Below, piece by piece: positions 1-64,000 of a stretch of 64,000 nt of DNA. The stretch spans positions 248,001 to 312,000 of the forward strand of contig NZ_PVZC01000002.1 of assembly GCF_003002095.1 (NCBI RefSeq), given 5' to 3'. The position numbers and the translations under genes are program-made. The notes under the pieces were generated by a model, which did no database searches, had not been told where the DNA came from, and was given only the letters and a program-made list of their open reading frames with translations. The DNA is from Allonocardiopsis opalescens. GTDB taxonomy: Bacteria; Actinomycetota; Actinomycetes; Streptosporangiales; Streptosporangiaceae. Position 1 is the first letter of the stretch, and every line of letters begins with the position of its first letter.

Positions 1-9
1 GGCGCCGGG

Positions 10-1035
10 GTGGGCATCGGGGTGGCCGCCCCGCCCGATGACCACGCCGCCCGGCTGGCCGCCCGCGCCGCCCTGGCCTCCTGGCTGGCCGTGGCCGGCA
101 GCCCCCGCACGGTGCTGCTGGCCGCGCCGCGGTCCTTCTGCGCCGGGGTGGAGCGCGCCATCGAGGTGGTCGAGCACGCGCTGCGGCAGCGCGGCGCCCC
201 CGTCTACGTGCGCAAGCAGATCGTGCACAACACCCACGTGGTGGGCGAGCTGAGCGAGCGCGGCGCGGTGTTCGTGGACGAACTGGAGTCGGTGCCCGAG
301 GGCGCCACCGTGGTCTTCTCCGCGCACGGGGTCTCGCCGCAGGTGCGGACGGAGGCCGAGCGGCGGCGGCTGCGGGTGATCGACGCGACCTGCCCGCTGG
401 TCACCAAGGTGCACGTGGAGGCGCGCCGCTTCGCCGGGCGGGGCGACACGGTCGTGCTGATCGGGCATGCCGGGCACGAGGAGGTCGAGGGCACCCTCGG
501 CGAGGCACCCGAGCACACCGTGCTGGTGGAGACGGTGGCGGACGTGGAGCGGCTGGAGGTGGCGGACCCCGAGCGGGTCTCCTACCTGACCCAGACCACC
601 CTGGCGGTCGACGAGGCGGCCGAGGTGGTGGACGCGCTGCGGCGGCGCTTCCCCGCGCTGCGCGGCCCCGGCTCCGACGACATCTGCTACGCCACCACCA
701 ACCGGCAGGACGCGCTGGCCGCCATCGCCGAGGAGGCCCAGCTGGTGCTGGTGGTCGGCTCGGCCAGCTCCTCCAACTCGCGCCGGCTGGTGGAGCTGTC
801 GCAGCGCCGCGGCACCGCCGCGCACCTGATCGAGGACGCCGCCGCCATCCGCCCCGACTGGCTGGCCGGCGTGCGCACCGTCGGCCTCACCGCCGGGGCG
901 TCGGCCCCGCCCCGGCTGGTCGAGGAGGTCATCGCCATCCTGGGCGGCCTCGGCCCGGTGCGCGCGGTCGAACGCGAGACCGCGCGGGAGACGGTCCGCT
1001 TCACACTGCCCTCGGCGCTGCGCGGGCCGGGCTGA
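10..1035 (+). CDS. ispH: 4-hydroxy-3-methylbut-2-enyl diphosphate reductase
   Basis: Last enzyme of the MEP isoprenoid pathway; it reduces HMBPP to IPP and DMAPP using a 4Fe-4S cluster. The three cluster cysteines are visible at about residues 44 (SFCAGV), 128 (ATCPLV) and 226 (DICYAT), together with the QTTLAVDE and SSNSRRL substrate-site motifs of the family. The reading frame has about 34 residues before the usual start of the fold (TVLLAAPR) and stays open to the window edge, so the true start may lie at GTG 10 or outside the window. It converges on the histidine kinase gene with a 26-bp gap. Family assignment is very secure; only the start is uncertain. Confidence 0.95.
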
Positions 1036-1061
1036 GGGCGGTGGCCGACCGGGACCCGGGG

Positions 1062-2561
1062 TCAGGCCGGTGCGGCGGGCAGCCGGACGGTGAAGACGGT
1101 GGCGCCCGGGCCGCCGGCCAGATCCGCCTCGCCGCCGTGGGCCCGCACCACCGCCCGGACGATCGCCAGGCCGAGCCCGGTGCTGCCGGTCGCCCGGGCG
1201 CGGGAGCCGTCCGCGCGGGTGAAGCGCTCGAAGACGGCGTCGCGCTGCTCGGGCGCGATCCCGGGGCCGTCGTCGGACACGGTGAGCACCACGGTGCCCG
1301 CCGCCCGGTCGCCGCGCAGGCCCACCGTGACGCGGGTTCCCGGCGGGGTGTGCACCCGCGCGTTGGACAGCAGGTTCGCGACGACCTGCTGCAGGCGGTG
1401 GGCGTCGCCGAGCACCGTCGCCTCGGCGGGCTCGGCGTCGATCTCCAGCAGCCACCGGTGCCCGCCGCCGGCCACCCGCGCGTCGTTGACCGCGTCGATG
1501 ACCAACCGGGGCAGGCTCACCGTCCGCCGCTCCAGCTCCCGGCCCTCGTCCAGCCGGGCGAGCAGCAGCAGGTCCTCCACGAGGGCGGTCATCCGGACCG
1601 TCTCCGCCTCGATCCGGTCCAGCGCGTACACCGCGTCGGCGGGCAGCCCTTCGCCCATCCGCCGGGTCAGCTCGGAGTAGCCGCGGATCGCGCTCAGCGG
1701 GGTGCGCAGCTCGTGGCTGGCGTCGGCGACGAAGCGGCGGACCTTGTCCTCGCTGGCCTGGCGGGCCGTCAGCGAGCGCTCGATATGGCCGAGCATCCGG
1801 TTGAACGCCGCGATCACCTGCCCGGTCTCGGTGCCCGGGTCCGCTCCCCCGGCGGTGACGCGCTCGCCGAGGGCGGCGTCGCGGTCCAGCGGCAGGTCCG
1901 CGACCCGGGCCGCGGTCCGGGCCACGCTCTCCAGCGGGCGCAGCGCGAAGCGGATGTAGCCGGCGGCGAAAGCGACCAGCACCGCGACGCCGACGGCCGA
2001 CACGGCGGCGATCGTCACCGCCAGCTGGAGGACCGCGGTGTCGGCCGGCCGGGTCGGGAGGCCGACGAGGAAGGCCGAGCCGGGCGTCGTGGCCAGCGCG
2101 ACCCGGTAGCCGCCCAGCTCGCCGCCGAGGTCCGCGCCGTGGACCGGCCCCGGCTCGGCCGCCGCCAGCAGCCGCTCCAGCTGCTCGTCCGGCAGCGGCC
2201 GGACGGCGGAGTCGCGGTCTAGGTAGCCGGCGTGCAGCTCGCGGCCGTCGCTGATCACCAGCACCATGCCGGCCTCCGTGCCCGGGGCGGCGAGGATCAT
2301 CTCCACCGGGGAGACGTCCTGCCCCGGCGGCGCCCGCAGCGCGGGCGCGGGCCCGGCGGTGCGGCCGATGGCGGTGCGCACCCGCTGGTCGAGCTGGTCC
2401 ATCAGCACGGTGCGCAGGGTGAGCACGCTGCCGACGCAGATCACCAGGCTGATCAGGGTGACCACCGAGGCGACCGTCACCACCAAGCGGCGGCGCAGCG
2501 TGCGCGGCCGCGCGCCGGGCGGGCGCGGCCGGCGCCGCAGCCGCCGCCACCGCTCACGCAT
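1062..2561 (-). CDS. Membrane sensor histidine kinase
   Basis: A 499-residue OmpR-class sensor kinase. It has an N-terminal membrane segment at about residues 27-48, an extracytoplasmic sensing region, and a second membrane segment at about 178-200. HAMP, a HisKA domain with the phosphorylated histidine in ASHELRTP, and an HATPase domain with N, G1 (DDGPGI) and G2 (GLGLAI) boxes follow. Its ATG overlaps the end of the response regulator gene by 8 bases, so the two are translationally coupled. The pair lies downstream of an ABC exporter on the same strand, suggesting that it senses a stress or compound handled by that exporter. The signal is unknown. Confidence 0.93.
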   Translation of the reverse strand: MRERWRRLRRRPRPPGARPRTLRRRLVVTVASVVTLISLVICVGSVLTLRTVLMDQLDQRVRTAIGRTAGPAPALRAPPGQDVSPVEMILAAPGTEAGMVLVISDGRELHAGYLDRDSAVRPLPDEQLERLLAAAEPGPVHGADLGGELGGYRVALATTPGSAFLVGLPTRPADTAVLQLAVTIAAVSAVGVAVLVAFAAGYIRFALRPLESVARTAARVADLPLDRDAALGERVTAGGADPGTETGQVIAAFNRMLGHIERSLTARQASEDKVRRFVADASHELRTPLSAIRGYSELTRRMGEGLPADAVYALDRIEAETVRMTALVEDLLLLARLDEGRELERRTVSLPRLVIDAVNDARVAGGGHRWLLEIDAEPAEATVLGDAHRLQQVVANLLSNARVHTPPGTRVTVGLRGDRAAGTVVLTVSDDGPGIAPEQRDAVFERFTRADGSRARATGSTGLGLAIVRAVVRAHGGEADLAGGPGATVFTVRLPAAPA

Positions 2562-3297
2562 CGGTGGGCGGCTTGAGCACGTAGCCGACGCCTCGGACCG
2601 TGTGGATCATCGGCGCCCGGCCCGCGTCGATCTTCTTGCGCAGGTAGGAGATGTAGATCTCCACCACGCTGGACCGGCCGCCGAAGTCGTAGTTCCACAC
2701 CCGGTCCAGGATCCGCGCCTTGCTGAGCACCCGCTGCGGGTTGCGCATCAGGAAGCGCAGCAGCTCGAACTCGGTGCCGGTGAGCGTGATCGGGGTGCCG
2801 CCCCGGCTCACCTCGTAGCTGTCCTCGTTCAGCGCCAGGTCGCCGACCCGCAGCACCGGGTCGCCCGCGGCGGCCAGGGTGAGCGTGGAGCGGCGGATCA
2901 GCCCTCGGGTCCTGGCCACCACCTCCTCCAGGCTGAAGGGCTTGGTGACGTAGTCGTCCCCGCCCGCCGTGAGCCCGGTGAGCCGGTCGTCCAGGGAGTC
3001 CTTGGCGGTGAGGAACAGCACGGGCACGTGGTCGCCGCCGGAGCGCAGCCGGGCCAGCACCTGGAGCCCGTCGAGGTCGGGGAGCATGATGTCCAGCACC
3101 AGTGCGTCGGGGCGGAACTCCCGGGCCAGCGACAGTGCGCTCCGCCCGGTGCCGGCGGTGCGGGTCTCCCAGCCCTCGTAGCGGAAGGCCATGGACAGCA
3201 GGTCGGCCAGGGTGGACTCGTCGTCGACCACCAGCACCCGCACGGGTGTGCCGTCGGCCTTGCGCAGCGGAGGCGCGAAGCGCGCGGGTCCGGACAT
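2554..3297 (-). CDS. OmpR-family response regulator
   Basis: A 247-residue DNA-binding response regulator. The receiver domain has the acidic pair VDDE, the phospho-acceptor aspartate in LVLDIMLPD and the conserved lysine in VTKPF. It is followed by a winged-helix Trans_reg_C domain ending in HTVRGVGYVLK. A leader of about 18 residues precedes the receiver. The gene sits 111 bases downstream of the ABC ATPase gene and overlaps its cognate kinase by 8 bases. It likely controls the neighbouring exporter, as is usual for such clusters; that link is inferred from position only. Confidence 0.94.
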   Translation of the reverse strand: MSGPARFAPPLRKADGTPVRVLVVDDESTLADLLSMAFRYEGWETRTAGTGRSALSLAREFRPDALVLDIMLPDLDGLQVLARLRSGGDHVPVLFLTAKDSLDDRLTGLTAGGDDYVTKPFSLEEVVARTRGLIRRSTLTLAAAGDPVLRVGDLALNEDSYEVSRGGTPITLTGTEFELLRFLMRNPQRVLSKARILDRVWNYDFGGRSSVVEIYISYLRKKIDAGRAPMIHTVRGVGYVLKPPTDA

Positions 3298-3408
3298 GGG
3301 CTACCACCATCGCTCGGTCCGGCGGCGGGAATGGGCCGCCGCCGGGTGGCACGGGACATGGGCGGGTCCGCCGCGCGCCCCCGGAGCCGGGCGGGGGCGC
3401 CCGGCACG

Positions 3409-4122
3409 TCAGGAGCCGGCCGCTGCCGGCCGGGGCGCCGTCCGTCCGCGCGGCGCCCCGCTAGTGACGGTACCGTCGGCGATGTACAGGCGGCGATCCG
3501 CGCGGTCGGCCACGGCCGAGTCGTGCGTGACGACCACCACCGTCAGGCCCTGGTCGCGCCACAGCAGCTCCAGCAGGTCCATGACCTCGTCGCGGGTGAC
3601 CTCGTCCAGGTTGCCGGTCGGCTCGTCGGCCAGCAGCACCTCGGGCTCCTTGACCAGGGCGCGGGCGATCGCCACCCGCTGCTGCTGGCCGCCGGACAGC
3701 TCGGCCGGCAGGTGGTCGAGCCGGTCGGCCAGGCCGACCCGGCCCAGGACCTCGGTGGACCTGCGGCGCCGCTCGGCACCGGCCGTGCCCAGGGGGGCCA
3801 GCGCGGTCTCCACGTTCTCCCGCGCGGTCAGGGTGGGAATCAGGTTGAAGTTCTGGAAGACGAAGCCGACCTGGCGGGCCCGTACCCGGGCCAGTTCGCG
3901 GTCGTCGGCGGCCGAGAGCACGGCGTCGCCCAGCCGCACCTCGCCGGAGCTGGGCCGGTCGAGCGCGCCGAGCATCTGCAGCAGCGTCGACTTGCCGCCG
4001 CCGGTCGGGCCCTGCACCGCGACCAGTTGCCCGGTCGGAATGCTCAGGTCGACGCTCCTGAGGGCGTGGACGGTGCGGTTGGTCTGCCGGTAGGTCTTGG
4101 TCACATTGCTGAGGGTGTACAC
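3409..4122 (-). CDS. ABC transporter ATP-binding protein, MacB/LolD type
   Basis: A 237-residue single-domain ATPase. Walker A is GPTGGGKST, the signature is LSGGQQQRVAIARAL, and Walker B with its following loop is VLLADEPTGNLD, the hallmark of the MacB/LolD/FtsE subfamily that powers mechanotransmission rather than classical transport. It lies 30 bases downstream of the FtsX-like permease gene and is cotranscribed with it. Such pairs export antimicrobial peptides or sense cell-envelope damage with an adjoining two-component system. The substrate cannot be read from sequence. Confidence 0.93.
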   Translation of the reverse strand: MYTLSNVTKTYRQTNRTVHALRSVDLSIPTGQLVAVQGPTGGGKSTLLQMLGALDRPSSGEVRLGDAVLSAADDRELARVRARQVGFVFQNFNLIPTLTARENVETALAPLGTAGAERRRRSTEVLGRVGLADRLDHLPAELSGGQQQRVAIARALVKEPEVLLADEPTGNLDEVTRDEVMDLLELLWRDQGLTVVVVTHDSAVADRADRRLYIADGTVTSGAPRGRTAPRPAAAGS

Positions 4123-4152
4123 GGTCGCTCCAGGAGGGTTCGCAGGGCGGGC

Positions 4153-5604
4153 TCAGTTGACGGCGCGCAGTGCCTCGGCCGGGCGCAGCCTGGCCGCGCG
4201 CCAGCCGCCGGACGCCCCCGCGACCAGGCCGCCGAGCGCGGCCAGTCCCACCGCGAGCAGGACGATCTGCACCGAGACCGGCGCGTTGAGCACGATGTCG
4301 GCGGTGCTTGCGGCGGCGTCAGAGCCGGGGCCGATCCGTACCGGCCCGCCGCCCGCCGGTTCGCCCTCCGGGCCGGCCGGCGCGTCGGTCACCGAGGACA
4401 GCGTGATGCCGGCGGCGTTGACGGCGAGCACGCCGATCACACCGAGCGCGGAACCGACCAGCCCGCCGAGCACCGCCTGGACCAGGGACTCGCCCGCGAC
4501 CTGCCGAACCACCCTCCCGTTGGACCAGCCGATCGCCTTGAGGGTGCCGAACTCGCGGGTGCGCCTGGCGACGCCCGACATGGTGAGCAGCGCCGCGATG
4601 AGGAAGGCGGCGGCCAGGACGGCGACGGACAGCCAGGTGCCCAGGTTCGACAGCAGCGAGGCGGCGGTGGCCAGCGAGCCCGACACCGTCGAGGCGAGGT
4701 CCTGCTGGGTGTTGACGGTGGCGTCGGGAAGCGCCGCTTCGATGTCGGCCTGCACCTGGTCGATCGCGGTGGCTGAAGTAGCCTGTACGTATATGTCGCT
4801 GATCTCCCCGTCCAGCTCTGCCAGTTCCTGGGCGGTGTCGAGCGGGATGTAGACGTCGGCGGCGCTGGCGCCGGTCGCGGCGGTGGAGGCCACCAGGCCG
4901 ACGATCTCGAACTCGGTGCCGCCGATCTCCAGGGTGTCGCCGACGGCCAGTTCCGCGCCGGTGGCGTAGTCGTTGTCCAGCACGGCGGTGTGCGTCCCGG
5001 CGTCGTCGGCCGCCGGCGCCCGCCCGTCGCTGACGGCGACGGAGGTGAGCGGCCCGACCCCGGTCTCGCCGGGGTCCAGGCCCAGGACGGAGAAGGTGGT
5101 GACGTCGAAGGAACTGCCGCCCTCGCCGTCGGCGCCGCCGCCGGGGGCGACCCGGACCATGCCGCCGCCCTCCTGCGGGTCGGGCATCTCGCCCTCGAAG
5201 GTGACGTTGGTCAGTGACAGGGTCGCGGTGGCGGCCTCGACGTCGGCGATGCCGCGGACCGTGTCCACGGCGTCGGCGCTGAAGGACGCGGTGCCGGGCG
5301 ACAGGTGCAGCCGGGACTGGACGACACTGGTGCTGCCGTCGGCGCGCTCGCCGTCCTCGGCGCCGAACTGGAAGCGCTGCCCGCCCCCGCCGCCCGCGTT
5401 GGGGCCCTCGGCCGGACTGCTCACGGTGATGTCGGTACCGACCCCGTACACCGCCGACAGCGCCGAGTCCTGGGCGTCCTCGACGCCGGCCGACAGGCTG
5501 CTGACGATGATCACCAAGGTGATCGCCAGCGCCATGCCCGCGGCCACGACCGCGCTCTGTCTGCGGCGGTTGGCCAGTTCGCGCCGCAAGTAGGTGAAGA
5601 ACAT
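4153..5604 (-). CDS. FtsX/MacB-like ABC permease
   Basis: A 483-residue permease. One membrane segment lies near residue 20-40, a large extracytoplasmic MacB_PCD-like domain spans about residues 45-310, and three further membrane segments occupy the C-terminal third. The FtsX domain follows TM2 and includes the GTLKAIGWS stretch typical of MacB-type permeases, where the coupling helix contacts the ATPase. A Gly-rich acidic loop near residues 70-85 and another between TM3 and TM4 look disordered. It is the first gene of a likely permease-ATPase-regulator-kinase operon on the minus strand. Function: export or signalling powered by the downstream ATPase. Confidence 0.9.
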   Translation of the reverse strand: MFFTYLRRELANRRRQSAVVAAGMALAITLVIIVSSLSAGVEDAQDSALSAVYGVGTDITVSSPAEGPNAGGGGGQRFQFGAEDGERADGSTSVVQSRLHLSPGTASFSADAVDTVRGIADVEAATATLSLTNVTFEGEMPDPQEGGGMVRVAPGGGADGEGGSSFDVTTFSVLGLDPGETGVGPLTSVAVSDGRAPAADDAGTHTAVLDNDYATGAELAVGDTLEIGGTEFEIVGLVASTAATGASAADVYIPLDTAQELAELDGEISDIYVQATSATAIDQVQADIEAALPDATVNTQQDLASTVSGSLATAASLLSNLGTWLSVAVLAAAFLIAALLTMSGVARRTREFGTLKAIGWSNGRVVRQVAGESLVQAVLGGLVGSALGVIGVLAVNAAGITLSSVTDAPAGPEGEPAGGGPVRIGPGSDAAASTADIVLNAPVSVQIVLLAVGLAALGGLVAGASGGWRAARLRPAEALRAVN

Positions 5605-5756
5605 GAGAGGTGTCCGCCCTGTACTCGCATGGTGCCCGGCCGTCCTTCGGCCGGAAGGGCGCCGGTCGACCGGCGCGCAGGGCCGACCCTAGGGACGCGG
5701 CTTTGGCGCCGTGTTGGCCTTTCCTATGAGCCGGCCAAGAACCCGGCCGGGCTCGT

Positions 5757-7895
5757 TCAGACCGCGGCGAGTTCGGCGGGGAGCGGCTCGCTGTGCAGGA
5801 CGCGCAGGCGGGAGACGGCGCGGGTGAGCACGACGTAGAGGCGGCGGGCGCCGCGCGGCTCGGCCGCGGCGATGCGGGACGGCTCCGCGACCACGACCGT
5901 GTCGAACTCCAGGCCCTTGGCGAGAGTGGCGTCGACCACCACCAGCCGGGAGGCGCCCAGCGCGTCGGGCCGCTCGGCCTGGCTGAGCGCGGGCAGCCCC
6001 TCGGCGGCCAGCCGCTCGGCCAGGGCGGCGGTGTCGGCGTCGGCCGCGATCAGGCCGACGGAGCCCTCGTCGGCCAACGCCTCCTGGCAGGCGGCCGCGA
6101 CCGCGTCGGCGAGGGCGCCGGGGGCGGCCCGTTCGACGGTGAGCGAGCCGGGCGCCCGGCGCACCGCGACGGGCGGGGCGAGACCGGGCGCGATGCCGGG
6201 GAGCAGCCTGCTCGCGTAGGAGATGATCTGCTGCGGCACCCGGTAGCCCCGGTCGAGCACGGTGAGCCTGGCCTCGGGCTTGCCGAGGTGGGCGAGGAGG
6301 GTGGGCCAGTCGTCGGCGGCCCAGGGGGTGGTGCCCTGGGCGATGTCGCCCAGCACGGTGACCGAGCCCGAGGCGCAGCGGCGGCCGATCGCGCGGCACT
6401 GCATCGGGCTGAGGTCCTGCGCCTCGTCCACCACGATGTGCCCGAGGGAGGGGCGCCGCTCGACCAGCTGCGCCGCCTCGTCCACCAGCGCCAGGTCCGC
6501 CTCGCTCCACCGGGCCGACTTGGGGCCGCGCGCCGGCCTGGCCCACAGCACCGCCCGCTGCTCGCCGGGGTCGAGCAGCCCCTCGGCCGCGGCGGCGAGG
6601 GCGGCGGGGTCCGACAGCAGGGTGAGGACGACCTTCGCCGGGTCGGCGGCGGGCCACATCGCGTTCACAGCGGCGCGCACCGCGCGGTCGCGCCTGACCT
6701 GGTCGTGGGTGCGGTCGTCGCAGACCTCCCCGGCCGCCTCCAGCCGGCTGAGCACGGTGTGCGCGATGCGGTGCGCCAGCAGCTCGCGGCCGGCGCCGTA
6801 GGGCACCTCGCGGGCGCGCAGCTCGTCCAGGATGTCGGCCAGCTCGCCGGGGTAGATCCGCAGCCTGCGGGCGCCGCGCTGCACCACCAGCGTTTCCTCC
6901 GGTGCGCGCGGCCGCGCCCACAGCGCGCGCCTGATCACCTCGGCCATGCGCGCGTCGCCCTTGATCCGGGCCGCCTCGGGGGTGTCGGCGCCGCGCGGGG
7001 CGCCGGTGGCCGGGGTGGTCAGCAGCTCCGTGACGGTGGTCTGGCCGACCGCGACCTCGCCCAGCGCGGGCAGCACCCCCTTGATGTAGCTCAGGAAGGA
7101 GGTGTTGGGCCCGATGATGAGCACGCCGGTGCGGCGGAGCCGGTCGCGGTGCGCGTACAGCAGGTAGGCGACCCGGTGCAGGCCGACGGCGGTCTTGCCG
7201 GTGCCGGGCGCGCCCTGCACGCACACCGACTCCTCCAGCGCGGTGCGGACGAGGTCGTCCTGCTCGGGCTGGATGGTGGCGACGATGTCGCGCATCGGGC
7301 CGACGCGGGGCCGCTCGATCTCGGCGGCCAGCAGCTCGCCGCCGCCGCCCGAGCCCGTGTCGGCGCCCTGCAGCGGCTCGTCCTCGACGGCGGTGAGCAG
7401 CGCGCCGGAGAAGCCGAAGCGGCGGCGGTTGCGCACCCGCATCGGCTCGGCCCGGGTGGCCCGGTAGAAGGCGACGGAGACGGGGGCGCGCCAGTCGATG
7501 ACCAGCGGGGTGCCCGCGGGGTCCTGCACATGGCGGCGGCCGACGTACACCCGGTCGCCGTCGGGGGTGCGGGCGGCGGTGAAGCCGTCGTCACCGGGAT
7601 CGGCCTCGAAGACGGTGCCGGGCGCGTAGTCGAGCCGGCCGAAGAAGGGCGGCACGTCGGGCAGGTCGACCAGCTGCTCGGCCCGGCGCCGCCGCTCCTC
7701 GCGCAGCACCGCGTTGGAGTACTTGTCACCGACGACGTCGCCCTGCGAGGTCGCGGTGTCGAGCACCTTCTGCCGCATCGTCCGCAGCGCTTCCCTGGCA
7801 TCGGCGGCGTGGGCCCGCTCGGCCAGGATCTCGGGGGCGGGCGGCCCCGGCTCGGGGGCGTCGGGGCGTGCGGGATCGGCGGCTGGCACGGACAT
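5757..7895 (-). CDS. helR: HelD/HelR-like RNA polymerase-associated helicase
   Basis: A 712-residue UvrD/Rep-type superfamily 1 ATPase. The N-terminus is charged and coiled-coil-like (residues about 25-75). Walker A is GAPGTGKT at residues 228-235, Walker B is VVDEAQDLSP, and C-terminal helicase motifs include VVDATLAKGLEFD and YVVLTRA. Proteins of this shape (HelD/HelR) push into the RNA polymerase channels and remove stalled complexes; some actinobacterial members displace rifamycins. The ATG is preceded by AAAGGG at 8 bases. No rifamycin-associated element was found in the 113 bases upstream, so antibiotic induction cannot be claimed. A generic HelD is the alternative. Confidence 0.8.
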   Translation of the reverse strand: MSVPAADPARPDAPEPGPPAPEILAERAHAADAREALRTMRQKVLDTATSQGDVVGDKYSNAVLREERRRRAEQLVDLPDVPPFFGRLDYAPGTVFEADPGDDGFTAARTPDGDRVYVGRRHVQDPAGTPLVIDWRAPVSVAFYRATRAEPMRVRNRRRFGFSGALLTAVEDEPLQGADTGSGGGGELLAAEIERPRVGPMRDIVATIQPEQDDLVRTALEESVCVQGAPGTGKTAVGLHRVAYLLYAHRDRLRRTGVLIIGPNTSFLSYIKGVLPALGEVAVGQTTVTELLTTPATGAPRGADTPEAARIKGDARMAEVIRRALWARPRAPEETLVVQRGARRLRIYPGELADILDELRAREVPYGAGRELLAHRIAHTVLSRLEAAGEVCDDRTHDQVRRDRAVRAAVNAMWPAADPAKVVLTLLSDPAALAAAAEGLLDPGEQRAVLWARPARGPKSARWSEADLALVDEAAQLVERRPSLGHIVVDEAQDLSPMQCRAIGRRCASGSVTVLGDIAQGTTPWAADDWPTLLAHLGKPEARLTVLDRGYRVPQQIISYASRLLPGIAPGLAPPVAVRRAPGSLTVERAAPGALADAVAAACQEALADEGSVGLIAADADTAALAERLAAEGLPALSQAERPDALGASRLVVVDATLAKGLEFDTVVVAEPSRIAAAEPRGARRLYVVLTRAVSRLRVLHSEPLPAELAAV

Positions 7896-8008
7896 GGGGG
7901 CGGCCCTTTCGCGGAACGGAACGGACGGCGGCGGGACGAGATCCCGCCCCGGGGCGCGCCCGGTTCGTCACGATCCTCATCGCAGATGGTGCCGCGGATG
8001 GATGAGCC

Positions 8009-8536
8009 CTAAAGACTAGTGGGATCCGGCGCCTCGGGCCAAGTCGCGCCGGCCGCCAGCAGCGCGGCCCGCGCCTGCCGGCGGATCTCGGGCACCCAGT
8101 CGTGGGCGCGCAGCCGCAGGAAGGGCAGCAGTTCGTCGGGTCCGTCGGCGATGATCCTGGCCACGGCCGCGCCGCGGACGAAGGCGTCCGGATGGCAGGC
8201 GGCGATGCCCAGGCACAGCGGCGAGAGGTCGCGGCGGTGCACCCGCAGCCGCAGCGCTCGGGTGCGGCCGGCCTGCTCGGGCGCCCCGCCCGAACGGCCG
8301 CTCGGCTGCCACAGCTCGCGCCGGAAGCCGAGGTCGAGGCGGTGCCAGGCGCGGTCGTCCAGCCCGGGCAGCGCGGCCAGCGCCGCCGCGGACACCTCGG
8401 CGTCGCCGGCCCCGGCCAGCAGCAGCCCGACCAGCACGGCCACGGCGCCGGGCGCGCCCTCGCGCGCCGCCGCGCAGGCCGCGGCCACCTCGGCGGGCGC
8501 CGGCGGAGGGTCCTGGGGGTGCTCGGCGCCGATCAT
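8009..8536 (-). CDS. HEAT-repeat-like hypothetical protein
   Basis: A 175-residue protein rich in Ala and Leu with alternating helices. Segments such as HPDAFVRGAAVARI and HDWVPEIRRQARAAL look like HEAT or armadillo helical pairs, where a conserved Pro/Asp and Arg mark the turn. No catalytic motif, signal peptide or membrane segment is visible. It lies 113 bases upstream of the HelR-like gene on the same strand, so cotranscription is possible. HEAT proteins usually serve as protein-binding scaffolds. The specific role is unknown. Confidence 0.6.
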   Translation of the reverse strand: MIGAEHPQDPPPAPAEVAAACAAAREGAPGAVAVLVGLLLAGAGDAEVSAAALAALPGLDDRAWHRLDLGFRRELWQPSGRSGGAPEQAGRTRALRLRVHRRDLSPLCLGIAACHPDAFVRGAAVARIIADGPDELLPFLRLRAHDWVPEIRRQARAALLAAGATWPEAPDPTSL

Positions 8537-8709
8537 GGCGAACTCGTCCGCCCGCGCGGCACCCGCCGGACGGCCGACCCGCTCCGCCGCCCGCGCGGGT
8601 TTCGCATCGTTCGTCCGGTTCGCACGCTGGCGTCATCCTTCGTCGCGTTCTACCGCTTTACCAGCGCAACAATGCCACGCCGCGGTCGCCGGGACGAGTC
8701 AATTACCGG

Positions 8710-9540
8710 TCAGGCCGCCCGGGTCAGGAGTTCCTCGGCGAGGGCGCGCAGCCGGCGGCGGGCGGCGGGGTCCTCGGCCTGGGCGTTGGGGCGGGCCGGG
8801 CGCTCGCGGTCGAAGAAGCGGCCGGTCACGTCGTCCAGCGAGGGGTCGGTGATGAGGCGGAGGGTGGCGGTGCCGCCCTCCTCCAGGGTGCTGACCGGTT
8901 CGATCCCGACCTCGTTGACCATCGTGGTGTCCATGAAGGTGGCCGGGTGCAGCGCGTTCGCGGTGACGCCGGTGCCCTTCAGCTCCTCGGCCAGGTCGAT
9001 GGTGTCCATCACCTGCGCGAGCTTCGCCCGCCGGTAGGCGGTGACGCCGTCGTAGCCGCCGGTCAGCATGGGGTCGTCGAAGTCGACCGGGTACTGCCCC
9101 ATGGAGGCCACGTTCACCACCCGCGCGGGCGCCGAGGCGACCAGCAGCGGCACCAGCAGCCGCGACAGCCGGTGGCCGGCCAGGTAGTTGACGGCGAAGC
9201 GCAGCTCGATCCCGTCGGCGCTCTCCCGCCGCCCGTCCTCGGGCCGCCCGAAGCCCACACCCGCATTGTTCACCAGCACGTCGAGCCGGTCGAAGCGCTC
9301 CCGCACCTCGGCCGCGAGCCGGTCGACCTGCCGCAGCTCGGCCAGATCGGCCAGCACGGTTTCGAGCTTCGCGTCCGGCGCGCCCGCGCGGATCCGCGCC
9401 GCGGTGGCGGCCACGCGCCCCGGATCGCGCCCGTGCACCACCACGCGCGCCCCGTCGGCGGCCAGCCGCTCGGCCAGGTACCGGCCCAGCCCGTCGGTCG
9501 CCCCGGTTACCAGGATCGTCTGCTCGTTCAGTGCTCGCAC
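8710..9540 (-). CDS. Short-chain dehydrogenase/reductase
   Basis: A 276-residue SDR. It has the cofactor loop TGATDGLG, NNAG at the end of beta-4, the catalytic serine in NVASMGQ, and the YRRAK active-site motif (Y-x3-K). The arginine after the glycine loop (HGRDPGR) favours NADP(H). The GTG start at 9540 is chosen because AGGGG stands 5 bases upstream and the SDR fold begins 7 residues later; the open frame continues upstream but reads through non-SDR sequence. The protein resembles retinol-dehydrogenase-like SDRs in length and in its PVDFDDP insertion. The substrate is unknown. Confidence 0.88.
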   Translation of the reverse strand: MRALNEQTILVTGATDGLGRYLAERLAADGARVVVHGRDPGRVAATAARIRAGAPDAKLETVLADLAELRQVDRLAAEVRERFDRLDVLVNNAGVGFGRPEDGRRESADGIELRFAVNYLAGHRLSRLLVPLLVASAPARVVNVASMGQYPVDFDDPMLTGGYDGVTAYRRAKLAQVMDTIDLAEELKGTGVTANALHPATFMDTTMVNEVGIEPVSTLEEGGTATLRLITDPSLDDVTGRFFDRERPARPNAQAEDPAARRRLRALAEELLTRAA

Positions 9541-9623
9541 CGTCGCCCCTCGCCGTCCCGTGCCCGTGTCGTCCGGTCTACCGCACCAAGCGCGTGCGGG
9601 CGCCGGTCCATTCCGCCCTCGGC

Positions 9624-10523
9624 TCAGGGCTTGGCGAGCTCGACGTCGATCTCGGCGCGCGAGGGCATCGAGGTGCTGGCGCCCACCCGCTGGACGGCCA
9701 GCGCGGCCGCGGTGGTGGCGAAGCGCAGCGCCGCCTCGGGTCCGGCGCCCTCGGCGCGGGCCACGCTCAGCGCGCCGACGAAGGTATCGCCCGCGCCGGT
9801 GCTGTCGACGGCGCTCACCGAGCGCGCCGGCACCCGGGTGCGCGCGCCGGAGCGCGCGCCGTACAGGCAGCCCGCGCCGCCCAGGGTGATGACCGCCTCG
9901 GGCACCCGCTCCAGCAGCGCGTCCAGGGCGTGCTCTGGGTCGTCGGCGCCGGTGAGGGCCGCCGCCTCGTGCTCGTTGGGCACCAGCAGGTCGACCAGGT
10001 CGAGCAGCGCGGGGTCCAGCTCGCCGGCCGGCGCGGGGGTGAGCACGGTGGCGACCCCGGCGGCGCGGGCCGCCTCGGCCGCGGCGGCGGCCGCCGAGAC
10101 CGGCAGTTCGAGCTGGAGCAGCACGGCGTCGCAGCCGGCCAGCGCCGCGCGGTCGGCGTCGTCGAGACCGGTCACCCCGGCGTTCGCGCCGGGCACCACG
10201 ATGATCGAGTTGCCGCCCTCGTCGTCCACCACGATGTGGGCGATCCCGCTCGGCCCCGCCACGGTGCGCAGCCGCGACACGTCGCATCCGGCGTCGGCGA
10301 GGGTGCGGCGCAGCTCGGGGCCGAAGGGGTCGTTGCCGACCGCGCCGACGAACACGACCTCGGCGCCGGCCCGGGCGGCGGCCACGGCCTGGTTGGCGCC
10401 CTTGCCGCCGGGCACCGTGCGGAACTCGCGCCCCGTGACGGTCTCCCCCAGCCTGGGCGCCACCCCCACGTAGGCGACGAGGTCCATATTGGTGCTGCCC
10501 ACGACGGCGATGCGCGCGCTCAT
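9624..10523 (-). CDS. rbsK: Ribokinase (PfkB family)
   Basis: A 299-residue PfkB-family sugar kinase. The N-terminal signature is GGKGANQA and the C-terminal one is DSTGAGDTF, which holds the catalytic aspartate and anion hole. The start VVGSTNMDLV is characteristic of ribokinase, which makes ribose-5-phosphate from ribose and ATP. The ATG at 10523 has GGGAG 5 bases upstream. No ribose transporter lies beside it, so it may act on ribose from nucleoside turnover. It is 83 bases upstream of the SDR gene on the same strand. A related pentose or nucleoside kinase is the main alternative. Confidence 0.85.
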   Translation of the reverse strand: MSARIAVVGSTNMDLVAYVGVAPRLGETVTGREFRTVPGGKGANQAVAAARAGAEVVFVGAVGNDPFGPELRRTLADAGCDVSRLRTVAGPSGIAHIVVDDEGGNSIIVVPGANAGVTGLDDADRAALAGCDAVLLQLELPVSAAAAAAEAARAAGVATVLTPAPAGELDPALLDLVDLLVPNEHEAAALTGADDPEHALDALLERVPEAVITLGGAGCLYGARSGARTRVPARSVSAVDSTGAGDTFVGALSVARAEGAGPEAALRFATTAAALAVQRVGASTSMPSRAEIDVELAKP

Positions 10524-10565
10524 ATCCACTCCCGTCAACCCGATGGCCGGCCCGGCCGGACGCAC

Positions 10566-10588
10566 CCGCGGGCCCCAGGGGCCCGCGG
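10566..10588. repeat. GC-rich inverted repeat in the rbsK leader
   Basis: Perfect 11-bp arms CCGCGGGCCCC and GGGGCCCGCGG around a single A. It lies 43-65 bases upstream of the rbsK start, so it would form a strong hairpin in the rbsK leader or sit in its promoter. No T-run follows on either strand. Confidence 0.7.
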
Positions 10589-10651
10589 CGGACCGGCCGT
10601 CCGCCGCTCCGCGCCCGCCGCGCGGCGGTACCGCCATTGTTCCGCCGATCC

Positions 10652-10703
10652 GCGGCGGCCCGCACACCGCCCCGCCCGGGCGGGGCGGTGTGCGGGCCGC
10701 CGC
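10652..10703. repeat. Perfect 52-bp palindrome between divergent genes
   Basis: Twenty-six consecutive base pairs are symmetric about 10677/10678, with core CCCGGG and the arm segment CGCACACCGCCCCG. It lies between divergently transcribed rbsK and the serine-hydrolase gene, not after a gene, so it is not in the usual place for a terminator. It may insulate the two promoters or act in an mRNA leader. Confidence 0.85.
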
Positions 10704-10790
10704 CCGTCCGGAGCCGGACAGTCCGGGTGCGCGTGTTCCGCCCTGGGACTTACGGCTTTCGCACCGTTTTCCGCCAGAATGGCCGTTGAT

Positions 10791-10809
10791 CTTGTCAGCC
10801 CGTGACAAG
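10791..10809. promoter_or_regulatory. Dyad operator candidate before the serine hydrolase
   Basis: The dyad CTTGTCAGCCCGTGACAAG has two perfect 7-bp arms and a 5-bp spacer and ends 21 bases before the ATG at 10831. Size and symmetry fit a dimeric TetR- or MarR-type repressor site; a leader hairpin is the alternative. Confidence 0.5.
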
Positions 10810-10830
10810 AAGCGACCAGATTGGAGCCCC

Positions 10831-12132
10831 ATGAGCGGGCGCACCAGCGCGAGAACGCTCTCGATCGCCGGAACGGCCCTCGCCGCGCTGCTGATCACCG
10901 CCCCGGCGGCCGTCCCGGCCGCCGCCGAGCCCGCCGGCTCGCGAGACGACGCCATCGGCGGCGCCGCCCTCCAGACGGCCTTCGAGGGCCTGCACGACGC
11001 CGGCATGCCCGCCGTCTACGGCGCGCTGTCCGACGACGGCGAGCGGTGGAGCGGGGCGGCCGGCACCGCCGCCCTCGGCAGCGAGCGCCCGGCCCTGCCG
11101 AACTTCCGGCACCGGGTGGCCAGCGTCACCAAGTCCTTCGTCGCCGCCACCCTGCTGCGGCTGGCCGCACGCGGCGAGGTCGACCTGGACGCCCCGGTCG
11201 GCGACTACCTCCCCGAGGTCGTACCGGGCGAGCGCGGCCAGGCGATCACCGTCCGGATGCTGCTCAACCACACGAGCGGGATCAACGACCTCGTGTCCAG
11301 CGCCTTCCCCTCGCTGAACGAGCTGTCGGTCGCGGACCTGGACCGGTACCGCTTCCGCACGGTGGCGCCCGAGCAGCTGGCCGCGTGGGGTCTGGCCATG
11401 CCGCCCGTCGGCGAGCCGGGCGTGGCGCCCGGCGTCTACTCCAACACCAACTACGTGCTGGCCGGCCTGGTCATCGAGGCCGTCACCGGGCGCACCGCCG
11501 AGAGCGTCATCACCGAGGAGGTGATCCGCCCGGCCGGGCTGCGGCACACCTACTTCCCGGAGAACCGGCCGCGGATCCGCGGCCCGCACGCCGGGGCCTA
11601 CGAGTCGATGTTCCAGACGCTGGTCCCGCCGCGCGACTACAGCACCTACAACGTCTCCTACATCTGGATGGCGGGCGACCTCGTCTCGACCGCTTCCGAC
11701 CTGACCCGCTTCTACCGCGCGCTGGCCGACGGCGAGATCCTGGCCGAGGAGCAGCTGGCGGAGATGCGCACCACCGTGCCGGTCAACGCGGGCGGCGTGG
11801 AGATGCCCTACGGCCTGGGCCTGATGGCCTACGACACAATCTGCGGCCGGTACTGGGGCCACAACGGCGGCCTGTTCGGCTACGGCACCGACGCGGGCGC
11901 GCACGAGTCCGACGACCGCGCCTTCGCGTTCGGATCCAACCTGACCAGGCACAACGCCCTGGACGAGAACGGCGTGCCGCAGCCGCACCCGATCGACGCG
12001 GCCTTCGGGCCGGTCGCCATGGCGCTGTTCTGCCCGCCCGGCGCGCAGCCCGAGGACGTCCGGCCGCTGCTGGCCGAGGGCACCGCCTCGCCGCTGCTCG
12101 GCGGCCCGAGCATCGACGCCCGGCTGCCGTGA
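10831..12132 (+). CDS. Secreted serine hydrolase, class C beta-lactamase fold
   Basis: A 433-residue exported protein with an N-terminal signal peptide (hydrophobic core about residues 12-30, likely cleavage after an AAA-like site). The penicillin-binding-protein-like catalytic motifs are present: SVTK (Ser98, Lys101), YSN (Tyr203) and HNG (His344, in the KTG position). This family includes D-Ala-D-Ala carboxypeptidases, esterases and D-aminopeptidases; the motifs fit Streptomyces R61-like enzymes. The ATG has GGAG 4 bases upstream. A relative lies at 48683-49924. The actual substrate, cell-wall peptide or ester, is not determined. Confidence 0.88.
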   Translation: MSGRTSARTLSIAGTALAALLITAPAAVPAAAEPAGSRDDAIGGAALQTAFEGLHDAGMPAVYGALSDDGERWSGAAGTAALGSERPALPNFRHRVASVTKSFVAATLLRLAARGEVDLDAPVGDYLPEVVPGERGQAITVRMLLNHTSGINDLVSSAFPSLNELSVADLDRYRFRTVAPEQLAAWGLAMPPVGEPGVAPGVYSNTNYVLAGLVIEAVTGRTAESVITEEVIRPAGLRHTYFPENRPRIRGPHAGAYESMFQTLVPPRDYSTYNVSYIWMAGDLVSTASDLTRFYRALADGEILAEEQLAEMRTTVPVNAGGVEMPYGLGLMAYDTICGRYWGHNGGLFGYGTDAGAHESDDRAFAFGSNLTRHNALDENGVPQPHPIDAAFGPVAMALFCPPGAQPEDVRPLLAEGTASPLLGGPSIDARLP

Positions 12133-12136
12133 GCCC

Positions 12137-12175
12137 GCGGGGCGGCGGCCGGGCCACATCCGGCCGCCGCCCCGC
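12137..12175 (+). terminator. Rho-independent-like terminator
   Basis: A perfect 16-bp stem (GCGGGGCGGCGGCCGG and its complement) with a 7-base loop begins 4 bases after the serine-hydrolase stop and is followed by GTTTGG. The T-run is weak, as is common in actinomycetes. Confidence 0.8.
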
Positions 12176-12326
12176 GTTTGGTCCGCGTCCGCGCAGGTGA
12201 CAACCCGGTCACCGTGCGGCCCGACTTCCCGCCCGCCTGGTTCACGCGGTGTGATGCCGGCGTTACCCTCCTGGGATCGGGTCAGCCGGTACCGGGCCGG
12301 ACCACGAGGCGGAGACGGCGAGGCGG

Positions 12327-13730
12327 ATGAGCGAAGGACTGAAGTCGGAAACGGGCACACCCGAGGGCGGGGCCGGCGGCACCGCGCTGAAGCGGGTCAT
12401 CGGCCCCAAGCTGCTGCTGCTGTTCGTCATCGGCGACATCCTCGGCACCACGGTCTACTCCCTGACCGGCCAGGTCGCCGGCCGGGTGGGCGGCGCGCTG
12501 TGGGTGCCCTTCCTGGTCGCCTTCGTGGTGGCCTTCCTGACCGCGTTCAGCTACCTCGAACTGGTCAGCAAGTACCCGCGCGCCGCCGGGGCCGCCCTCT
12601 ACGTGCACAAGGCCTTCGGCGTCCACTTCCTGACCTTCATGGTCGCCTTCGCGGTGATGTGCTCCGGCATCACCTCGGCGTCCTCGGCGGCGCAGGGCTT
12701 CAGCGGCGACTACCTGGAGGCGCTGGCCGGCCCGGACGTGCCGTCCTGGGCGGTGGCGATCGGCTTCCTGCTGCTGCTCGCCGGGATCAACCTGCGCGGC
12801 ATCAGCGAGTCGGTCAAGGTCAACGTGGTGCTGACGCTGATCGAGATCACCGGTCTGGTGATCGTCGTGGTCTTCGGCGCGATCGCGATCTTCGGCGGTT
12901 CCAGCAACCCCGAACTGGTCGCCGACCCGGGCCGGCTGCTGGAGTTCAACGCCGAGAGCGGCCCCTTCTTCGCGGTCACCTCCGCGACGGCGCTGGCCTT
13001 CTTCGCCATGGTCGGCTTCGAGGACTCCGTCAACATGGCCGAGGAGACCAAGGACCCGGTGCGCACCTTCCCCCGGGTGCTGCTGCTCGGCCTGTGCGTC
13101 ACCGCCGCCATCTACCTGACGATCGCGGTGGTCACCTCCACCCTGGTCCCCGCCGAGGTGCTGGCCGAGTCCGACGGGCCGCTGCTGCTGGTGGTCCAGG
13201 CGGCGGCGCCGTGGTTCAGGCCCGAGGTCTTCGCCCTGATCGCGATGGTCGCGCTCTCCAACACGGCGCTGATCAACATGCTGATGGCCAGCCGGCTGCT
13301 GTACGGCATGGCCAACGAGCGCATCATCCCGCGCGCCTTCGGCCGCGTCCTGGCCGTCCGCCGCACACCCTGGGTGTCGATCCTGTTCACCAGCATCATC
13401 GCGATGATCCTGGTCAGCACGGTGCAGATCTCCAGCCTCGGCGGCACCACCTCGCTGCTGCTGCTGATGGTCTTCGCGGTGGTGAACGTCGCCGTGCTGG
13501 TGCTGCGGCGGGAGAAGGTGGAGCACCGGCACTTCGTCGCCCCCACCTGGGCACCGGTGCTCGGTGCCGTCACCTGCGTCTTCTTCGCTCTGCCGATCAC
13601 CGGCCGCCCGCTGGTGGAGTACGGGATCGCCTCGGCGCTGCTCGGCATCGGCGTGGTGTTCTGGCTGATCAACTACGTCGTCGGCAAGCGGCGCCCGGCC
13701 GACTTCGACGCCGGGAAGCTCGCGAAGTAG
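12327..13730 (+). CDS. APC-family amino acid permease
   Basis: A 467-residue integral membrane protein with about 12 hydrophobic helices. TM1 contains the broken-helix glycine motif of the APC fold (GDILGTTVYSLTGQVAG), and the amphipathic loop FEDSVNMAEETKDP after TM6 is diagnostic of amino acid/polyamine antiporters. It probably imports an amino acid by cation symport. It stands alone between two terminators. Start: the ATG at 12327 has only a weak purine-rich site (GAGGCGG). Substrate unknown. Confidence 0.88.
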   Translation: MSEGLKSETGTPEGGAGGTALKRVIGPKLLLLFVIGDILGTTVYSLTGQVAGRVGGALWVPFLVAFVVAFLTAFSYLELVSKYPRAAGAALYVHKAFGVHFLTFMVAFAVMCSGITSASSAAQGFSGDYLEALAGPDVPSWAVAIGFLLLLAGINLRGISESVKVNVVLTLIEITGLVIVVVFGAIAIFGGSSNPELVADPGRLLEFNAESGPFFAVTSATALAFFAMVGFEDSVNMAEETKDPVRTFPRVLLLGLCVTAAIYLTIAVVTSTLVPAEVLAESDGPLLLVVQAAAPWFRPEVFALIAMVALSNTALINMLMASRLLYGMANERIIPRAFGRVLAVRRTPWVSILFTSIIAMILVSTVQISSLGGTTSLLLLMVFAVVNVAVLVLRREKVEHRHFVAPTWAPVLGAVTCVFFALPITGRPLVEYGIASALLGIGVVFWLINYVVGKRRPADFDAGKLAK

Positions 13731-13757
13731 CGGCCCGGGCGGCCCGAGGCCGCCCCC

Positions 13758-13798
13758 GCACGGGCCCCGCCCGCCTCCGGGCGGAGCGGGGCCCGTGC
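13758..13798 (+). terminator. Terminator hairpin after the permease
   Basis: A 13-bp perfect stem (GCACGGGCCCCGC and its complement), extended by inner CCGCC/GGCGG pairing, begins 28 bases after the permease stop. Confidence 0.75.
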
Positions 13799-13892
13799 CG
13801 CATGCGCCTCGGCCGGGAACCCGCCCGGCGCCGCTCCCGTCCGAAAGTGCGTCGCGGACGCGACGGCACCTTTCCCCCGGAGGTGGGCAGCG

Positions 13893-15509
13893 GTGAGCGA
13901 CTGGGCCGACTACCGGCAGAACCGGCAGATCCGCGATCTGCAGGACGACATCGCCGGACTCAGCGCGCTGAGCGGACGGCTCAGTTCGCAGAACCACCGC
14001 CTGCAGTCCCGGCTGGCGCAGCTCAGCGGCTCGCTGGAGCAGCGCCTCAACCGGCTCAGCGCCTCCTTCGACGCCTTCGTCGAGCTGAGCGACCTGCGCG
14101 TCGACCTCTCCCTGTTCGGCCCGGAGAACCTGGCGCGCTACCAGGCGCGGCGGCTGCTGGCGTCGCTCGCCGACCCGTCCGGTACCGGTGCGGCGGCCCC
14201 GCCGCCCGTCACGGCCGAGCAGCCCGACGTGCCCGGCTACTGGCTGGTCCCGGCCACCAAGGCGTTCACCGCGTCCGCCGACGGCGCCGCCGAGTACGCC
14301 CTGGCCCGGCAGCGCGACCCCCACCGCAGCGCCGTGTTCCGGCTGCTGCTGGCCGCGCTGTCCGACCGGCCCGCCCCGGCGGGGCTGCTCGCCGAGGCGC
14401 TGGCCGAACTCCCGGCCCCGCTCGGCCAGGACCGCCGCACCCTGTGGCTGCTCGCCGCCGACGGCGCCTTCGGCCCCTCCGGCCGCGACACCGTCCAGGC
14501 CCGGCTGACCCGCGCCGTCGCCGAACTGGACACGTCCGAACGCGCCCAGGAGGAGGCGGCCTGGCGCGGCTTCGTGCACTCCCTGGCCTCCGACCAGGCG
14601 CGGACGGTCCGCGACCTGTCCGGCACCAGGCTGAAGGCACTGGAAGGACAGCTGTCGGCCGCCAAGCGGCTGCGCGCCCTGCGCGACTGGTGCGCCGCGG
14701 CGGTCGAGCTCCCCGCGCCCGACGCCGACCGCCCAGAACGGCCCTCGGCGGCCGCCGACGACGCCCGCCGCACACTGGAGCTGCTGATCGAGGAGGGCAG
14801 CGAGGCCGAGGCGCCGCTGCTGGCCCGGGCCGCCGAGCTGCGCGCGGTCATCGAGGCCGGCGGCGCGAGCGGCGCCGTCCCGGCCGACTGGCGCCGACCG
14901 GTCGGCCCGCCGATGGACCTGCTGCGCGCCGACGCCCGCCAGACCGAGCGGCCGCACCGGCGCGCCATCGCGGTGCGCGCCTCGGCGCCGCTGATCGGCG
15001 CCGTCGCCGCCGAACTCGCCGAGGCCGCCACCGCGCGCACCACCGCAGAGGCGGAGCTGGCCTTCTCCGGTCTCCGGCTGACCGTCACCAGGGACGGCAC
15101 CCGCGGCAACGACCTCGCAATGGCCGAGCAGGAGCTGAACTCCCGCACCACCGTCTCCCCGGTCCCGCGCCGCGTCTGCCTCGCCGCGGCCGGGCTCGCC
15201 GTGCTGCTCACCCTCGTCGGCCTGGTGACCGCCGAGCCGACCGCCTACGTCGGCACCGTCCTCGCGGCCGGAGCGGCCGCCATCGCCTTCGTCCGCGACC
15301 GCATGGACCGCAAGGACGCGGTGGAGACCGCCGACTACAACCGCCGCCGCCTCCACCAGCAGACCGAGCAGGCCGCCGCCGCCCTCCGCGACCTGGACGA
15401 CCGCTCCCGCGAGGCCCGCGAGGCCGCCCCGGCCGACCTGGCCGCCATCCGCACGACCCTGGGGCTCTCCCCCGGCTTCCCGTCATCGGCCACGCTCCTG
15501 ACGCCCTGA
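13893..15509 (+). CDS. Coiled-coil hypothetical protein with a C-terminal membrane hairpin
   Basis: A 538-residue protein of unknown function. Residues about 10-70 form a heptad-rich coiled coil. The middle is Ala/Leu-rich and helical. Two hydrophobic segments near residues 430-447 and 450-467 could form a membrane hairpin, followed by a second charged coiled coil. No enzyme motif or signal peptide was recognised. The GTG start is supported by GGAGG 9 bases upstream and the SDWADYR start of the coil. It appears monocistronic, flanked by a terminator upstream and a lipoprotein gene 215 bases downstream. The shape suggests a membrane-tethered scaffold. Confidence 0.72.
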   Translation: MSDWADYRQNRQIRDLQDDIAGLSALSGRLSSQNHRLQSRLAQLSGSLEQRLNRLSASFDAFVELSDLRVDLSLFGPENLARYQARRLLASLADPSGTGAAAPPPVTAEQPDVPGYWLVPATKAFTASADGAAEYALARQRDPHRSAVFRLLLAALSDRPAPAGLLAEALAELPAPLGQDRRTLWLLAADGAFGPSGRDTVQARLTRAVAELDTSERAQEEAAWRGFVHSLASDQARTVRDLSGTRLKALEGQLSAAKRLRALRDWCAAAVELPAPDADRPERPSAAADDARRTLELLIEEGSEAEAPLLARAAELRAVIEAGGASGAVPADWRRPVGPPMDLLRADARQTERPHRRAIAVRASAPLIGAVAAELAEAATARTTAEAELAFSGLRLTVTRDGTRGNDLAMAEQELNSRTTVSPVPRRVCLAAAGLAVLLTLVGLVTAEPTAYVGTVLAAGAAAIAFVRDRMDRKDAVETADYNRRRLHQQTEQAAAALRDLDDRSREAREAAPADLAAIRTTLGLSPGFPSSATLLTP

Positions 15510-15724
15510 GGCCGATGCCTTCGCGAACGGCTCCGTCCCGCACCGACCGTCCGGCACGCTCGAACCGCGTTCGGCCCGGCCGACCCCGTCCGCTTCCGGA
15601 CCGTGTCCGTTTGGAGACAAGGGGTCGCCGGTACCGGCCGCGCCGCGCCAGGCTTGCACGGACCGGCCGATGAGCGGCCGCGCGACGCGGTCCCCCGCCG
15701 GTCCAGCACCGAACAGGAGCGACC

Positions 15725-16288
15725 ATGCCGTCATTCGCCCCGACGCGTGCGGCCACGGGCCGCACCGCGCCGGCCGTTCTCGCCGGGACCGCGGTCCTGG
15801 CGCTGGCCGCCTGCGCGCCGCCGCAACCGGACCCCGCCGCTTCGGCCGCCGCCCCCTCGGCCGCTCCGAGCACGTCGGCTCCATCGCCGTCGCCCTCACC
15901 GTCCCCGTCCCCGTCCCCGAGCGAACCGGCGGACGGCACCGATCTTGACGCCTGCGCCGACGGCCGCTGCGAAGTCGCGGTGGACGGGCCGACCGAGTTC
16001 GGCTTGGACCCCGAACTCGGCTTCGCGAGCGTCGAACTGGTGTCGATCGAGGGCGACACGGTGGAGTTCGTGCTGGTGTCCACGTCCTCGGAGGTCGCCA
16101 TCGCCTGCGAGGAGGGCAGCAGCCCCGACTGCACGGCCTCCCTGACGGGCTACAGCGACGGACCGCTGATCGAGACGATCAGCCGCTCGGGCGACCGCGT
16201 AACAGTCAATGACCTGGGCATCGTGATCGTCCACGCAGGCGACGGTGCGGCCGTCATCCGGCTGGAGACCTCGGCGCCGAACGCCTGA
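15725..16288 (+). CDS. Hypothetical lipoprotein with a Ser-Pro linker
   Basis: A 187-residue lipoprotein. It has an N-terminal signal with lipobox LALAAC (lipidated Cys about residue 30), an Ala/Pro/Ser stretch ending in six Ser-Pro repeats that would span the cell wall, and a C-terminal domain of about 110 residues. That domain has four cysteines that could form disulfides (CADGRC, IACEEG and PDCTAS regions). AGGAG precedes the ATG by 6 bases. The folded domain is not a family I recognise; it is beta-rich and acidic. Confidence 0.75.
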   Translation: MPSFAPTRAATGRTAPAVLAGTAVLALAACAPPQPDPAASAAAPSAAPSTSAPSPSPSPSPSPSPSEPADGTDLDACADGRCEVAVDGPTEFGLDPELGFASVELVSIEGDTVEFVLVSTSSEVAIACEEGSSPDCTASLTGYSDGPLIETISRSGDRVTVNDLGIVIVHAGDGAAVIRLETSAPNA

Positions 16289-16413
16289 ACCCGCTCCCCG
16301 GGCATCGACGCCGACGGGTAGGGCTCGTCACGTCTGTCCGAACGGCATGACTCCACCTTCATTCCTCCCACGGGAGGCCGGCTCGCGGACCCGTATAAGA
16401 AAGAGAGCAGCAC

Positions 16414-17295
16414 CTACCTCCGTTCCGCCGCCACCTGCTCGCGGACGGCGGGGGCGACCTCCTCGATGAAGCGGGCGAGCTGGTCGGCGCCGTCGCCCCA
16501 GAAGACGAAGGTGTCGAAGCCGTGGCCCACGGCCAAATCGGTGAGCTGATCGGCCCACTGGTCGACGGGGCCGCGCAGGAAGCCCTCGGAGCCGCCGTCG
16601 GTGATCCGGCCGGGGACATTGGCGACGCGGCGGATCTCCGAGGGCGCCCGGCCCGCCTCGGCGGCGGCGCGGTCGATGAGCGTGTTCAGCTCGGGCAGCC
16701 GGTCGACCAGTTCGCCCTGGAGCGAGGGCACCCAGCCGTCTGCGATCCGCCCGACCCGCCGCAGCGCGTTCGGCCCGTAGGCGCCCAGCCAGATGCCGAC
16801 CGGGTGCGGCGGCACCGGCCCGGACCTGGCACCGGCCAGCCGGTAGAACTCGCCGTCGAAGCGCAGGTTCCGCTCACCGCTCCACAGCATCCGGATCACC
16901 GCGATGGCCTCTTCGAGGGCACGCGCCTTCTCCGCCTTGCCATTGCGCGGGCCGCCATAGGACTCGATCGCCTCGGCGAAGCCACCCGCGCCCAGGCCGA
17001 GCTCGAAGCGCCCCCCGCTGAGCAGATCGAGGGTGGCGGCCGTCTTGGCGAGTACGGCCGGCGGGCGCAGCGGCAGATTGGTGACGTCGGGAAAGACCGA
17101 GATCCGCTCGGTGACCGCGAGGATCTGCGCCATCAGCGCGTAGGTGTCGACATAGGCGGTCTGGTAGGGGTGGTCCTGCACCCCGATGTAGTCGTAACCG
17201 CGCCGCTCCAGTTCACGCGCCGTGTCCAGCAGCGGATCAGCGGCGTTCGGAATCAGGAAGTACCCGAACCGCACCGGACGCCCGTAGTCGGCCAT
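16414..17295 (-). CDS. LLM-class F420-dependent oxidoreductase
   Basis: A 293-residue TIM-barrel protein of the bacterial-luciferase-like superfamily. It opens with RFGYFLIPNAADP and contains GVQDHPY, LPLRPPAVLAKTAATLD, and the glycine-rich GRFELGLGAGGF typical of actinobacterial F420-dependent members. These enzymes transfer hydride from F420H2 to diverse substrates. The ATG at 17295 is chosen because GAGGG stands 5 bases upstream. The gene converges on the lipoprotein gene. Reaction unknown; FMN use cannot be excluded. Confidence 0.87.
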   Translation of the reverse strand: MADYGRPVRFGYFLIPNAADPLLDTARELERRGYDYIGVQDHPYQTAYVDTYALMAQILAVTERISVFPDVTNLPLRPPAVLAKTAATLDLLSGGRFELGLGAGGFAEAIESYGGPRNGKAEKARALEEAIAVIRMLWSGERNLRFDGEFYRLAGARSGPVPPHPVGIWLGAYGPNALRRVGRIADGWVPSLQGELVDRLPELNTLIDRAAAEAGRAPSEIRRVANVPGRITDGGSEGFLRGPVDQWADQLTDLAVGHGFDTFVFWGDGADQLARFIEEVAPAVREQVAAERR

Positions 17296-17832
17296 GACCA
17301 CCCTCACTCTCCGCGGCGGCCCGACAGCGGCCCATCCGCCTCGCCCGCCCCGTCTCGGCCAGCGCCGGACGCCTTCCGGTAATTCCACCCCCGGATGCCA
17401 CCCTCGACTCAGGAGCGTCGAGCGGCCGCACCCGGCCCATCACCACCGGCCCCGGTCGCTGCCCGCAGCCGGTTCCAGGACGTCGGCGGCACGGCCGCCG
17501 GTCCCGCGTCCGTCGCGAACGAGCACGTCCGCGCCATCCGAGCCCCGGCCGGTGGACGTGTGCGCCAGTGCCGCACACGTCTGAGCTGACGGGCACTGGG
17601 TGGGCCACCACCGAGGCGGCGGCGCGGCCGGGGCCGCACGCGCGCCGGGGCCGGCGGTCGGGCTGGTACGCGGCTGACCGCCCCTCCGGCCGGACGGGCC
17701 CGAGGAAATCCGCATATGCGAGGGCTTGAGGAACCGGTCTAGCATTCGGGGCGATCTCGGGCCGCCGCCGCGCGACCACGCCAGCGGACGCGGCGGCGGC
17801 CTGTCACCCCATCAGGTATTTCAAGGAGCGAC
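17296..17832. other. Divergent intergenic region, 537 bp
   Basis: No convincing gene was found; open frames here lack actinomycete codon bias and start signals. It holds a hairpin at 17556-17580 (9-bp arms ACGTGTGCG and CGCACACGT, 7-base loop). A small palindrome CGCATATGCG near 17712 lies upstream of the NmrA-like gene and may be part of its control region. Confidence 0.5.
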
Positions 17833-18732
17833 GTGACGATTCTAGTGACGGGTGCCACCGGCAATATCGGCCGCCGTGTCGTCGAGGGGCTGGTCGGCGC
17901 GGGGCAGCGGGTGCGGGCCATGGTCCGCGACCCGCTGCGGGCGCGCCGCGTCCTGCCCGAAGGCGTGGAAGTGGTGCACGGCGACTTCGACCGGCCCGGC
18001 AGCTGGCCGGAGGCGCTGGCGGGCGCCGACCGGGTCTACCTGTTCCCGCTCGTGTACCGGCCGGAGCCGGGCGAGCCCGGTTTCGTGGAGCAGGCGGCCG
18101 CGGCGGGCGTCCGCAGGTTCGTGGTGCACTCGGCCGCGGCCGCCGGCTTCGCGCCGTCGGACGACCCGAGCGCGCTCGGCCGCCACCTGGAGGAGGAGCG
18201 GGCGGCCCACCGCGGCATCGAGCTGATGGTGGAGGCGACCGGGCGGGAGTGGACCCACGTGCGCCCCGGGCTGCTGGCCGCCAACGCGCTCGGCTGGGCC
18301 GAGCGGATCCGCACCGGACGCGCCGTGCGCGAGCCGTACGGCAGTTCGGGATACCCCCTGGTGCACGAGGCCGACGTGGCCGAGGTGGCGGTCGCCGCCC
18401 TGCTGACCGACGCCCATCTCGGCGCCGCGTACACGATCACGGGCCCGGCCAAGGTGACCCAGTTGGAGCAGGTGGCGGCGATCGAGGCCGCCATCGGCGC
18501 GCCCGTGGGCTTCGAGGAGCCGCCGCCGGCGCAGGCCCGCGCCGAGATGCTCGCCGACGGCTACCCGCCGGACGAGGCCGACTGGCTCGTCGAACTGCTG
18601 GCCGACGCCGTCGACGGCCCCGGCGTGCTGCCGCCGACCGGCACCTACCAGGAGATCACCGGCCGCCCGCCGCGCAGCTTCGCCCGCTGGGCCCGCGACC
18701 ACGCGGCCGCCTTCCTCCCGGCGGCCGCCTGA
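17833..18732 (+). CDS. NmrA/YesF-like NAD(P)-binding protein
   Basis: A 299-residue atypical SDR. The Rossmann start is TILVTGATGNIG, followed by RAMVRDP (NADP-type arginines). There is no canonical Y-x3-K, as usual for NmrA/NAD(P)H:quinone-oxidoreductase-2-like members that bind nucleotide and sense redox or reduce quinones. The GTG start has AAGGAG 6 bases upstream, a strong site. The promoter region is shared with the divergent LLM oxidoreductase. Role inferred only to family level. Confidence 0.85.
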   Translation: MTILVTGATGNIGRRVVEGLVGAGQRVRAMVRDPLRARRVLPEGVEVVHGDFDRPGSWPEALAGADRVYLFPLVYRPEPGEPGFVEQAAAAGVRRFVVHSAAAAGFAPSDDPSALGRHLEEERAAHRGIELMVEATGREWTHVRPGLLAANALGWAERIRTGRAVREPYGSSGYPLVHEADVAEVAVAALLTDAHLGAAYTITGPAKVTQLEQVAAIEAAIGAPVGFEEPPPAQARAEMLADGYPPDEADWLVELLADAVDGPGVLPPTGTYQEITGRPPRSFARWARDHAAAFLPAAA

Positions 18733-18743
18733 CCGTCCGGTGA

Positions 18744-18786
18744 CCCCGGGCCCGGGGCGGGGCTCCCGCCCGGCCCGGGCCCGGGG
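18744..18786. terminator. Bidirectional terminator
   Basis: A 13-bp perfect stem (CCCCGGGCCCGGG and its complement) lies between the converging NmrA-like and transketolase genes and can serve both. Confidence 0.75.
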
Positions 18787-18795
18787 TGGTCCCGG

Positions 18796-20853
18796 CTAGC
18801 GCGTCGCGGCGGGAGCCTCGGCCTCGGTGCGGGCGAGGCTGCGCAGGGCGGCCGCCACCACGGCGGAGGCGGTGACGCCCAGTTCGGCCAGTACCTCCTC
18901 GCCCGGCCCGGACAGGCCGAAGCGGTCGACGGCGACGGTCTCGCCGGTCAGGCCGAGGTAGCGCCACCAGCCCTGGCCGCTGCCCGCCTCGACGCTGACC
19001 CGCGCCCGCACCTCGGGCGGCAGCACGGCGTCGCGGTAGGCGGCGGGCTGCTCCTCGAACCACTCCAGGCAGGGCAGCGACACCACCCGCGCGGGCACCC
19101 CGCGTCCGTGCAGCTCGCGCTGGGCGGCGACGGCGAGGGCGACCTCGGTGCCGGTGGCCAGCAGCAGCACGCGAGGCCGGCCGCCCTCGGCCTCGGCCAG
19201 CACGTAGCCGCCGCGGGCCACGCCCGCGTCGACGTCGTGGCCGGAGTGGTCCAGCGGCTCCGCCTTGTGCCGCCCGAGGGCGAGCGCGGTCGGGCCCTCG
19301 GGCCGGTCCAGCAGCCGCCGCCAGGCGGCGATGGTCTCGGCGGCGTCGGCGGGCCGCACCAGGTCGACGCCCGGGACGCCGCGCAGGCCCCACAGCTGCT
19401 CGACGGGCTGGTGGGTGGGGCCGTCCTCACCGACGGTGACAGAGTCGTGGGTGAACACGTAGACGACGGGGAGCCGCATCAGCGCGGCGAGCCGCAGCGA
19501 GGGGCGGAGGTAGTCGGAGAAGGACAGGTAGGTGCTGACGTAGGGGCGGTAGGTGCCGTGCAGGGCGATCCCGGCGGCGATGGCGGCCATGGCGTGCTCG
19601 CGGATGCCGAAGTGCAGCGCGGTTCCGTCGGGGGCGGCGGCGGAGAACGGGATCGCCTCCGGCCGCGCGACGCCGGTGGACTCCGACAGGTCGGCGGAGC
19701 CGCCCCACAGGCCGGCCGGGGTGGCGGCCAGCGCCGCGAGCACGGCGCCGTTGGCGACCCGGGTGGCCTGGGGCTTGTCGGCGGGCTCGGGCAGCGGCCA
19801 GCCGCCTTCGGCCGCGCGGGCCAGCAGCCGGTAGCGCTCGGCGGCGCGGTCGGGGTGGCGGGTGCGCCAGCGGTCCAGGCTCTCGTTCCACTCGGCGCGC
19901 AGCCGCGCGCCGCGGGCGGCGGCCGAGCGGGTGTCGGCGAGGACGTCGTCGGGCACCTGGAAGGAGCTCTCCGGATCGAGTCCGAGCAGGGCCTTGGTGG
20001 CGGCCGCCTCGTCGGCGCCGAAGGGCCCGGCGTGCGCGGCGGCGGTGCCGCCCCGGTTGGGGGCGGGCGCGCCGATGACCGTGCGCAGCGCGATCAGGAC
20101 GGGGCGGTCGGGCAGCTCGCGGGCGCGGGTGAGGGCGGCGCGGAGCGCGTCGAGGTCGTCTCCGTCGGCGACGTCCTCGACGTGCCAGCCGTAGGCGCGG
20201 TAGCGGGCGCGGACGTCCTCGGTGAAGGACAGGTCGGTGGGGCCGTCGATGCTGATGCCGTTGTCGTCCCAGATGACGACGAGGTTGTCCAGGCCGAGCG
20301 TGCCGGCCAGCGATGACGCCTCGGAGCTGACGCCCTCCTGGAGGTCGCCGTCGGAGGCGACGACCCAGACGGTGTGGTCGAACGGGGAGCGGCCGGGCTC
20401 GCTGCCGGGGTCGAAGGTGGCGCGCTCGTGGCGGGCCGCCATGGCCATGCCGACGGCGGTGGCCAGGCCCTGGCCGAGCGGCCCGGTGGTCATCTCGACG
20501 CCCGCGGTGTGCCGGTACTCGGGGTGGCCGGGGGTGGCCGAGCCGAGTCTGCGGGTGCGGCGGAGGTCGTCGAGGGTCAGGCCGTAGCCGGTGAGGTGGA
20601 GCTGCACGTAGAGCAGCAGGGCGGCGTGGCCCGCCGAGAGGACGAAGCGGTCGCGGCCGGCCCAGTCGGGATCGGCGGGGTCGTGCCGCATCACCTCCTG
20701 GAACAGGAGGTGGGCCAGCGGCGCCAGGCTCATCGCCGTGCCCGCGTGGCCGTTCCCCTTCGCCTCGACCACGTCCAGTGCCAGCCCGCGCGCCACGTTG
20801 ATCGCCCGCCAGGCGCGATCGGTAGCGGTGCGGGTGGGTTCGCCGCCGCTCAT
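18796..20853 (-). CDS. tkt: Transketolase
   Basis: A 685-residue thiamine-diphosphate enzyme of the pentose phosphate pathway that moves two-carbon units between ketoses and aldoses. Seen: KGNGHAGTAMS near the start, the TPP-binding segment SDGDLQEG with a following WDDN, the pyrimidine-domain FGIREHAM, and the family signature GEDGPTHQPVEQL. Length matches bacterial Tkt. The ATG at 20853 sits 6 bases after a GGGGG run. It is not adjacent to other central-carbon genes here, so this may be a second copy; actinomycetes often carry two. Confidence 0.95.
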   Translation of the reverse strand: MSGGEPTRTATDRAWRAINVARGLALDVVEAKGNGHAGTAMSLAPLAHLLFQEVMRHDPADPDWAGRDRFVLSAGHAALLLYVQLHLTGYGLTLDDLRRTRRLGSATPGHPEYRHTAGVEMTTGPLGQGLATAVGMAMAARHERATFDPGSEPGRSPFDHTVWVVASDGDLQEGVSSEASSLAGTLGLDNLVVIWDDNGISIDGPTDLSFTEDVRARYRAYGWHVEDVADGDDLDALRAALTRARELPDRPVLIALRTVIGAPAPNRGGTAAAHAGPFGADEAAATKALLGLDPESSFQVPDDVLADTRSAAARGARLRAEWNESLDRWRTRHPDRAAERYRLLARAAEGGWPLPEPADKPQATRVANGAVLAALAATPAGLWGGSADLSESTGVARPEAIPFSAAAPDGTALHFGIREHAMAAIAAGIALHGTYRPYVSTYLSFSDYLRPSLRLAALMRLPVVYVFTHDSVTVGEDGPTHQPVEQLWGLRGVPGVDLVRPADAAETIAAWRRLLDRPEGPTALALGRHKAEPLDHSGHDVDAGVARGGYVLAEAEGGRPRVLLLATGTEVALAVAAQRELHGRGVPARVVSLPCLEWFEEQPAAYRDAVLPPEVRARVSVEAGSGQGWWRYLGLTGETVAVDRFGLSGPGEEVLAELGVTASAVVAAALRSLARTEAEAPAATR

Positions 20854-20954
20854 CCATCCCCCTTCTTCGGTGCTCGCCGTGCCGGACCGGCCCTGCCGCC
20901 GCCCGGCCACGCGGGAATCATGGCCGCTCCGGCCCGCCACCGCATCCGGCACTC

Positions 20955-21080
20955 CGGACTTGTCCACAGCCCGCGGCCGTCCCGCCCCTGTTATCCACAA
21001 CCGGCCGGTAGCCACTCGCGGCCGGGGGCGATCGCTTGCGATGCTGGAAGTGGGGTCGCCCCCCTGGGCGGGCGGGGGAT
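20955..21080 (+). repeat. 125-bp dispersed repeat with two TCCACA boxes, copy A
   Basis: This segment shares its landmarks and spacing with copy B at 61125-61249. TCCACA starts at 20963 and 20994, GGTAGCC at 21007, and GCCCCCCTGGG at 21058, running into GGGCGGGGGAT. The boxes TTGTCCACA and TTATCCACA match DnaA-box consensus. It lies upstream of the ROK gene in the tkt/ROK divergent region. Confidence 0.8.
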
Positions 21081-21149
21081 CGCTTCGGGCGGGGTGACGG
21101 GCGCTTCCGGCGCTCCGGGGCCGCCGTGCGGGCGGGTCCGTCGGCCGCG

Positions 21150-21208
21150 CTTTTTGATCAAGACTAATCATGGTTATGGAGAACGGCAAACAAAAGTATG
21201 CTGTTTCG
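21150..21208 (+). promoter_or_regulatory. AT-rich promoter/operator region of the ROK gene
   Basis: A sharply AT-rich 60-bp island in otherwise about 73% GC DNA. It contains a TATGCT hexamer at 21197-21202 placed as a -10 box for a leaderless transcript starting near GTG 21209. It also holds GGTTATGGAGAACGG at 21172, which matches 13 of 15 bases of a site in the PTS promoter region. Confidence 0.5.
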
Positions 21209-22399
21209 GTGCGAAACCCGTCACAGCCGCGCAGCGCCGCCAGGACCGGTCCCGGGCAGCTGCTCGACCTGATCCGCTCCGGCCGGGCCCGTACCCGCGC
21301 CGAACTCGCCCAAGCCACCGGATGGGCGCGGGTCACCGTCGCCCAGCGGCTGGACACGCTGCTGCGGGCCGGACTCGTGGTGCGCGCGCGAGAGACCTCC
21401 TCGTCGGGCGGCCGCCCACCGGAGACCTTCGCGTTCAACCGCCAGGCGGGCGTGCTGCTCTGCGCCGACATCGGCGGCAGCCACACCCGGGTGGCCGTCA
21501 CCGACCTGGAGGCCGGGGTACTGGCCGAGGACGGCGCCGACCTCGACGTCGCGCTCGGCCCCGAGCCGGTGCTCGACTGGGTCGCGGTCGCCTTCCGCTC
21601 GCTGCTGGAGAGCACCGGCCACCAGGCGTCCGACGTGCGCGGCGTCGGCGTCGGCGTGCCCGGCCCGGTCGAGGCGGGCACCGGCCGCCTGGTCAGCCCG
21701 CCCATCATGACCGGCTGGGACGGCTTCGTGGTCCCCGACTACTTCGCGCCGCGCTACCCGGTCCCCATCGCCGTCGATCGCGACGTGAACATCATGGCGC
21801 TCGGCGAGTACCGCGTCGGCGGCCTGGAGGGCCATGACGACCTCGTCGTGGTGAAGATCGGCCTCGGCCTGGGCTGCGCCTTCATCGTGCAGGGCCGCCT
21901 GTACCGGGGCGCGCAGGGCGCGGCCGGCGACCTCGGCCACCTGGCGCGCGGCGGCGACGAGCCGTGCCGCTGCGGCAACACCGGCTGCCTGGAGGCGGCG
22001 GCGGGCGGCTGGGCGATCCGCCGCGAGCTGATCAGGCTCGGCTACCAGGTCGGCACCAGCCAGGACATCGTCACCCTCACCCGCGCCGGCAACCACGACG
22101 CGGTCCGGCTGGTCCGGCGCAGCGGACGGCTGATCGGCGCCGCGATGGCCGACGTGGTGGGGCTGTTCAACCCCTCGGCGATCGTGGTCGGCGGCAATCT
22201 GGCGCAGGCGCACGAGCCGCTGCTGGCCGGCATCAGGGAGGCGGTGTACCGGCGCTCCCAGCCGCTGGCCACCCGCGACCTCGACATCATGCCCACCCGG
22301 ATCGGCGCCAACGCCGGCACCCGGGGCGCCGCCGTCCTGGTGCACGAGCACCTGTTCAACGCCGAGAGGGTCAACGCCCGGCTGCTGTCCTCCGCCTGA
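21209..22399 (+). CDS. ROK-family transcriptional regulator
   Basis: A repressor of about 396 residues. The N-terminal winged helix-turn-helix (TRAELAQATGWARVTVAQRLDTLL) precedes a ROK sugar-kinase-like domain with CADIGGSHTRVAV and the zinc motif CRCGNTGCLEAAAGG. The kinase-type phosphate loop is retained, so the protein can bind a sugar or sugar phosphate. Upstream in-frame ATGs at 21170 and 21176 lie in the AT-rich control region and lack ribosome sites, so GTG 21209 is preferred. It precedes the PTS operon by 236 bases and shares a promoter motif with it, suggesting control of that operon. Confidence 0.87.
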   Translation: MRNPSQPRSAARTGPGQLLDLIRSGRARTRAELAQATGWARVTVAQRLDTLLRAGLVVRARETSSSGGRPPETFAFNRQAGVLLCADIGGSHTRVAVTDLEAGVLAEDGADLDVALGPEPVLDWVAVAFRSLLESTGHQASDVRGVGVGVPGPVEAGTGRLVSPPIMTGWDGFVVPDYFAPRYPVPIAVDRDVNIMALGEYRVGGLEGHDDLVVVKIGLGLGCAFIVQGRLYRGAQGAAGDLGHLARGGDEPCRCGNTGCLEAAAGGWAIRRELIRLGYQVGTSQDIVTLTRAGNHDAVRLVRRSGRLIGAAMADVVGLFNPSAIVVGGNLAQAHEPLLAGIREAVYRRSQPLATRDLDIMPTRIGANAGTRGAAVLVHEHLFNAERVNARLLSSA

Positions 22400-22465
22400 G
22401 GTCACGGCGGGCCCGCGTTCCGGATAACACTGCCATCACTTCAGGATGAAAGCAGACAGAAGTAC

Positions 22466-22480
22466 GGTTATGGTGATCGC
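22466..22480 (+). promoter_or_regulatory. Candidate ROK operator upstream of the PTS operon
   Basis: GGTTATGGTGATCGC repeats, with two mismatches, the GGTTATGGAGAACGG found before the ROK gene. It lies in an AT-richer part of the 236-bp gap ahead of the PTS genes. Assignment to the ROK protein is inference. Confidence 0.4.
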
Positions 22481-22635
22481 AATACCGCCTTAACACAAGA
22501 CCGATATCGGACCGCCACGCGGCCGAAGGCCGCGTCCGGCGCCTGACCGCGGCGGTGCGGCCCCGGTTCCGTGACCCGGGCACCGACAGCGCCGATGATG
22601 GTGCCCTGGTAGTGCCGATCTAGGAGGGGGCAGCC

Positions 22636-23106
22636 ATGCCGGAACGTTCCTTGCTCGCGTTCCTGCCCGAGGAGGCCGTACGGGTCGGCGTGTCCGCCGA
22701 GGACTGGCGGGGCGCGGTCCGGGCGGCCGGCGAGCGGCTGGTGGCGTCCGGCGCCACCACCGACGCCTACACCGACGAGATGATCTCCACCGTCGAGGAC
22801 CTCGGCCCCTACATCGTGATCGTCCCCGGCCTCGCCCTCGCCCACTCCAGGCCCGCGCCCTCGGTGCTGCGCACCGGCCTGTCCTGGGTCGGGCTGTCCT
22901 CGCCGGTGGAGTTCGGCCACGCCGCCAACGACCCCGTCCGGCTCGTCGTCGGGCTGGCCGCCACCGACCACGACGGCCACACCGGCGCCCTGTCCCAACT
23001 GGCCCGGATGCTCTCGGACGCCAAGCGCCTCGAAGCACTGATGACGGCCCCCGACGCCGGCTCCGTCCGGCAGATCATCGCCGACTACGAGAGGGCGAAC
23101 CCATGA
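22636..23106 (+). CDS. PTS ascorbate-type EIIA component
   Basis: A 156-residue EIIA of the mannitol/fructose-ascorbate class. The phosphorylated histidine is His70 in GLALAHSRP. It accepts phosphate from HPr and passes it to EIIB. The start ATG has a strong AGGAGGGGG site. Its stop overlaps the EIIB start (ATGA), and EIIC follows, giving the IIA-IIB-IIC order of UlaC/UlaB/UlaA-like systems. The sugar could be ascorbate or another; no ascorbate-degrading gene is nearby. Confidence 0.88.
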   Translation: MPERSLLAFLPEEAVRVGVSAEDWRGAVRAAGERLVASGATTDAYTDEMISTVEDLGPYIVIVPGLALAHSRPAPSVLRTGLSWVGLSSPVEFGHAANDPVRLVVGLAATDHDGHTGALSQLARMLSDAKRLEALMTAPDAGSVRQIIADYERANP

Positions 23107-23387
23107 TGAAGATCCTGGCCGTGTGCGGTATGGGCATCGGCACCAGCGTGATCCTGAAGATGAATGCGGAGAAGGCCGCCCAGCAGCTCGGCCTGGACGC
23201 CGACGTTGAGGTGGCCGACATCAGCAGCGCGCGCGGCGCCGCCACCACCGCCGACCTGGTGCTGACCTCCGCCGAACTCGCCGCCGAACTCGGCGACATC
23301 CCCACCCCTGTGGTGGTCGTGAACAACTTTGTCGACTCCGACGAGATCAGCGCGAAGCTCTCCGCCGCCGTCGACTCCAACGGTTGA
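23103..23387 (+). CDS. PTS ascorbate-type EIIB component
   Basis: A 94-residue EIIB. The phosphocysteine is Cys8 in the CGMGIGTS loop, matching SgaB/UlaB. It carries phosphate from EIIA to the incoming sugar at EIIC. It overlaps the EIIA gene by 4 bases and precedes EIIC by 42 bases, so it is translationally coupled. Two consecutive ATGs exist at 23103 and 23106; either could be used. Confidence 0.9.
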   Translation: MMKILAVCGMGIGTSVILKMNAEKAAQQLGLDADVEVADISSARGAATTADLVLTSAELAAELGDIPTPVVVVNNFVDSDEISAKLSAAVDSNG

Positions 23388-23429
23388 ACCCCTGTGCGCA
23401 ACCCCTGAGTAGAACCGTAGGAGCGTGCC

Positions 23430-24917
23430 ATGGACTGGCTCGTCGCGATCGCGCAGTTTCTGGTCAATGAGATCCTGAGTGTGCCGGCCTACCTGGTCGG
23501 CCTGATCACCGCCGTCGGGCTGATCGCCCTGCGCCGATCGGTGGGCCAGGTCGTGGGCGGCGGACTCAAGGCGGTGCTGGGCTTCCTGCTGATCGGGGCC
23601 GGCGCCGGCCTGGTCACGGCCTCGCTCGACCCCCTCGGCACGATGATCCAGGGCGCCACCGGCGCCCAGGGCGTCGTGCCCACCAACGAGGCGATCGTCG
23701 GCATCGCCCAGCAGCAGTTCGGCGCGCAGGTCGCCTGGATCATGATTTTGGGCTTCGCGCTGAGCCTGCTGCTGGCGCGGTTCACCCCGCTGAAGTACGT
23801 CTTCCTGACCGGCCACCACATGCTCTTCATGGCGACGCTGCTCACCATGGTGCTGGCCGTCACCACCCTGCCGACGCTCGCCATCGTGCTGATCGGCGGT
23901 GTGCTGATGGGCGTGATGCTGGTGGTCATGCCGGCCTTCGCGCAGCCGTGGACGCGGCGGGTCGGCGGCGACGGCAAGATCGCCATCGGCCACTTCGGCA
24001 CGCTCGGCTACATCGCGGCCGGTGCCACCGGCCAGCTGGTGGGCCGCACCAGCCGCAGCACCGAGGACATGAAGCTCCCCGAGGGGCTGCGCTTCCTGCG
24101 CGACTCCATGGTGGCCACGGCGCTGTCGATGGTGCTGATCTACCTGGCCGTCGCCCTGCTCTACCTGGCGCGCGTCGGCCGCGACGAGGCCGTGGCGCTC
24201 TTCCCGCCCGCGGAGGGCATCGACCCCAACATCGGCCACTTCCTGATGCAGTCGGTGATGCAGGGCCTCCAGTTCGGCGTCGCGGTGGCCGTCATCCTGT
24301 TCGGCGTCCGCACGATCCTGGGCGAGCTGGTGCCCGCCTTCCAGGGCATCGCCGAACGGGTTGTGCCGGGCGCCGTACCCGCGCTGGACGCGCCGATCGT
24401 GTTCCCCTACGCGCAGAACGCGGTCCTGGTCGGCTTCCTGTCCAGCTTCGTCGGCGGCCTGGTGAGCCTGGCCGCGATCGCCGCCGTCTTCAATCCCGCG
24501 TTCGGGCTGGCGCTGATCCTGCCCGGCCTGGTGCCGCACTTCTTCACCGGCGGCGCGGCCGGCGTCTTCGGCAACGCCACCGGCGGCCGCCGCGGCGCCG
24601 TCGCGGGCGGCTTCGTCAACGGCGTGCTCATCACCTTCCTGCCCGCCCTGCTGCTGGGCGTGCTGGGCTCCTTCGGCTCGGCCAACACCACCTTCGGCGA
24701 CGCCGACTTCGGCTGGTTCGGCATCGTGATCGGCTACTCCTTCCGCGCCGGCCCGGTGCTCGGCGTGGTCCTGTCGCTGATCATCGGCGCCGTCCTGGTG
24801 GTCGCCGCGATCGCCGTCCAGCGCCGCGCCGTCGAAGGCGGCTGGAACCCCGGCGCCCGCCGCGACGCGGCCCTGGCCCGCAAGGCCGAGGCCGAGAAGG
24901 AGGGCGGCAAGCCCTAG
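23430..24917 (+). CDS. ulaA: PTS ascorbate-type EIIC permease (UlaA/SgaT)
   Basis: A 495-residue membrane transporter with about 11 helices. Family landmarks include the first-helix VNEILSVPAYLVGLITAVGL, the repeated glycine-rich SVGQVVGGGLKAVLGFLLIGAGA, and PYAQNAVLVGFL. It forms the sugar channel of the phosphotransferase system, with phosphorylation during import. A site TAGGAGC precedes the ATG at 6 bases. The ROK regulator upstream probably controls the operon. The C-terminus ends in a charged cytosolic tail. Confidence 0.92.
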   Translation: MDWLVAIAQFLVNEILSVPAYLVGLITAVGLIALRRSVGQVVGGGLKAVLGFLLIGAGAGLVTASLDPLGTMIQGATGAQGVVPTNEAIVGIAQQQFGAQVAWIMILGFALSLLLARFTPLKYVFLTGHHMLFMATLLTMVLAVTTLPTLAIVLIGGVLMGVMLVVMPAFAQPWTRRVGGDGKIAIGHFGTLGYIAAGATGQLVGRTSRSTEDMKLPEGLRFLRDSMVATALSMVLIYLAVALLYLARVGRDEAVALFPPAEGIDPNIGHFLMQSVMQGLQFGVAVAVILFGVRTILGELVPAFQGIAERVVPGAVPALDAPIVFPYAQNAVLVGFLSSFVGGLVSLAAIAAVFNPAFGLALILPGLVPHFFTGGAAGVFGNATGGRRGAVAGGFVNGVLITFLPALLLGVLGSFGSANTTFGDADFGWFGIVIGYSFRAGPVLGVVLSLIIGAVLVVAAIAVQRRAVEGGWNPGARRDAALARKAEAEKEGGKP

Positions 24918-24944
24918 TCCCTCTGCCGGAACCGACGGCGAAGC

Positions 24945-25007
24945 GGGGCCCGCTTCGGCACGCTCGACGGCCGCGTCCGGTCGTCGCGGAGCGGCCGAGC
25001 GGGCCCC
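24945..25007 (+). terminator. Terminator-like hairpin after the PTS operon
   Basis: The arms GGGGCCCGCTTCGGC and GCCGAGCGGGCCCC pair with one bulge around a 34-base structured loop, 28 bases after the EIIC stop. Confidence 0.6.
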
Positions 25008-25077
25008 ACTCGCGTCGACGGTGCCGTCGGGCCGAAACTCCGTTGGCTCGTGGCGCACCGTCAGGAAGAATCCGAGG

Positions 25078-25833
25078 ATGGCCGACACGTTCGACGCACT
25101 GGTCGAGGCCGGGGAGTCCGCGGACGTCTCCGGGTGGGACTTCTCGTGGCTGGAGGGCCGCGCCACCGAGGAGCGCCCGCCATGGGGGTACGCCCGGCGG
25201 CTCGCGCACCGGCTGAGCCTGGCGTCCGCCTCACTCGACATCCAGACCGGCGGTGGCGAGGTGCTCGCCGAGGCGTCCGCGTTCCCGCCCGTGGGGGTGG
25301 CGACCGAGTCGTGGCCGCCGAACGCGGCACGGGCCACCCGCCTGCTCCACCCGCGCGGGGTGGCCGTCGTCGCCACCCCCGACGATGCGCCGCTGCCCTT
25401 CGCCGACGAGGGCTTCGACCTGGTCACCAGCCGCCATCCGGCCACCATCCGGTGGGACGAGATCACCCGCGTGCTCCGGCGCGGCGGCAGCTACTTCGCC
25501 CAGCATGTCGGCCCGGCGAGCGTCTTCGAACTGATCGAGTTCTTCCTCGGCCCCCAGCCCGGAGCACGTCGAGGGCGGCACCCCGACGACGAGGCGGCCG
25601 CCGCCACGGCGGCCGGCCTGGAAATCGTCGACCTGCGGACGGCGCGGCTGCGCATGGAGCTCCGCGATGTCGCCGCCGTCGTCTACCTGCTCCGCAAAGT
25701 GGTCTGGTGGGTGCCCGGGTTCACCGTGGAGCGCTACCGCGACCGCCTCCGCGAACTCCACGAGCGCATCCAGGCGGACGGTCCCTTCATCGCGCACTCC
25801 ACCCGCCACCTCATCGAGGCGCGGCGCCCCTAG
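25078..25833 (+). CDS. Class I SAM-dependent methyltransferase
   Basis: A protein of 251 residues with a methyltransferase-11-like core. Motif I is degenerate (LDIQTGGGEVLA), the post-motif acidic stretch is PLPFADEGFDLV, and ITRVLRRGGSYFAQHVG corresponds to motif III. The ATG at 25078 is preferred over GTG 25021 because the fold begins there. Its stop overlaps that of the convergent gene at 25830. Substrate unknown. Confidence 0.75.
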   Translation: MADTFDALVEAGESADVSGWDFSWLEGRATEERPPWGYARRLAHRLSLASASLDIQTGGGEVLAEASAFPPVGVATESWPPNAARATRLLHPRGVAVVATPDDAPLPFADEGFDLVTSRHPATIRWDEITRVLRRGGSYFAQHVGPASVFELIEFFLGPQPGARRGRHPDDEAAAATAAGLEIVDLRTARLRMELRDVAAVVYLLRKVVWWVPGFTVERYRDRLRELHERIQADGPFIAHSTRHLIEARRP

Positions 25834-27017
25834 CCCGCCGGTGGGAGGGTGGCGCGCCAGCGCCCCCGGGCGAAGTGGGCGGTGCCGTCAGGGTCGATAC
25901 GGACGGTGGCGCCGTAGACCTGGAGGTATCCATCGGCGACCCAGTCATGGCGGATACCGTCCAGCAGCTCCCACAAACGGCGCGGACCCGACTGGTGCAC
26001 CACCGGCCGCTCACCCCGGCGACCGGTGGCACGCGCCCACGAACCGTCCGCGTGCACCATCCACGCCGTCCGCACACCATCGGCGTCCTCGTCGTAGCCG
26101 TGGTGGATGCCCGGGGCGGCCAGGAAGAGGGTCGCGGCCAGTTCTGGGGACCGGTCCAGGTCGATCACCGGGTACCGGCCGGTGCGCACGTTCTCGCCTT
26201 CGGCGGTGTCGGCCGGGAGGGGGGTGTCGGCGGGGTGGTCCGGGCCTGACCGGGCGGCCATGAAGCCCGCGGTCGCGTGCTCGACCTTGCCCCACGCGCC
26301 GCCGTCGTCGTCCTTGGTGGCGGTGATGGTGATCGGCGCTCCGGCCAGGGTGGTGACGAGGCGGCCGCCGGGACGCAGGGCCGGCAGCCACGAGGCGGGG
26401 ACGCCCGGCATGCCGACCATCGACACGATCCGGTCGTAGCCGCCCGGCAGCGGCCCGGTGGCGTCGGCGGTCAGCAGGACGGGGCGCAGGCCGAGGGCGT
26501 CCAGCCGCCGGCCGGCGGCCTTGACGAGATAGGGGTCGATGTCGACCGAGGTCACGTGCGCGTCGCCGAGCAGGCGCGCCAGCAGCGCGCAGCCGTAGCC
26601 GGAGCCGGTGGCGACGTCCAGTACGTCGTGGCCGGGGTGGATCCGGGCGAAGCGGTACATCTGCATGACCAGCCAGGGGTTGGTCGACGACGACGCCGGG
26701 CGCCCCTCGGGCCGGTCGCCGGGGGAGGCGTGGTCGGCGTGCAGCGGCCCGACCTGTGTCACCAGGGAGGTGGTGCGCCGGTAGGCGGCGTGCATCCAGG
26801 CTTCGGCGTCGTCGGCGCCCTCGCGCAGCGACCACGACCCGCCGCCGCGCTGCCACCAGCGGGGCACCAGCAGGTGCCGGGGCGTGGCGGCGATCGGCGC
26901 CCACCACCGCGAACGCGGCTCGGCGAGCTTGCCCGCCAACCACTCCGCGTGCGTGCGCCAGTCGTCGCCCGCCACCGTGGGCCGCCGCCGCTCCCTGTCG
27001 GCACGCTCGACGCTCAA
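25830..27017 (-). CDS. Protein-isoaspartate-methyltransferase-like enzyme
   Basis: A 395-residue protein with a central PIMT-like methyltransferase domain (VLDVATGSGYGCALLARLLG; ADATGPLPGGYDRIVSMVG; LRPGGRLVTTL) between about 130 N-terminal and 150 C-terminal residues of its own type. Such PIMT-like enzymes accompany ribosomal-peptide maturation systems in actinomycetes, where they methylate or rearrange Asp residues. The TTG start overlaps the radical SAM stop as TTGA, implying coupling; GTG 26975 is the alternative. It forms a two-gene unit with the radical SAM gene. Its substrate peptide is not visible. Confidence 0.72.
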   Translation of the reverse strand: MSVERADRERRRPTVAGDDWRTHAEWLAGKLAEPRSRWWAPIAATPRHLLVPRWWQRGGGSWSLREGADDAEAWMHAAYRRTTSLVTQVGPLHADHASPGDRPEGRPASSSTNPWLVMQMYRFARIHPGHDVLDVATGSGYGCALLARLLGDAHVTSVDIDPYLVKAAGRRLDALGLRPVLLTADATGPLPGGYDRIVSMVGMPGVPASWLPALRPGGRLVTTLAGAPITITATKDDDGGAWGKVEHATAGFMAARSGPDHPADTPLPADTAEGENVRTGRYPVIDLDRSPELAATLFLAAPGIHHGYDEDADGVRTAWMVHADGSWARATGRRGERPVVHQSGPRRLWELLDGIRHDWVADGYLQVYGATVRIDPDGTAHFARGRWRATLPPAG

Positions 27018-27844
27018 CGCAGCTCGGGTCCGCACACGCTCGGCGCCGAATCCTCGGGGTGGCATCCGTCGTCGGGCGAGCAGCCGGTGCCACGGGGCGG
27101 GATCGCCGCGACGAGCCGGGCCATCGCCGCTCCGTGCAGGATGTCCGCCAGCCGCTGGGTGCGGACATTGCCCGCCGGAGGCAGGAACCGCGACAGGGTG
27201 CAGCCCCACACGTCTCCGTCGGAGGAGACCGCGGCGTTCCGGCGCCCGCAGCGCCCGCACAGCTCGCGCACCGTGGGAACCGACGCGTCAGGCCGTCCGC
27301 GGCCCACCCCGCGCATCCGGTCGGTGTTGATCTTCCGCACTCCGATCGCTTCCAGTTGCCGACGAGCGGCGTCCACACGCTGCCCCTGGCGCACGGCGAC
27401 GATTCCGGCCCGCAACGGGACACCCAGGCCGACGGCACGCCGCACGTTCGCCAGCGTACGGGCGTGGCTGCCCGGCCGCCGGGTGATCGCGTCGTGCTCG
27501 GCCGGATCGTCGCTGTAGTAGCTGAACGCGAGGTACACCTTCGGGCGCTGGAACAGCTCCCACCACTCGGGACGGACGTGGGCGAGGTTGGAGTACACCT
27601 CGGCGCCGAGGCCCGCGTCCAGCGCGTGCCGCATCAGCTCGGGAAAGGCCGGATGCAGCGTCGGCTCACCGCCGATGAACTGCACATCGAGCACACCGGC
27701 GTCCGGTGCCTGGTCGATCACCCGCACCCAGTCGTCCACGGTCATCACCCCATGGCCACCCCACGGCCCCGAGTCCGCGTAGCAGTGCGCACACGCCAAC
27801 TGGCAGCGGCCGGTGATCTCCAACTCCAGGAAAGCCACGGACAT
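27014..27844 (-). CDS. Radical SAM protein with SPASM-like cysteine tail
   Basis: A 276-residue radical SAM enzyme. The cluster motif is C14-x3-C18-x2-C21 (CQLACAHC), followed by FIGGEPTLHP (the GGEP SAM-binding segment). The C-terminus has more cysteines (CGRCGRR, VWGCTLSRF, TGCSPDDGC, VCGPELR) consistent with an auxiliary-cluster SPASM or twitch domain. The ATG at 27844 has a very strong GGGGAGGAG site. It is coupled to the methyltransferase gene. Small radical SAM/SPASM proteins commonly crosslink or epimerise peptides. No precursor gene was found in the 123 bases upstream. Confidence 0.82.
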   Translation of the reverse strand: MSVAFLELEITGRCQLACAHCYADSGPWGGHGVMTVDDWVRVIDQAPDAGVLDVQFIGGEPTLHPAFPELMRHALDAGLGAEVYSNLAHVRPEWWELFQRPKVYLAFSYYSDDPAEHDAITRRPGSHARTLANVRRAVGLGVPLRAGIVAVRQGQRVDAARRQLEAIGVRKINTDRMRGVGRGRPDASVPTVRELCGRCGRRNAAVSSDGDVWGCTLSRFLPPAGNVRTQRLADILHGAAMARLVAAIPPRGTGCSPDDGCHPEDSAPSVCGPELR

Positions 27845-27967
27845 GACGGCTCCTCCCCTCACTCCCCCAACGCCACCGAAGCACAAGCGCAGGAACGGAA
27901 CCAGATGAAAGACGCAGGTCAGACCAGACGGACACCCAGGTCGCACCTCACCGCCACACGGAGGCGG

Positions 27968-29362
27968 TCACTGCGCCAGCGGAACCCGCACCGTGACGGT
28001 CGTGCCCTCGCCCGGGGCGGTGGTGAGGCCGGTTTCGCCGCCGTGGGCTTCGGCGATGGCGTGGACGATGGACAGGCCGAGGCCGCTGCCGCCGGTGGGG
28101 GTGCGGCGGCCGCGGTAGAAGCGGTCGAAGACGCGGGCGGCGTCCTCGGTGGGCATGCCGGGGCCCTGGTCGGCGATTTCGAGGACGGCGGAGTCCTCGT
28201 CGCGGCGCAGGGAGACGCGGGTGGGGGTGTCGGGCGGGGTGTGCTCGCGGACGTTGGCGAGGAGGTTGGCGAGGACCTGGCGGAAGCGGGTCTCGTCGAT
28301 GGTGCCGTCCAGGGTGTCGGGGACGTCGACCTCCAGGGGGCGGGCGGGCTCGACGGCGGCGGCGTCGGCGACGGCGTCGTTGACGAGGGGGACGAGGTCG
28401 GTGCGGGCGAACTCCAGGGAGCCGGGGCGGTCGAGCCGGGCGAGTTCGAGGAGTTCGGCGACGAGGCGGCTCATCCGCTCGGCCTCGCTCTCGATCCTGC
28501 GCATGGCGCCGCCGATCTGGTCGGGCGGGATGGCGCCCTGGCGGTACAGCTCGGCGTAGCCGCGGATGGTGGTGAGGGGGGTGCGCAGTTCGTGGGAGGC
28601 GTCGGCGGCGAAGGCGCGCACCCGCCGCTCGGAGCGGAGCCGGGCCTGGAATGCCTGCTCGATCCGGCCGAGCATGGTGTTGATGGCGACGGCGAGGCGG
28701 CCGGCCTCGCTGTCGCGTTCGGCGCCGGGCATCCGCTCGGAGAGGTCCTCGCCGGCGCTGATCCGGTCGGCGGTGGTGGCCATCCGGTCCAGCGGGGCCA
28801 GACCGCGGGCGATCAGGCCCCGGCCCGCGAGGGCGAGGGCGGCGATGAGCAGGCCGGAGACGACCAGTTGGATCAGGACCAGCTGCTGCGGCAAAATCTG
28901 CGCGTTGTCGGTGGGGATGGCCACCACGATCACGCCCTGCTCGTTGACCCGCACGGTGGCGCGGTGCGCGGGCACGCTCGACGGCGGACCCTCCAGGTCG
29001 AAGATCTCGCCGTCGCCGGCCCGGCGCAGCAGCCAGGCGAAGGAGTAGCGGTCCAGCCGGTCGAGCACCACGTCGGGCCGGGGGGTGTCGCCCCAGGTGT
29101 TCGTGATCGCGCCGGTCGCCGGGTCCAGCACCGCCACGAAGTAGGGCGAGGGGCTGGGCGAGTCGGCGGCGGTACTGGACACGGTCTCGTCCACCCGGGT
29201 CACGGCGCGGGCCGCGGCCACCTGCAGCTCGACGTCCAGCCGCTCCATCATGAAGGTGTGCAGCACGATCGCGCTGATCAGCGAGGTGGCGAGCAGCCCG
29301 GCCGAGGTCACCAGGATCAGGCCGACCATCAGCCGGCTGCGCAGCGTGGACGGGCGCCTCAC
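27968..29362 (-). CDS. Membrane sensor histidine kinase
   Basis: A 464-residue sensor kinase of the CutS/MprB/TcrY-like group. TM1 is at about residues 13-35, an extracytoplasmic domain reaches about residue 160, and TM2 is near 165-187. HAMP, HisKA with ASHELRTPLT and HATPase (ADQGPGMP, GLGLSIVHAI) follow. It is transcribed downstream of its response regulator with a 64-base gap. The signal is unknown. The radical SAM gene begins 123 bases further downstream and could be cotranscribed. Confidence 0.93.
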   Translation of the reverse strand: MRRPSTLRSRLMVGLILVTSAGLLATSLISAIVLHTFMMERLDVELQVAAARAVTRVDETVSSTAADSPSPSPYFVAVLDPATGAITNTWGDTPRPDVVLDRLDRYSFAWLLRRAGDGEIFDLEGPPSSVPAHRATVRVNEQGVIVVAIPTDNAQILPQQLVLIQLVVSGLLIAALALAGRGLIARGLAPLDRMATTADRISAGEDLSERMPGAERDSEAGRLAVAINTMLGRIEQAFQARLRSERRVRAFAADASHELRTPLTTIRGYAELYRQGAIPPDQIGGAMRRIESEAERMSRLVAELLELARLDRPGSLEFARTDLVPLVNDAVADAAAVEPARPLEVDVPDTLDGTIDETRFRQVLANLLANVREHTPPDTPTRVSLRRDEDSAVLEIADQGPGMPTEDAARVFDRFYRGRRTPTGGSGLGLSIVHAIAEAHGGETGLTTAPGEGTTVTVRVPLAQ

Positions 29363-29426
29363 GGCCGGACCGCGAGGTCCGCCGGACGCCCAGCCCTCCG
29401 CCCACCCATCCAGGGGCGGCGCCCGC

Positions 29427-30146
29427 TCATCCGGCGGCGCTCCCCCCGCCCGGCGGGCGCAGGGCGTAGCCGATGCCGCGCTGGGTGTGGATCAGCGGTG
29501 GGCCGAGCGGGTCGAGTTTGCGGCGCAGGTAGCTGACGTAGGTCTCGACGATCTGGGACTGGCCGGCGTAGTCCCAGCCCCAGACGTTCTCCAGCAGCTG
29601 GGCGCGGGTGAGCACCCGGCCGGGGTGGCTCATCAGGTACGCGAGCAGCCGGAACTCGGTCGGCGAGAGTTCGACGCGGTTGCCGCCGCGCCGTACCGTC
29701 CAGGTGGCCTCGTCGAGCTCCACGTCGGCGACGCGCAGCACGTTGTCCTGGGGGCCGGACTCGCGGTGGGTGCGGCGCAGCAGGGCGCGGACCCGCGCGA
29801 CCAGGGCCTCCACAGAGAAGGGCTTGGTGACGTAGTCGTCGCCGCCGAGGGAGAGCCCGGTGACGGTGTCGGACGGGGTGTCGCGTGCGGTCAGGTAGAT
29901 GACGGGCACGTCGTCGCCTTCGGCACGCAGCCGCCGGCAGATCTCGAAGCCGTCGACGTCGGGCAGCATCACGTCGAGCACGATCACGTCGGGTCTGCGG
30001 GAGCGGGCGCTGCTCAGCCCCTCCTCGCCGCCGCTGGCGGTGCTGACCGCGAAGCCGTGGAAGGTGAGCGCGGCCTGCACCAGGTCCCGGATGTTGGGCT
30101 CGTCGTCGATGACGAGCACGTGCGGTGCGGAGACTGCTTCGGTCAT
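29427..30146 (-). CDS. OmpR-family response regulator
   Basis: A 239-residue regulator. The receiver has VIDDEPN, the phospho-acceptor in VIVLDVMLPD and VTKPF; the C-terminal winged helix ends in HTQRGIGYALRPP. The ATG at 30146 has AGGAC just upstream and begins directly before the receiver fold. It forms a two-component system with the kinase that follows. Targets cannot be inferred from this window. Confidence 0.94.
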   Translation of the reverse strand: MTEAVSAPHVLVIDDEPNIRDLVQAALTFHGFAVSTASGGEEGLSSARSRRPDVIVLDVMLPDVDGFEICRRLRAEGDDVPVIYLTARDTPSDTVTGLSLGGDDYVTKPFSVEALVARVRALLRRTHRESGPQDNVLRVADVELDEATWTVRRGGNRVELSPTEFRLLAYLMSHPGRVLTRAQLLENVWGWDYAGQSQIVETYVSYLRRKLDPLGPPLIHTQRGIGYALRPPGGGSAAG

Positions 30147-30645
30147 GTCCTGTCCAGCTCGTCGTGGCCCGGCCGGTCGGCAGGGTTCCGGCACAGGATA
30201 GGGCCCGGTGGAAGGGCGCGCCGTCCTGCCACCGGGCCGCTACCAGCGGCGGTCGGCGCCGAGCGCTGCCTACCGCCGCCTTCTTCCTGGGCGCCGCGCG
30301 CCGAGTTCGCGCGGACGCCGGGTCCGGCCGCCGGGCGACCGGCCACGCTCCGGTTCCGCCCGCCGTCCTTGGTCCTGGTCGCGCCGCTGGTGTTCGTCGC
30401 TTCTGGTCGCCGCTCGCACGCTCCGGTCGCCACCGGCTCCAGTGAACCGGGCGGAGCTGGGACGGGGCCGAACAATGGCTGGGATTTCACTGAGCGATGC
30501 CCGCCGCCGGGCGATGGCGGCGTTCCTCCAGGTCAGAGCTTCACCGACACCGTCGTGCTCATATGAGCAAGATCGCTCTCAAATGTTGCATGCGTGTGAA
30601 GTGCGGATTTACGGTGTGTTGCCAGCATCACAACTGGAGGACTCA
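30147..30645. other. Divergent intergenic region, 499 bp
   Basis: No gene was recognised in the first 400 bases. The last 100 bases are AT-richer and hold the control region of the sugar operon, listed separately. Confidence 0.6.
30556..30615 (+). promoter_or_regulatory. Operator palindrome and promoter of the sugar operon
   Basis: The perfect palindrome TGCTCATATGAGCA lies at 30556-30569. A promoter TTGCAT (30586-30591), 18-bp spacer, TACGGT (30610-30615) follows, placing the transcript start near 30622, ahead of the binding-protein ATG. The palindrome is a plausible site for the SorC-type regulator encoded within the operon; that pairing is inferred. Confidence 0.6.
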
Positions 30646-31638
30646 ATGCGTGGCATCCCACTTCTCGGAGCACTCGCCGGCGTCTCCGCCGCGGCGCTCC
30701 TGTCAGCGTGTTCGGTGTCGACCACCCCGGGCGGGGACGCGGCCGGCGGCGACAGCGGCTCCGACGGCTCGCTGGTCATCGGTTTCAGCCAGGCCACCCA
30801 GCAGTCCCCCTTCTACGTGCAGCTGCGCGAGGGCGCGGAGGCCGCGGCCGGGGACGCCGGAGCCGAACTGTACTTCGCCGACGCCGGCGGTGATGTGACC
30901 CAGCAGAACAACGACATCCAGGACCTGATCACCCGCCAGGTCGACGTACTGCTGGTGAACCCGGTCGACCCCGAGGGCATCGCGCCGGGCATCGCGGCCG
31001 CCGAGGCGGCGGGCGTGCCGGTGGTCACCGTCGACCGCCCGGTGCCCGAGGGCGCCACCGCCCACGTGGGCCGGGACAACGAGGCGATGGGCGAACTGGT
31101 CGGCGAGCGGCTGGCCGAGGAGCTGGGCTCCGAGGGCGGCACCGTCATCGAGATCCAGGGCGACGCGGGCGGCGCCGTCGCCCGGGACCGCAGCGCCGGC
31201 TTCCACCGGGCGGTCGAGGGCAATGACGCGATCGAGATCGTCGAGGGCCCCTACGCCAACTACATCCGGTCCGAGGCCGTCACCGCGATGCAGGACCTGA
31301 TCCAGACCAACCCCGACGTCGTCGCGGTGTACGCGCACAACGACGACATGGCGCTGGGCGCCCTCCAGGTGCTGCGCGAGAACGGCCGCGACGACGTGCT
31401 GGTGGCGGGCGTGGACGGCCTGATGGAGGCGGTCGAGGCGATCGCCGACGACGGCCCCTACGTGGCCACCGCCCTCAACGACCCCATCGCGCTGGGCGAG
31501 CAGGCGGTGCAGACGGTGGTGGCCGTCGACGCGGGCGAGGAGGTCGAGCCGGTGATCGACGCGGGCACCGCGCTGGTCGACACCGCCAACGCGGCCGACT
31601 ACGTCGGCGACGGCGTCTTCGCCCGCGACCAGGGATGA
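30646..31638 (+). CDS. Sugar ABC transporter substrate-binding lipoprotein (RbsB-like)
   Basis: A 330-residue periplasmic-binding-protein type 1 lipoprotein. The signal ends in lipobox LLSAC (Cys about residue 22), followed by a Gly/Ser/Asp linker. The mature fold shows QATQQSPFYVQLREGAEAAA, NPVDPEGIAPGI, VPVVTVDRPV and YAHNDDMALGALQVL, typical of ribose/pentose/polyol receptors. GGAGG precedes the ATG by 6 bases. It captures the substrate for the RbsA/RbsC-like transporter at 35.4-38.0 kb. A strong hairpin follows it, which usually lets the receptor be made in excess. Confidence 0.92.
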   Translation: MRGIPLLGALAGVSAAALLSACSVSTTPGGDAAGGDSGSDGSLVIGFSQATQQSPFYVQLREGAEAAAGDAGAELYFADAGGDVTQQNNDIQDLITRQVDVLLVNPVDPEGIAPGIAAAEAAGVPVVTVDRPVPEGATAHVGRDNEAMGELVGERLAEELGSEGGTVIEIQGDAGGAVARDRSAGFHRAVEGNDAIEIVEGPYANYIRSEAVTAMQDLIQTNPDVVAVYAHNDDMALGALQVLRENGRDDVLVAGVDGLMEAVEAIADDGPYVATALNDPIALGEQAVQTVVAVDAGEEVEPVIDAGTALVDTANAADYVGDGVFARDQG

Positions 31639-31646
31639 GCCCCGGT

Positions 31647-31678
31647 GGTGCGCGCCGCCGCTGAGGGCGGCGCGCACC
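31647..31678 (+). terminator. Intra-operon hairpin after the binding-protein gene
   Basis: A 13-bp perfect stem (GGTGCGCGCCGCC and its complement) with a 6-base loop starts 8 bases after the stop and has no T-run. Placed inside the operon, it more likely attenuates or protects mRNA than fully terminates. Confidence 0.65.
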
Positions 31679-31763
31679 GCCGGTACCAAACCGCACGGCA
31701 GTACAGGCGACACGAACGGTACGGCGGGCACGGCACCGCCGTCGAAAAGGGGGAACGACGCTG

Positions 31764-32819
31764 ATGGCACAGACCATGCGGGCCGCGGTGCTGCACGGGC
31801 CGGGCGACATCCGGGTGGAGGACGTCCCGGTGCCCGAGCCGGGGCCCGGGGAGGTGCTGGTGCGGGTGGCGGCGTGCGGGGTGTGCGGCTCCGACATCGC
31901 GCGGATGCTGCTGCCCGGCGGCTCCTACCACCTGCCGATCGTCTGCGGCCACGAGTTCGCCGGCCACGTCGTGGAGTTCGGTGCCGAGGTGACCGGCCCG
32001 GACGCGCCCCGGCTGGGCGACCTGGTCACCGTGCCGCCGCTGATCCCGTGCCGGCGCTGCGGCCCGTGCGTGCGCGGCTGGTTCAGCCTGTGCGAGGACT
32101 ACGACTACTTCGGCAGCCGCCGCGACGGCGCCTACGCCGAGTACGTGACGGTGCCCGTCGGCAATCTGCTGGTGCTGCCGCCCGAGGTGGACCCGCGCGC
32201 CGCCGCCATGCTCGACCCCGCCGCCATCGCGCTGCACGCGCTGTGGCGCACCCCGCTGCGCACCGGGCAGCGGGTGGCGGTCGTCGGCGCCGGCCCGATC
32301 GGCCTGTTCGCAGTGCAGTGGGCGCGGCTGGCGGGCGCCGCCGAGGTGCTGGCCGTCGACGTGAACGACCGCAAGGCGGCGATGGCCGTGGAGGCCGGCG
32401 CCACCCACACCGCGAGCGGCCGGGACGCGGCGGTGGAGCTGGCGGGCGGCGGCTACGACGTGGTGGTGGAGTCGGCCGGCGTGCCGCCCACCATCGAGAT
32501 GGCCGTGGCGCTGAGCGCGCGGCGCGGCCACGCCGTCTTCATCGGCATCCCGCACGAGACCGTCGGGCTGCCCGAGAAGACCTTCGGCGCCTTCCTGCGC
32601 CGGGAGGTCAGCCTGCACGGGGCGTGGAACTCCTTCTCCGCGCCCTTCCCCGGCGACGAGTGGCGCACCGCGGCCGCGGCCATCGCCTCCGGCGAGCTGA
32701 AGTGGGAGTTCATGATCACCCACGATCTGGGGCTGGCGGAGCTGCCCGACACCATGCGGCAGCTGGGCGAGCGCTCGATCTTCAGCTCCAAGGTGCTGTT
32801 CCGGCCCGGTTCGGACTGA
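31764..32819 (+). CDS. Zinc-dependent medium-chain alcohol/polyol dehydrogenase
   Basis: A 351-residue MDR enzyme. The catalytic zinc region is CGVCGSD and CGHEFAG, the structural zinc site has four cysteines in CRRCGPCVRGWFSLC, and the nucleotide fold shows VVGAGPIGLFAVQWARLAGA with Asp in VDVND favouring NAD. It resembles galactitol-1-phosphate/sorbitol/threonine dehydrogenases. In the operon it would oxidise an imported alditol or sugar (or its phosphate) to a keto form for the FGGY kinase. The exact substrate is unknown. Confidence 0.88.
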   Translation: MAQTMRAAVLHGPGDIRVEDVPVPEPGPGEVLVRVAACGVCGSDIARMLLPGGSYHLPIVCGHEFAGHVVEFGAEVTGPDAPRLGDLVTVPPLIPCRRCGPCVRGWFSLCEDYDYFGSRRDGAYAEYVTVPVGNLLVLPPEVDPRAAAMLDPAAIALHALWRTPLRTGQRVAVVGAGPIGLFAVQWARLAGAAEVLAVDVNDRKAAMAVEAGATHTASGRDAAVELAGGGYDVVVESAGVPPTIEMAVALSARRGHAVFIGIPHETVGLPEKTFGAFLRREVSLHGAWNSFSAPFPGDEWRTAAAAIASGELKWEFMITHDLGLAELPDTMRQLGERSIFSSKVLFRPGSD

Positions 32820-32912
32820 GGGCCGGCGCGTCATGGCAGGCTCGGCCCGAGTCCGGCCGGCGGCGGCCCACCGCCGCCCGGCCGCCACGGTGAGCAGACA
32901 GGAGTCACCCCG

Positions 32913-34439
32913 ATGAGCGCACTGCTGGCCATCGACCTGGGGACGGAGGGGGCGCGCGTCGCCGTCTACGCGTCCGACGGCACCCTGCTGGGTGCCGGCG
33001 ACGCCGGCTACCGCACCGACTTCCCCCGGCCCGGCTGGGCCGAGCAGGACCCCGAGTCCTGGTGGCGGGCCACGGTGTCCGCCACCCGCGCCGCGCTGGC
33101 GGCGGCCGGGCGGCCCGCGGTGGCGGGGGTGGCGGTCGCCACCACCGCCTCCACCGTCGCGGTGCTGGACGCCGCCGGGCGGCCGCTGCGCCCGGCGCTG
33201 CTGTGGATGGACGGGCGCGCGGGCGCCGAGGCCGAGCTGACCCGGCGGCTGGACCACCCGGCGCTGCGCTACAGCGGCGGCAGCGACGCCGTTGAGTGGC
33301 TGGTGCCCAAGGCCATGTGGCTGGCGCGCAACGAGCCCGAGACCTACCGGGCCGCGCACCGCATCACCGAGGCCGTCGACTACCTGGTGTGGCGGCTGAC
33401 CGGGCAGTGGGTGGGCTCGCAGCTCAACGCGGTGTGCAAGTGGAACTACGACCCCCGCGGCGTCGGCATCGACGACGGCCTCTACCAGCGGCTGGGCATC
33501 GGTGAGCTGCGCGAGAAGCTGCCGGAGCGGGTGGAGCCCGTCGGCACGCCCATCGGTGAGGTGCGGCCGGAGGTCCGCGAGGAGCTGGGCCTGACCGGGC
33601 CCGCCCTGGTCGCCTCGGGCGGCATCGACGCGCACCTGTCGCTGCTGGCCATCGGCGACGCCGGGCCGGGGGCGGTGTCGATCGTGTGCGGCACCTCCAA
33701 CGCCTTCGTCACCGAGACCACCGAACCCGTCTTCACCGACACCGTCTGGGGCCCCTACCCCGACGCGCTGCGGCCGGGCCGCTGGCTGGTGGAGGGCGGC
33801 CAGGTGACGGCGGGCTCGGTGCTGCGCTGGGTCGGCGAGGAGCTGCTCGGCCGGCCCAGGGAGCGAATCGGCGGGCTGATCGAGGAGGCGGCCGCGCTGC
33901 CGCCGGTGGAACACGGCCTGCTGGTGCTCGACTACTTCATGGGCAACCGCACCCCGCTGCGCGACCCCCGGCTGCGCGGCGCGGTTCTGGGCCTGACCCT
34001 GGGCGCCACCCCGCAGCAGCTGTACCGGGCCGCCGCCGAGGGCGTCGCCTACGGCACCCGCCAGGTGCTCGACTCCTTCACGGCGGGCGGGGTCCCGGTG
34101 GGCGACATCTTCGTCTCCGGCGGCATCCGGCACAACCGGCTCTGGCTCCAGGCCACCGCCGACGTGCTGGAGCGGCCGCTGCGGCTGGTCGCCGGGGACA
34201 ACCTCACCCTGCGGGCCTGCTCGGTGATCGCGGCCGCGGGCACCGGCCGCTACGCCACGCTGGCGGAGGCGTCGGCGAGCTTCGCCCCGGCCACCACGGT
34301 GATCGAGCCCCGGCCCGAGCACGCCGCCGCCTACCGGCGCGGCTACGCCGACTACCTGTCCGCCACCGGCGCCACCCGCGAGATCTCCCACCGGCTCAGC
34401 GCCGGGTCCGCGGCGCCCCGCGAGGAGGTGCGGCCATGA
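32913..34439 (+). CDS. FGGY-family carbohydrate kinase
   Basis: A 508-residue two-domain kinase. It begins LLAIDLGTEGARV (phosphate 1 loop) and contains the central GGIDAH segment with the likely catalytic Asp, VCGTSNAF, and DYFMGNRTPLRDP. The last is typical of ribulokinase/ribitol/erythritol kinases rather than glycerol kinase. It phosphorylates a sugar or alditol with ATP. The gene ends in an ATGA overlap with the SorC regulator. Xylulokinase or D-ribulokinase activity are the leading guesses. Confidence 0.88.
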   Translation: MSALLAIDLGTEGARVAVYASDGTLLGAGDAGYRTDFPRPGWAEQDPESWWRATVSATRAALAAAGRPAVAGVAVATTASTVAVLDAAGRPLRPALLWMDGRAGAEAELTRRLDHPALRYSGGSDAVEWLVPKAMWLARNEPETYRAAHRITEAVDYLVWRLTGQWVGSQLNAVCKWNYDPRGVGIDDGLYQRLGIGELREKLPERVEPVGTPIGEVRPEVREELGLTGPALVASGGIDAHLSLLAIGDAGPGAVSIVCGTSNAFVTETTEPVFTDTVWGPYPDALRPGRWLVEGGQVTAGSVLRWVGEELLGRPRERIGGLIEEAAALPPVEHGLLVLDYFMGNRTPLRDPRLRGAVLGLTLGATPQQLYRAAAEGVAYGTRQVLDSFTAGGVPVGDIFVSGGIRHNRLWLQATADVLERPLRLVAGDNLTLRACSVIAAAGTGRYATLAEASASFAPATTVIEPRPEHAAAYRRGYADYLSATGATREISHRLSAGSAAPREEVRP

Positions 34440-35425
34440 GCGCCCCCGCCCCGGAGCCGGAGTACGAGCAGCTGCTGTACCAGGTCGCGTCGCTGTACTA
34501 CGAGAGCGGCCAGACCCAGGAGCAGATCGGCCGCGCCCTGCACCTGACCCGCTGGAAGGTGGGCCGGATGCTCACCGAGGCGCGCGAGGTCGGGATCGTG
34601 CGGATCGACGTGGTGCACCCGCGCTCGCGGATCCGCACCGCCGAGCGGGCCCTGGTGGAGCGGTACGGGCTGCGCGACGCCGTCGTGGTGGCGCACCGCG
34701 ACGGCGCCACGGCCCCGCACGAGCTGACGGCGCTGGTGGCGCGGGCCGCCGCCGACTACCTGGCCGCGTTGCGGCCCGCGCCGCGGCTGCTGGGGGTGTC
34801 GTGGGGCCGCACCCTGGACGCGGTGGCCGCCGCGCTGCCCTCGGGCTGGACCTCGGGTGTGCACGTGGTGCAGGTCAACGGCGGCCTGAGCCGGTCCAGG
34901 ACCCCCACCTCGGCGCACGACATGGCCAGCAGGATCGCCCACCACGGCGCCGGCACGGTGACGCTGCTGCCGGTCCCGGCGATCGTGGAGCAGGAGGCGA
35001 CCCGCCGCGCCCTGGAGAGCGACCGCGCCGTCTCCGACGTGCTCGACCTGGCCGCCCGCGCCGACGCCTACCTGTTCAGCCCGGGCGGGATGACCCGCGA
35101 CTCGGTGTTGGTGGACTCCGGCTACATCACCCCCGCCGACCTGGACCGCCTGTCGGCGGCCGGCGCGGTCGGCGACGTGATGAGCCGCTTCATCGACGCC
35201 GAGGGCCGTGTGGTGGACGCCGGTCTCGACGGCCGCACCCTGGGCCTGTCGCTGGACGCGCTGCGCGCCGGGGACACCTCGGTGGCCGTCGTCGCGGGCC
35301 CGGCCAAGCTCGCGGTCTGCCGGGCGGTGCTGGCGGGCCGGATGTGCAAGGTGCTGATCACCGAGCAGCGCACCGCCCGCTCCCTGCTGGAGCCGGCGCG
35401 AACCCCGTCCGGGAGCGTGACATGA
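34436..35425 (+). CDS. SorC/DeoR-type sugar-binding regulator
   Basis: A 329-residue regulator. The N-terminal HTH (YYESGQTQEQIGRALHLTRW) precedes a sugar-phosphate-binding SorC domain (LLGVSWGRTLDAVA, LFSPGGM, DVMSRFIDAEG). Such proteins (DeoR of Bacillus, EryD, LsrR) repress catabolic operons until a phosphorylated intermediate binds. It is inside the operon, overlapping the kinase and the ATPase genes by 4 bases each, so autoregulation is expected. The palindrome at 30556-30569 is its likely target. Confidence 0.9.
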   Translation: MSAPAPEPEYEQLLYQVASLYYESGQTQEQIGRALHLTRWKVGRMLTEAREVGIVRIDVVHPRSRIRTAERALVERYGLRDAVVVAHRDGATAPHELTALVARAAADYLAALRPAPRLLGVSWGRTLDAVAAALPSGWTSGVHVVQVNGGLSRSRTPTSAHDMASRIAHHGAGTVTLLPVPAIVEQEATRRALESDRAVSDVLDLAARADAYLFSPGGMTRDSVLVDSGYITPADLDRLSAAGAVGDVMSRFIDAEGRVVDAGLDGRTLGLSLDALRAGDTSVAVVAGPAKLAVCRAVLAGRMCKVLITEQRTARSLLEPARTPSGSVT

Positions 35426-36993
35426 CCCCCCAGACCGACACCTCCGCGCCGGCGCCCGCCGACCCGCCGCTGCTCCAGATGCGCGGCATCGTCAAGCGCT
35501 TCCCCGGCACGCTGGCCTGCGACCGGGCCGAGCTGTCGGTGCGGGCCGGGGAGGTGCACTGCCTGCTCGGCGAGAACGGCGCCGGCAAGAGCACCCTGAT
35601 GAAGATCCTGGCCGGCTCCTACCAGCCCGACGGCGGCGAGATGCTGCTGGACGGCCGGCCGCTGCGGCCGGCCTCGCCCAGCGCGGGCCTGGCCGCCGGC
35701 ATCTCCGTCATCTACCAGGAACTGGACCTGCTGCCCGACCTCACCGTGGCGCAGAACCTGTTCCTCGGCGGCGACGCCCCCGGCCGCAAGCGCTCCGAGC
35801 GGCCGCTGAAGTCCTTCGGCTTCGCGCTGCGCAAGCGCCGCCGGCTCACCGCCGCCACCGAGGTGCTGCGCCGGCTCGGCGCGGACTTCCCGGCCTCGGC
35901 CGTGGTCCGCGAGCTGCCGATCGCGGCGCAGCAGCTCACCGCGATCGCCCGCGCGCTGACCGGGGAGGCCCGGGTCATCGTGATGGACGAGCCCTCGGCC
36001 ACGCTCGGCGCCGCCGACCTGGCGTCGGTCTTCGAGGTCATCCGCTCGCTGACCGCCCGGGGCTGCGCCGTCATCTACATCTCGCACCGGCTGGACGAGG
36101 TGATGGAGATCGGCGACCGGGCCACGGTGCTGCGCGACGGCCGCACCGCCGGGGTCTTCGAGCTGGCCGAAACCACCCAGGAGCAGCTGGTCGCCGCCAT
36201 GATCGGCGAGTCCAGGGAGCTGGTGAACCGCACCGAGCGACCCCGCCCGGAGGGCGCGCCGCTGCTGGAGGTGGACCGGGCGCACATCCCAGGTGTGCTG
36301 GACGTGTCCGGCATCGAGGTGCGGCCGGGCGAGATCGTCGGCCTGGCCGGGCTCGGCGGGGCCGGGCGCACCACCCTGCTGCGGGCGCTGTTCGGCGACG
36401 GCCGCGCCGCCGTCACCGCCCGGCTGGACGGGCGCCCACTGCGCACCGGCGATCCCCGCGCGGCGGCGCGGGCCGGCCTGGCGCTGGTCCCGGAGAGCCG
36501 CAAGGAGCAGGGCCTGCTGCTGGGCTTGTCGGTGGCGCGCAACGCCGCCGTCGCCTCGCTGGGCCGGCCGCCGTGGCTGCGGCCGCACCGGCTGGCCGCC
36601 CGGCTGACCCGCCCGGTCCTGGCCGACCTGGGCGTGCGGCACGCCTCCGCCGGGCAGCCGGTCGGGCAGCTGTCGGGCGGCAACCAGCAGAAGGTGGTGC
36701 TGGCCAAGTGGATCACCCGGGGCACCACCCGGGTGCTGCTGCTCGACGAGCCGAGCCGGGGCCTGGACATCGGCGCCAAGGCCGACCTGTACCGGCAGGT
36801 GCGGCGGCTGGCCGACGACGGCGTCGCGGTGCTGCTGGCCAGCAGCGAGCTGACCGAGCTGACCGCGAACGCCGACACCATCTGGGTGCTGCACGAGGGG
36901 CGCAACATCGCCCGCTACGACCCGCGCACCACCCCCGAGCACGTGATCGCGCACGCCGTTATCACCGGAGCGAGTACGGGAGCGACACCTTGA
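35422..36993 (+). CDS. Sugar ABC transporter ATPase with two nucleotide-binding domains (RbsA-like)
   Basis: A 523-residue protein of two ABC domains. Domain 1 has Walker A GENGAGKST and Walker B VIVMDEPSATL. Its signature (ELPIAAQQLTAIARAL) lacks the usual LSGG. Domain 2 has a degenerate Walker A (GLGGAGRTT), signature LSGGNQQKVVLAKW and Walker B LLLDEPSRGLD. This asymmetry is normal for RbsA/XylG/MglA. It drives uptake through the RbsC-like permease. The ATG overlaps the regulator stop (ATGA); its own stop overlaps the permease TTG (TTGA). Confidence 0.93.
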   Translation: MTPQTDTSAPAPADPPLLQMRGIVKRFPGTLACDRAELSVRAGEVHCLLGENGAGKSTLMKILAGSYQPDGGEMLLDGRPLRPASPSAGLAAGISVIYQELDLLPDLTVAQNLFLGGDAPGRKRSERPLKSFGFALRKRRRLTAATEVLRRLGADFPASAVVRELPIAAQQLTAIARALTGEARVIVMDEPSATLGAADLASVFEVIRSLTARGCAVIYISHRLDEVMEIGDRATVLRDGRTAGVFELAETTQEQLVAAMIGESRELVNRTERPRPEGAPLLEVDRAHIPGVLDVSGIEVRPGEIVGLAGLGGAGRTTLLRALFGDGRAAVTARLDGRPLRTGDPRAAARAGLALVPESRKEQGLLLGLSVARNAAVASLGRPPWLRPHRLAARLTRPVLADLGVRHASAGQPVGQLSGGNQQKVVLAKWITRGTTRVLLLDEPSRGLDIGAKADLYRQVRRLADDGVAVLLASSELTELTANADTIWVLHEGRNIARYDPRTTPEHVIAHAVITGASTGATP

Positions 36994-38030
36994 CTCCAAC
37001 ATCAGACACGACGGCCGGATCCCCGGGCGGCCCGGCGCCGGCCGCGGCCGGCGCCGCGGCGGCGCCCGCCGCTCCGGCCCGGCGGCGCAGCACCGACCTG
37101 ATCGTCAAGTCCAATCTGCTGCTGGTCTTCCTGGCCCTGTGCGTGGTGGCCACGCTGCTGGCGCCGGAGTTCCTGACCACCCGCAACGTCGCCAACCTGC
37201 TGCAGCAGTCGGCGCTGACCGGGATCGTGGCGATCGGGATGACGCTGGTCATCCTGACGGCGGGCATCGACCTGTCGGTGGGCAGCGTGGCGGCCTTCGG
37301 CGGTATGACGGTGGCGCTGCTGCTCGACCACGACATGAACATCCTGCTGGCCATGGGCATCAGCATCGCCGCGGGGGCCGCCTTCGGCGCGGCCATGGGC
37401 GGGCTGTCGGCGTACCTGTCGCTGCCGTCGTTCATGACGACCCTGGCCGGACTGACGGCCATCCGGGGCCTGACGTACCTGCTCACCGACGGCGAGCCGG
37501 CCGGCGGCGGCAGCATCCCCGAGGGCTTCCAGCTGCTGGGCGGCGGCTTCATCGGCTACGTGCCGATCGTCGGCCTGATCTTCGTGGCGGTGACCGTGCT
37601 GGCGGCGCTGCTGCTGCGCGGCACCACCTTCGGCGAGTACGTCTACGCGGTGGGCAGCAACAAGGAGGCGGCGCGACTGTCGGGCCTGCCGGTGCGCGCG
37701 GTGATCACCGCCGTGTTCGCGATCTCCGGCGCGCTGTCGGCCTTCGCCGGGGTGCTGCTCACCTCGCGGCTGACGATCGGCCAGCCCACCGCCTTCGAGG
37801 GCATGGAGCTGGACGCGATCGCCGCGGTGGTGCTGGGCGGCACCAACCTGTTCGGCGGGCGCGGCGGGGTGTTCGGCACCTTCGTGGCGGTGCTGCTGCT
37901 GTCGGTGCTGCGCAACCTGTGCAACCTGCTCGGACTCGGCTCCTTCTTCCAGATGGTGGTGACCGGGCTGATCCTGGTCGCGGCGCTTATCCTCAATCGA
38001 GTGATCGAACAGCGAGGTGCTCGTGCCTGA
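36990..38030 (+). CDS. Sugar ABC transporter permease (RbsC-like)
   Basis: A 346-residue permease with about 10 helices, including LTAGIDLSVGSVAAFGG and FEGMELDAIAAVVLGGTNLFGGRGG, the cytoplasmic signature of the BPD_transp_2 family (RbsC/XylH). An Ala/Pro-rich cytosolic leader of about 35 residues precedes TM1. The TTG start at 36990 forms a TTGA overlap with the ATPase stop, with GGGAG 8 bases upstream; no ATG or GTG fits. It overlaps the aldolase gene by 8 bases. Only one permease gene is present, so it must homodimerise. Confidence 0.92.
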   Translation: MTPTSDTTAGSPGGPAPAAAGAAAAPAAPARRRSTDLIVKSNLLLVFLALCVVATLLAPEFLTTRNVANLLQQSALTGIVAIGMTLVILTAGIDLSVGSVAAFGGMTVALLLDHDMNILLAMGISIAAGAAFGAAMGGLSAYLSLPSFMTTLAGLTAIRGLTYLLTDGEPAGGGSIPEGFQLLGGGFIGYVPIVGLIFVAVTVLAALLLRGTTFGEYVYAVGSNKEAARLSGLPVRAVITAVFAISGALSAFAGVLLTSRLTIGQPTAFEGMELDAIAAVVLGGTNLFGGRGGVFGTFVAVLLLSVLRNLCNLLGLGSFFQMVVTGLILVAALILNRVIEQRGARA

Positions 38031-38967
38031 CACGATTTCCCCGCCCGGGCTGACGGCGTCCAACGCCTCGCTGCGGGCGTACCTGCACGGCCTGCCGGGG
38101 GTCGACGAGGTCGGGGCGGCGCAGCGCGCCGCCGGCCTGGCCACCCGGTCCATCAAGACGACCGCCAAGGCGCAGGCCATCGACCTGGCCATCCGGATGG
38201 TCGACCTCACCACCCTGGAGGGTGCCGACACCCCGGGCAAGGTCCGGGCGCTGGCGGCCAAGGCGGTGCACCCCGACCCGGCCGACCCCTCGGTGCCGCG
38301 GGTGGCGGCGGTGTGCGTGTACTCCGACCGGGTCGCCATCGCCGTGGAGGCGCTGCGCGGCAGCGGGGTGGCGGTGGCGTCGGTGGCGACCGCGTTCCCG
38401 GCGGGGCGGGCGCCGCTGGAGGCGAAGCTGGCCGATACCCGGCAGGCGGTGGCCGACGGCGCCGCCGAGATCGACATGGTCATCGACCGGGGCGCCTTCC
38501 TGTCCGGCGACTACCTGAAGGTCTACGAGGAGATCACCGCGGTCAAGGAGGCGTGCGGCGACGCGCACCTGAAGGTGATCCTGGAGACCGGCGAGCTGGT
38601 CACCTACGACAACGTCCGGCGCGCCTCCTGGCTGGCGATGCACGCGGGCGCCGACTTCATCAAGACCTCCACCGGCAAGGTCTCGCCCGCCGCCACCCTA
38701 CCGGTGGTGCTGGTGATGCTGGAGGCCGTCCGCGACTTCCGCGCCGCCACCGGCCGGCGGATCGGTGTGAAGCCGGCCGGCGGGATCCGCACCACCAAGG
38801 ACGCGGTGCGCAACCTCGTGCTGGTCAACGAGGTGGCGGGCGCCGACTGGCTGGACCCGGCCTACTTCAGGATCGGCGCGTCCAGCCTGCTCAACGACCT
38901 GCTGATGCAGCGCACCAAGCTCGCCACCGGCGTGTACGGCGGGCCCGACTACTACACCCTGGACTGA
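38023..38967 (+). CDS. deoC: Deoxyribose-phosphate aldolase (DERA)
   Basis: A 314-residue class I aldolase that splits 2-deoxyribose-5-phosphate into glyceraldehyde-3-phosphate and acetaldehyde. The Schiff-base lysine lies in FIKTSTGK, the second catalytic lysine in GVKPAGGIRT and the aspartate in EIDMVID. The GTG at 38023 has GCGAGG 5 bases upstream; GTG 38017 is the alternative. It overlaps the permease gene, so it is part of the transport operon, and an acetaldehyde-oxidising ALDH follows directly. The actinobacterial form has about 60 extra N-terminal residues. Confidence 0.94.
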   Translation: MPDTISPPGLTASNASLRAYLHGLPGVDEVGAAQRAAGLATRSIKTTAKAQAIDLAIRMVDLTTLEGADTPGKVRALAAKAVHPDPADPSVPRVAAVCVYSDRVAIAVEALRGSGVAVASVATAFPAGRAPLEAKLADTRQAVADGAAEIDMVIDRGAFLSGDYLKVYEEITAVKEACGDAHLKVILETGELVTYDNVRRASWLAMHAGADFIKTSTGKVSPAATLPVVLVMLEAVRDFRAATGRRIGVKPAGGIRTTKDAVRNLVLVNEVAGADWLDPAYFRIGASSLLNDLLMQRTKLATGVYGGPDYYTLD

Positions 38968-38973
38968 TCGCCG

Positions 38974-40416
38974 ATGGCTGACGACATCTTCACCTACGCG
39001 CCCGCACCGGAGTCGCGCTCGGTGGTACGGCTGCGCTCCAGTTACGGCCTGTTCATCGACGGCGCCTTCGCCGACCCGGCCGAGGGCCGCTCGCTCAAGA
39101 CCGTCAACCCGGCCGACGAGGAGGTGCTGGCCGAGGTCGCGGTGGCGGGCGAGGCCGACGTCGACCGGGCGGTGGCGGCGGCGCGGCGCGCCTACGAGAC
39201 CGTGTGGGGGCCGATGCCGGGCGCGGAGCGGGCCAAGTACCTGTTCCGGATCGCGCGGATCCTGCAGGAGCGCTCCCGCGAGCTGGCGGTGCTGGAGTCG
39301 CTGGACAACGGCAAGCCGATCAAGGAGACCCGCGACGTCGACCTCCCGCTGGTCGCGGCGCACTTCTTCTACTACGCGGGCTGGGCCGACAAGCTCGGCC
39401 ACGCCGGGCTGGGCGCCGACCCGCGGCCGCTGGGCGTGGCCGCGCAGGTCATCCCGTGGAACTTCCCGCTGCTGATGCTGGCCTGGAAGATCGCCCCGGC
39501 GCTGGCCACCGGCAACACGGTGGTGCTCAAGCCCGCCGAGACCACCCCGCTGTCGGCGCTGGTCTTCGCCGAGATCTGCCAGGAGGCCGAGCTCCCGCCT
39601 GGTGTGGTGAACATCGTCACCGGCGCGGGCGAGACCGGCCGGGCGCTGGTGGCGCACGGCGGCGTGGACAAGGTCGCCTTCACCGGCTCCACCGAGGTGG
39701 GCAAGGAGATCGCGCGCACCGTCGCGGGCACCCGCAAGCGGGTGACCCTGGAGCTGGGCGGCAAGGGCGCCAACATCGTCTACGACGACGCCGCGCTCGA
39801 CCAGGCGGTGGAGGGCATCGTCACCGGGATCTTCTTCAACCAGGGCCATGTCTGCTGCGCGGGCTCGCGGCTGCTGGTGCAGGAGTCGGTGGCCGAGGAC
39901 GTCCTGGAGCGGCTGAAGCGGCGCATCTCCACCCTGCGGATGGGCGACCCGCTGGACAAGAACACCGACATCGGCGCGATCAACTCCGCCGCGCAGCTGG
40001 ACAAGATCCGCGAGCTGTCCGGGATCGGCGACGACGAGGGCGCGCAGCGGTGGACGGCGCCGTGCGAGCTGCCGAGCCGGGGCTACTGGTTCCCGCCGAC
40101 GGTGTTCACCGGGGTCACCCAGGCGCACCGCATCGCCCGGGAGGAGATCTTCGGGCCGGTGCTGTCGGTGCTGACCTTCCGCACCCCGGCCGAGGCGGTG
40201 GAGAAGGCCAACAACACCCCCTTCGGCCTGTCGGCGGGGGTGTGGACGGAGAAGGGCTCGCGGATGCTGTGGACCGCGAACCGGCTGCGGGCCGGCGTCA
40301 TCTGGTCCAACACCTTCAACAAGTTCGACCCGACGAGCCCGTTCGGCGGCTACAAGGAGTCCGGTTACGGCCGCGAGGGCGGCCGGCACGGTCTGGAGGG
40401 GTACATCCGTGGCTGA
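38974..40416 (+). CDS. Aldehyde dehydrogenase
   Basis: A 480-residue NAD(P)-dependent ALDH. The catalytic Cys is 294 or 295 in NQGHVCCAGS, the general-base Glu is 260 in LELGGK, and the cofactor loop is FTGSTEVGK; EEIFGPVLSV and PFGGYKESGYGREGG complete the family pattern. Placed 6 bases after deoC, it probably oxidises acetaldehyde released by the aldolase to acetate. It overlaps the next gene, a shortened ALDH homologue, by 8 bases. Confidence 0.94.
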   Translation: MADDIFTYAPAPESRSVVRLRSSYGLFIDGAFADPAEGRSLKTVNPADEEVLAEVAVAGEADVDRAVAAARRAYETVWGPMPGAERAKYLFRIARILQERSRELAVLESLDNGKPIKETRDVDLPLVAAHFFYYAGWADKLGHAGLGADPRPLGVAAQVIPWNFPLLMLAWKIAPALATGNTVVLKPAETTPLSALVFAEICQEAELPPGVVNIVTGAGETGRALVAHGGVDKVAFTGSTEVGKEIARTVAGTRKRVTLELGGKGANIVYDDAALDQAVEGIVTGIFFNQGHVCCAGSRLLVQESVAEDVLERLKRRISTLRMGDPLDKNTDIGAINSAAQLDKIRELSGIGDDEGAQRWTAPCELPSRGYWFPPTVFTGVTQAHRIAREEIFGPVLSVLTFRTPAEAVEKANNTPFGLSAGVWTEKGSRMLWTANRLRAGVIWSNTFNKFDPTSPFGGYKESGYGREGGRHGLEGYIRG

Positions 40417-41428
40417 GACGCCGGAGAGTTCGGAGCGGTCGGAGCAGGCGGGCAAGACCGTCGCGCGGCGGCCGGGCGGCCGGGCCGCGCGGACGAAGCG
40501 GGCGGACGAGGGCGCGCCGCCGCAGGTGGAGCCGGCGCGTCCGGCCGAGCCGCCCGCGGTGGCGGCGCAGGGCCGGCTGGCGGTCCGCAAGACCTACAAG
40601 CTGTACGTCGGTGGCGCGTTCCCGCGCTCGGAGTCGGGCAGGTCGTATCCGGTGACTGATCCCCAGGGCGGGCTGCTGGCCAATGCCGCGCTGGCCTCCC
40701 GCAAGGACGCCCGCGACGCGGTCGTCGCGGCCCGCAGGGCCTTCGGCGGCTGGTCGGGCCGCACCGCCTACAACAGGGGCCAGGTGCTGTACCGGGTCGC
40801 CGAGATGCTGGAGGGGCGGCTCGGCCAGTTCGCCGACGAGGTGGCGGCCGCCGACGCGGTGCCGCGCGAGCGGGCCGAGGCGCTGGTGGCGGCCGCGATC
40901 GACCGGTGGGTCTGGTACGCGGGCTGGACCGACAAGATCGCCTCGGTGGCGGGCGGCGCCAACCCGGTGGCCGGGCCGTACTTCAACCTGTCCACCCCGG
41001 AGCCGACGGGCGTGGTGGCGGTGTTCGCGCCGCCGGAGGCGCCGCTGCTCGGCCTGGTGTCGGTGCTCGCCCCGGTGATCGCCACCGGGAACACGGCGGT
41101 GGTGGTGGCCAGTGAGCGGGCGCCGCTGCCCGCGGTGACCCTGGCCGAGGTGCTGGCCACCTCCGACCTGCCGGGCGGCGTGGTGAACCTGCTCACCGGC
41201 CGCCTCGCCGAGCTGGCCCCGCCGCTGGCCGCGCACGCCGACGTCAACGCGCTCGACCTCACCGGCGCTGGCGCGCTGGCGGCGGAGCTGGAGGAGGCGG
41301 CGGCGGGCACCCTCAAGCGGGTGCTGCGCCCGGCCGAGGGCCGCACCGACTGGACGGCCGAGCCGGGCACCGAGCGGCTGACCGCCTTCCTGGAGACCAA
41401 GACGGTCTGGCACCCGATCGGGGTGTGA
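40409..41428 (+). CDS. Truncated aldehyde dehydrogenase homologue lacking catalytic residues
   Basis: A 339-residue protein. About 60 charged, disordered residues lead into an ALDH-like domain (KLYVGGAFPRSESGRSYPV; YAGWTDKIA; FAPPEAPLLGLVS). The fold stops after the cofactor domain: the LELGGK glutamate is replaced by LKRVLRP, and the catalytic-cysteine domain is absent. It therefore cannot be an ordinary ALDH. Intact reading frame, codon bias and overlap with the active ALDH argue against a pseudogene and for a structural or regulatory partner. Its stop is followed by a bidirectional terminator that closes the operon. Confidence 0.82.
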   Translation: MAETPESSERSEQAGKTVARRPGGRAARTKRADEGAPPQVEPARPAEPPAVAAQGRLAVRKTYKLYVGGAFPRSESGRSYPVTDPQGGLLANAALASRKDARDAVVAARRAFGGWSGRTAYNRGQVLYRVAEMLEGRLGQFADEVAAADAVPRERAEALVAAAIDRWVWYAGWTDKIASVAGGANPVAGPYFNLSTPEPTGVVAVFAPPEAPLLGLVSVLAPVIATGNTAVVVASERAPLPAVTLAEVLATSDLPGGVVNLLTGRLAELAPPLAAHADVNALDLTGAGALAAELEEAAAGTLKRVLRPAEGRTDWTAEPGTERLTAFLETKTVWHPIGV

Positions 41429-41435
41429 GGCGCGA

Positions 41436-41476
41436 CCGAGCGGGACGGGCCCTCAGGCGGGGTCCGTCCCGCTCGG
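41436..41476. terminator. Bidirectional terminator closing the sugar operon
   Basis: A perfect 13-bp stem (CCGAGCGGGACGG and its complement) around a 15-base loop lies between the ALDH homologue and the converging SRPBCC gene. Confidence 0.75.
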
Positions 41477-41557
41477 CGTGCGCCCGGCGGAAGGGTGCAG
41501 CCGGGCGGGCGCCGGGTCAGCTCGACCGGCGCCCGCAGCACCGCGCGTACGTCGCCG

Positions 41558-42025
41558 TCACTCCGCCAGGCGGGCGAAGCGGGTCAGCGTGTCGGTCCAG
41601 GCGCCGGGCGATTCGAACAGCCCTTGCATGGCGGCCGCCTGCTCGCCGTAGCGCTCCAGGTGCCGGTGCTCGATATCGACCCGGGTACGGCCGGGTTCCT
41701 CCTCGGTGAAGGAGACGTGCACCTCGGTCTCCAACCCGGGGTCGAAGCGCCAGTCGGCGCCGATCTGCCAGAGCAGCACCACACGGCCGGGCGGCTCCCA
41801 GACCGCGACGCGGCCCCAGTCGCACTCGCCGCCGTCGGTGCCCCGCTCGTACCAGCGTCCGCCCGCGCGGGGCTCGACGACCACCTGGTCCAGCGGCGCG
41901 GTGCCGATGCTGTGCTCGCGCGGCCAGTAGGCCGACATCCGGGCGGTGAACAGCTCGAACGCGCGGTCGGGGTCGAGCGGGACGGTGACCGCGCGGTGGA
42001 CGGCGATCACGGACTCGGTGCTCAT
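41558..42025 (-). CDS. SRPBCC/AHSA1-domain protein
   Basis: A 155-residue START-like helix-grip protein. Seen: the start AVTVPLDPDRAFELFT, then PRAGGRWYERGTDG and WDIG-like WGRVAVWEPPGRVVL, matching the AHA1/SRPBCC group often encoded with ArsR regulators. The fold binds a hydrophobic ligand or acts in stress response. The ATG overlaps the ArsR stop (ATGA), giving a coupled two-gene operon. The ligand is unknown. Confidence 0.88.
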   Translation of the reverse strand: MSTESVIAVHRAVTVPLDPDRAFELFTARMSAYWPREHSIGTAPLDQVVVEPRAGGRWYERGTDGGECDWGRVAVWEPPGRVVLLWQIGADWRFDPGLETEVHVSFTEEEPGRTRVDIEHRHLERYGEQAAAMQGLFESPGAWTDTLTRFARLAE

Positions 42026-42396
42026 CGGTTCTCCTCGGTCGGGTCAGTCGGTTCGGAGGCGGCTGCGGCGCTCGCTCGGCCGGACCGCTCGGCCGCCGCC
42101 TCCGCCAGAGCGGCGAAGTCGTGCAGCGCGGTGGCCCAGAAGCGGTCGAAGTAGGTGCGCACGGCGTCGAGTCCGGCGGTGTCGATGGCGTAGACGTGGC
42201 GGGTGCCGACGGTGGAGACGGTGACCAGCTCGGCCGCTTTGAGCACCCTGAGGTGCTGGGACACCGCCGGGCGGGAGACCGGCAGCCGCTCGGCGAGTAC
42301 GCCGACCGGCAGCGGCCCGTCGAGCAGCCGCTCCAGGATGGACCGCCGGGTGGGGTCGCCGAGGGCGTCGAGGACCTCGGCGGCGGTAACGGACAT
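42022..42396 (-). CDS. ArsR-family winged-helix repressor
   Basis: A 124-residue ArsR/SmtB-fold regulator (LGDPTRRSILERLLDGPLPV; RLPVSRPAVSQHLRVLK). No cysteine metal-binding motif is present in the recognition helix, so it is probably not a metal sensor; this subgroup usually pairs with SRPBCC proteins. The ATG at 42396 has no clear ribosome site. A TTGACA box at 42427-42432 with a -10-like CAAACT would start the transcript at or next to the ATG, so it may be leaderless. Confidence 0.9.
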   Translation of the reverse strand: MSVTAAEVLDALGDPTRRSILERLLDGPLPVGVLAERLPVSRPAVSQHLRVLKAAELVTVSTVGTRHVYAIDTAGLDAVRTYFDRFWATALHDFAALAEAAAERSGRASAAAASEPTDPTEENR

Positions 42397-42410
42397 ATTG
42401 GTAAGTTTGG

Positions 42411-42440
42411 ACGAACGGTAAGCCGATGTCAACCGTTCGT
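42411..42440 (-). promoter_or_regulatory. ArsR operator candidate over the -35 region
   Basis: Perfect 9-bp arms ACGAACGGT (42411-42419) and ACCGTTCGT (42432-42440) with a 12-bp spacer surround the TTGACA -35 box of the ArsR/SRPBCC operon. Position and symmetry fit autorepression by the ArsR protein. Confidence 0.65.
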
Positions 42441-42478
42441 TTCCACTTACCGATAGGTGGCGGCCCGCCCGGATCCGG

Positions 42479-43078
42479 TCACCGGTCGGCGCGCAGCGAC
42501 TCCAGCAGCCCGCGCAGCACCTCCCAGGCGGCGGCCAGATCGCGCTCGGGCTGCTCGGAGCGGGCCAGCCACAGGGCGCCCTCGTTCATGGCGCCCGACA
42601 GCAGCCGGGCCAGCGGCTCGACGGGCCGGGGCGCGATGGCGCCCTGCTCGACCAGGTCGGCCAGCGACTCCGACAGGTGCCGCGCCGAGGACTCCTCGTC
42701 CATGCGGCGCCACTCGTTCCAGCCGAGCACGGCGGGCCCGTCCAGCAGCATCACCTGCTGCACCTCGGGGTCGCGGGCGGCCGCCAGGAAGGCGCGGCAG
42801 CCGGCCGCCAGCTGCTCGAAGGGGTCGGACTCGGCCTCGGCCGCGGCGGCGACGCGCTCGCCCACCTCGTGCTGCACCTGCTCGACCACCGCGCGGAAGA
42901 GCCCGAGCTTGCTGCCGAAGTGGTGGTAGAGCGCGCCCTTGGTGACCCCGGCGCCGGCCGAGACCTCCACCGTGCCGACGGCGGCGTACCCGGCGGCGGC
43001 GAAGCGCCGCCGCCCCTCGGCGATCAGCGCGCGCCGGGTCTCCTCGCGCTGCTGCGCCTTGCTCCGGCCTTCCGGCAT
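42479..43078 (-). CDS. TetR-family repressor
   Basis: A 199-residue TetR protein. The N-terminal HTH is TVEVSAGAGVTKGALYHHFGSKLGLF. The C-terminal ligand domain is divergent, as usual. It is divergent from a VOC gene and shares with it a 117-bp region containing a strong palindrome, so it should repress both. The start ATG at 43078 begins directly before the DNA-binding helices. The inducer is unknown, perhaps a compound bound by the VOC protein. Confidence 0.93.
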   Translation of the reverse strand: MPEGRSKAQQREETRRALIAEGRRRFAAAGYAAVGTVEVSAGAGVTKGALYHHFGSKLGLFRAVVEQVQHEVGERVAAAAEAESDPFEQLAAGCRAFLAAARDPEVQQVMLLDGPAVLGWNEWRRMDEESSARHLSESLADLVEQGAIAPRPVEPLARLLSGAMNEGALWLARSEQPERDLAAAWEVLRGLLESLRADR

Positions 43079-43117
43079 TCCGCCACGCTCCCCTCGTCCG
43101 GCGCCGCCGCCGGGACT

Positions 43118-43172
43118 TTGACATACCCACGGTACGCGACCTACGGTAGCAATACATACCGACGGTATGTAT
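43118..43172 (+). promoter_or_regulatory. VOC promoter with TetR operator
   Basis: TTGACA (43118-43123), 18-bp spacer, TACGGT (43142-43147). The start point, near 43154, falls inside a palindrome at 43152-43172 with arms ATACATACCG and CGGTATGTAT around one A. A weaker half-copy ACATACCCACGGTA overlaps the -35 box. This is a textbook TetR operator location. Confidence 0.8.
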
Positions 43173-43194
43173 GTATCTTCCCAGGAGGCTCAGC

Positions 43195-43608
43195 ATGGCT
43201 CTGACCGGCTTCTATCCCGTCCTGTGCACCACCGCGCTCGCCGAGAGCCGCGCGTTCTACACCTCGCTGCTGGGCTTCGAGCCCACCTTCGCCGCCGACT
43301 GGTACGTCAGCCTCAGGCGCGCCGACGCGCCGGCCTACGAGCTGGCCCTGGTCGACGCGGGCCACCCTTCGGTGCCCGAGGGCTTCGGCGTCCCGGCGCG
43401 CGGCCTGCTGCTCAATCTCGAGGTGGACGACGTGGACGCGGAGTACGAGCGGCTGGTGCGGCGGGCCGGGCTCCGCCCGGTGCTGGAGCTGCGCAGCGAG
43501 GACTTCGGCCAGCGGCACTTCATCGTCGCCGACCCCGGCGGCGTGCTGGTCGACGTCATCACCCCGATCGAGCCCTCCGCCGACTTCGCCGCGAGCTTCA
43601 CCGCCTGA
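43195..43608 (+). CDS. VOC/glyoxalase-fold protein
   Basis: A 137-residue protein with paired beta-alpha-beta-beta-beta modules: [26 protein letters not shown] in the first, [20 protein letters not shown] in the second, ending [16 protein letters not shown]. Relatives include antibiotic-binding (bleomycin type) and glyoxalase/dioxygenase enzymes. AGGAGG precedes the ATG by 7 bases; an upstream in-frame ATG at 43171 lies in the operator and is rejected. Regulated by the divergent TetR, it may sequester or modify the inducer. Confidence 0.88.
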
Positions 43609-43839
43609 CCCGGGCCGGGAGCCGTGACGCGGGCCACGGAGCGTGCTCGGCCGAACCGGAGAAGTGATGACGAATGTCAGTGTCGACGCGGCGGAGCCGC
43701 CAGAACACTGGGATTCGTCGGGCACCCGCGCAGCCTGGCCGCCTCTCGACGGACCGGCCGGCATGGACGGCAGGCGGCGGGACCGGTCCCGACGCGACCC
43801 CGTTCCGGCGCCCCCGTGCGCCCGTCAGGAGGACACCAG

Positions 43840-45435
43840 ATGCACAGCACCCCGTCAGGACCGAGGCCGATGAGGAGGGGCGGGCAGCGAGTGCGCGGCG
43901 CGGGGCGGCGCCTGGTCGCGCTGGCGGTGATCGGCCTGGCCGCGCCCCTGCTCGCGGTCCCGGCCGCCGCCGACGACGGCGAGCCGGCGGCGCCGGTGGA
44001 GTGGGGCGCCTGCCCCGAGGACGTGGCGGCCGAGGCGCCCGAGATGGAGTGCGGGCTGGTGCCCGTGCCGCTGGACTACAGCGATCCCGAGGGCGTCCAG
44101 ATCGACATCATGGTGTCGCGGCTGGCCGGCACGGACCCCGCCGCCCGGCGCGGCGTGCTGCTGTTCAACCCGGGCGGGCCGGGCGGGTCGGGCCTGGACA
44201 TGCCCGCCGACCTGCTCTCCCGGGGCATGCCCGCGGCCGTGGCCGACAGCTACGACCTGATCGGCATGGACACCCGCGGCGTCGGCTACTCGGCACCGGT
44301 CAGCTGCGGCTTCACCACCGACTACCGCGGCAACATCCCGCCCTACGCCGTCGACGACGCGGCCGTCACCGAGCAGGCCGAGGTAGCCGAGGCGGCCGCC
44401 GAGCAGTGCGCCGCCAACGACACCGAAGGGCGGCTGCGCCACCTGACGACCGCCAACACCGCCCGCGACCTGGACCGGATCCGGGCCGCGCTCGGCGAAG
44501 AACAGATCAGCTTCTACGGCGCGTCCTACGGCACGGCGCTGGGCGCCGCCTACGCCTCGATGTTCCCCGAGCGCTCCGACCGGATCGTGCTCGACAGCAA
44601 CATCGGCGACACCCACCTCGACCACGCCGGCATCCGCAGGTACGGCCTGGGCGCCGAGCAGACCTTCCCGGACTTCGCGCGGTGGGCGGCGGAACGCCAC
44701 GAGGAGTACGGCCTCGGCGACTCGCCGGAAGAGGTGCGCGCGACCTACTTCGAGCTGGCCGAGCGGCTGGACGAGCACCCGGTGGAACTGGACGGCACCC
44801 TGGTCGACGGCCCCCTCTTCCGGCTGGCCACCTTCGGCACGCTCTACCACGACCTGCTGTACCCCCAGACGGCGGCGGCCTGGCAGTCCCTGCTCGAGCC
44901 CGAGGGGACGGCGCCGGACCGGCCGGGCGACGCCGCGCTGACCTGGCCGCCGTCGGCCGGAGACGCGGAGGCCGGAGACGCGGGGTCCGCGCAGGCCGAA
45001 CCGTCGCCGTACGACAACGCCTGGTCGGTCTTCCTAGCCGTGACCTGCAACGACGTCCAGTGGCCCGAGGACGTCGACACCTACCGCCGCAGCGTCGCCG
45101 CAGACCGCGAGCGCTACCCCGTCTTCGGCGCCGCCAGCGCCAACATCCTGCCCTGCGCCTTCTGGCCGCACGAACCGTCCGAACCGCCGGTGGAGATCGT
45201 CGACGAGGGCCCGAGCAACATCCTGATCGTGCAGAACCAGCGCGACCCGGTCACACCGCACCTCGGCGGGGTTTTGCTCGACCGGAGCTTCGGCGAGCGC
45301 TCCCGCCTGGTCAGCGTCGACGGCAGCGGCCACGGCGTCTACGTCAACGACGACAACGCCTGCGCCCAGGAGGTGACAACGGCCTACCTGGTCGAGGGCG
45401 AGATGCCGGAGCGGGACATGTTCTGCCCGGCCTGA
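43840..45435 (+). CDS. Secreted alpha/beta hydrolase, tripeptidyl-aminopeptidase-like
   Basis: A 531-residue exported hydrolase. After a basic start comes a signal peptide (hydrophobic core about residues 27-45). The fold shows LLFNPGGPGGSGL (oxyanion region), the nucleophile elbow GASYGT, and a C-terminal TAP-like domain with QNQRDPVTP (Asp) and GSGHGVYV (His). This matches Streptomyces SlpD/SlpE and tripeptidyl aminopeptidases that trim exported peptides. AGGAGG precedes ATG 43840 by 7 bases. An acidic insertion of about 25 residues (AGDAEAGDAGSAQAE) precedes the final domain. Confidence 0.9.
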   Translation: MHSTPSGPRPMRRGGQRVRGAGRRLVALAVIGLAAPLLAVPAAADDGEPAAPVEWGACPEDVAAEAPEMECGLVPVPLDYSDPEGVQIDIMVSRLAGTDPAARRGVLLFNPGGPGGSGLDMPADLLSRGMPAAVADSYDLIGMDTRGVGYSAPVSCGFTTDYRGNIPPYAVDDAAVTEQAEVAEAAAEQCAANDTEGRLRHLTTANTARDLDRIRAALGEEQISFYGASYGTALGAAYASMFPERSDRIVLDSNIGDTHLDHAGIRRYGLGAEQTFPDFARWAAERHEEYGLGDSPEEVRATYFELAERLDEHPVELDGTLVDGPLFRLATFGTLYHDLLYPQTAAAWQSLLEPEGTAPDRPGDAALTWPPSAGDAEAGDAGSAQAEPSPYDNAWSVFLAVTCNDVQWPEDVDTYRRSVAADRERYPVFGAASANILPCAFWPHEPSEPPVEIVDEGPSNILIVQNQRDPVTPHLGGVLLDRSFGERSRLVSVDGSGHGVYVNDDNACAQEVTTAYLVEGEMPERDMFCPA

Positions 45436-45454
45436 GCGCGATCGGCCGGATGAG

Positions 45455-45496
45455 CCATGGCGGGCGGGGCCGGCGAAATGCCCCCCCCCGCCATGG
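45455..45496 (+). terminator. Terminator after the alpha/beta hydrolase
   Basis: The arms CCATGGCGGG and CCCGCCATGG pair around a loop containing GGGG and a run of nine C. It lies 19 bases after the stop. Confidence 0.65.
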
Positions 45497-45579
45497 TGTG
45501 CGCTACTCCGCCGCCTTCTGTTGGCATCCTGCGATGCCGGGTACACCGTCTCTGCGGTGGACGCCATCGGGAGGTCGAT

Positions 45580-46761
45580 GTGGGCGGCGAGCTGCGCGGA
45601 CCGCCCGATTCTCCCCAGAGGCGGTTCAGCGATGAGGCGGCTCGGCCGTGGCGGTTGACGGACGAGGACCGCGAGGCGCTCGACGCGGTCCGGCGCGCCA
45701 CGACTGACGAGGACTTCAGGCAGACTCCCGACCAGGGCGAGCTGACGGCCGAAGACGATCTCCTGCTCGCCGATTACGATCCCGGCCTCGCCATGCGTGA
45801 TCCGGCGTACCTGCCCGAGGTGTTGGAACGGGTCCGTCGCGGTCTGACGGTCGACATCATCGTCGGCAGTGAGAGCCGGCACCGCCCGACCACCGCTTAT
45901 GACGCCTTCGAGCATTCCTATGTCGACACGCTGCGGCTGCCGCGCGACACCGACGCCCGCTATGACCGCGCACGCTCACCCGACGCCACCGGGACCATCC
46001 GCGAAACCCCGACGTACAACGGGATGCCCGCTCGCGGTGATGTGCGGCAAGGACAGTTGGGCGACTGCTGGCTCATGGCGGCGCTGAGCGCGGTCGCGGG
46101 CCGGGCACCCGGCGCGATCGCCAACGCCCTCAGCGACAGCGGCGACGGGGCGACCTGGAACGTCTCCTTGCACCAGGCCCGAATCGACCGGGCCACCGCC
46201 GACTGGGTGCCCAACGGGGAGACCATCGGTTTCACGGTGCGCAGGGAACTTCCCACCGACCCGGGCGAGCCCGGACAGGCGGTGTTCGCCAACACCTACG
46301 ACACTGGAGTGTCCTGGGTGGGGGGTCTAGAGAAGGCGTTCGGCGCGGTGGATCGCACGTGGAGTCTGGGTCGTCAAGCCGTGGTGTGGGACCGCGGCTA
46401 TCAGCGGCTGGACCGGGGTGGTGGTGCGTGGGAACAGGCCGAAGCGCTCTGCCAACTCACCGGGCGCCCCGCCGGAATCGTCACACTCGACCCACAACCA
46501 GGCGCAGAGGCACTGAGCGAAAACATCCTCACCGCACTGCACCGCGCGGGCAAACCCATCATCATCAGCACCCAGGAAAGCCCACGCGAGGACGGAAAGC
46601 TGCCGAACGGCCTGTTCGGGTCGCACGCATACGAGATCGTGGACGTGGCCCACGGCCGGGTGGCCCTGCGCAACCCGTGGGGCTCCGACCACCCACCGCC
46701 GGTCACAGTGCGCCGCCTGCTCGACAGCGCGCAGCCCTATGTAGCCACCCTCACCGATTGA
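45580..46761 (+). CDS. Calpain-type (C2) cysteine protease, possible effector
   Basis: A protein of 393 residues. The C-terminal half is a calpain-like papain-fold protease with the full triad: Cys163 in QGQLGDCWLMAAL, His349 in FGSHAYEIVD, Asn365 in LRNPWG. The N-terminal 150 residues are charged, lack a signal peptide and end in a linker. GTG 45580 has GGGAGG 5 bases upstream; the frame is open further upstream but includes the previous terminator. A 92-residue partner gene starts 15 bases downstream, followed by a broken second copy of this gene's 3' part and another partner gene. Export route, if any, is not visible. GC at third positions is lower than in neighbours. Confidence 0.82.
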   Translation: MGGELRGPPDSPQRRFSDEAARPWRLTDEDREALDAVRRATTDEDFRQTPDQGELTAEDDLLLADYDPGLAMRDPAYLPEVLERVRRGLTVDIIVGSESRHRPTTAYDAFEHSYVDTLRLPRDTDARYDRARSPDATGTIRETPTYNGMPARGDVRQGQLGDCWLMAALSAVAGRAPGAIANALSDSGDGATWNVSLHQARIDRATADWVPNGETIGFTVRRELPTDPGEPGQAVFANTYDTGVSWVGGLEKAFGAVDRTWSLGRQAVVWDRGYQRLDRGGGAWEQAEALCQLTGRPAGIVTLDPQPGAEALSENILTALHRAGKPIIISTQESPREDGKLPNGLFGSHAYEIVDVAHGRVALRNPWGSDHPPPVTVRRLLDSAQPYVATLTD

Positions 46762-46776
46762 GAAGGAAGCCTTGCC

Positions 46777-47055
46777 ATGCCTCGCCCGATCGGCCATACC
46801 CTTCACCTGAAATACGGAATGCCGACCAACGCCTCGATCACGCGAGTCACCGTGGTCGCGTTGATTCCTCCCGAGCGGAACATGAAGGCGACCGGCGCAG
46901 AAATCCGGATCCTTACCGAACCTGAGGGATACAACGTCCCGGTCAACCTGGGTGAGACATTCGCGATCGGCGAGCAGACCTGGCGCCTCGACAAGATCGT
47001 GCGCGGGAAGCGTCCCGGAGACCGCTTTCAAGCTTATATCACCCGCGTGGCTTGA
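46777..47055 (+). CDS. 92-residue partner protein, copy 1 (putative protease inhibitor/immunity)
   Basis: An unrecognised 92-residue protein, predicted beta-rich: strands around ASITRVTVVALIPP, TGAEIRILTEPEG, NLGETFAIGEQTWRLDKIV and FQAYITRVA. It has no signal peptide, so it is cytosolic. It follows the calpain gene by 15 bases. A near-copy lies exactly 556 bp downstream. The same strand pattern is seen in the lipoprotein that follows the second calpain gene at 54.4 kb. Role as cognate inhibitor or immunity protein is inference from position, size and duplication. Confidence 0.75.
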   Translation: MPRPIGHTLHLKYGMPTNASITRVTVVALIPPERNMKATGAEIRILTEPEGYNVPVNLGETFAIGEQTWRLDKIVRGKRPGDRFQAYITRVA

Positions 47056-47154
47056 TCTGTTTCCCGCCTCCCAACGCTGGATGAGGCGCTTGGACGCGGC
47101 GGGAAGCCCGGCCTCCCGAAAGTCGTCCTGGCCATCAGGATGCCGGTTCCCGGT

Positions 47155-47325
47155 CGTCAGGCTGAGGCGCTGTGTCAGCTCACCGGTCGCCGCGCGGGGG
47201 TGGTCACGCTGGACTTCGCACCGGGCGGTGGAGCACTGAACGAAGCCCTCCTCACCGACCTGCACCGCGACGGCAAACCCATCATCAGCACCCAGGAGAG
47301 CCCGCGCGAAGACGGGAAAAGGAAC
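47155..47325 (+). pseudogene. Orphan fragment of the calpain gene
   Basis: Translates to QAEALCQLTGRRAGVVTLD and, further on, KPIISTQESPREDGK, matching residues about 288-340 of the protease at 45580. It lacks the Cys domain and, through loss of about 165 bp relative to copy 1, the His/Asn region. It ends right at the second partner gene. It is a remnant of tandem duplication and cannot be active. Confidence 0.8.
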
Positions 47326-47332
47326 CCGCGTC

Positions 47333-47611
47333 ATGCCCCTCCCGATCGGCCACACCCTCCGCCTGACCTACGGACTACCGACCAATGCCTCCATCACGCA
47401 TCTCACTGTGGTCGCGCTCATCCCCCCTGAGCGGAATACGAAGGCGACAGGTGCTGAACTGATTATTTTCTCTGATCCTGATGACCATGTCAGGCAAGTC
47501 GACCTGGGCGAAACGATCGCTATCGGCGAGCAGACCTGGCGCCTGGACAAGGTGGTGCGCGGGAAGCGTCCCGGAGACCGCTTTCAGGCTTATATCACCC
47601 GCGTGGCTTGA
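47333..47611 (+). CDS. 92-residue partner protein, copy 2
   Basis: A 92-residue paralogue of the protein at 46777. The ends are almost identical (GEQTWRLDK, VRGKRPGDRF, AYITRVA), while the middle has diverged (ELIIFSDPDDHVRQV against EIRILTEPEGYNVPV). Differences concentrated in one surface segment are what a change of binding specificity would look like. No protease gene accompanies it, only the dead fragment, so it may protect against related proteases from other strains; this is inference. Confidence 0.75.
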   Translation: MPLPIGHTLRLTYGLPTNASITHLTVVALIPPERNTKATGAELIIFSDPDDHVRQVDLGETIAIGEQTWRLDKVVRGKRPGDRFQAYITRVA

Positions 47612-47728
47612 TCTGTTTCCCGCCTCCCAACGCTGGATGAGGTGCCTGGACGCGGCGGGAAGGCGAGAGCGCTCTCACCCCCGGACCACGGCAGGAACCC
47701 GCTGCCGGGGTCTCACGTCCCAGGGCGC

Positions 47729-48307
47729 ATGAGACGTACAACGCACCTCCCGCTGGTGGCCGTGGCCGTGGCGGCCATGGCCACGGCCACGCTGGTCGGC
47801 TGCGATTCGGAGACCAGCGCGGGTGAGGGCGCCCCCACCGGCCCCGCCGACCCGGCCACCTCCACCCCGGCGAGCGGCGAGGTCGACGACGCCGTCGTGG
47901 AGCAGCTGGCGGAGTCCGCCTGGCTTCCCGAGCACGTCACGGTCGACGGCACCGAGTACCCCCGGCCGCCGGGCCTGACCGAGGTCCATCTGGCCCTGCC
48001 CGAGGGCGAGCAGCTCGACGGCGGAGAGTTCCGGTGCCATTACGGCTCGGACGTGACGGTCAGCGGCGACACCCTGCTGGTGGGTGAGGTCGTCAGCTCG
48101 AACGAGGGCTGCGCCGAGGACAGCGCCGAAATCACCTTCCAGGAGAACTTCCTCGACGTCTTCCAGGGCACGCTCACCTACGAACTCGACGACGAGGACG
48201 GCCCCGGCATATCGACCGAACCCGCCACCCTCACCCTCACCCATCCCGACGGCGGGACCATCACGCTCACCGAGAACCTGCCCATCCCGCTGGACCCCAC
48301 CGAGTAG
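47729..48307 (+). CDS. Hypothetical lipoprotein
   Basis: A 192-residue lipoprotein. The signal ends in lipobox TLVGC (Cys about 25), followed by a Gly/Thr/Pro linker. The mature domain has cysteines in EFRCHYGSD and NEGCAEDS and beta-type stretches (EVHLALPEGEQL, GTLTYELDDEDG, TLTLTHPDGGTITLTENL), reminiscent of META/HslJ-like domains but not secure. The ATG at 47729 is chosen as the start of the signal peptide; AGGG precedes it. It lies 117 bases downstream of the duplicated partner gene. Confidence 0.72.
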   Translation: MRRTTHLPLVAVAVAAMATATLVGCDSETSAGEGAPTGPADPATSTPASGEVDDAVVEQLAESAWLPEHVTVDGTEYPRPPGLTEVHLALPEGEQLDGGEFRCHYGSDVTVSGDTLLVGEVVSSNEGCAEDSAEITFQENFLDVFQGTLTYELDDEDGPGISTEPATLTLTHPDGGTITLTENLPIPLDPTE

Positions 48308-48372
48308 TCCCGCGGCTGAGGGAATCACGTCCGCCTCGTACCGGTCGGTGTGGGCCGGAGGCGTTCGACGGG

Positions 48373-48590
48373 TCAGTCGCAGAGACGGCTGTAGAAGTTG
48401 TTGCGACGCCACGTCTTCTCGCCGGAGCCTGCACCCTTCCAACTGAAAGTCGCCACCACGCTGTAGCTCCGCGGTCCCGGTCCGGGATGCGGATCACGCA
48501 GTTGAACGGCACGCTGCGGTCCACGTCCACCTCGGTCAGCTCCGTCCCGTCCACCTCGGCCAAGGCGGCCCGGCAGGTGCGCCCGGCACG
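48373..48590 (-). pseudogene. Frameshifted gene remnant
   Basis: Two frames on the minus strand join into one plausible protein end: AALAEVDGTELTEVDVDRSV and FNCVIRIPD in one frame, then SYSVVATFSWKGAGSGEKTW and NNFYSRLCD in the next. The switch falls near 48480. No start or ribosome site was found. The rest of the 375-bp gap (48308-48682) holds nothing recognisable. Confidence 0.4.
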
Positions 48591-48682
48591 ACGTGAACCG
48601 AGGGCTTCGGAACCGCCCAAGCAGCACGGAACCCGCCGGTCGCCACCGGCGGGTTCCGTGTTCACCGGGCGGGACGGCGCGC

Positions 48683-49924
48683 TCAGCCCGCCGGCATGTC
48701 CAGCGGCCGCAGCCGTTCGACGGCCTCCGCCGTGGTCGGGGCGCCGGGGAGGTCGAGTTCGAAGGGCTCTCCGCACAGGGCGCGGTTGCTCGCGTCGATC
48801 AGCGCCAGCAGCACGGTGCCGACCTCGGCGCCGAGCCACTGGAGGTTCATCGAGAGGACGACGTGGCGGCCGCCGTCCGGGGTGGCGAAGGCGATCGTCA
48901 TGTAGCCGGGGATGCTGCCGGTGTGCCCCCACATCTCGCCGCAGGTCAGCGTCACCTGCTCCAGGCCGAGGCCGTAGCCGGGCCAGATCGGGTGCCCGGT
49001 CGGCACCGTCGTGCGCATCTCGTCCAGCAGCGGCCCGGGCAGCAGGGTGCCGTCCAGCAGCGCGCGGTAGAAGCGGCCCAGGTCCGCGCTGGTGCTCACC
49101 AGCCCGTAGGACGCCCAGGCGAAGGACGGGTTCAGCTCGGTCGTCTCGGTCGGCTCGGCGTCGTCGGCACCCCGGTAGTAGCCGGTGGCGTGCGGTCCGA
49201 GGATCCGGGGGAAGGTCACCGGCAGGTAGCTGTGCCGCATCCCGGTCGGCCGCAGCACCCGGCGCTGCAGCTCGGTCGGGAGCGGGGCGTCCGTCAGCTG
49301 CTCGACGAGCATGCCGAGCAGGATGTAGTTGGTGTTGGAGTAGGCGAACTCCCCGGGTGGCCGGACCGGCTGGGCGAGGGCGATGCCGACTAGCTCTCCG
49401 GGGGTGAAGCTGCGTCCGGTGTAGTCGCGCGGGTGCGCGAACAGTGGGTCGCTGATGTAGTCGGGCAGCCCGCTGGTGTGGTTGAGCAGCTGCCGCACGC
49501 TGACCGCGCTCCCCTCGGGCAGCACCCCGGGCAGCAGCGCGCCCACAGGCTCGTCCAGTTCCAGGCGGCCCTCGTCCACCAGTTGGAGCACCACCACGGC
49601 GACCAGCGACTTGGTCAGGCTGGCCGGGCGGAACCGCCCGTCGAGCGGCACCGGGGCGCCGGTGTCCAGATCGCCGACCCCGCTGCGCAGCCGGTGCACC
49701 TCGGTGCCGTCCGTGATGCGCGCGGACACCCCGGGCGCACCGGCGGCGACGGCCTGGTCCAGCGCCGCCTGGACCAAGGCCGTGTCGACGGATGCGTCGG
49801 CGGGGGCGGGGGACGCGGCGGCGGGCGGCGCGAGCGCCGCCAGCAGGCAGGCGGCCAGCGCCGCCGCGGACGCGCTCGCGATGCGGGCGCGCCGGACGAG
49901 GGCGGGCGCCGAAGGACCGGGCAT
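48683..49924 (-). CDS. Secreted serine hydrolase, class C beta-lactamase fold
   Basis: A 413-residue exported enzyme with a signal peptide ending near AAASPAPA. Catalytic motifs: SLTK (Ser102, Lys105), YSN (Tyr195) and HTG replacing KTG (in WGHTGSIPGY). It is a D-alanyl-D-alanine-carboxypeptidase/R61-like or esterase family member. It is related to the protein at 10831-12132 (shared NHTSG, YSNTNY and RPTGMRHSYLP-type blocks) but not a recent copy. It converges on the frameshifted remnant and is divergent from xthA. Confidence 0.88.
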   Translation of the reverse strand: MPGPSAPALVRRARIASASAAALAACLLAALAPPAAASPAPADASVDTALVQAALDQAVAAGAPGVSARITDGTEVHRLRSGVGDLDTGAPVPLDGRFRPASLTKSLVAVVVLQLVDEGRLELDEPVGALLPGVLPEGSAVSVRQLLNHTSGLPDYISDPLFAHPRDYTGRSFTPGELVGIALAQPVRPPGEFAYSNTNYILLGMLVEQLTDAPLPTELQRRVLRPTGMRHSYLPVTFPRILGPHATGYYRGADDAEPTETTELNPSFAWASYGLVSTSADLGRFYRALLDGTLLPGPLLDEMRTTVPTGHPIWPGYGLGLEQVTLTCGEMWGHTGSIPGYMTIAFATPDGGRHVVLSMNLQWLGAEVGTVLLALIDASNRALCGEPFELDLPGAPTTAEAVERLRPLDMPAG

Positions 49925-50129
49925 GGGGGTGACCTCTCTGAGGGGGCGGGAGCGCTCAGCATCCTGGCGCGGTACGCCGCCCGGCCCATCGCTCCGCGAA
50001 GTGATCCGCCCCCCGCCGATCGGCGGAGCGGGCCGCCCGCGGGCACCGACTTTCGTCGCCCCGGCGCCCCTCGCGGCCGGCCCGCCGGTGCTCCTGCCGG
50101 GTGTCGGACCGGCCGACTAGTCTGAGCGG

Positions 50130-50918
50130 GTGCGATTGGCGACATGGAACGTGAACTCCGTACGGGCGCGCACCGAGCGCATCACCGCCTGGCTGGCCCG
50201 CAGCGAGGTCGACGTGGTGGCCGTGCAGGAGACCAAGTGCAAGGACGCCCAGTTCCCCACCTCGGCCTTCACCGAGCTGGGCTACGAGGTGGCCCACTAC
50301 GGGCTGTCCCAGTGGAACGGCGTGGCGATCCTGTCCCGCGTCGGGCTGGACGACGTCGAGATCGGCTTCCCCGAGCAGCCCGGCTGGGGTGAGCCGGTGG
50401 CCGCCGAGGCGCGTGCGATCGGCGCCACCTGCGGCGGCGTCCGGGTCTGGAGCCTGTACATCCCCAACGGCCGCGAGCTGGACGACCCCCACTACGTCTA
50501 CAAGCTGGAGTGGCTGGAGAAGCTGCGCGCCGCCGGGTCCGGCTGGCTGGCCGAGCGGCCCGAGCAGCCGCTCGCGCTGTGCGGCGACTTCAACATCGCC
50601 CCCGAGGACGGCGACGTGTGGGACATGGCCGCCTTCGAGGGCCGCACCCACGTCAGCAAGCCCGAGCGCGACGCCTTCCACGCCCTGCTGGACGCCGGGT
50701 TCACCGACGTCGCGCGCCCGTACACCCCCGGCCCCGGCGTGTTCACCTACTGGGACTACCAGCAGCTGCGCTTCCCCAAGCGCGAGGGGATGCGCATCGA
50801 CTTCGTGCTCGGCTCCCCCGCGCTGGCCGCACGCGTCACCGGCGCCCGTATCGACCGCGAGGAGCGCAAGGGCAAGGGCGCCTCCGACCACGCCCCGGTG
50901 ATCGTCGAGCTGTCCTGA
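50130..50918 (+). CDS. xthA: Exodeoxyribonuclease III
   Basis: A 262-residue AP endonuclease/exonuclease of base-excision repair. Signatures: RLATWNVNSVRAR, VVAVQETKCKD (metal-binding Glu), CGDFNIAPEDGDVWD, DFVLGSP and SDHAPVIVEL (Asp-His). Length and order match bacterial XthA. It starts with GTG at 50130 without a strong ribosome site. It converges on the isochorismatase-fold genes with a 12-bp gap. Confidence 0.95.
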   Translation: MRLATWNVNSVRARTERITAWLARSEVDVVAVQETKCKDAQFPTSAFTELGYEVAHYGLSQWNGVAILSRVGLDDVEIGFPEQPGWGEPVAAEARAIGATCGGVRVWSLYIPNGRELDDPHYVYKLEWLEKLRAAGSGWLAERPEQPLALCGDFNIAPEDGDVWDMAAFEGRTHVSKPERDAFHALLDAGFTDVARPYTPGPGVFTYWDYQQLRFPKREGMRIDFVLGSPALAARVTGARIDREERKGKGASDHAPVIVELS

Positions 50919-50930
50919 GCCGCGGCCGCC

Positions 50931-51536
50931 TCAGCCCGCCCCGAGCCGCGCCAGCGCCTCGGCGGCGGTCGGCACGCCCTGGGTGGTGAGGGCCAGGTTG
51001 GCCAGCGACGCCTCGTGCACGGCGTCGTCGGCCGCCGCGACGCAGTCGGACACGACGTACACGTGGTAGCCCAGCTCGGTACCGTGCCGCGCGGTCTGCT
51101 CCACCGTGAGGTTGGTCGCCACTCCGGTGATCAGCAGGGTGTCGATGCCCGCCCCGGCCAGCCAGCCGGTAATCGGACTGGACAGGCCCGACAGCCGCTG
51201 GTTGTCGAAGACGGGATCATCCGACTCGGCGCCCGCCTCGGGCACCAGTGCGGCGCCCGGCGCGTCCGGCCGGAAGTGCTCCTGGGCTTCGCCGACGGCC
51301 GCCATGAACGGGGTGTTGCGCACCAGCCTGCCCTCACCCTCCGGCACCGTGAACCGGGTGAAGGCGACGGGCACGCCGGCCGCCCGGGCCCCGGCGTGGA
51401 AGGCGGCGGCCCGCGCCACCACACCGCTGCGCGCCACCGGCTCCGCCAGCATCCCGCCGAAGAAGCCCTCCGGCTTGATGACGTTCACCTGCCAGTGCAG
51501 CGCGAGCACGGCGGCCCGACTCGGATCGATCGACAT
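50931..51536 (-). CDS. Isochorismatase-fold protein lacking catalytic residues, copy 1
   Basis: A 201-residue cysteine-hydrolase-fold protein. The fold landmarks are present (FTRFTVPEG, TGWLAGAGIDTLLITGVATN, YVVSDC, HEASLANLALT). The triad is not: the first Asp is His14 (ALHWQ for xxDxQ), the lysine region reads VFDNQRLSG, and the nucleophile Cys is Thr144 (TNLTVEQTA for TNxCVExTA). It is therefore a pseudoenzyme or works differently. It is the downstream member of a tandem pair with the gene at 51604; the DNA of the two is nearly identical over long blocks. AGGA precedes the ATG. Confidence 0.85.
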   Translation of the reverse strand: MSIDPSRAAVLALHWQVNVIKPEGFFGGMLAEPVARSGVVARAAAFHAGARAAGVPVAFTRFTVPEGEGRLVRNTPFMAAVGEAQEHFRPDAPGAALVPEAGAESDDPVFDNQRLSGLSSPITGWLAGAGIDTLLITGVATNLTVEQTARHGTELGYHVYVVSDCVAAADDAVHEASLANLALTTQGVPTAAEALARLGAG

Positions 51537-51603
51537 GGGGACGATCCTGCCACGAACCGGCCGATCCCGGTCCGCGCGGTCCGTCGGCGGCCCCGGGGTG
51601 GAC

Positions 51604-52236
51604 TCACCAGCGGTACCGCTCACGCGGCCTGAACTCCTTGGGCAGCATCGCCAGCGCCTCGGCCGCCGTCAGGACGCCCTCGGTGGTGAGGGCGAGGTTG
51701 GCCAGCGACGCCTCGTGCACGGCCTCGTCGGCCGCCGCGGCGCAGTCGCCGATCACGTACACGCGGTAGCCCATCTCGGTGCCGTGCCGCGCGGTCTGCT
51801 CCACGGTGAGGTTGGTCGCCACCCCGGTCAGCATCAGGGTGTCGTAGCCCGCCCCGACCAGCCAGCCGGTGATCGGGCCGGACAGCCCCGACAGCCGCTG
51901 GTTGTCGAAGACGGGATCGCGCCAGTGGCGGCCGATCTCGGGCACGATCCGCGTACCGGGCGCGTCCGGCCGGAAGCTCTCCTGGGCCGCGCCGACCGCC
52001 GCCATGAACGGGCTGTTGCGCACCAGCCTGCCCTCACCCTCCGGCACCGTGAACCGGGTGAAGGCGACGGGCACCCCGCCGGCCCGCGCCCCGGCGTGGA
52101 AGGCGGCGGCCCGCGCCACCACACCGCTGCGCGCCACCGGCTCCGCCAGCATCCCGCCGAAGAAGCCCTCCGGCCTGACGACGTTCACCTGCCAGTGCAG
52201 CGCCAGCACGGCGACCCGCGCCGGATCGATGGACAT
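51604..52236 (-). CDS. Isochorismatase-fold protein lacking catalytic residues, copy 2
   Basis: A 210-residue paralogue of the protein at 50931, 67 bases upstream of it on the same strand. The same three substitutions occur (ALHWQ, VFDNQRLSG, TNLTVEQTA). Differences cluster around residues 85-106 and at the C-terminus, where it has an extra charged tail (LPKEFRPRERYRW). Retention of identical odd residues in both copies suggests they were fixed before duplication and serve a purpose. It is divergent from the acyl-CoA dehydrogenase gene. Confidence 0.85.
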   Translation of the reverse strand: MSIDPARVAVLALHWQVNVVRPEGFFGGMLAEPVARSGVVARAAAFHAGARAGGVPVAFTRFTVPEGEGRLVRNSPFMAAVGAAQESFRPDAPGTRIVPEIGRHWRDPVFDNQRLSGLSGPITGWLVGAGYDTLMLTGVATNLTVEQTARHGTEMGYRVYVIGDCAAAADEAVHEASLANLALTTEGVLTAAEALAMLPKEFRPRERYRW

Positions 52237-52400
52237 GGGGCGATCCTGCCACCAACCGGAGAATCCCGGTCCGCGAGGCCGCGAGCGGAAGTGAATACCC
52301 TTCCTACCGGCGGGTAGGACCAGCGGCGGAATCGCACGGGCGCGGTCGGGGGACGGCGTCCCGCTGCCCGCAGCTTCACGACACCGCGAGGTGGTGTGCC

Positions 52401-54371
52401 TTGAGCACCCAGACGAACGCACCCGCTGACGCGCCCGCCGACGCATCTGCCGCACAGTCCGGCCAGATCGACGAGCGGCAGGCCAGGAAGGTGGCCGAGG
52501 CGGCCAGGGAGTCCGACTGGCGGCGGCCGAGCTTCGGCAAGGAGCTGTTCCTGGGCCGGCTGCGGCTGGACCTGATCCACCCCCATCCGCGGCCCGACGA
52601 CGCCGCCCGTGAGAAGGGCGAGTCCTTCCTGCGGCGGCTGCGGGCCTTCTGCGCGGAGAAGGTGGACAGTGCCGTCATCGAGCGGGACGCCCAGATCCCC
52701 GACGAGGTCGTGCGCGGCCTGATGGAGATCGGCGCGTTCGGGATGAAGATCGACGAGGAGTACGGCGGGCTCGGCCTCTCGCAGCTGTACTACAACCGCG
52801 CGCTGATGCTGGCGGGCTCCGTCAGCCCGGCGATCGGCGCGCTGCTGTCGGCGCACCAGTCCATCGGGGTGCCGCAGCCGCTCAAGCAGTTCGGCACCGA
52901 CGAGCAGAAGCGCCGCTTCCTGCCGCGCTGCGCCACCACCGCCATCAGCGCCTTCCTGCTCACCGAGCCGGACGTCGGCAGCGACCCGGCCCGGGTGCGC
53001 ACCACCGCCGTACCGACCGAGGACGGCTCCGGCTACGTGCTGGACGGCGTGAAGCTGTGGACGACCAACGGGGTGGTCGCCGACCTGCTGGTGGTGATGG
53101 CCAAGGTCCCCAGGAGCGAGGGGCACCGCGGCGGGGTGACCGCCTTCGTGGTGGAGGGCGACGCCGAGGGCATCACCGTGGAGAACCGCAACGCCTTCAT
53201 GGGGCTGCGCGGCATCGAGAACGGGGTGACCCGCTTCCACCAGGTCCGCGTCCCGGCCGAGAACCGGATCGGCCGCGAGGGCGAGGGGCTGAAGATCGCG
53301 CTCACCACCCTCAACACCGGCCGCCTGTCGCTGCCCGCCATGTGCACCGGCGCCGGCAAGTACGCCACCCGGATGGCGCGGGAGTGGGCGCGCGAGCGGG
53401 TGCAGTGGGGCAAGCCGGTCGGCCGGCACGAGGAGGTGGCCAAGAAGCTGTCCTTCATGGCGGCCACCACCTACGCGCTGGAGGCGATGCTCGACCTCAC
53501 CAGCCAGCTCGCCGACGACGACCGCAACGACATCCGGATCGAGGCGGCGATCGCCAAGCTGTGGTCCTCGGAGATGGCCTGGCTGATCGCCGACGAGCTG
53601 GTGCAGGTGCGCGGCGGGCGCGGCTACGAGACGGCGGCGTCGCTGGCGGCGCGGGGCGAGCGGGGCGTCCCGGCCGAGCAGCTGCTGCGCGACCTGCGGA
53701 TCAACCGGATCTTCGAGGGGTCCACCGAGGTGATGCACCTGTTCATCGCCCGCGAGGCGGTGGACGCGCACCTGTCGGTGGCCGGCGACATCATCGACCC
53801 CGACGCCGACAACCGGGCCAAGGCGAAGGCCGCGGTGTCGGCCGGGCGCTTCTACGCGGGCTGGCTGCCCACCCTGATGGTCGGCGAGGGCCAGCTGCCC
53901 AACGCCTTCGGCGAGTTCGGCCCGCTCGCCCGGCACCTGCGCTTCGTGGAGCGCACCAGCCGCCGGCTGGCCCGCTCCACCTTCTACGCCATGTCGCGCT
54001 GGCAGGGCGGGCTGGAGCGCAAGCAGGGCTTCCTGGCCCGGGTGGTCGACGTGGGCGCGGAGCTGTTCGCGATCAGCGCGGTGTGCGTGCGGGCCCACCA
54101 CGACGGCGCCGAGCACCCCGAGCGGCGCCGCTCCGCTCACGAGCTGGCCGACGTGTTCGCCCGCCAGGCCCGGCTGCGGGTCGAGGGCCTGCTGCACGCC
54201 ATGTGGGACAACACCGACGAGGTCGACGGGCTGCTCGCGGACCGGCTGCTGGACGGCCGCTACGAGTGGCTGGAGGACGGGGTGCTCGACCCGTCGACGC
54301 CGGGGCCGTGGATCGCCTCGTCGGAGCCCGGCCCGTCGGCGCGGGAGAACGTGCACCGGCCGATCCGCTGA
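52401..54371 (+). CDS. Acyl-CoA dehydrogenase family protein
   Basis: A 656-residue FAD enzyme, longer than the usual 380-residue ACAD. An N-terminal extension leads to the core: EEYGGLGLSQLYYNRALMLAG, AFLLTEPDVGSDPARVRTTA, LDGVKLWTTNGVVADLLVV, and QVRGGRGYETA with IFEGSTEVMHLFIAREA. An extra C-terminal helical domain of about 170 residues resembles VLCAD/ACAD9-type and actinobacterial FadE proteins. It oxidises an acyl-CoA to the enoyl-CoA. TTG 52401 is the first start after the GCGAGG site. Confidence 0.9.
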   Translation: MSTQTNAPADAPADASAAQSGQIDERQARKVAEAARESDWRRPSFGKELFLGRLRLDLIHPHPRPDDAAREKGESFLRRLRAFCAEKVDSAVIERDAQIPDEVVRGLMEIGAFGMKIDEEYGGLGLSQLYYNRALMLAGSVSPAIGALLSAHQSIGVPQPLKQFGTDEQKRRFLPRCATTAISAFLLTEPDVGSDPARVRTTAVPTEDGSGYVLDGVKLWTTNGVVADLLVVMAKVPRSEGHRGGVTAFVVEGDAEGITVENRNAFMGLRGIENGVTRFHQVRVPAENRIGREGEGLKIALTTLNTGRLSLPAMCTGAGKYATRMAREWARERVQWGKPVGRHEEVAKKLSFMAATTYALEAMLDLTSQLADDDRNDIRIEAAIAKLWSSEMAWLIADELVQVRGGRGYETAASLAARGERGVPAEQLLRDLRINRIFEGSTEVMHLFIAREAVDAHLSVAGDIIDPDADNRAKAKAAVSAGRFYAGWLPTLMVGEGQLPNAFGEFGPLARHLRFVERTSRRLARSTFYAMSRWQGGLERKQGFLARVVDVGAELFAISAVCVRAHHDGAEHPERRRSAHELADVFARQARLRVEGLLHAMWDNTDEVDGLLADRLLDGRYEWLEDGVLDPSTPGPWIASSEPGPSARENVHRPIR

Positions 54372-54405
54372 CCGCCCGGCCGCCCGTGACCCCGGCGGCC
54401 CGGGT

Positions 54406-54840
54406 TCAGTCCTCGGTGAAGCGCACCCTGACGGTGTAGGGGTGCTGCTCGGCGGTGATGGCCTCGATGGTGAGGGTGCCGCCCGCCACCTCCTCGGTGT
54501 GCCCGACCGGGCCGCGCACCGAGGTGGTGGTGCCGTCGGGGCTCACCAGGTCGAGCGCGGCCTCGTCGGCGCTGATGCCCATGACGCCGACGGTGAACTC
54601 GCCGAGCGGCGACTGGGTGCCCTCGGCGAGGGTGGCGGTGCCCGGCTCGGGCGGCGACGGGCTCATGCTGCTCTCCTGCTCAGCCGGCGGCGGGGCGTTG
54701 ACGGGCTCCGCGGCGTCGCAGCCGGCCAGCACGGCGGCGGCCAGCAGCGCGGGAAGCGCGGCGAGCAGGGCCGCCGGGCGGCGGCTCGGGCCGGCCCGGC
54801 GGGCGGGCTCGGCGCGGTGCTGCGGTGCGGTGGGTGTCAT
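54406..54840 (-). CDS. Lipoprotein partner of the pilin-calpain fusion
   Basis: A 144-residue lipoprotein. The signal ends in lipobox VLAGC (Cys about residue 43), followed by a Pro/Glu/Ser linker. The C-terminal 75 residues are beta-rich: FTVGVMGIS, EAALDLVSPDG, HTEEVAGGTLTIEAI, YTVRVRFTED. This strand order and spacing parallels the 92-residue partner of the other calpain gene. It begins 8 bases after the stop of the fusion gene, with GAGGA upstream, so it is coupled to it. A surface-anchored inhibitor or immunity protein for the exported protease is proposed; the function is unproven. Confidence 0.75.
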   Translation of the reverse strand: MTPTAPQHRAEPARRAGPSRRPAALLAALPALLAAAVLAGCDAAEPVNAPPPAEQESSMSPSPPEPGTATLAEGTQSPLGEFTVGVMGISADEAALDLVSPDGTTTSVRGPVGHTEEVAGGTLTIEAITAEQHPYTVRVRFTED

Positions 54841-54848
54841 CGAAGTCC

Positions 54849-56204
54849 TCAGCCGAAGTTGTTGCTCTGCATCTGCACGAACGCCTCGTCCAGCTCCGAG
54901 TGGTTCACGGTGCGGTGGTTGCGGCCCCACGGGTTGTACAGGGTAACCTCGCCGGTCTGCTCGTTGACGCCGGTGACCACGTAGAAGTGGAAGTTGTTGA
55001 GGTCGGGCGGGTCGGGCTGCCCGTCGTAGCGCGGCCCTTCGGCGTCGTCCATGGACGGGGTGTTGAAGGCGATGGCGTCGCCGTTGCGGTGCATCTCGGC
55101 CAGCTCCGACAGCGAGACGTCGCCCGAGTCGCGGCTGTCGCTCTCGTTGCCGGTCAGGATCTCCATGCCGCGGGTGAAGGAGTCGACCTCCACCTGCTCG
55201 TAGCCGCCGTCGCGCTGCGCCAGCGCCTTCTCCATGATGGCGGGCCACAGCACCGGCGGGTTGCCGCGCGTCCCGGCGAACACGGGGTTGCCGTTCTCCG
55301 ACAGCGGGAGGTCGGGGGTGACCGTGACGGCCTCGCCGTCGGGGAAGGTGACGGTGAAGGTGCCGTTGGGGTTCTCCACGATCATGTCGCGGATGCGGCC
55401 GGGCTCGTGCTGGGCGGTGGCGCCGAGCGAGGCCATCCACCAGCAGTCCGAGAGCGCCTGCTGGTTGATGTCCTCGATGGAGATCTGGTCGTTGTTGGGC
55501 CCGCCGAACAGCTGGCCGCCCGGCACCTCGCCGTAGCGGGCGGTGTCGGCGGTGTCGCTGCCCACGTTGTCGAACCTGGGGTCGAGCGGGAAGGCGTTGG
55601 CCGCGCCCAGCCGGCGCAGGGTGTCCAGGGAGGCGTTGCGGCGGATGTGCTCGGCGACCAGGTTGATGCCCACGGGCGAGGCGAACAGCTCGCGCAGCTC
55701 GTCCTCGCTCAGCCCGGCGAGGGCGGCGTCCAGTTCGGGGCCGGTGAGGTTCATCAGCCGCTGGTACAGCTCCAGGGAGTCGGGGCCGTCCCATTCCCAG
55801 GGCCAGAAGCCGGGCTCGAAGTCGAGGTACTCGCGGATGAAGCGGCGGGTGTCATCCACCTGGCCCTGGTCGACAGGACCGGGGTCGTCGGGCGGGCGGG
55901 TGGTGGGGTCGGGCAGCGGGCGGTCGTCGTCGACCGGGCCCTCGTTGGCGCCCTCGTCCGGGTCGCCGCTGACGGGGGCGCCGTCGGGGGCGGCGGTGTC
56001 CTGCTCGGCGCAGGCGTCCGGCCCCTGGAACAGGCCGCAGACGGCCCGCTGGACGCTGTCGCCGATGGTCTGGAAGGCGCCGGTGCCGACGATCAGGGCC
56101 AGGAGGGCGCCGGCGATCACGATGACCGCCGCGTATTCGAGCGCGGAGGCGCCCCGCTCGCGGCGCGCACGCGCCAGGGCCGCCGCCCGGCTCCGGATGA
56201 TCAT
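54849..56204 (-). CDS. Type IVb pilin-like N-terminus fused to a calpain-type protease
   Basis: A 451-residue protein (454 from GTG 56213). The N-terminus matches a Flp/Tad prepilin: basic leader, then ERG, cleavage site, and ASALEYAAVIVIAG with Glu5 and Tyr6 of the mature form, followed by the hydrophobic helix. A Pro/Asp-rich linker (about 70-115) and a helical region precede a C2-type protease domain with Cys254 (SDCWWMAS), His406 (NNFHFYVVTG) and Asn424 (YNPWG). A TAACGT box 7 bases before ATG 56204 suggests a leaderless transcript. The fusion implies export or surface display by Tad-type machinery, which is not encoded here. Confidence 0.82.
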   Translation of the reverse strand: MIIRSRAAALARARRERGASALEYAAVIVIAGALLALIVGTGAFQTIGDSVQRAVCGLFQGPDACAEQDTAAPDGAPVSGDPDEGANEGPVDDDRPLPDPTTRPPDDPGPVDQGQVDDTRRFIREYLDFEPGFWPWEWDGPDSLELYQRLMNLTGPELDAALAGLSEDELRELFASPVGINLVAEHIRRNASLDTLRRLGAANAFPLDPRFDNVGSDTADTARYGEVPGGQLFGGPNNDQISIEDINQQALSDCWWMASLGATAQHEPGRIRDMIVENPNGTFTVTFPDGEAVTVTPDLPLSENGNPVFAGTRGNPPVLWPAIMEKALAQRDGGYEQVEVDSFTRGMEILTGNESDSRDSGDVSLSELAEMHRNGDAIAFNTPSMDDAEGPRYDGQPDPPDLNNFHFYVVTGVNEQTGEVTLYNPWGRNHRTVNHSELDEAFVQMQSNNFG

Positions 56205-56540
56205 GGCGGACACGTTAGGCGGGCCCCAGGGCCCTGACCAGGGTCCAGGGGTGGAATTACGGACCTGAAAGCGATGATGGTCCGGTTCGTCACGCAGCGT
56301 CCGCGCGAACTGGGTCCGGACACACGAACGGGCGCCTCTCCCCCAAGAGACGCCCGCTCGCTACCCGAACTACCCGCATCACGCATCTGGTCCAACGGCC
56401 TTGGGGCGCCCCGCGTTCCCGCGTTCCCGTTATTGCGCCGTGATGTAGGTAACAGGGCGTGGTCGCCTGGGTCACGTCGGCAGGCCGCCGGGGCCGAGCG
56501 CCGGATAGTGGTATGGATGGGGGATTGCAGAAGGAGGGCC
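56205..56540. other. Divergent intergenic region, 336 bp
   Basis: Between the fusion gene and the LacI gene. It contains the likely TAACGT -10 box of the fusion gene, a GGGCCC-rich inverted repeat near 56219-56236, and a bulged hairpin at 56330-56355 (GGGCG-CC-TCTC with GAGA-CGCCC). No gene was seen. Confidence 0.5.
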
Positions 56541-57545
56541 ATGTCAACGCGACGCTCTACCTTGGAGCAGGTCGCCGCCCGGGCGAAGGTGAGCCGCGGC
56601 ACCGTGTCGCGTGTCGTCAACGGCTCCGCCAGGGTGAACCCGCGGACCCGGGAGTCGGTCCTCCGGGCGATCGACGAGCTGGGCTATGTGCCCGACCGCG
56701 CCGCCCGCACACTGGCCGCCCGGCGCACCGGCGTGGTCGCCCTGGTGCTGTCGGAGGAACCGGGACGGCCGTTCGAGCAGCCGTACTTCGGTGACATCCT
56801 GCGCGGGATCAACTCGGCGACCGGCGCGGCCGGGATACAGCTGATGCTGAGCTTCACACGCTCGCCCGCGGACCGCGCACGCCTGGCGCACGATCTGCGC
56901 ACGCAGCGCGTGGACGGCGTCATGGTGATCTCGCTGCTCCGGCAGGACCCGCTTCCCGGTCTACTGGCGGGCAGTGGCGTACCGACCGTGCTGGGAGGCC
57001 GCCCCCTCGATCCCGCCATGGAGCGAGGAGCCTACGTCGACGCCGACAACACCGGCGGCGCCCGGCGGGCCACCGAGCATCTGATCGGTCAGGATCGCCG
57101 GCGTATCGCCACCATCGCCGGCCTTCGGGGCACCACGGTGGGCATGGACCGGCTCGCCGGATATCGGCAAGCCCTGGCCGGCGGCCCGGAGCCGGTGTCC
57201 TACGGCGACTTCAGCGCGGCCGGCGGCGCCGCCGCCATGCGGGAACTCCTCGAACGCGAGCCTTCGCTGGACGCGGTGTTCGTCGCGTCCGACAACATGG
57301 CCGTCGGCGCGCTGCGCGTACTGGAACGGCACGGACGCCGCGTCCCCGACGACGTCGCCGTCATCGGTTTCGAGGACGCGGCCTTCGCCCGGCACGCGGA
57401 ACCGGCGCTCACCACCGTCCACCAGCCCACCGGGGAGATGGGGCGGCGGATGGTCGAGATGCTGCTCAGCCGCGCTCACGACACATCGCCGCCCGATCAG
57501 CCGGTCATCTGCGACACCGGTCTGGTCGTCCGCGCCTCGGCCTGA
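56541..57545 (+). CDS. LacI-family transcriptional regulator
   Basis: A 334-residue repressor. The N-terminal HTH is TLEQVAARAKVSRGTVSRVVNGS, with a hinge VPDRAARTLAARRT. The periplasmic-binding-like core has FVASDNMAVGALRVL and VAVIGFEDAAFARHAEPALTTV. AAGGAGG precedes the ATG by 4 bases. No sugar transport gene lies next to it; it is divergent from the pilin-calpain gene, which it could regulate, and converges on a thiolase gene. Effector unknown. Confidence 0.92.
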   Translation: MSTRRSTLEQVAARAKVSRGTVSRVVNGSARVNPRTRESVLRAIDELGYVPDRAARTLAARRTGVVALVLSEEPGRPFEQPYFGDILRGINSATGAAGIQLMLSFTRSPADRARLAHDLRTQRVDGVMVISLLRQDPLPGLLAGSGVPTVLGGRPLDPAMERGAYVDADNTGGARRATEHLIGQDRRRIATIAGLRGTTVGMDRLAGYRQALAGGPEPVSYGDFSAAGGAAAMRELLEREPSLDAVFVASDNMAVGALRVLERHGRRVPDDVAVIGFEDAAFARHAEPALTTVHQPTGEMGRRMVEMLLSRAHDTSPPDQPVICDTGLVVRASA

Positions 57546-57607
57546 GGCGGTGAACCGCCGCCGGCGGCCGAGCGACGCGTCGGTGCCTGGCCTTCGCGGA
57601 GCCGCCC

Positions 57608-58789
57608 CTAGACGCGTTCGATCAGGGTGGCGTTGGCCTGGCCGCCGCCCTCGCACATCACCTGGAGGCCGTAGCGGCCGCCGCCGCGCTCCAGTTCGTG
57701 CACCAGCTTGGTGAGCAGCACGGCGCCGGTGGCGCCGAGGGGGTGGCCCAGGGCGATGGCGCCGCCGTTGGGGTTGGTGCGGGCGAGGTCGGCACCGGTC
57801 TCGCGCGCCCAGGCGATGGGGACCGACGCGAAGGCCTCGTTCACCTCGAAGACGTCGATGTCGTCGACGGTCAGCCCGGCCCGGTCCAGGACGCGCCGGG
57901 TGGCGGGGATGGGGCCGGTGAGCATGTACACGGGGTCGTCGCCGACCACGGCGAGGCTGTGCACCCGGGCGCGCGGGGTGAGGCCGTGGCGCTCGACGGC
58001 GTCGGCGGAGGCGATCAGGACGGCGGCGGCGCCGACCGAGAGCGGGCTGGACACGGCGGCGGTGAGGGACCAGCCTTCGCGCAGCGGCGGCAGCTGGGCC
58101 ATCCGCTCCAGCGAGGTGTCGGCCCTGGGGCCCTCGTCCGCGTCGACCACGGCCTCGCCGACGCGCAGCGGCGCGATCTGCTCGGCGAAGCGCCCGTCGG
58201 CGGCCGCGGCGACCGCCCTGCGGTGGCTCTCCAGCGCGTACTCCTCCAGCTCCGAGCGCTTGATGTCCCACTTCTCGCACATCAGCTGCGCGCCCCGGTA
58301 CTGGGAGATCTCCTGGTCGCCGTAGCGGCGGGTCCAGCCCTCGCCGTAGATCGGCAGGCCGTTGTCCAGGGCGTACTGGACGCTGGCGCCCATCGGCACC
58401 ATCACCATGTTCTCGACGCCGGCCGCCACCACCAGGTCCTGGGTGCCCGACAGGACGCCCTGGGCGGCGAAGTGCACGGCCTGCTGCGAGGAGCCGCACT
58501 GCCGGTCGATGGTGACGCCGGGGACGTTCTCGGGCAGCCCGGCCGACAGCCAGGCGGTGCGGGCCAGGTCGAGCGACTGCGGGCCGACCTGGCTGACACA
58601 GCCCATGATGACGTCCTCGACCGCCGCGGGGTCGGCGCCGGTGCGGTTCATCAGCTCGGCGAGCACGTGCGCGCCCAGTTCGGCGGGGTGGGCGCCGATG
58701 AGCGCGCCCTTGCGGCTGCCGACGGGGGTGCGGACCGCCCCGACGATGTACGCCTCGTTGGCTCCGTGTGCCGCACTGCTTCGCGCCAT
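57608..58789 (-). CDS. Thiolase / acetyl-CoA acetyltransferase
   Basis: A 393-residue thiolase that condenses or cleaves acyl-CoA units. The nucleophile Cys is in TIDRQCGSSQQA, His in GGAIALGHPLGATGA with the NEAFA motif before it, and the second Cys in MCEGGGQANATLIERV. It fits steroid/fatty-acid beta-oxidation thiolases of actinomycetes. The neighbouring ACAD at 52.4 kb could act in the same pathway but is not in the same transcription unit. Confidence 0.93.
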   Translation of the reverse strand: MARSSAAHGANEAYIVGAVRTPVGSRKGALIGAHPAELGAHVLAELMNRTGADPAAVEDVIMGCVSQVGPQSLDLARTAWLSAGLPENVPGVTIDRQCGSSQQAVHFAAQGVLSGTQDLVVAAGVENMVMVPMGASVQYALDNGLPIYGEGWTRRYGDQEISQYRGAQLMCEKWDIKRSELEEYALESHRRAVAAAADGRFAEQIAPLRVGEAVVDADEGPRADTSLERMAQLPPLREGWSLTAAVSSPLSVGAAAVLIASADAVERHGLTPRARVHSLAVVGDDPVYMLTGPIPATRRVLDRAGLTVDDIDVFEVNEAFASVPIAWARETGADLARTNPNGGAIALGHPLGATGAVLLTKLVHELERGGGRYGLQVMCEGGGQANATLIERV

Positions 58790-58902
58790 TGGTCACTCCT
58801 CCGCGCCGAACGCCGACCGAATCGGATTCTGTTCTGCTTCGAGACTAGCCGCTGCGGCGCGGTCGGGGTATCGGCGCCGGGAGCCTCGGCCGGATCGTAG
58901 GG

Positions 58903-60951
58903 TCAGCCGTCAGGGCCGTGGGCGGCCGCCAGCAGCCGGGCGTCGGCCTCGTCGCCCAGCAGTTCGCGGGCGATCTCGGTGAGCACCTGGTAGAGGTCGG
59001 GGTGCCGCTCAGGCTGCCACTCGGCGAGCGCGGCCACCAGCGCGTCGCGCCCGGCGTCGAAGACCCGCTGCGCGGTGCGCTCGCCGATGTCGGTCAGCTC
59101 GACCCGTCCGCCGGCTTCGTCCAGCCGGACGAAGCCGGCGGCGGCCAGCGCCGCCGCGGTGGGGCGGGCGTCCTCGGCCCAGGGGCCGCACACCCCGGCC
59201 AGGTCCGCCGCGGCCACCGGACCGAGCCGGGCCAGCCGGGTGAGCAGCCAGCAGCTCTGCGCCGACAGTTCGAGCCCGGCCGATCTGGCCAGCCGCGCGT
59301 ACATGGCCAGCCGTCCCTCGCGGCCGAGGAAGATCACCACCTCGCGTTCGATGATCTCGATCGAGCTGCGCACCGTCGGGGTGGGGGCGAGCCCGCTGCC
59401 GAGGTCGCCGCTGTCGCGGGTGCGGCGCAGCGGCACTTCCTTCAGCAGCAGCGCGAGCACGAAGGCGACGGCGACCGGCGGGATCGCGGACAGGAAGACC
59501 TTGTCGATGGAGAGCGCGTAGGCGTGCAGCAACCCGGCCTGGACGTCGGGCGGCAGCGCGTCCAGGGCCGAGGCGTCGCTCTGCACCGCCGACGGGTCGA
59601 AGCCGGGCGGCAGCGGGTGGCCGGCGGTGGCCGAGCGGATGTTGGCGGCGAGCCCGTTGGAGAACACCGTGCCGAACACGGCGACCCCGAAGGAGCTGCC
59701 GATGGAGCGGAAGAAGGTGGCGCCGGAGGTGGCCACGCCCAGGTCGGCGTAGTCGGCGGAGTTCTGCACCACCACCACGAGCACCTGCATCACCAGGCCG
59801 AGGCCGATGCCGAGGACCAGGAAGTAGCCGCTCATCACGGCGGTGGAGGTGTTCTCGTCCAGGTGCGAGAGCAGGAACAGCGCCACCCCGGTACAGGCGG
59901 TGCCCAGGATCGGGAAGACCTTGTAGCGGCCGGTGCGGCTGACCACCTGGCCGCTGAGCACGGAGGCGCCCAGCATCCCGACCACCATCGGCAGCAGGTG
60001 CACCCCGGACATGGTGGGGCTCACCCCGTGCACGACCTGGAGGAACAGCGGCAGGAAGGTGAGGCTGCCCAGCATCGCGAAGCCGATGGCGAAGCTGATG
60101 GCGGCCGCCACCCGGAAGACGGGGTCGCGGAAGAGCCGCAGCGGCATCACCGGCTCGGCGGCCCGCCGCGCGCTGAACCACCAGGCCGTGCCGAGCACCA
60201 GCGCGCCGGCGCCCAGCGCGATCGTCTGCGGCGAGACCCACGGGTAGGTGGAGCCGCCCCAGGAGGTGAGCAGCACCACGCAGGTGACCGCGGCGGCCAG
60301 CAGCACGATGCCCAGGTAGTCGATGCGGTGCCGGACCCGGACGGTCGTCGGCCGCAGCACCACGCTGATCACCAGCAGCGCGACCGCGCCGATCGGCAGG
60401 TTGATCGTGAAGACCCACCGCCACGACAGCTCGTCCACGAAGAAGCCACCGAGCAGCGGCCCGAGCACGCTGCTCCCGCCGAACACCCCGCCGAACAGAC
60501 CCTGGTACCTGCCGCGCTCGCGCGGCGGCACCACGTCGCCGACGATCGCCTGGGTGAGAGTGATCAGGCCGCCGCCGCCCAGCCCCTGCAGGGCCCGGAA
60601 CGCGATCAGCTGCCCCATATCCTGCGCGAGCCCGCACAGCGCGGAGCCGACCAGGAAGATCACGATCGCCGACTGGAACAGCGCCTTGCGCCCGTACTGG
60701 TCGCCCAGCTTGCCCCACAGCGGAGTGGACGCGGTGGTGGCCAGCAGATAGGCCGTGACCACCCACGACAGGTGGTTCAGTCCGCCCAGGTCGCTCACGA
60801 TGGTCGGCAGCGCCGTGGAGACGATCGTCTGGTCCAGGGCCGCGAGCAGCAGCGCCAGCATCAGCGTGCCGATCACCACCCCCACCCCGCGCTGCCGCGC
60901 GTGGGCGGGCTGGTGCGGCCCCTGGTGCGTCGGCGCGGAGTGCTCGGCCAC
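58903..60951 (-). CDS. DHA2-type MFS drug transporter with a C-terminal winged-helix domain
   Basis: A 682-residue protein. The first 500 residues are a 14-helix EmrB/QacA-type exporter: LDQTIVSTALPTIVSDLGG (motif D1 of TM1), GKLGDQYGRK (motif A), and SSVLGPLLGGFFVD (motif C). The last 170 are soluble and MarR-like (LSAQSCWLLTRLARLGPVAAADLAG, then LAAAGFVRLDEAGGRVELTDIGERTA as a wing). The GTG at 60951 has GGGAGG 7 bases upstream; 16 residues further upstream are open but unlikely. The tail may sense substrate or regulate transport. Confidence 0.9.
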   Translation of the reverse strand: MAEHSAPTHQGPHQPAHARQRGVGVVIGTLMLALLLAALDQTIVSTALPTIVSDLGGLNHLSWVVTAYLLATTASTPLWGKLGDQYGRKALFQSAIVIFLVGSALCGLAQDMGQLIAFRALQGLGGGGLITLTQAIVGDVVPPRERGRYQGLFGGVFGGSSVLGPLLGGFFVDELSWRWVFTINLPIGAVALLVISVVLRPTTVRVRHRIDYLGIVLLAAAVTCVVLLTSWGGSTYPWVSPQTIALGAGALVLGTAWWFSARRAAEPVMPLRLFRDPVFRVAAAISFAIGFAMLGSLTFLPLFLQVVHGVSPTMSGVHLLPMVVGMLGASVLSGQVVSRTGRYKVFPILGTACTGVALFLLSHLDENTSTAVMSGYFLVLGIGLGLVMQVLVVVVQNSADYADLGVATSGATFFRSIGSSFGVAVFGTVFSNGLAANIRSATAGHPLPPGFDPSAVQSDASALDALPPDVQAGLLHAYALSIDKVFLSAIPPVAVAFVLALLLKEVPLRRTRDSGDLGSGLAPTPTVRSSIEIIEREVVIFLGREGRLAMYARLARSAGLELSAQSCWLLTRLARLGPVAAADLAGVCGPWAEDARPTAAALAAAGFVRLDEAGGRVELTDIGERTAQRVFDAGRDALVAALAEWQPERHPDLYQVLTEIARELLGDEADARLLAAAHGPDG

Positions 60952-61124
60952 CGGTCCACCTCCCTCCGTTCGATACCTGAACATCCCGCACGCCGCCACT
61001 TCACGTATCCATGACGATACGTTCCGTCACATCGACGGTGCGGGAGGCGGCCGCCGTGTGGCGTACGCCCCGGCAGCCATCCGGCCACCGCGTCCCAGCA
61101 TGGCGGCAGTTCGCCCCGCGCGCC

Positions 61125-61249
61125 TTCGGCCGTCCACAGGCCGCCGTCGCACAGCGAAGTCGTCCACAACCCGCGGGTAGCCCTGGCGCCAGGGCGGCCG
61201 CGGCCGGAAGACTGGTTGTAGGGGCTGCCCCCCTGGGAGGGCGGGGGAT
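61125..61249 (+). repeat. 125-bp dispersed repeat with two TCCACA boxes, copy B
   Basis: TCCACA starts at 61133 and 61163, GGTAGCC at 61176, and GCCCCCCTGGG at 61227, running into GGGCGGGGGAT. Spacings of 30, 13 and 51 compare with 31, 13 and 51 in copy A at 20955. It fills much of the 309-bp gap between the MFS gene and the gene at 61261 and ends next to that gene's ribosome site. Confidence 0.8.
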
Positions 61250-61260
61250 GGAGGTGGGCG

Positions 61261-62322
61261 GTGGGCTTCGATCGGCCGGGGTGGGGGGATCACCGCCCCG
61301 AGCGGCCACGGGAGGGCGCCCGTTCGATGGCCGAGATCACCCTGACGGATGAGGAGCGGCGAACACTGCGGGCGCTCGCGGACGGGACGACGCCCCTCGA
61401 CGAGCTCGTGGACGATCGCGCGTACGCCGACGACCTCGGGCCACCGGTGCCGGGCGGTGCTGATACGGCCCGGCCGGAGCCGCTTCCGCCGCCGTCGGGC
61501 GGCGACACCGCCCGGCGGGGTGACGCTCCGCCCGAGCAGAAGGGCTTCGACCTGGAACGTCCACTGGCGCGGCTGGACGACCCCGACCGCGCCGAAACAC
61601 CGCTGGAGACCTTGCGCGCCTTCGACCCCTCCGCCGGTGGGCTACCGCCGCTGATCCGCTCGATCGGGGTGGCCTACATCGATCAGGTGGCGGCCGCCGG
61701 TGACCGCCCCTGGCTGGCACCCGCGGCCGACCGCTCACCGGAGGTCAAACACGTCATCGCCGCCCTGGACCGCGGCAGCGGCCACCCGCTGCCGCGCCAC
61801 GAGGGAGCCGTCACCCTCCAGCAGCTCACCGACCGGGTCACCCGGCTCCAGGACCCCGCCCAACTCGACCCCGGCAAGCTGACCCGGTCCCGGGACGCCT
61901 ATACCGGCAAGCGGCACAACTGCGGGCTCTACGCCACCCGTATCAACGACCCCGACGCCTTCGCCGTCGCGTACGTCCGCGCACTCCAACATCCCGACGT
62001 ACGGGCGGTCTTGAATCAACCCTTCGTTGAAGGTCAAGACGTGTCAGAGTGTGAAATTCCGATCGCTGACCTGCTGGGGCCAGATGGACACCGATTCTGT
62101 GAAGGTACTGCTCTCAATCCGGTCAACGGCAGTCTCAAAGAGGCGGTTGAACAGCGAAAGCAGTGGACGAAGGATCGGGTGGCGGGTGTCGAGCCCACGG
62201 CACCCGAGCCCACTGCCGATCCCATAGCGACCTTTGAAGGCGGAACGATCAAGGTGCAGTTCAAGCCGAACGTGACTGGGGACCGCTATGAGTGTGCTTC
62301 GTTCTTCCCCGACCCAGCGTAA
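61261..62322 (+). CDS. Unknown protein heading a tandem immunity-like locus
   Basis: A 353-residue protein of unrecognised family. The N-terminal 130 residues are acidic and Pro-rich with LTDEERRTLRAL. The C-terminal part (about 150-353) is a compact region with KRHNCGLYATRINDPDAFAVAYV and CEIPIADLLGPDGHRFCEGTALN. No signal peptide is present. GTG 61261 has GGAGG 6 bases upstream; ATG 61327 with GGGAGGG 10 bases upstream is nearly as good. Two small paralogous genes follow, the first 10 bases away, the layout seen for toxin-immunity cassettes. No catalytic motif is evident, so the toxin role is a guess. Confidence 0.65.
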   Translation: MGFDRPGWGDHRPERPREGARSMAEITLTDEERRTLRALADGTTPLDELVDDRAYADDLGPPVPGGADTARPEPLPPPSGGDTARRGDAPPEQKGFDLERPLARLDDPDRAETPLETLRAFDPSAGGLPPLIRSIGVAYIDQVAAAGDRPWLAPAADRSPEVKHVIAALDRGSGHPLPRHEGAVTLQQLTDRVTRLQDPAQLDPGKLTRSRDAYTGKRHNCGLYATRINDPDAFAVAYVRALQHPDVRAVLNQPFVEGQDVSECEIPIADLLGPDGHRFCEGTALNPVNGSLKEAVEQRKQWTKDRVAGVEPTAPEPTADPIATFEGGTIKVQFKPNVTGDRYECASFFPDPA

Positions 62323-62332
62323 GGTACCTGAG

Positions 62333-62689
62333 ATGAGCTTGCCGTGGTGGAAGACCGACAAAGACGCACGGTTTTCTGAACTGCTCCGTGCCGTCAGGAC
62401 GTACTACCATCCCGACACCGCGCAGGATGGCGCGCCTGAACGGCTGCGGCGCTTGGTATATCGCGTGGAGAACGAGGGGCTGCGGGCGGAGTTCCACGAC
62501 ATCCCCCGGTTCCTGGCTGAGCTACGGGCCGCGATCATCGATCCCGGCCAGGTGCCCGACGATGAACTGTTCAACGCGGCCTGCTTCGAGGACGGCTCCG
62601 ATGAAGCCTTCCTCGCCCGAGTGTGGCACGACATCTATCCCGACCGGCCGCTGCCCACAGCAGACAATCCGCATGGGATCGGGAATTGA
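62333..62689 (+). CDS. CdiI-like small protein, copy 1 (putative immunity)
   Basis: A 118-residue all-helical-looking acidic protein: SLPWWKTDKDARFSELLRAV, YYHPDT, RFLAELRAAI, DEAFLARVWHDIYP. The pattern of an aromatic YxHxD segment, a central helix and a terminal W-x-x-I/Y-P resembles contact-dependent-inhibition immunity proteins, but identity cannot be tested here. It starts 10 bases after the preceding gene. A paralogue follows at 62817. Confidence 0.65.
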   Translation: MSLPWWKTDKDARFSELLRAVRTYYHPDTAQDGAPERLRRLVYRVENEGLRAEFHDIPRFLAELRAAIIDPGQVPDDELFNAACFEDGSDEAFLARVWHDIYPDRPLPTADNPHGIGN

Positions 62690-63142
62690 TTCATCGGCCA
62701 GCCTGATTCCCACTCTTCTAGGACGGCACGATGCCGTTCACCCTCGGCGACGATCAGGCGAAGAATGAACATCCAGTCATCACCTACTACCCCAGTCCAC
62801 GAAAGGGCGTGTGAGGATGGCCGGACCGTTCTGGCGAAAGAACAAGGATGCGTCATTCGCGGTGCTGCTCAGCGTGGTGGAGTCCTACTACCATCCTGAA
62901 ACGCCCCCGGATGGGGGCGCGAAGCTACACCGCTTGGTCCATCGGGTCGGACATGAGCATGTGTCGTCACAGGTGCACGACATCCCCAAGTTCCTGGACC
63001 AGTTGCGGGCCGCCATCGCCGACCCGTCTCAGATTCCCGGAGACGCGCTCGACGATGCGGCCGACTTCGAGGACGGCTCCGATGAAGCCTTCCTCGCCCG
63101 AGTGTGGCACGACATCTATCCCGGCCGGCCGCTGCCCACAGC
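62585..63142 (+). repeat. Near-identical 77-bp blocks in tandem paralogues
   Basis: 62585-62661 and 63066-63142 differ at one position. Both encode the FEDGSDEAFLARVWHDIYP region of the two small proteins. Flanking coding DNA is much less alike. Confidence 0.85.
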
Positions 63143-63182
63143 CGACAGCGGGAACGGCGACAGCCGGGCGGGCCCCGGCTAG
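62817..63182 (+). CDS. CdiI-like small protein, copy 2 (putative immunity)
   Basis: A 121-residue paralogue of the protein at 62333 (GPFWRKNKDASFAVLLSV, YYHPET, KFLDQLRAAIADPSQIPGDA, same C-terminal DEAFLARVWHDIYP). The first two thirds have diverged, while a 77-bp block in the 3' part is identical save one base, pointing to duplication or gene conversion. It lacks its own upstream partner gene. The ATG at 62817 is preferred to GTG 62811 because of spacing from AAAGGG. Confidence 0.65.
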   Translation: MAGPFWRKNKDASFAVLLSVVESYYHPETPPDGGAKLHRLVHRVGHEHVSSQVHDIPKFLDQLRAAIADPSQIPGDALDDAADFEDGSDEAFLARVWHDIYPGRPLPTADSGNGDSRAGPG

Positions 63183-63245
63183 GCTGGGAGCACCCAGCCG
63201 GGCGGTGCGGCGGTGTGTCCGCCGCGGAAGCGGAAGGCGGCAGCC

Positions 63246-63404
63246 GTGTTCGAGGGATTCGTCGTACTGGCCCTGGTCGCGATTCTGTTCGCCTGGGGGC
63301 TGACGCGGCTGCGCCGGCGGATTCCGCTGCCTTTCACGCTGGCCGGAGCGGTGGTGGTGTTCATCCTCGCCACGCTGATGCTGTACGCGGTGCAGACCAC
63401 CTAG
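63246..63404 (+). CDS. Small two-helix membrane protein
   Basis: A 52-residue protein, mostly hydrophobic: FEGFVVLALVAILFAWGL and PFTLAGAVVVFILATLMLYA separated by a basic turn RLRRRI. It would form a membrane hairpin. GTG 63246 follows GGAAGG by 8 bases; an in-frame ATG at 63213 would add 11 residues. It lies 17 bases upstream of the VOC gene. Function unknown. Confidence 0.65.
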   Translation: MFEGFVVLALVAILFAWGLTRLRRRIPLPFTLAGAVVVFILATLMLYAVQTT

Positions 63405-63421
63405 CGGAGGGGCTCGGAGGC

Positions 63422-63826
63422 ATGGTGTCGGTGGTGCAGAACGTGGCGATCGACTGTGCGGACGCCTACGGGCTGGCGCTGTTCTGGAGCAGGGTGACCG
63501 GCCGTTCGATGCATCCGGAGGACCGGCCGGGCGACGACGAGACCCAGGTGCTGCTGGCGGAGGGCCCGGTGCTGCACTTCAACCAGGTGCCCGAAGCCAA
63601 GAAGGACAAGAACCGGATCCACCTGTGCCTGCGTCCCGAGACCTCACGCGAGCAGGAGGTGGAGCGGCTGCTCGGCCTCGGTGCCGCCTTCGTCGCCGAC
63701 CACCGCGAGCCCGACGGCACCGGCTGGGTGGTCCTCGCCGACCCGGAGGGCAACGAGTTCTGCGTGCTGCGCAGCGCGTCCGACCGCGCCGCGGCGGGTC
63801 CTGAGGCGCACGCGCCCACCGCATGA
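63422..63826 (+). CDS. VOC/glyoxalase-fold protein
   Basis: A 134-residue protein of the glyoxalase/bleomycin-resistance superfamily: VAIDCADAYGLALFWSRVTG in the first module, LHFNQVPEAKKDKNRIHLCLRP in the middle, and WVVLADPEGNEFCVLRS at the end. This subgroup (Glyoxalase_6) is abundant in actinomycetes. The start is uncertain: ATG 63422 lies 1 base after GGAGG, so GTG 63425 or 63431 may be used. Substrate unknown. Confidence 0.85.
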   Translation: MVSVVQNVAIDCADAYGLALFWSRVTGRSMHPEDRPGDDETQVLLAEGPVLHFNQVPEAKKDKNRIHLCLRPETSREQEVERLLGLGAAFVADHREPDGTGWVVLADPEGNEFCVLRSASDRAAAGPEAHAPTA

Positions 63827-63848
63827 GGCGGTGCGGCCGAGCCGGCGG

Positions 63849-64000
63849 CTAGGCCCGCCACGCCTCCGCGGGTTCGTGGACGGTGTCGGGCTCGACGGTC
63901 TCGCCGCGCTCGGCGGCGCTGGTGGTGGGGATCTCGAACCACACGGCCTTGCCGTCGCGGGTGGGGCGGGAGCCCCAGCGGGAGGCCAGCTGGTCGACCA
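63849..64000 (-). CDS. ATP-binding protein, C-terminal end (partial)
   Basis: The gene runs off the window. The visible 50 residues (VDQLASRWGSRPTRDGKAVW, then FEIPTTSAAERG to the TAG at 63849) match the end of actinobacterial RsbW-like HATPase_c proteins, in which a LVDxLAxRWG..GKxVWFE block closes the GHKL fold. Such proteins are anti-sigma kinases or members of conservon-like regulatory sets. Confidence 0.7.
   Translation of the reverse strand, partial: VDQLASRWGSRPTRDGKAVWFEIPTTSAAERGETVEPDTVHEPAEAWRA

Follow-up and report, generated by a model that had tools for sequence, protein, structure and literature searches.

The window analyzed here, a 64,000-nucleotide stretch of the Allonocardiopsis opalescens genome (contig NZ_PVZC01000002.1), encodes a calpain-family protease headed by a type IVb prepilin module and, beginning 8 bp downstream of the fusion gene, a small lipoprotein (Table 1). 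The fusion is read from an ATG, and an alternative in-frame GTG start lies at position 56213. Its N-terminus is MIIRSRAAALARARRERG^ASALEYAAVIVIAGALLALIVGTGAF (^ marks the predicted prepilin cleavage position), in which a basic leader, Gly18 at position -1, Glu23 and Tyr24 at positions 5 and 6, and a hydrophobic helix are followed by Cys56. An AF2 model of the fusion built on 13 sequences has pilin helices at residues 21-40 and 44-60 and no pilin globular domain. Of the 582 background genes called, only the calpain fusion and one other prepilin fusion combine the motif with the helix, compared to a chance expectation of 0.0 from shuffles. A sequence-only reading of the window had proposed a Flp-type prepilin site in this protein, and both the residues at these positions and the motif control bear it out. 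Against Flp/TadE-type Pfam models the fusion gives only DUF4244, with an E value of 0.049, and the 78-aa Flp pilins of the same genome likewise lack a match to any Pfam model. In Pfam, the fusion has neither an N_methyl (IPR012902) pilin domain nor a HINT domain.

Table 1. Features of the prepilin-calpain locus, in window coordinates
Feature	Position	Strand	Basis
Lipoprotein, 144 aa, lipobox Cys41, proposed immunity/inhibitor partner	54406..54840	-	ORF and lipobox; model; genetic pairing with prepilin-calpains
Prepilin-calpain fusion protein, 451 aa	54849..56204	-	ORF; Peptidase_C2 1.2e-18; AF2 model, Z 23.3 vs calpain-3 core
Calpain protease core, residues 239-451, triad C254/H406/N424	54852..55490	-	Pfam; invariant triad; VIA-align
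Helical region, residues 113-221, N-terminal to protease core	55542..55868	-	AF2 model
Linker, residues 61-112, predicted disordered	55869..56024	-	AF2 pLDDT mostly <50 at residues 66-104
Type IVb prepilin module, residues 1-60	56025..56204	-	Sequence; profile of 25 modules; motif control

The C-terminal part of the fusion is a complete calpain core. The Pfam Peptidase_C2 match covers residues 239-437, and the three triad residues are invariant in alignments of 12 and 13 sequences. VIA-align superposes the core on human calpain-3 with an rmsd of 2.7 over 249 aligned residues at 20% identity. The C2 domain, the Cys-His-Asn triad and the two-lobed core fold, which together define calpains (peptidase family C2), are all present, in agreement with the complete triad claimed in the earlier reading. 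That reading had also described the neighboring gene, 8 bases away, as encoding a lipoprotein; its lipobox (...AAAVLAGC41) is present and the Cys is invariant in 12 homologues. The predicted structure of the lipoprotein contains an all-beta domain at residues 68-144, mostly with pLDDT >90. Foldseek returned nothing significant for this domain (best E 0.034). The VIA-align list contains CcsBA together with secretin-type and S-layer beta domains, the last two at Z 4-9, a result of uncertain meaning. We considered a chagasin-like cysteine-protease inhibitor, and found no inhibitor family in the VIA-align list and no significant Foldseek match.

A calpain-core pattern scan of about 85,000 species genomes, from which 79 calpain loci were kept, revealed prepilin-calpain genes in Nocardiopsis trehalosi, N. 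potens, N. halophila, N. chromatogenes and N. endophytica (three genes). Further examples occur in Allosalinactinospora lopnorensis, Murinocardiopsis flavida, two Actinomadura and an actinobacterial MAG, and in Thermobifida cellulosilytica the reading frame is interrupted. The lipoprotein domain follows nearly every prepilin-calpain gene; it is missing after L007 and could not be seen in L242. The domain also comes after a signal-peptide calpain of this clade (L013) and, weakly, after L015. It was found after none of 65 scanned calpain loci without the prepilin module, some of which end early, and beside no other type of prepilin fusion in the fetched loci. Its other occurrences in the fetched DNA are a few partial matches only, all at loci of this calpain clade. 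Because the domain goes with the calpain and not with the pilin, a role as inhibitor or immunity protein is favored over a role in pilus assembly, and is the more likely reading of the lipoprotein given the gene pairing. We infer that the lipoprotein may provide surface-side immunity against the calpain.

The prepilin N-terminus is shared far more widely than the calpain. A search of 150 related genomes with the full-length fusion returned calpain homologues and dozens of matches to approximately the first 100 residues only; the latter lie mostly in open frames 300-1300 aa long, and a single genome has as many as ten. A profile built from 25 of these prepilin N-termini (A2; cut-off E<=1e-4) matches 104 of 299 genomes of the family at up to 22 places per genome, and the matches divide by size into short pilins and long fusions. 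Both searches thus found comparable prepilin-enzyme fusions in relatives, a check that the sequence-only reading had suggested. A one-off fusion is ruled out by the dozens of N-terminal matches in relatives and by the family-wide profile matches. Phylum-wide, A2 matches are sparse, occurring in 15 of 296 genomes if the query genome is counted. A prepilin-RHS protein (L219:1459-3144; RHS_repeat, 6.3e-42) belongs to a genome from another class-level group of the phylum, and the phylum-wide search returned a prepilin-DUF6782 protein in L234. DUF6782, a putative metallopeptidase domain, matches two of 92 sampled fusions.

The Allonocardiopsis genome, examined by searches and fetched stretches, encodes about a dozen proteins with this prepilin N-terminus. 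Four contain a pretoxin HINT domain (E 1.8e-15 to 3.5e-21); the other domains include a GDSL hydrolase, a GmrSD_C/HNH nuclease, a weak match to SLT lytic transglycosylase and large unknown domains. Across genomes, 60 fetched regions yielded 96 uncut fusions of at least 280 aa, of which 92 were scanned for domains. PT-HINT was present in 54 and Peptidase_C2 in six. The C-termini match Toxin-deaminase (7), Ntox24 (4), XOO_2897 deaminase (3), CdiA-CT RNase A (2) and Colicin_D (2), as well as Col-Pyo_DNase (2.4e-38), Cytotoxic/colicin E3 type (1.3e-33), Tox-REase-3, ADPrib_exo_Tox, CdiA_C and Ntox50. The next genes downstream encode SUKH-1 (7), SUKH_6 (3), Colicin_immun (2), Imm7 (5.9e-35), SUKH-4, Barstar and CdiI_2. 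Compared by eye, like toxin types have like neighbors in different genomes; for example, deaminase-type C-termini occur with SUKH-like proteins in L082, L100, L111, L120 and L135.

A search that started from HINT instead of the N-terminus led to the same family. The prepilin module is present on 62 of 73 PT-HINT genes in 15 genomes, tallied by hand from a PT-HINT family search matched to prepilin matches, a share that is no estimate for the whole family because these genomes were chosen for holding many fusions. Two of the 62 are interrupted by frameshifts, and in the Allonocardiopsis genome all four PT-HINT genes carry the module. The remaining PT-HINT genes are giant RHS-like frames, fragments, genes at contig ends or genes with lost N-termini. 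The prepilin family thus has both the exchangeable C-terminal toxin domains and the directly downstream immunity families by which polymorphic toxins are recognized. Because the module heads HINT and toxin proteins to this extent, it seems to serve polymorphic toxins as a trafficking module, and the calpain would be one of its payloads. HINT, which is common among such toxins and not strictly required, is lacking in the calpain protein, and we therefore file the calpain only as a likely payload of the common front end. A lipoprotein is encoded by the next gene after 14 of 32 non-HINT fusions versus none of 48 HINT fusions (Fisher 3e-7, a p-value that overstates the contrast because related genes are not independent), and the calpain fusion falls in the non-HINT branch. 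On the simplest reading of this division, HINT toxins would have their targets in the cytoplasm and require immunity proteins there, whereas enzymes without HINT would act outside and need immunity at the surface.

The genome encodes machinery that could handle such proteins. A Tad locus on contig 9 (L037) contains genes for RcpC/CpaB, TadZ, TadE, TadA, TadB and TadC, together with a histidine kinase, a response regulator, two Flp-like pilins and a TadE/G-like protein (Pfam: T2SSE, 7.6e-69; T2SSF, 1.6e-18 and 4.2e-21; RcpC, 4.1e-16). Contig 4 encodes one A24 prepilin peptidase, whose sequence includes a GFGD motif. The sequence-only reading had made its proposal depend on Tad and prepilin peptidase genes elsewhere in the genome, and both are present. 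The A24 peptidase occurs in 138 of the 150 related genomes; because it is nearly universal, its co-occurrence with fusions is not discriminating and constitutes permissive evidence only. The two Flp-like pilin genes of the Tad locus (L037:14575-14811 and L037:14891-15127) encode identical 78-aa products. An SLT-type prepilin fusion recurs in several genomes (L037:18027-18611, beside the Tad locus; L139:1751-2353; L256), and a prepilin with such a lytic-transglycosylase-like domain may open the wall for the pilus.

Anatomy, gene content, motif, fold, family architecture and gene pairing are directly established for this system, and on this basis we lean toward the view that the calpain fusion is a payload of a prepilin-fronted effector system, loaded by Tad machinery and acting on competitors, with the lipoprotein protecting the producer. 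The Flp-type N-terminus would insert in the membrane and the A24 peptidase would cut after Gly18, as prepilin peptidases cut pilins after the leader Gly (PMC8179133). The processed fusion would be taken up by the Tad machinery as a minor (tip) subunit, which would bring its C-terminal enzyme to the outer side of the wall, either held there or set free. Polymorphic toxins appear to be carried by the same front end in this actinomycete family, most of those sampled having HINT and a downstream immunity gene; HINT is thought to cut toxins loose by autoproteolysis (PMC3482391). The calpain would act outside the cytoplasm of the producer, presumably on competitors, and the lipoprotein, anchored on the same membrane face, would protect the producer, probably by inhibition. 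The earlier reading, in which a protease displayed or released through Tad-type pilus machinery would be a new use of prepilins, is partly supported, by the anatomy, the machinery and the relatives, but the protein is no isolated protease-pilin oddity. A module for delivery or display of toxins and effectors is the better reading because the N-terminus fronts a large family of toxins and enzymes.

Alternatively, the N-terminal helix could be only a signal anchor. The calpain would then be a membrane-tethered ectoenzyme that is left uncut and never enters a pilus, and its likeness to Flp would reflect ancestry without function. We consider this unlikely, even though the missing pilin globular domain and the long disordered linker would suit it, Glu5 is replaced by Gln or Ser in three calpain relatives (L141, L142 and L143), and most fusion genes in the Allonocardiopsis genome are far from the Tad locus. 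In addition, L013 has an ordinary signal peptide in place of the prepilin module, which indicates that the calpain-lipoprotein pair can do without delivery by a pilus. However, a plain anchor requires neither Gly(-1) nor Tyr6, yet both are kept in the clade relatives found by calpain core patterns only, which have the module in front. Among the 92 fusions, whose C-termini are otherwise unrelated, Gly(-1) is invariant and Glu5 and Tyr6 are each conserved in at least 90%, a pattern that is partly built in by selecting this set with the profile of the module. Three prepilin fusions do adjoin the Tad locus in this genome, which also counts against a simple anchor.

Two further explanations retain the pilus or the partnership and assign them other purposes. 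The calpain could be a house-keeping surface protease, a modular tip pilin that trims or remodels structures of the producer itself (pilus, wall or matrix); the lipoprotein would then serve to regulate or dock it, and no competitor would be attacked. We give this a minor but real chance. Peptidase modules have been described in modular pilins (PMC8179133), the fusions of this genome include hydrolases (GDSL, SLT) that are not necessarily toxins, and the calpain-lipoprotein pair has been conserved in different genera, whereas the HINT toxins change fast. Nevertheless, the pair is patchy (full-length calpain matches in about ten of the 150 relatives), is multi-copy in N. endophytica, and sits among other prepilin-toxin fusions in L120, L127, L141 and L147, and is therefore arsenal-like rather than house-keeping. 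We judge it quite improbable that the lipoprotein serves the fusion as a pilotin-like or assembly factor instead of as an immunity protein. Lipoprotein pilotins occur with the secretins of diderm Tad systems (PMC10499894), and the secretin-type and S-layer domains in the VIA-align list, for what these matches mean, would be in keeping with such a role. Secretins are not expected in monoderm bacteria, however, and the lipoprotein domain is specific to the calpain clade, where it accompanies even the signal-peptide calpain, and is absent beside HINT fusions with the same prepilin module.

The components of the proposed system have precedents. Polymorphic toxin systems (Zhang et al. 2012, PMC3482391) likewise have one N-terminal trafficking module for many C-terminal toxins, a pretoxin HINT domain just before the toxin and a downstream immunity gene; here, in contrast, the trafficking module is a Tad/Flp prepilin and the calpain member lacks HINT. 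That work mentions neither pilin nor calpain, and prepilin-fronted toxins may be counted there among exported proteins under T2SS. Modular type IV pilins such as PilB of Streptococcus sanguinis (PMC8179133) similarly have a functional module grafted on a pilin N-terminus, in 264 architectures that include two predicted peptidases, S74 and M26. PilB-type pilins carry the N_methyl domain. The present family differs in having a Flp-like pilin portion, and its modules are toxins of the interbacterial type that come with immunity genes. That study does not refer to Tad, Flp or immunity, and speaks of toxin only for the toxin-coregulated pilus. The calpain fusion has an extra module but no N_methyl Pfam match, and would operate as a Tad-branch counterpart of the modular pilins. 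In Myxococcus, minor pilins of Tad pili form tips and mediate killing (PMC8460266, PMC12075869). By description, the Kil Tad pilus of Myxococcus xanthus shares interchangeable minor-pilin tips and contact-dependent killing with the system proposed here. However, covalent fusion to a toxin has not been reported for Kil tips, the Kil toxin is still unknown, and Kil has a T3SS-like partner in a diderm host, whereas here toxins are joined to prepilins in monoderm actinomycetes. Papain-like protease toxin/immunity pairs (PDB 9l5u, 8ssm) also combine a cysteine-protease toxin with a cognate immunity protein and are distant structural matches (Z about 8); the protein described here instead has a full two-lobed calpain core behind a prepilin, paired with a lipoprotein. 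No paper on prepilin-toxin fusions was found in a search of open-licence PMC literature, without preprints and with few subscription papers. Because modular pilins and polymorphic toxins are known separately and neither text joins Tad/Flp pilins with toxins, the combination of these parts and of killing Tad pili appears to be new.

More broadly, we see an even chance that actinomycetes generally use their Tad pili as weapons against other bacteria. Type IVb prepilin modules, a so far undescribed trafficking class of polymorphic toxins, would then load onto the pilus nucleases, deaminases and ADP-ribosyltransferases that HINT releases, along with proteases acting at the surface, with cytoplasmic immunity for HINT toxins and lipoproteins for surface enzymes. 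If so, this would provide an export route for the large toxin arsenal of monoderm actinomycetes and a possible weapon function for their widespread Tad pili. Toxins physically joined to pilins would be the element missing from the Myxococcus Kil work. Many uncharacterized toxin/immunity pairs would be exposed, together with a calpain that has a candidate protein inhibitor.

Several additional observations concern the family and the window. Frameshifts interrupt prepilin-toxin or prepilin-calpain genes at L256, L143, L149 and G049:C82, separating the prepilin module from the calpain core in L143 and L149; they could represent decay, phase variation or sequencing error. A widespread family of prepilin fusions of approximately 480 aa (L038:3-1406, L038:2136-3659, L261, L087:7648-9165, L120:15861-17309, L238 and L235) extends beyond the actinomycete family and is a candidate conserved tip pilin; many members have a C-terminal motif resembling EYLGAP or AEYLD, and a lipoprotein or membrane neighbor is frequent. 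Fusions in L084, L109, L111:3457-4674 and L130 share another C-terminal type (LHQYG.AQEFW or similar) and have lipoprotein neighbors. The window contains a second calpain-family open reading frame at 45457-46761 (+) (Peptidase_C2, E 2.1e-12), 8 kb from the fusion, with neither a prepilin module nor the lipoprotein domain. Two closely similar neighboring genes at 50931-52455 (-), which both contain MSIDP.R.AVLALHWQVNV..PEGFFGGMLAEPVARSGVVARAAAFHAGARA and presumably belong to the isochorismatase-like hydrolase family, form an apparent tandem duplication.
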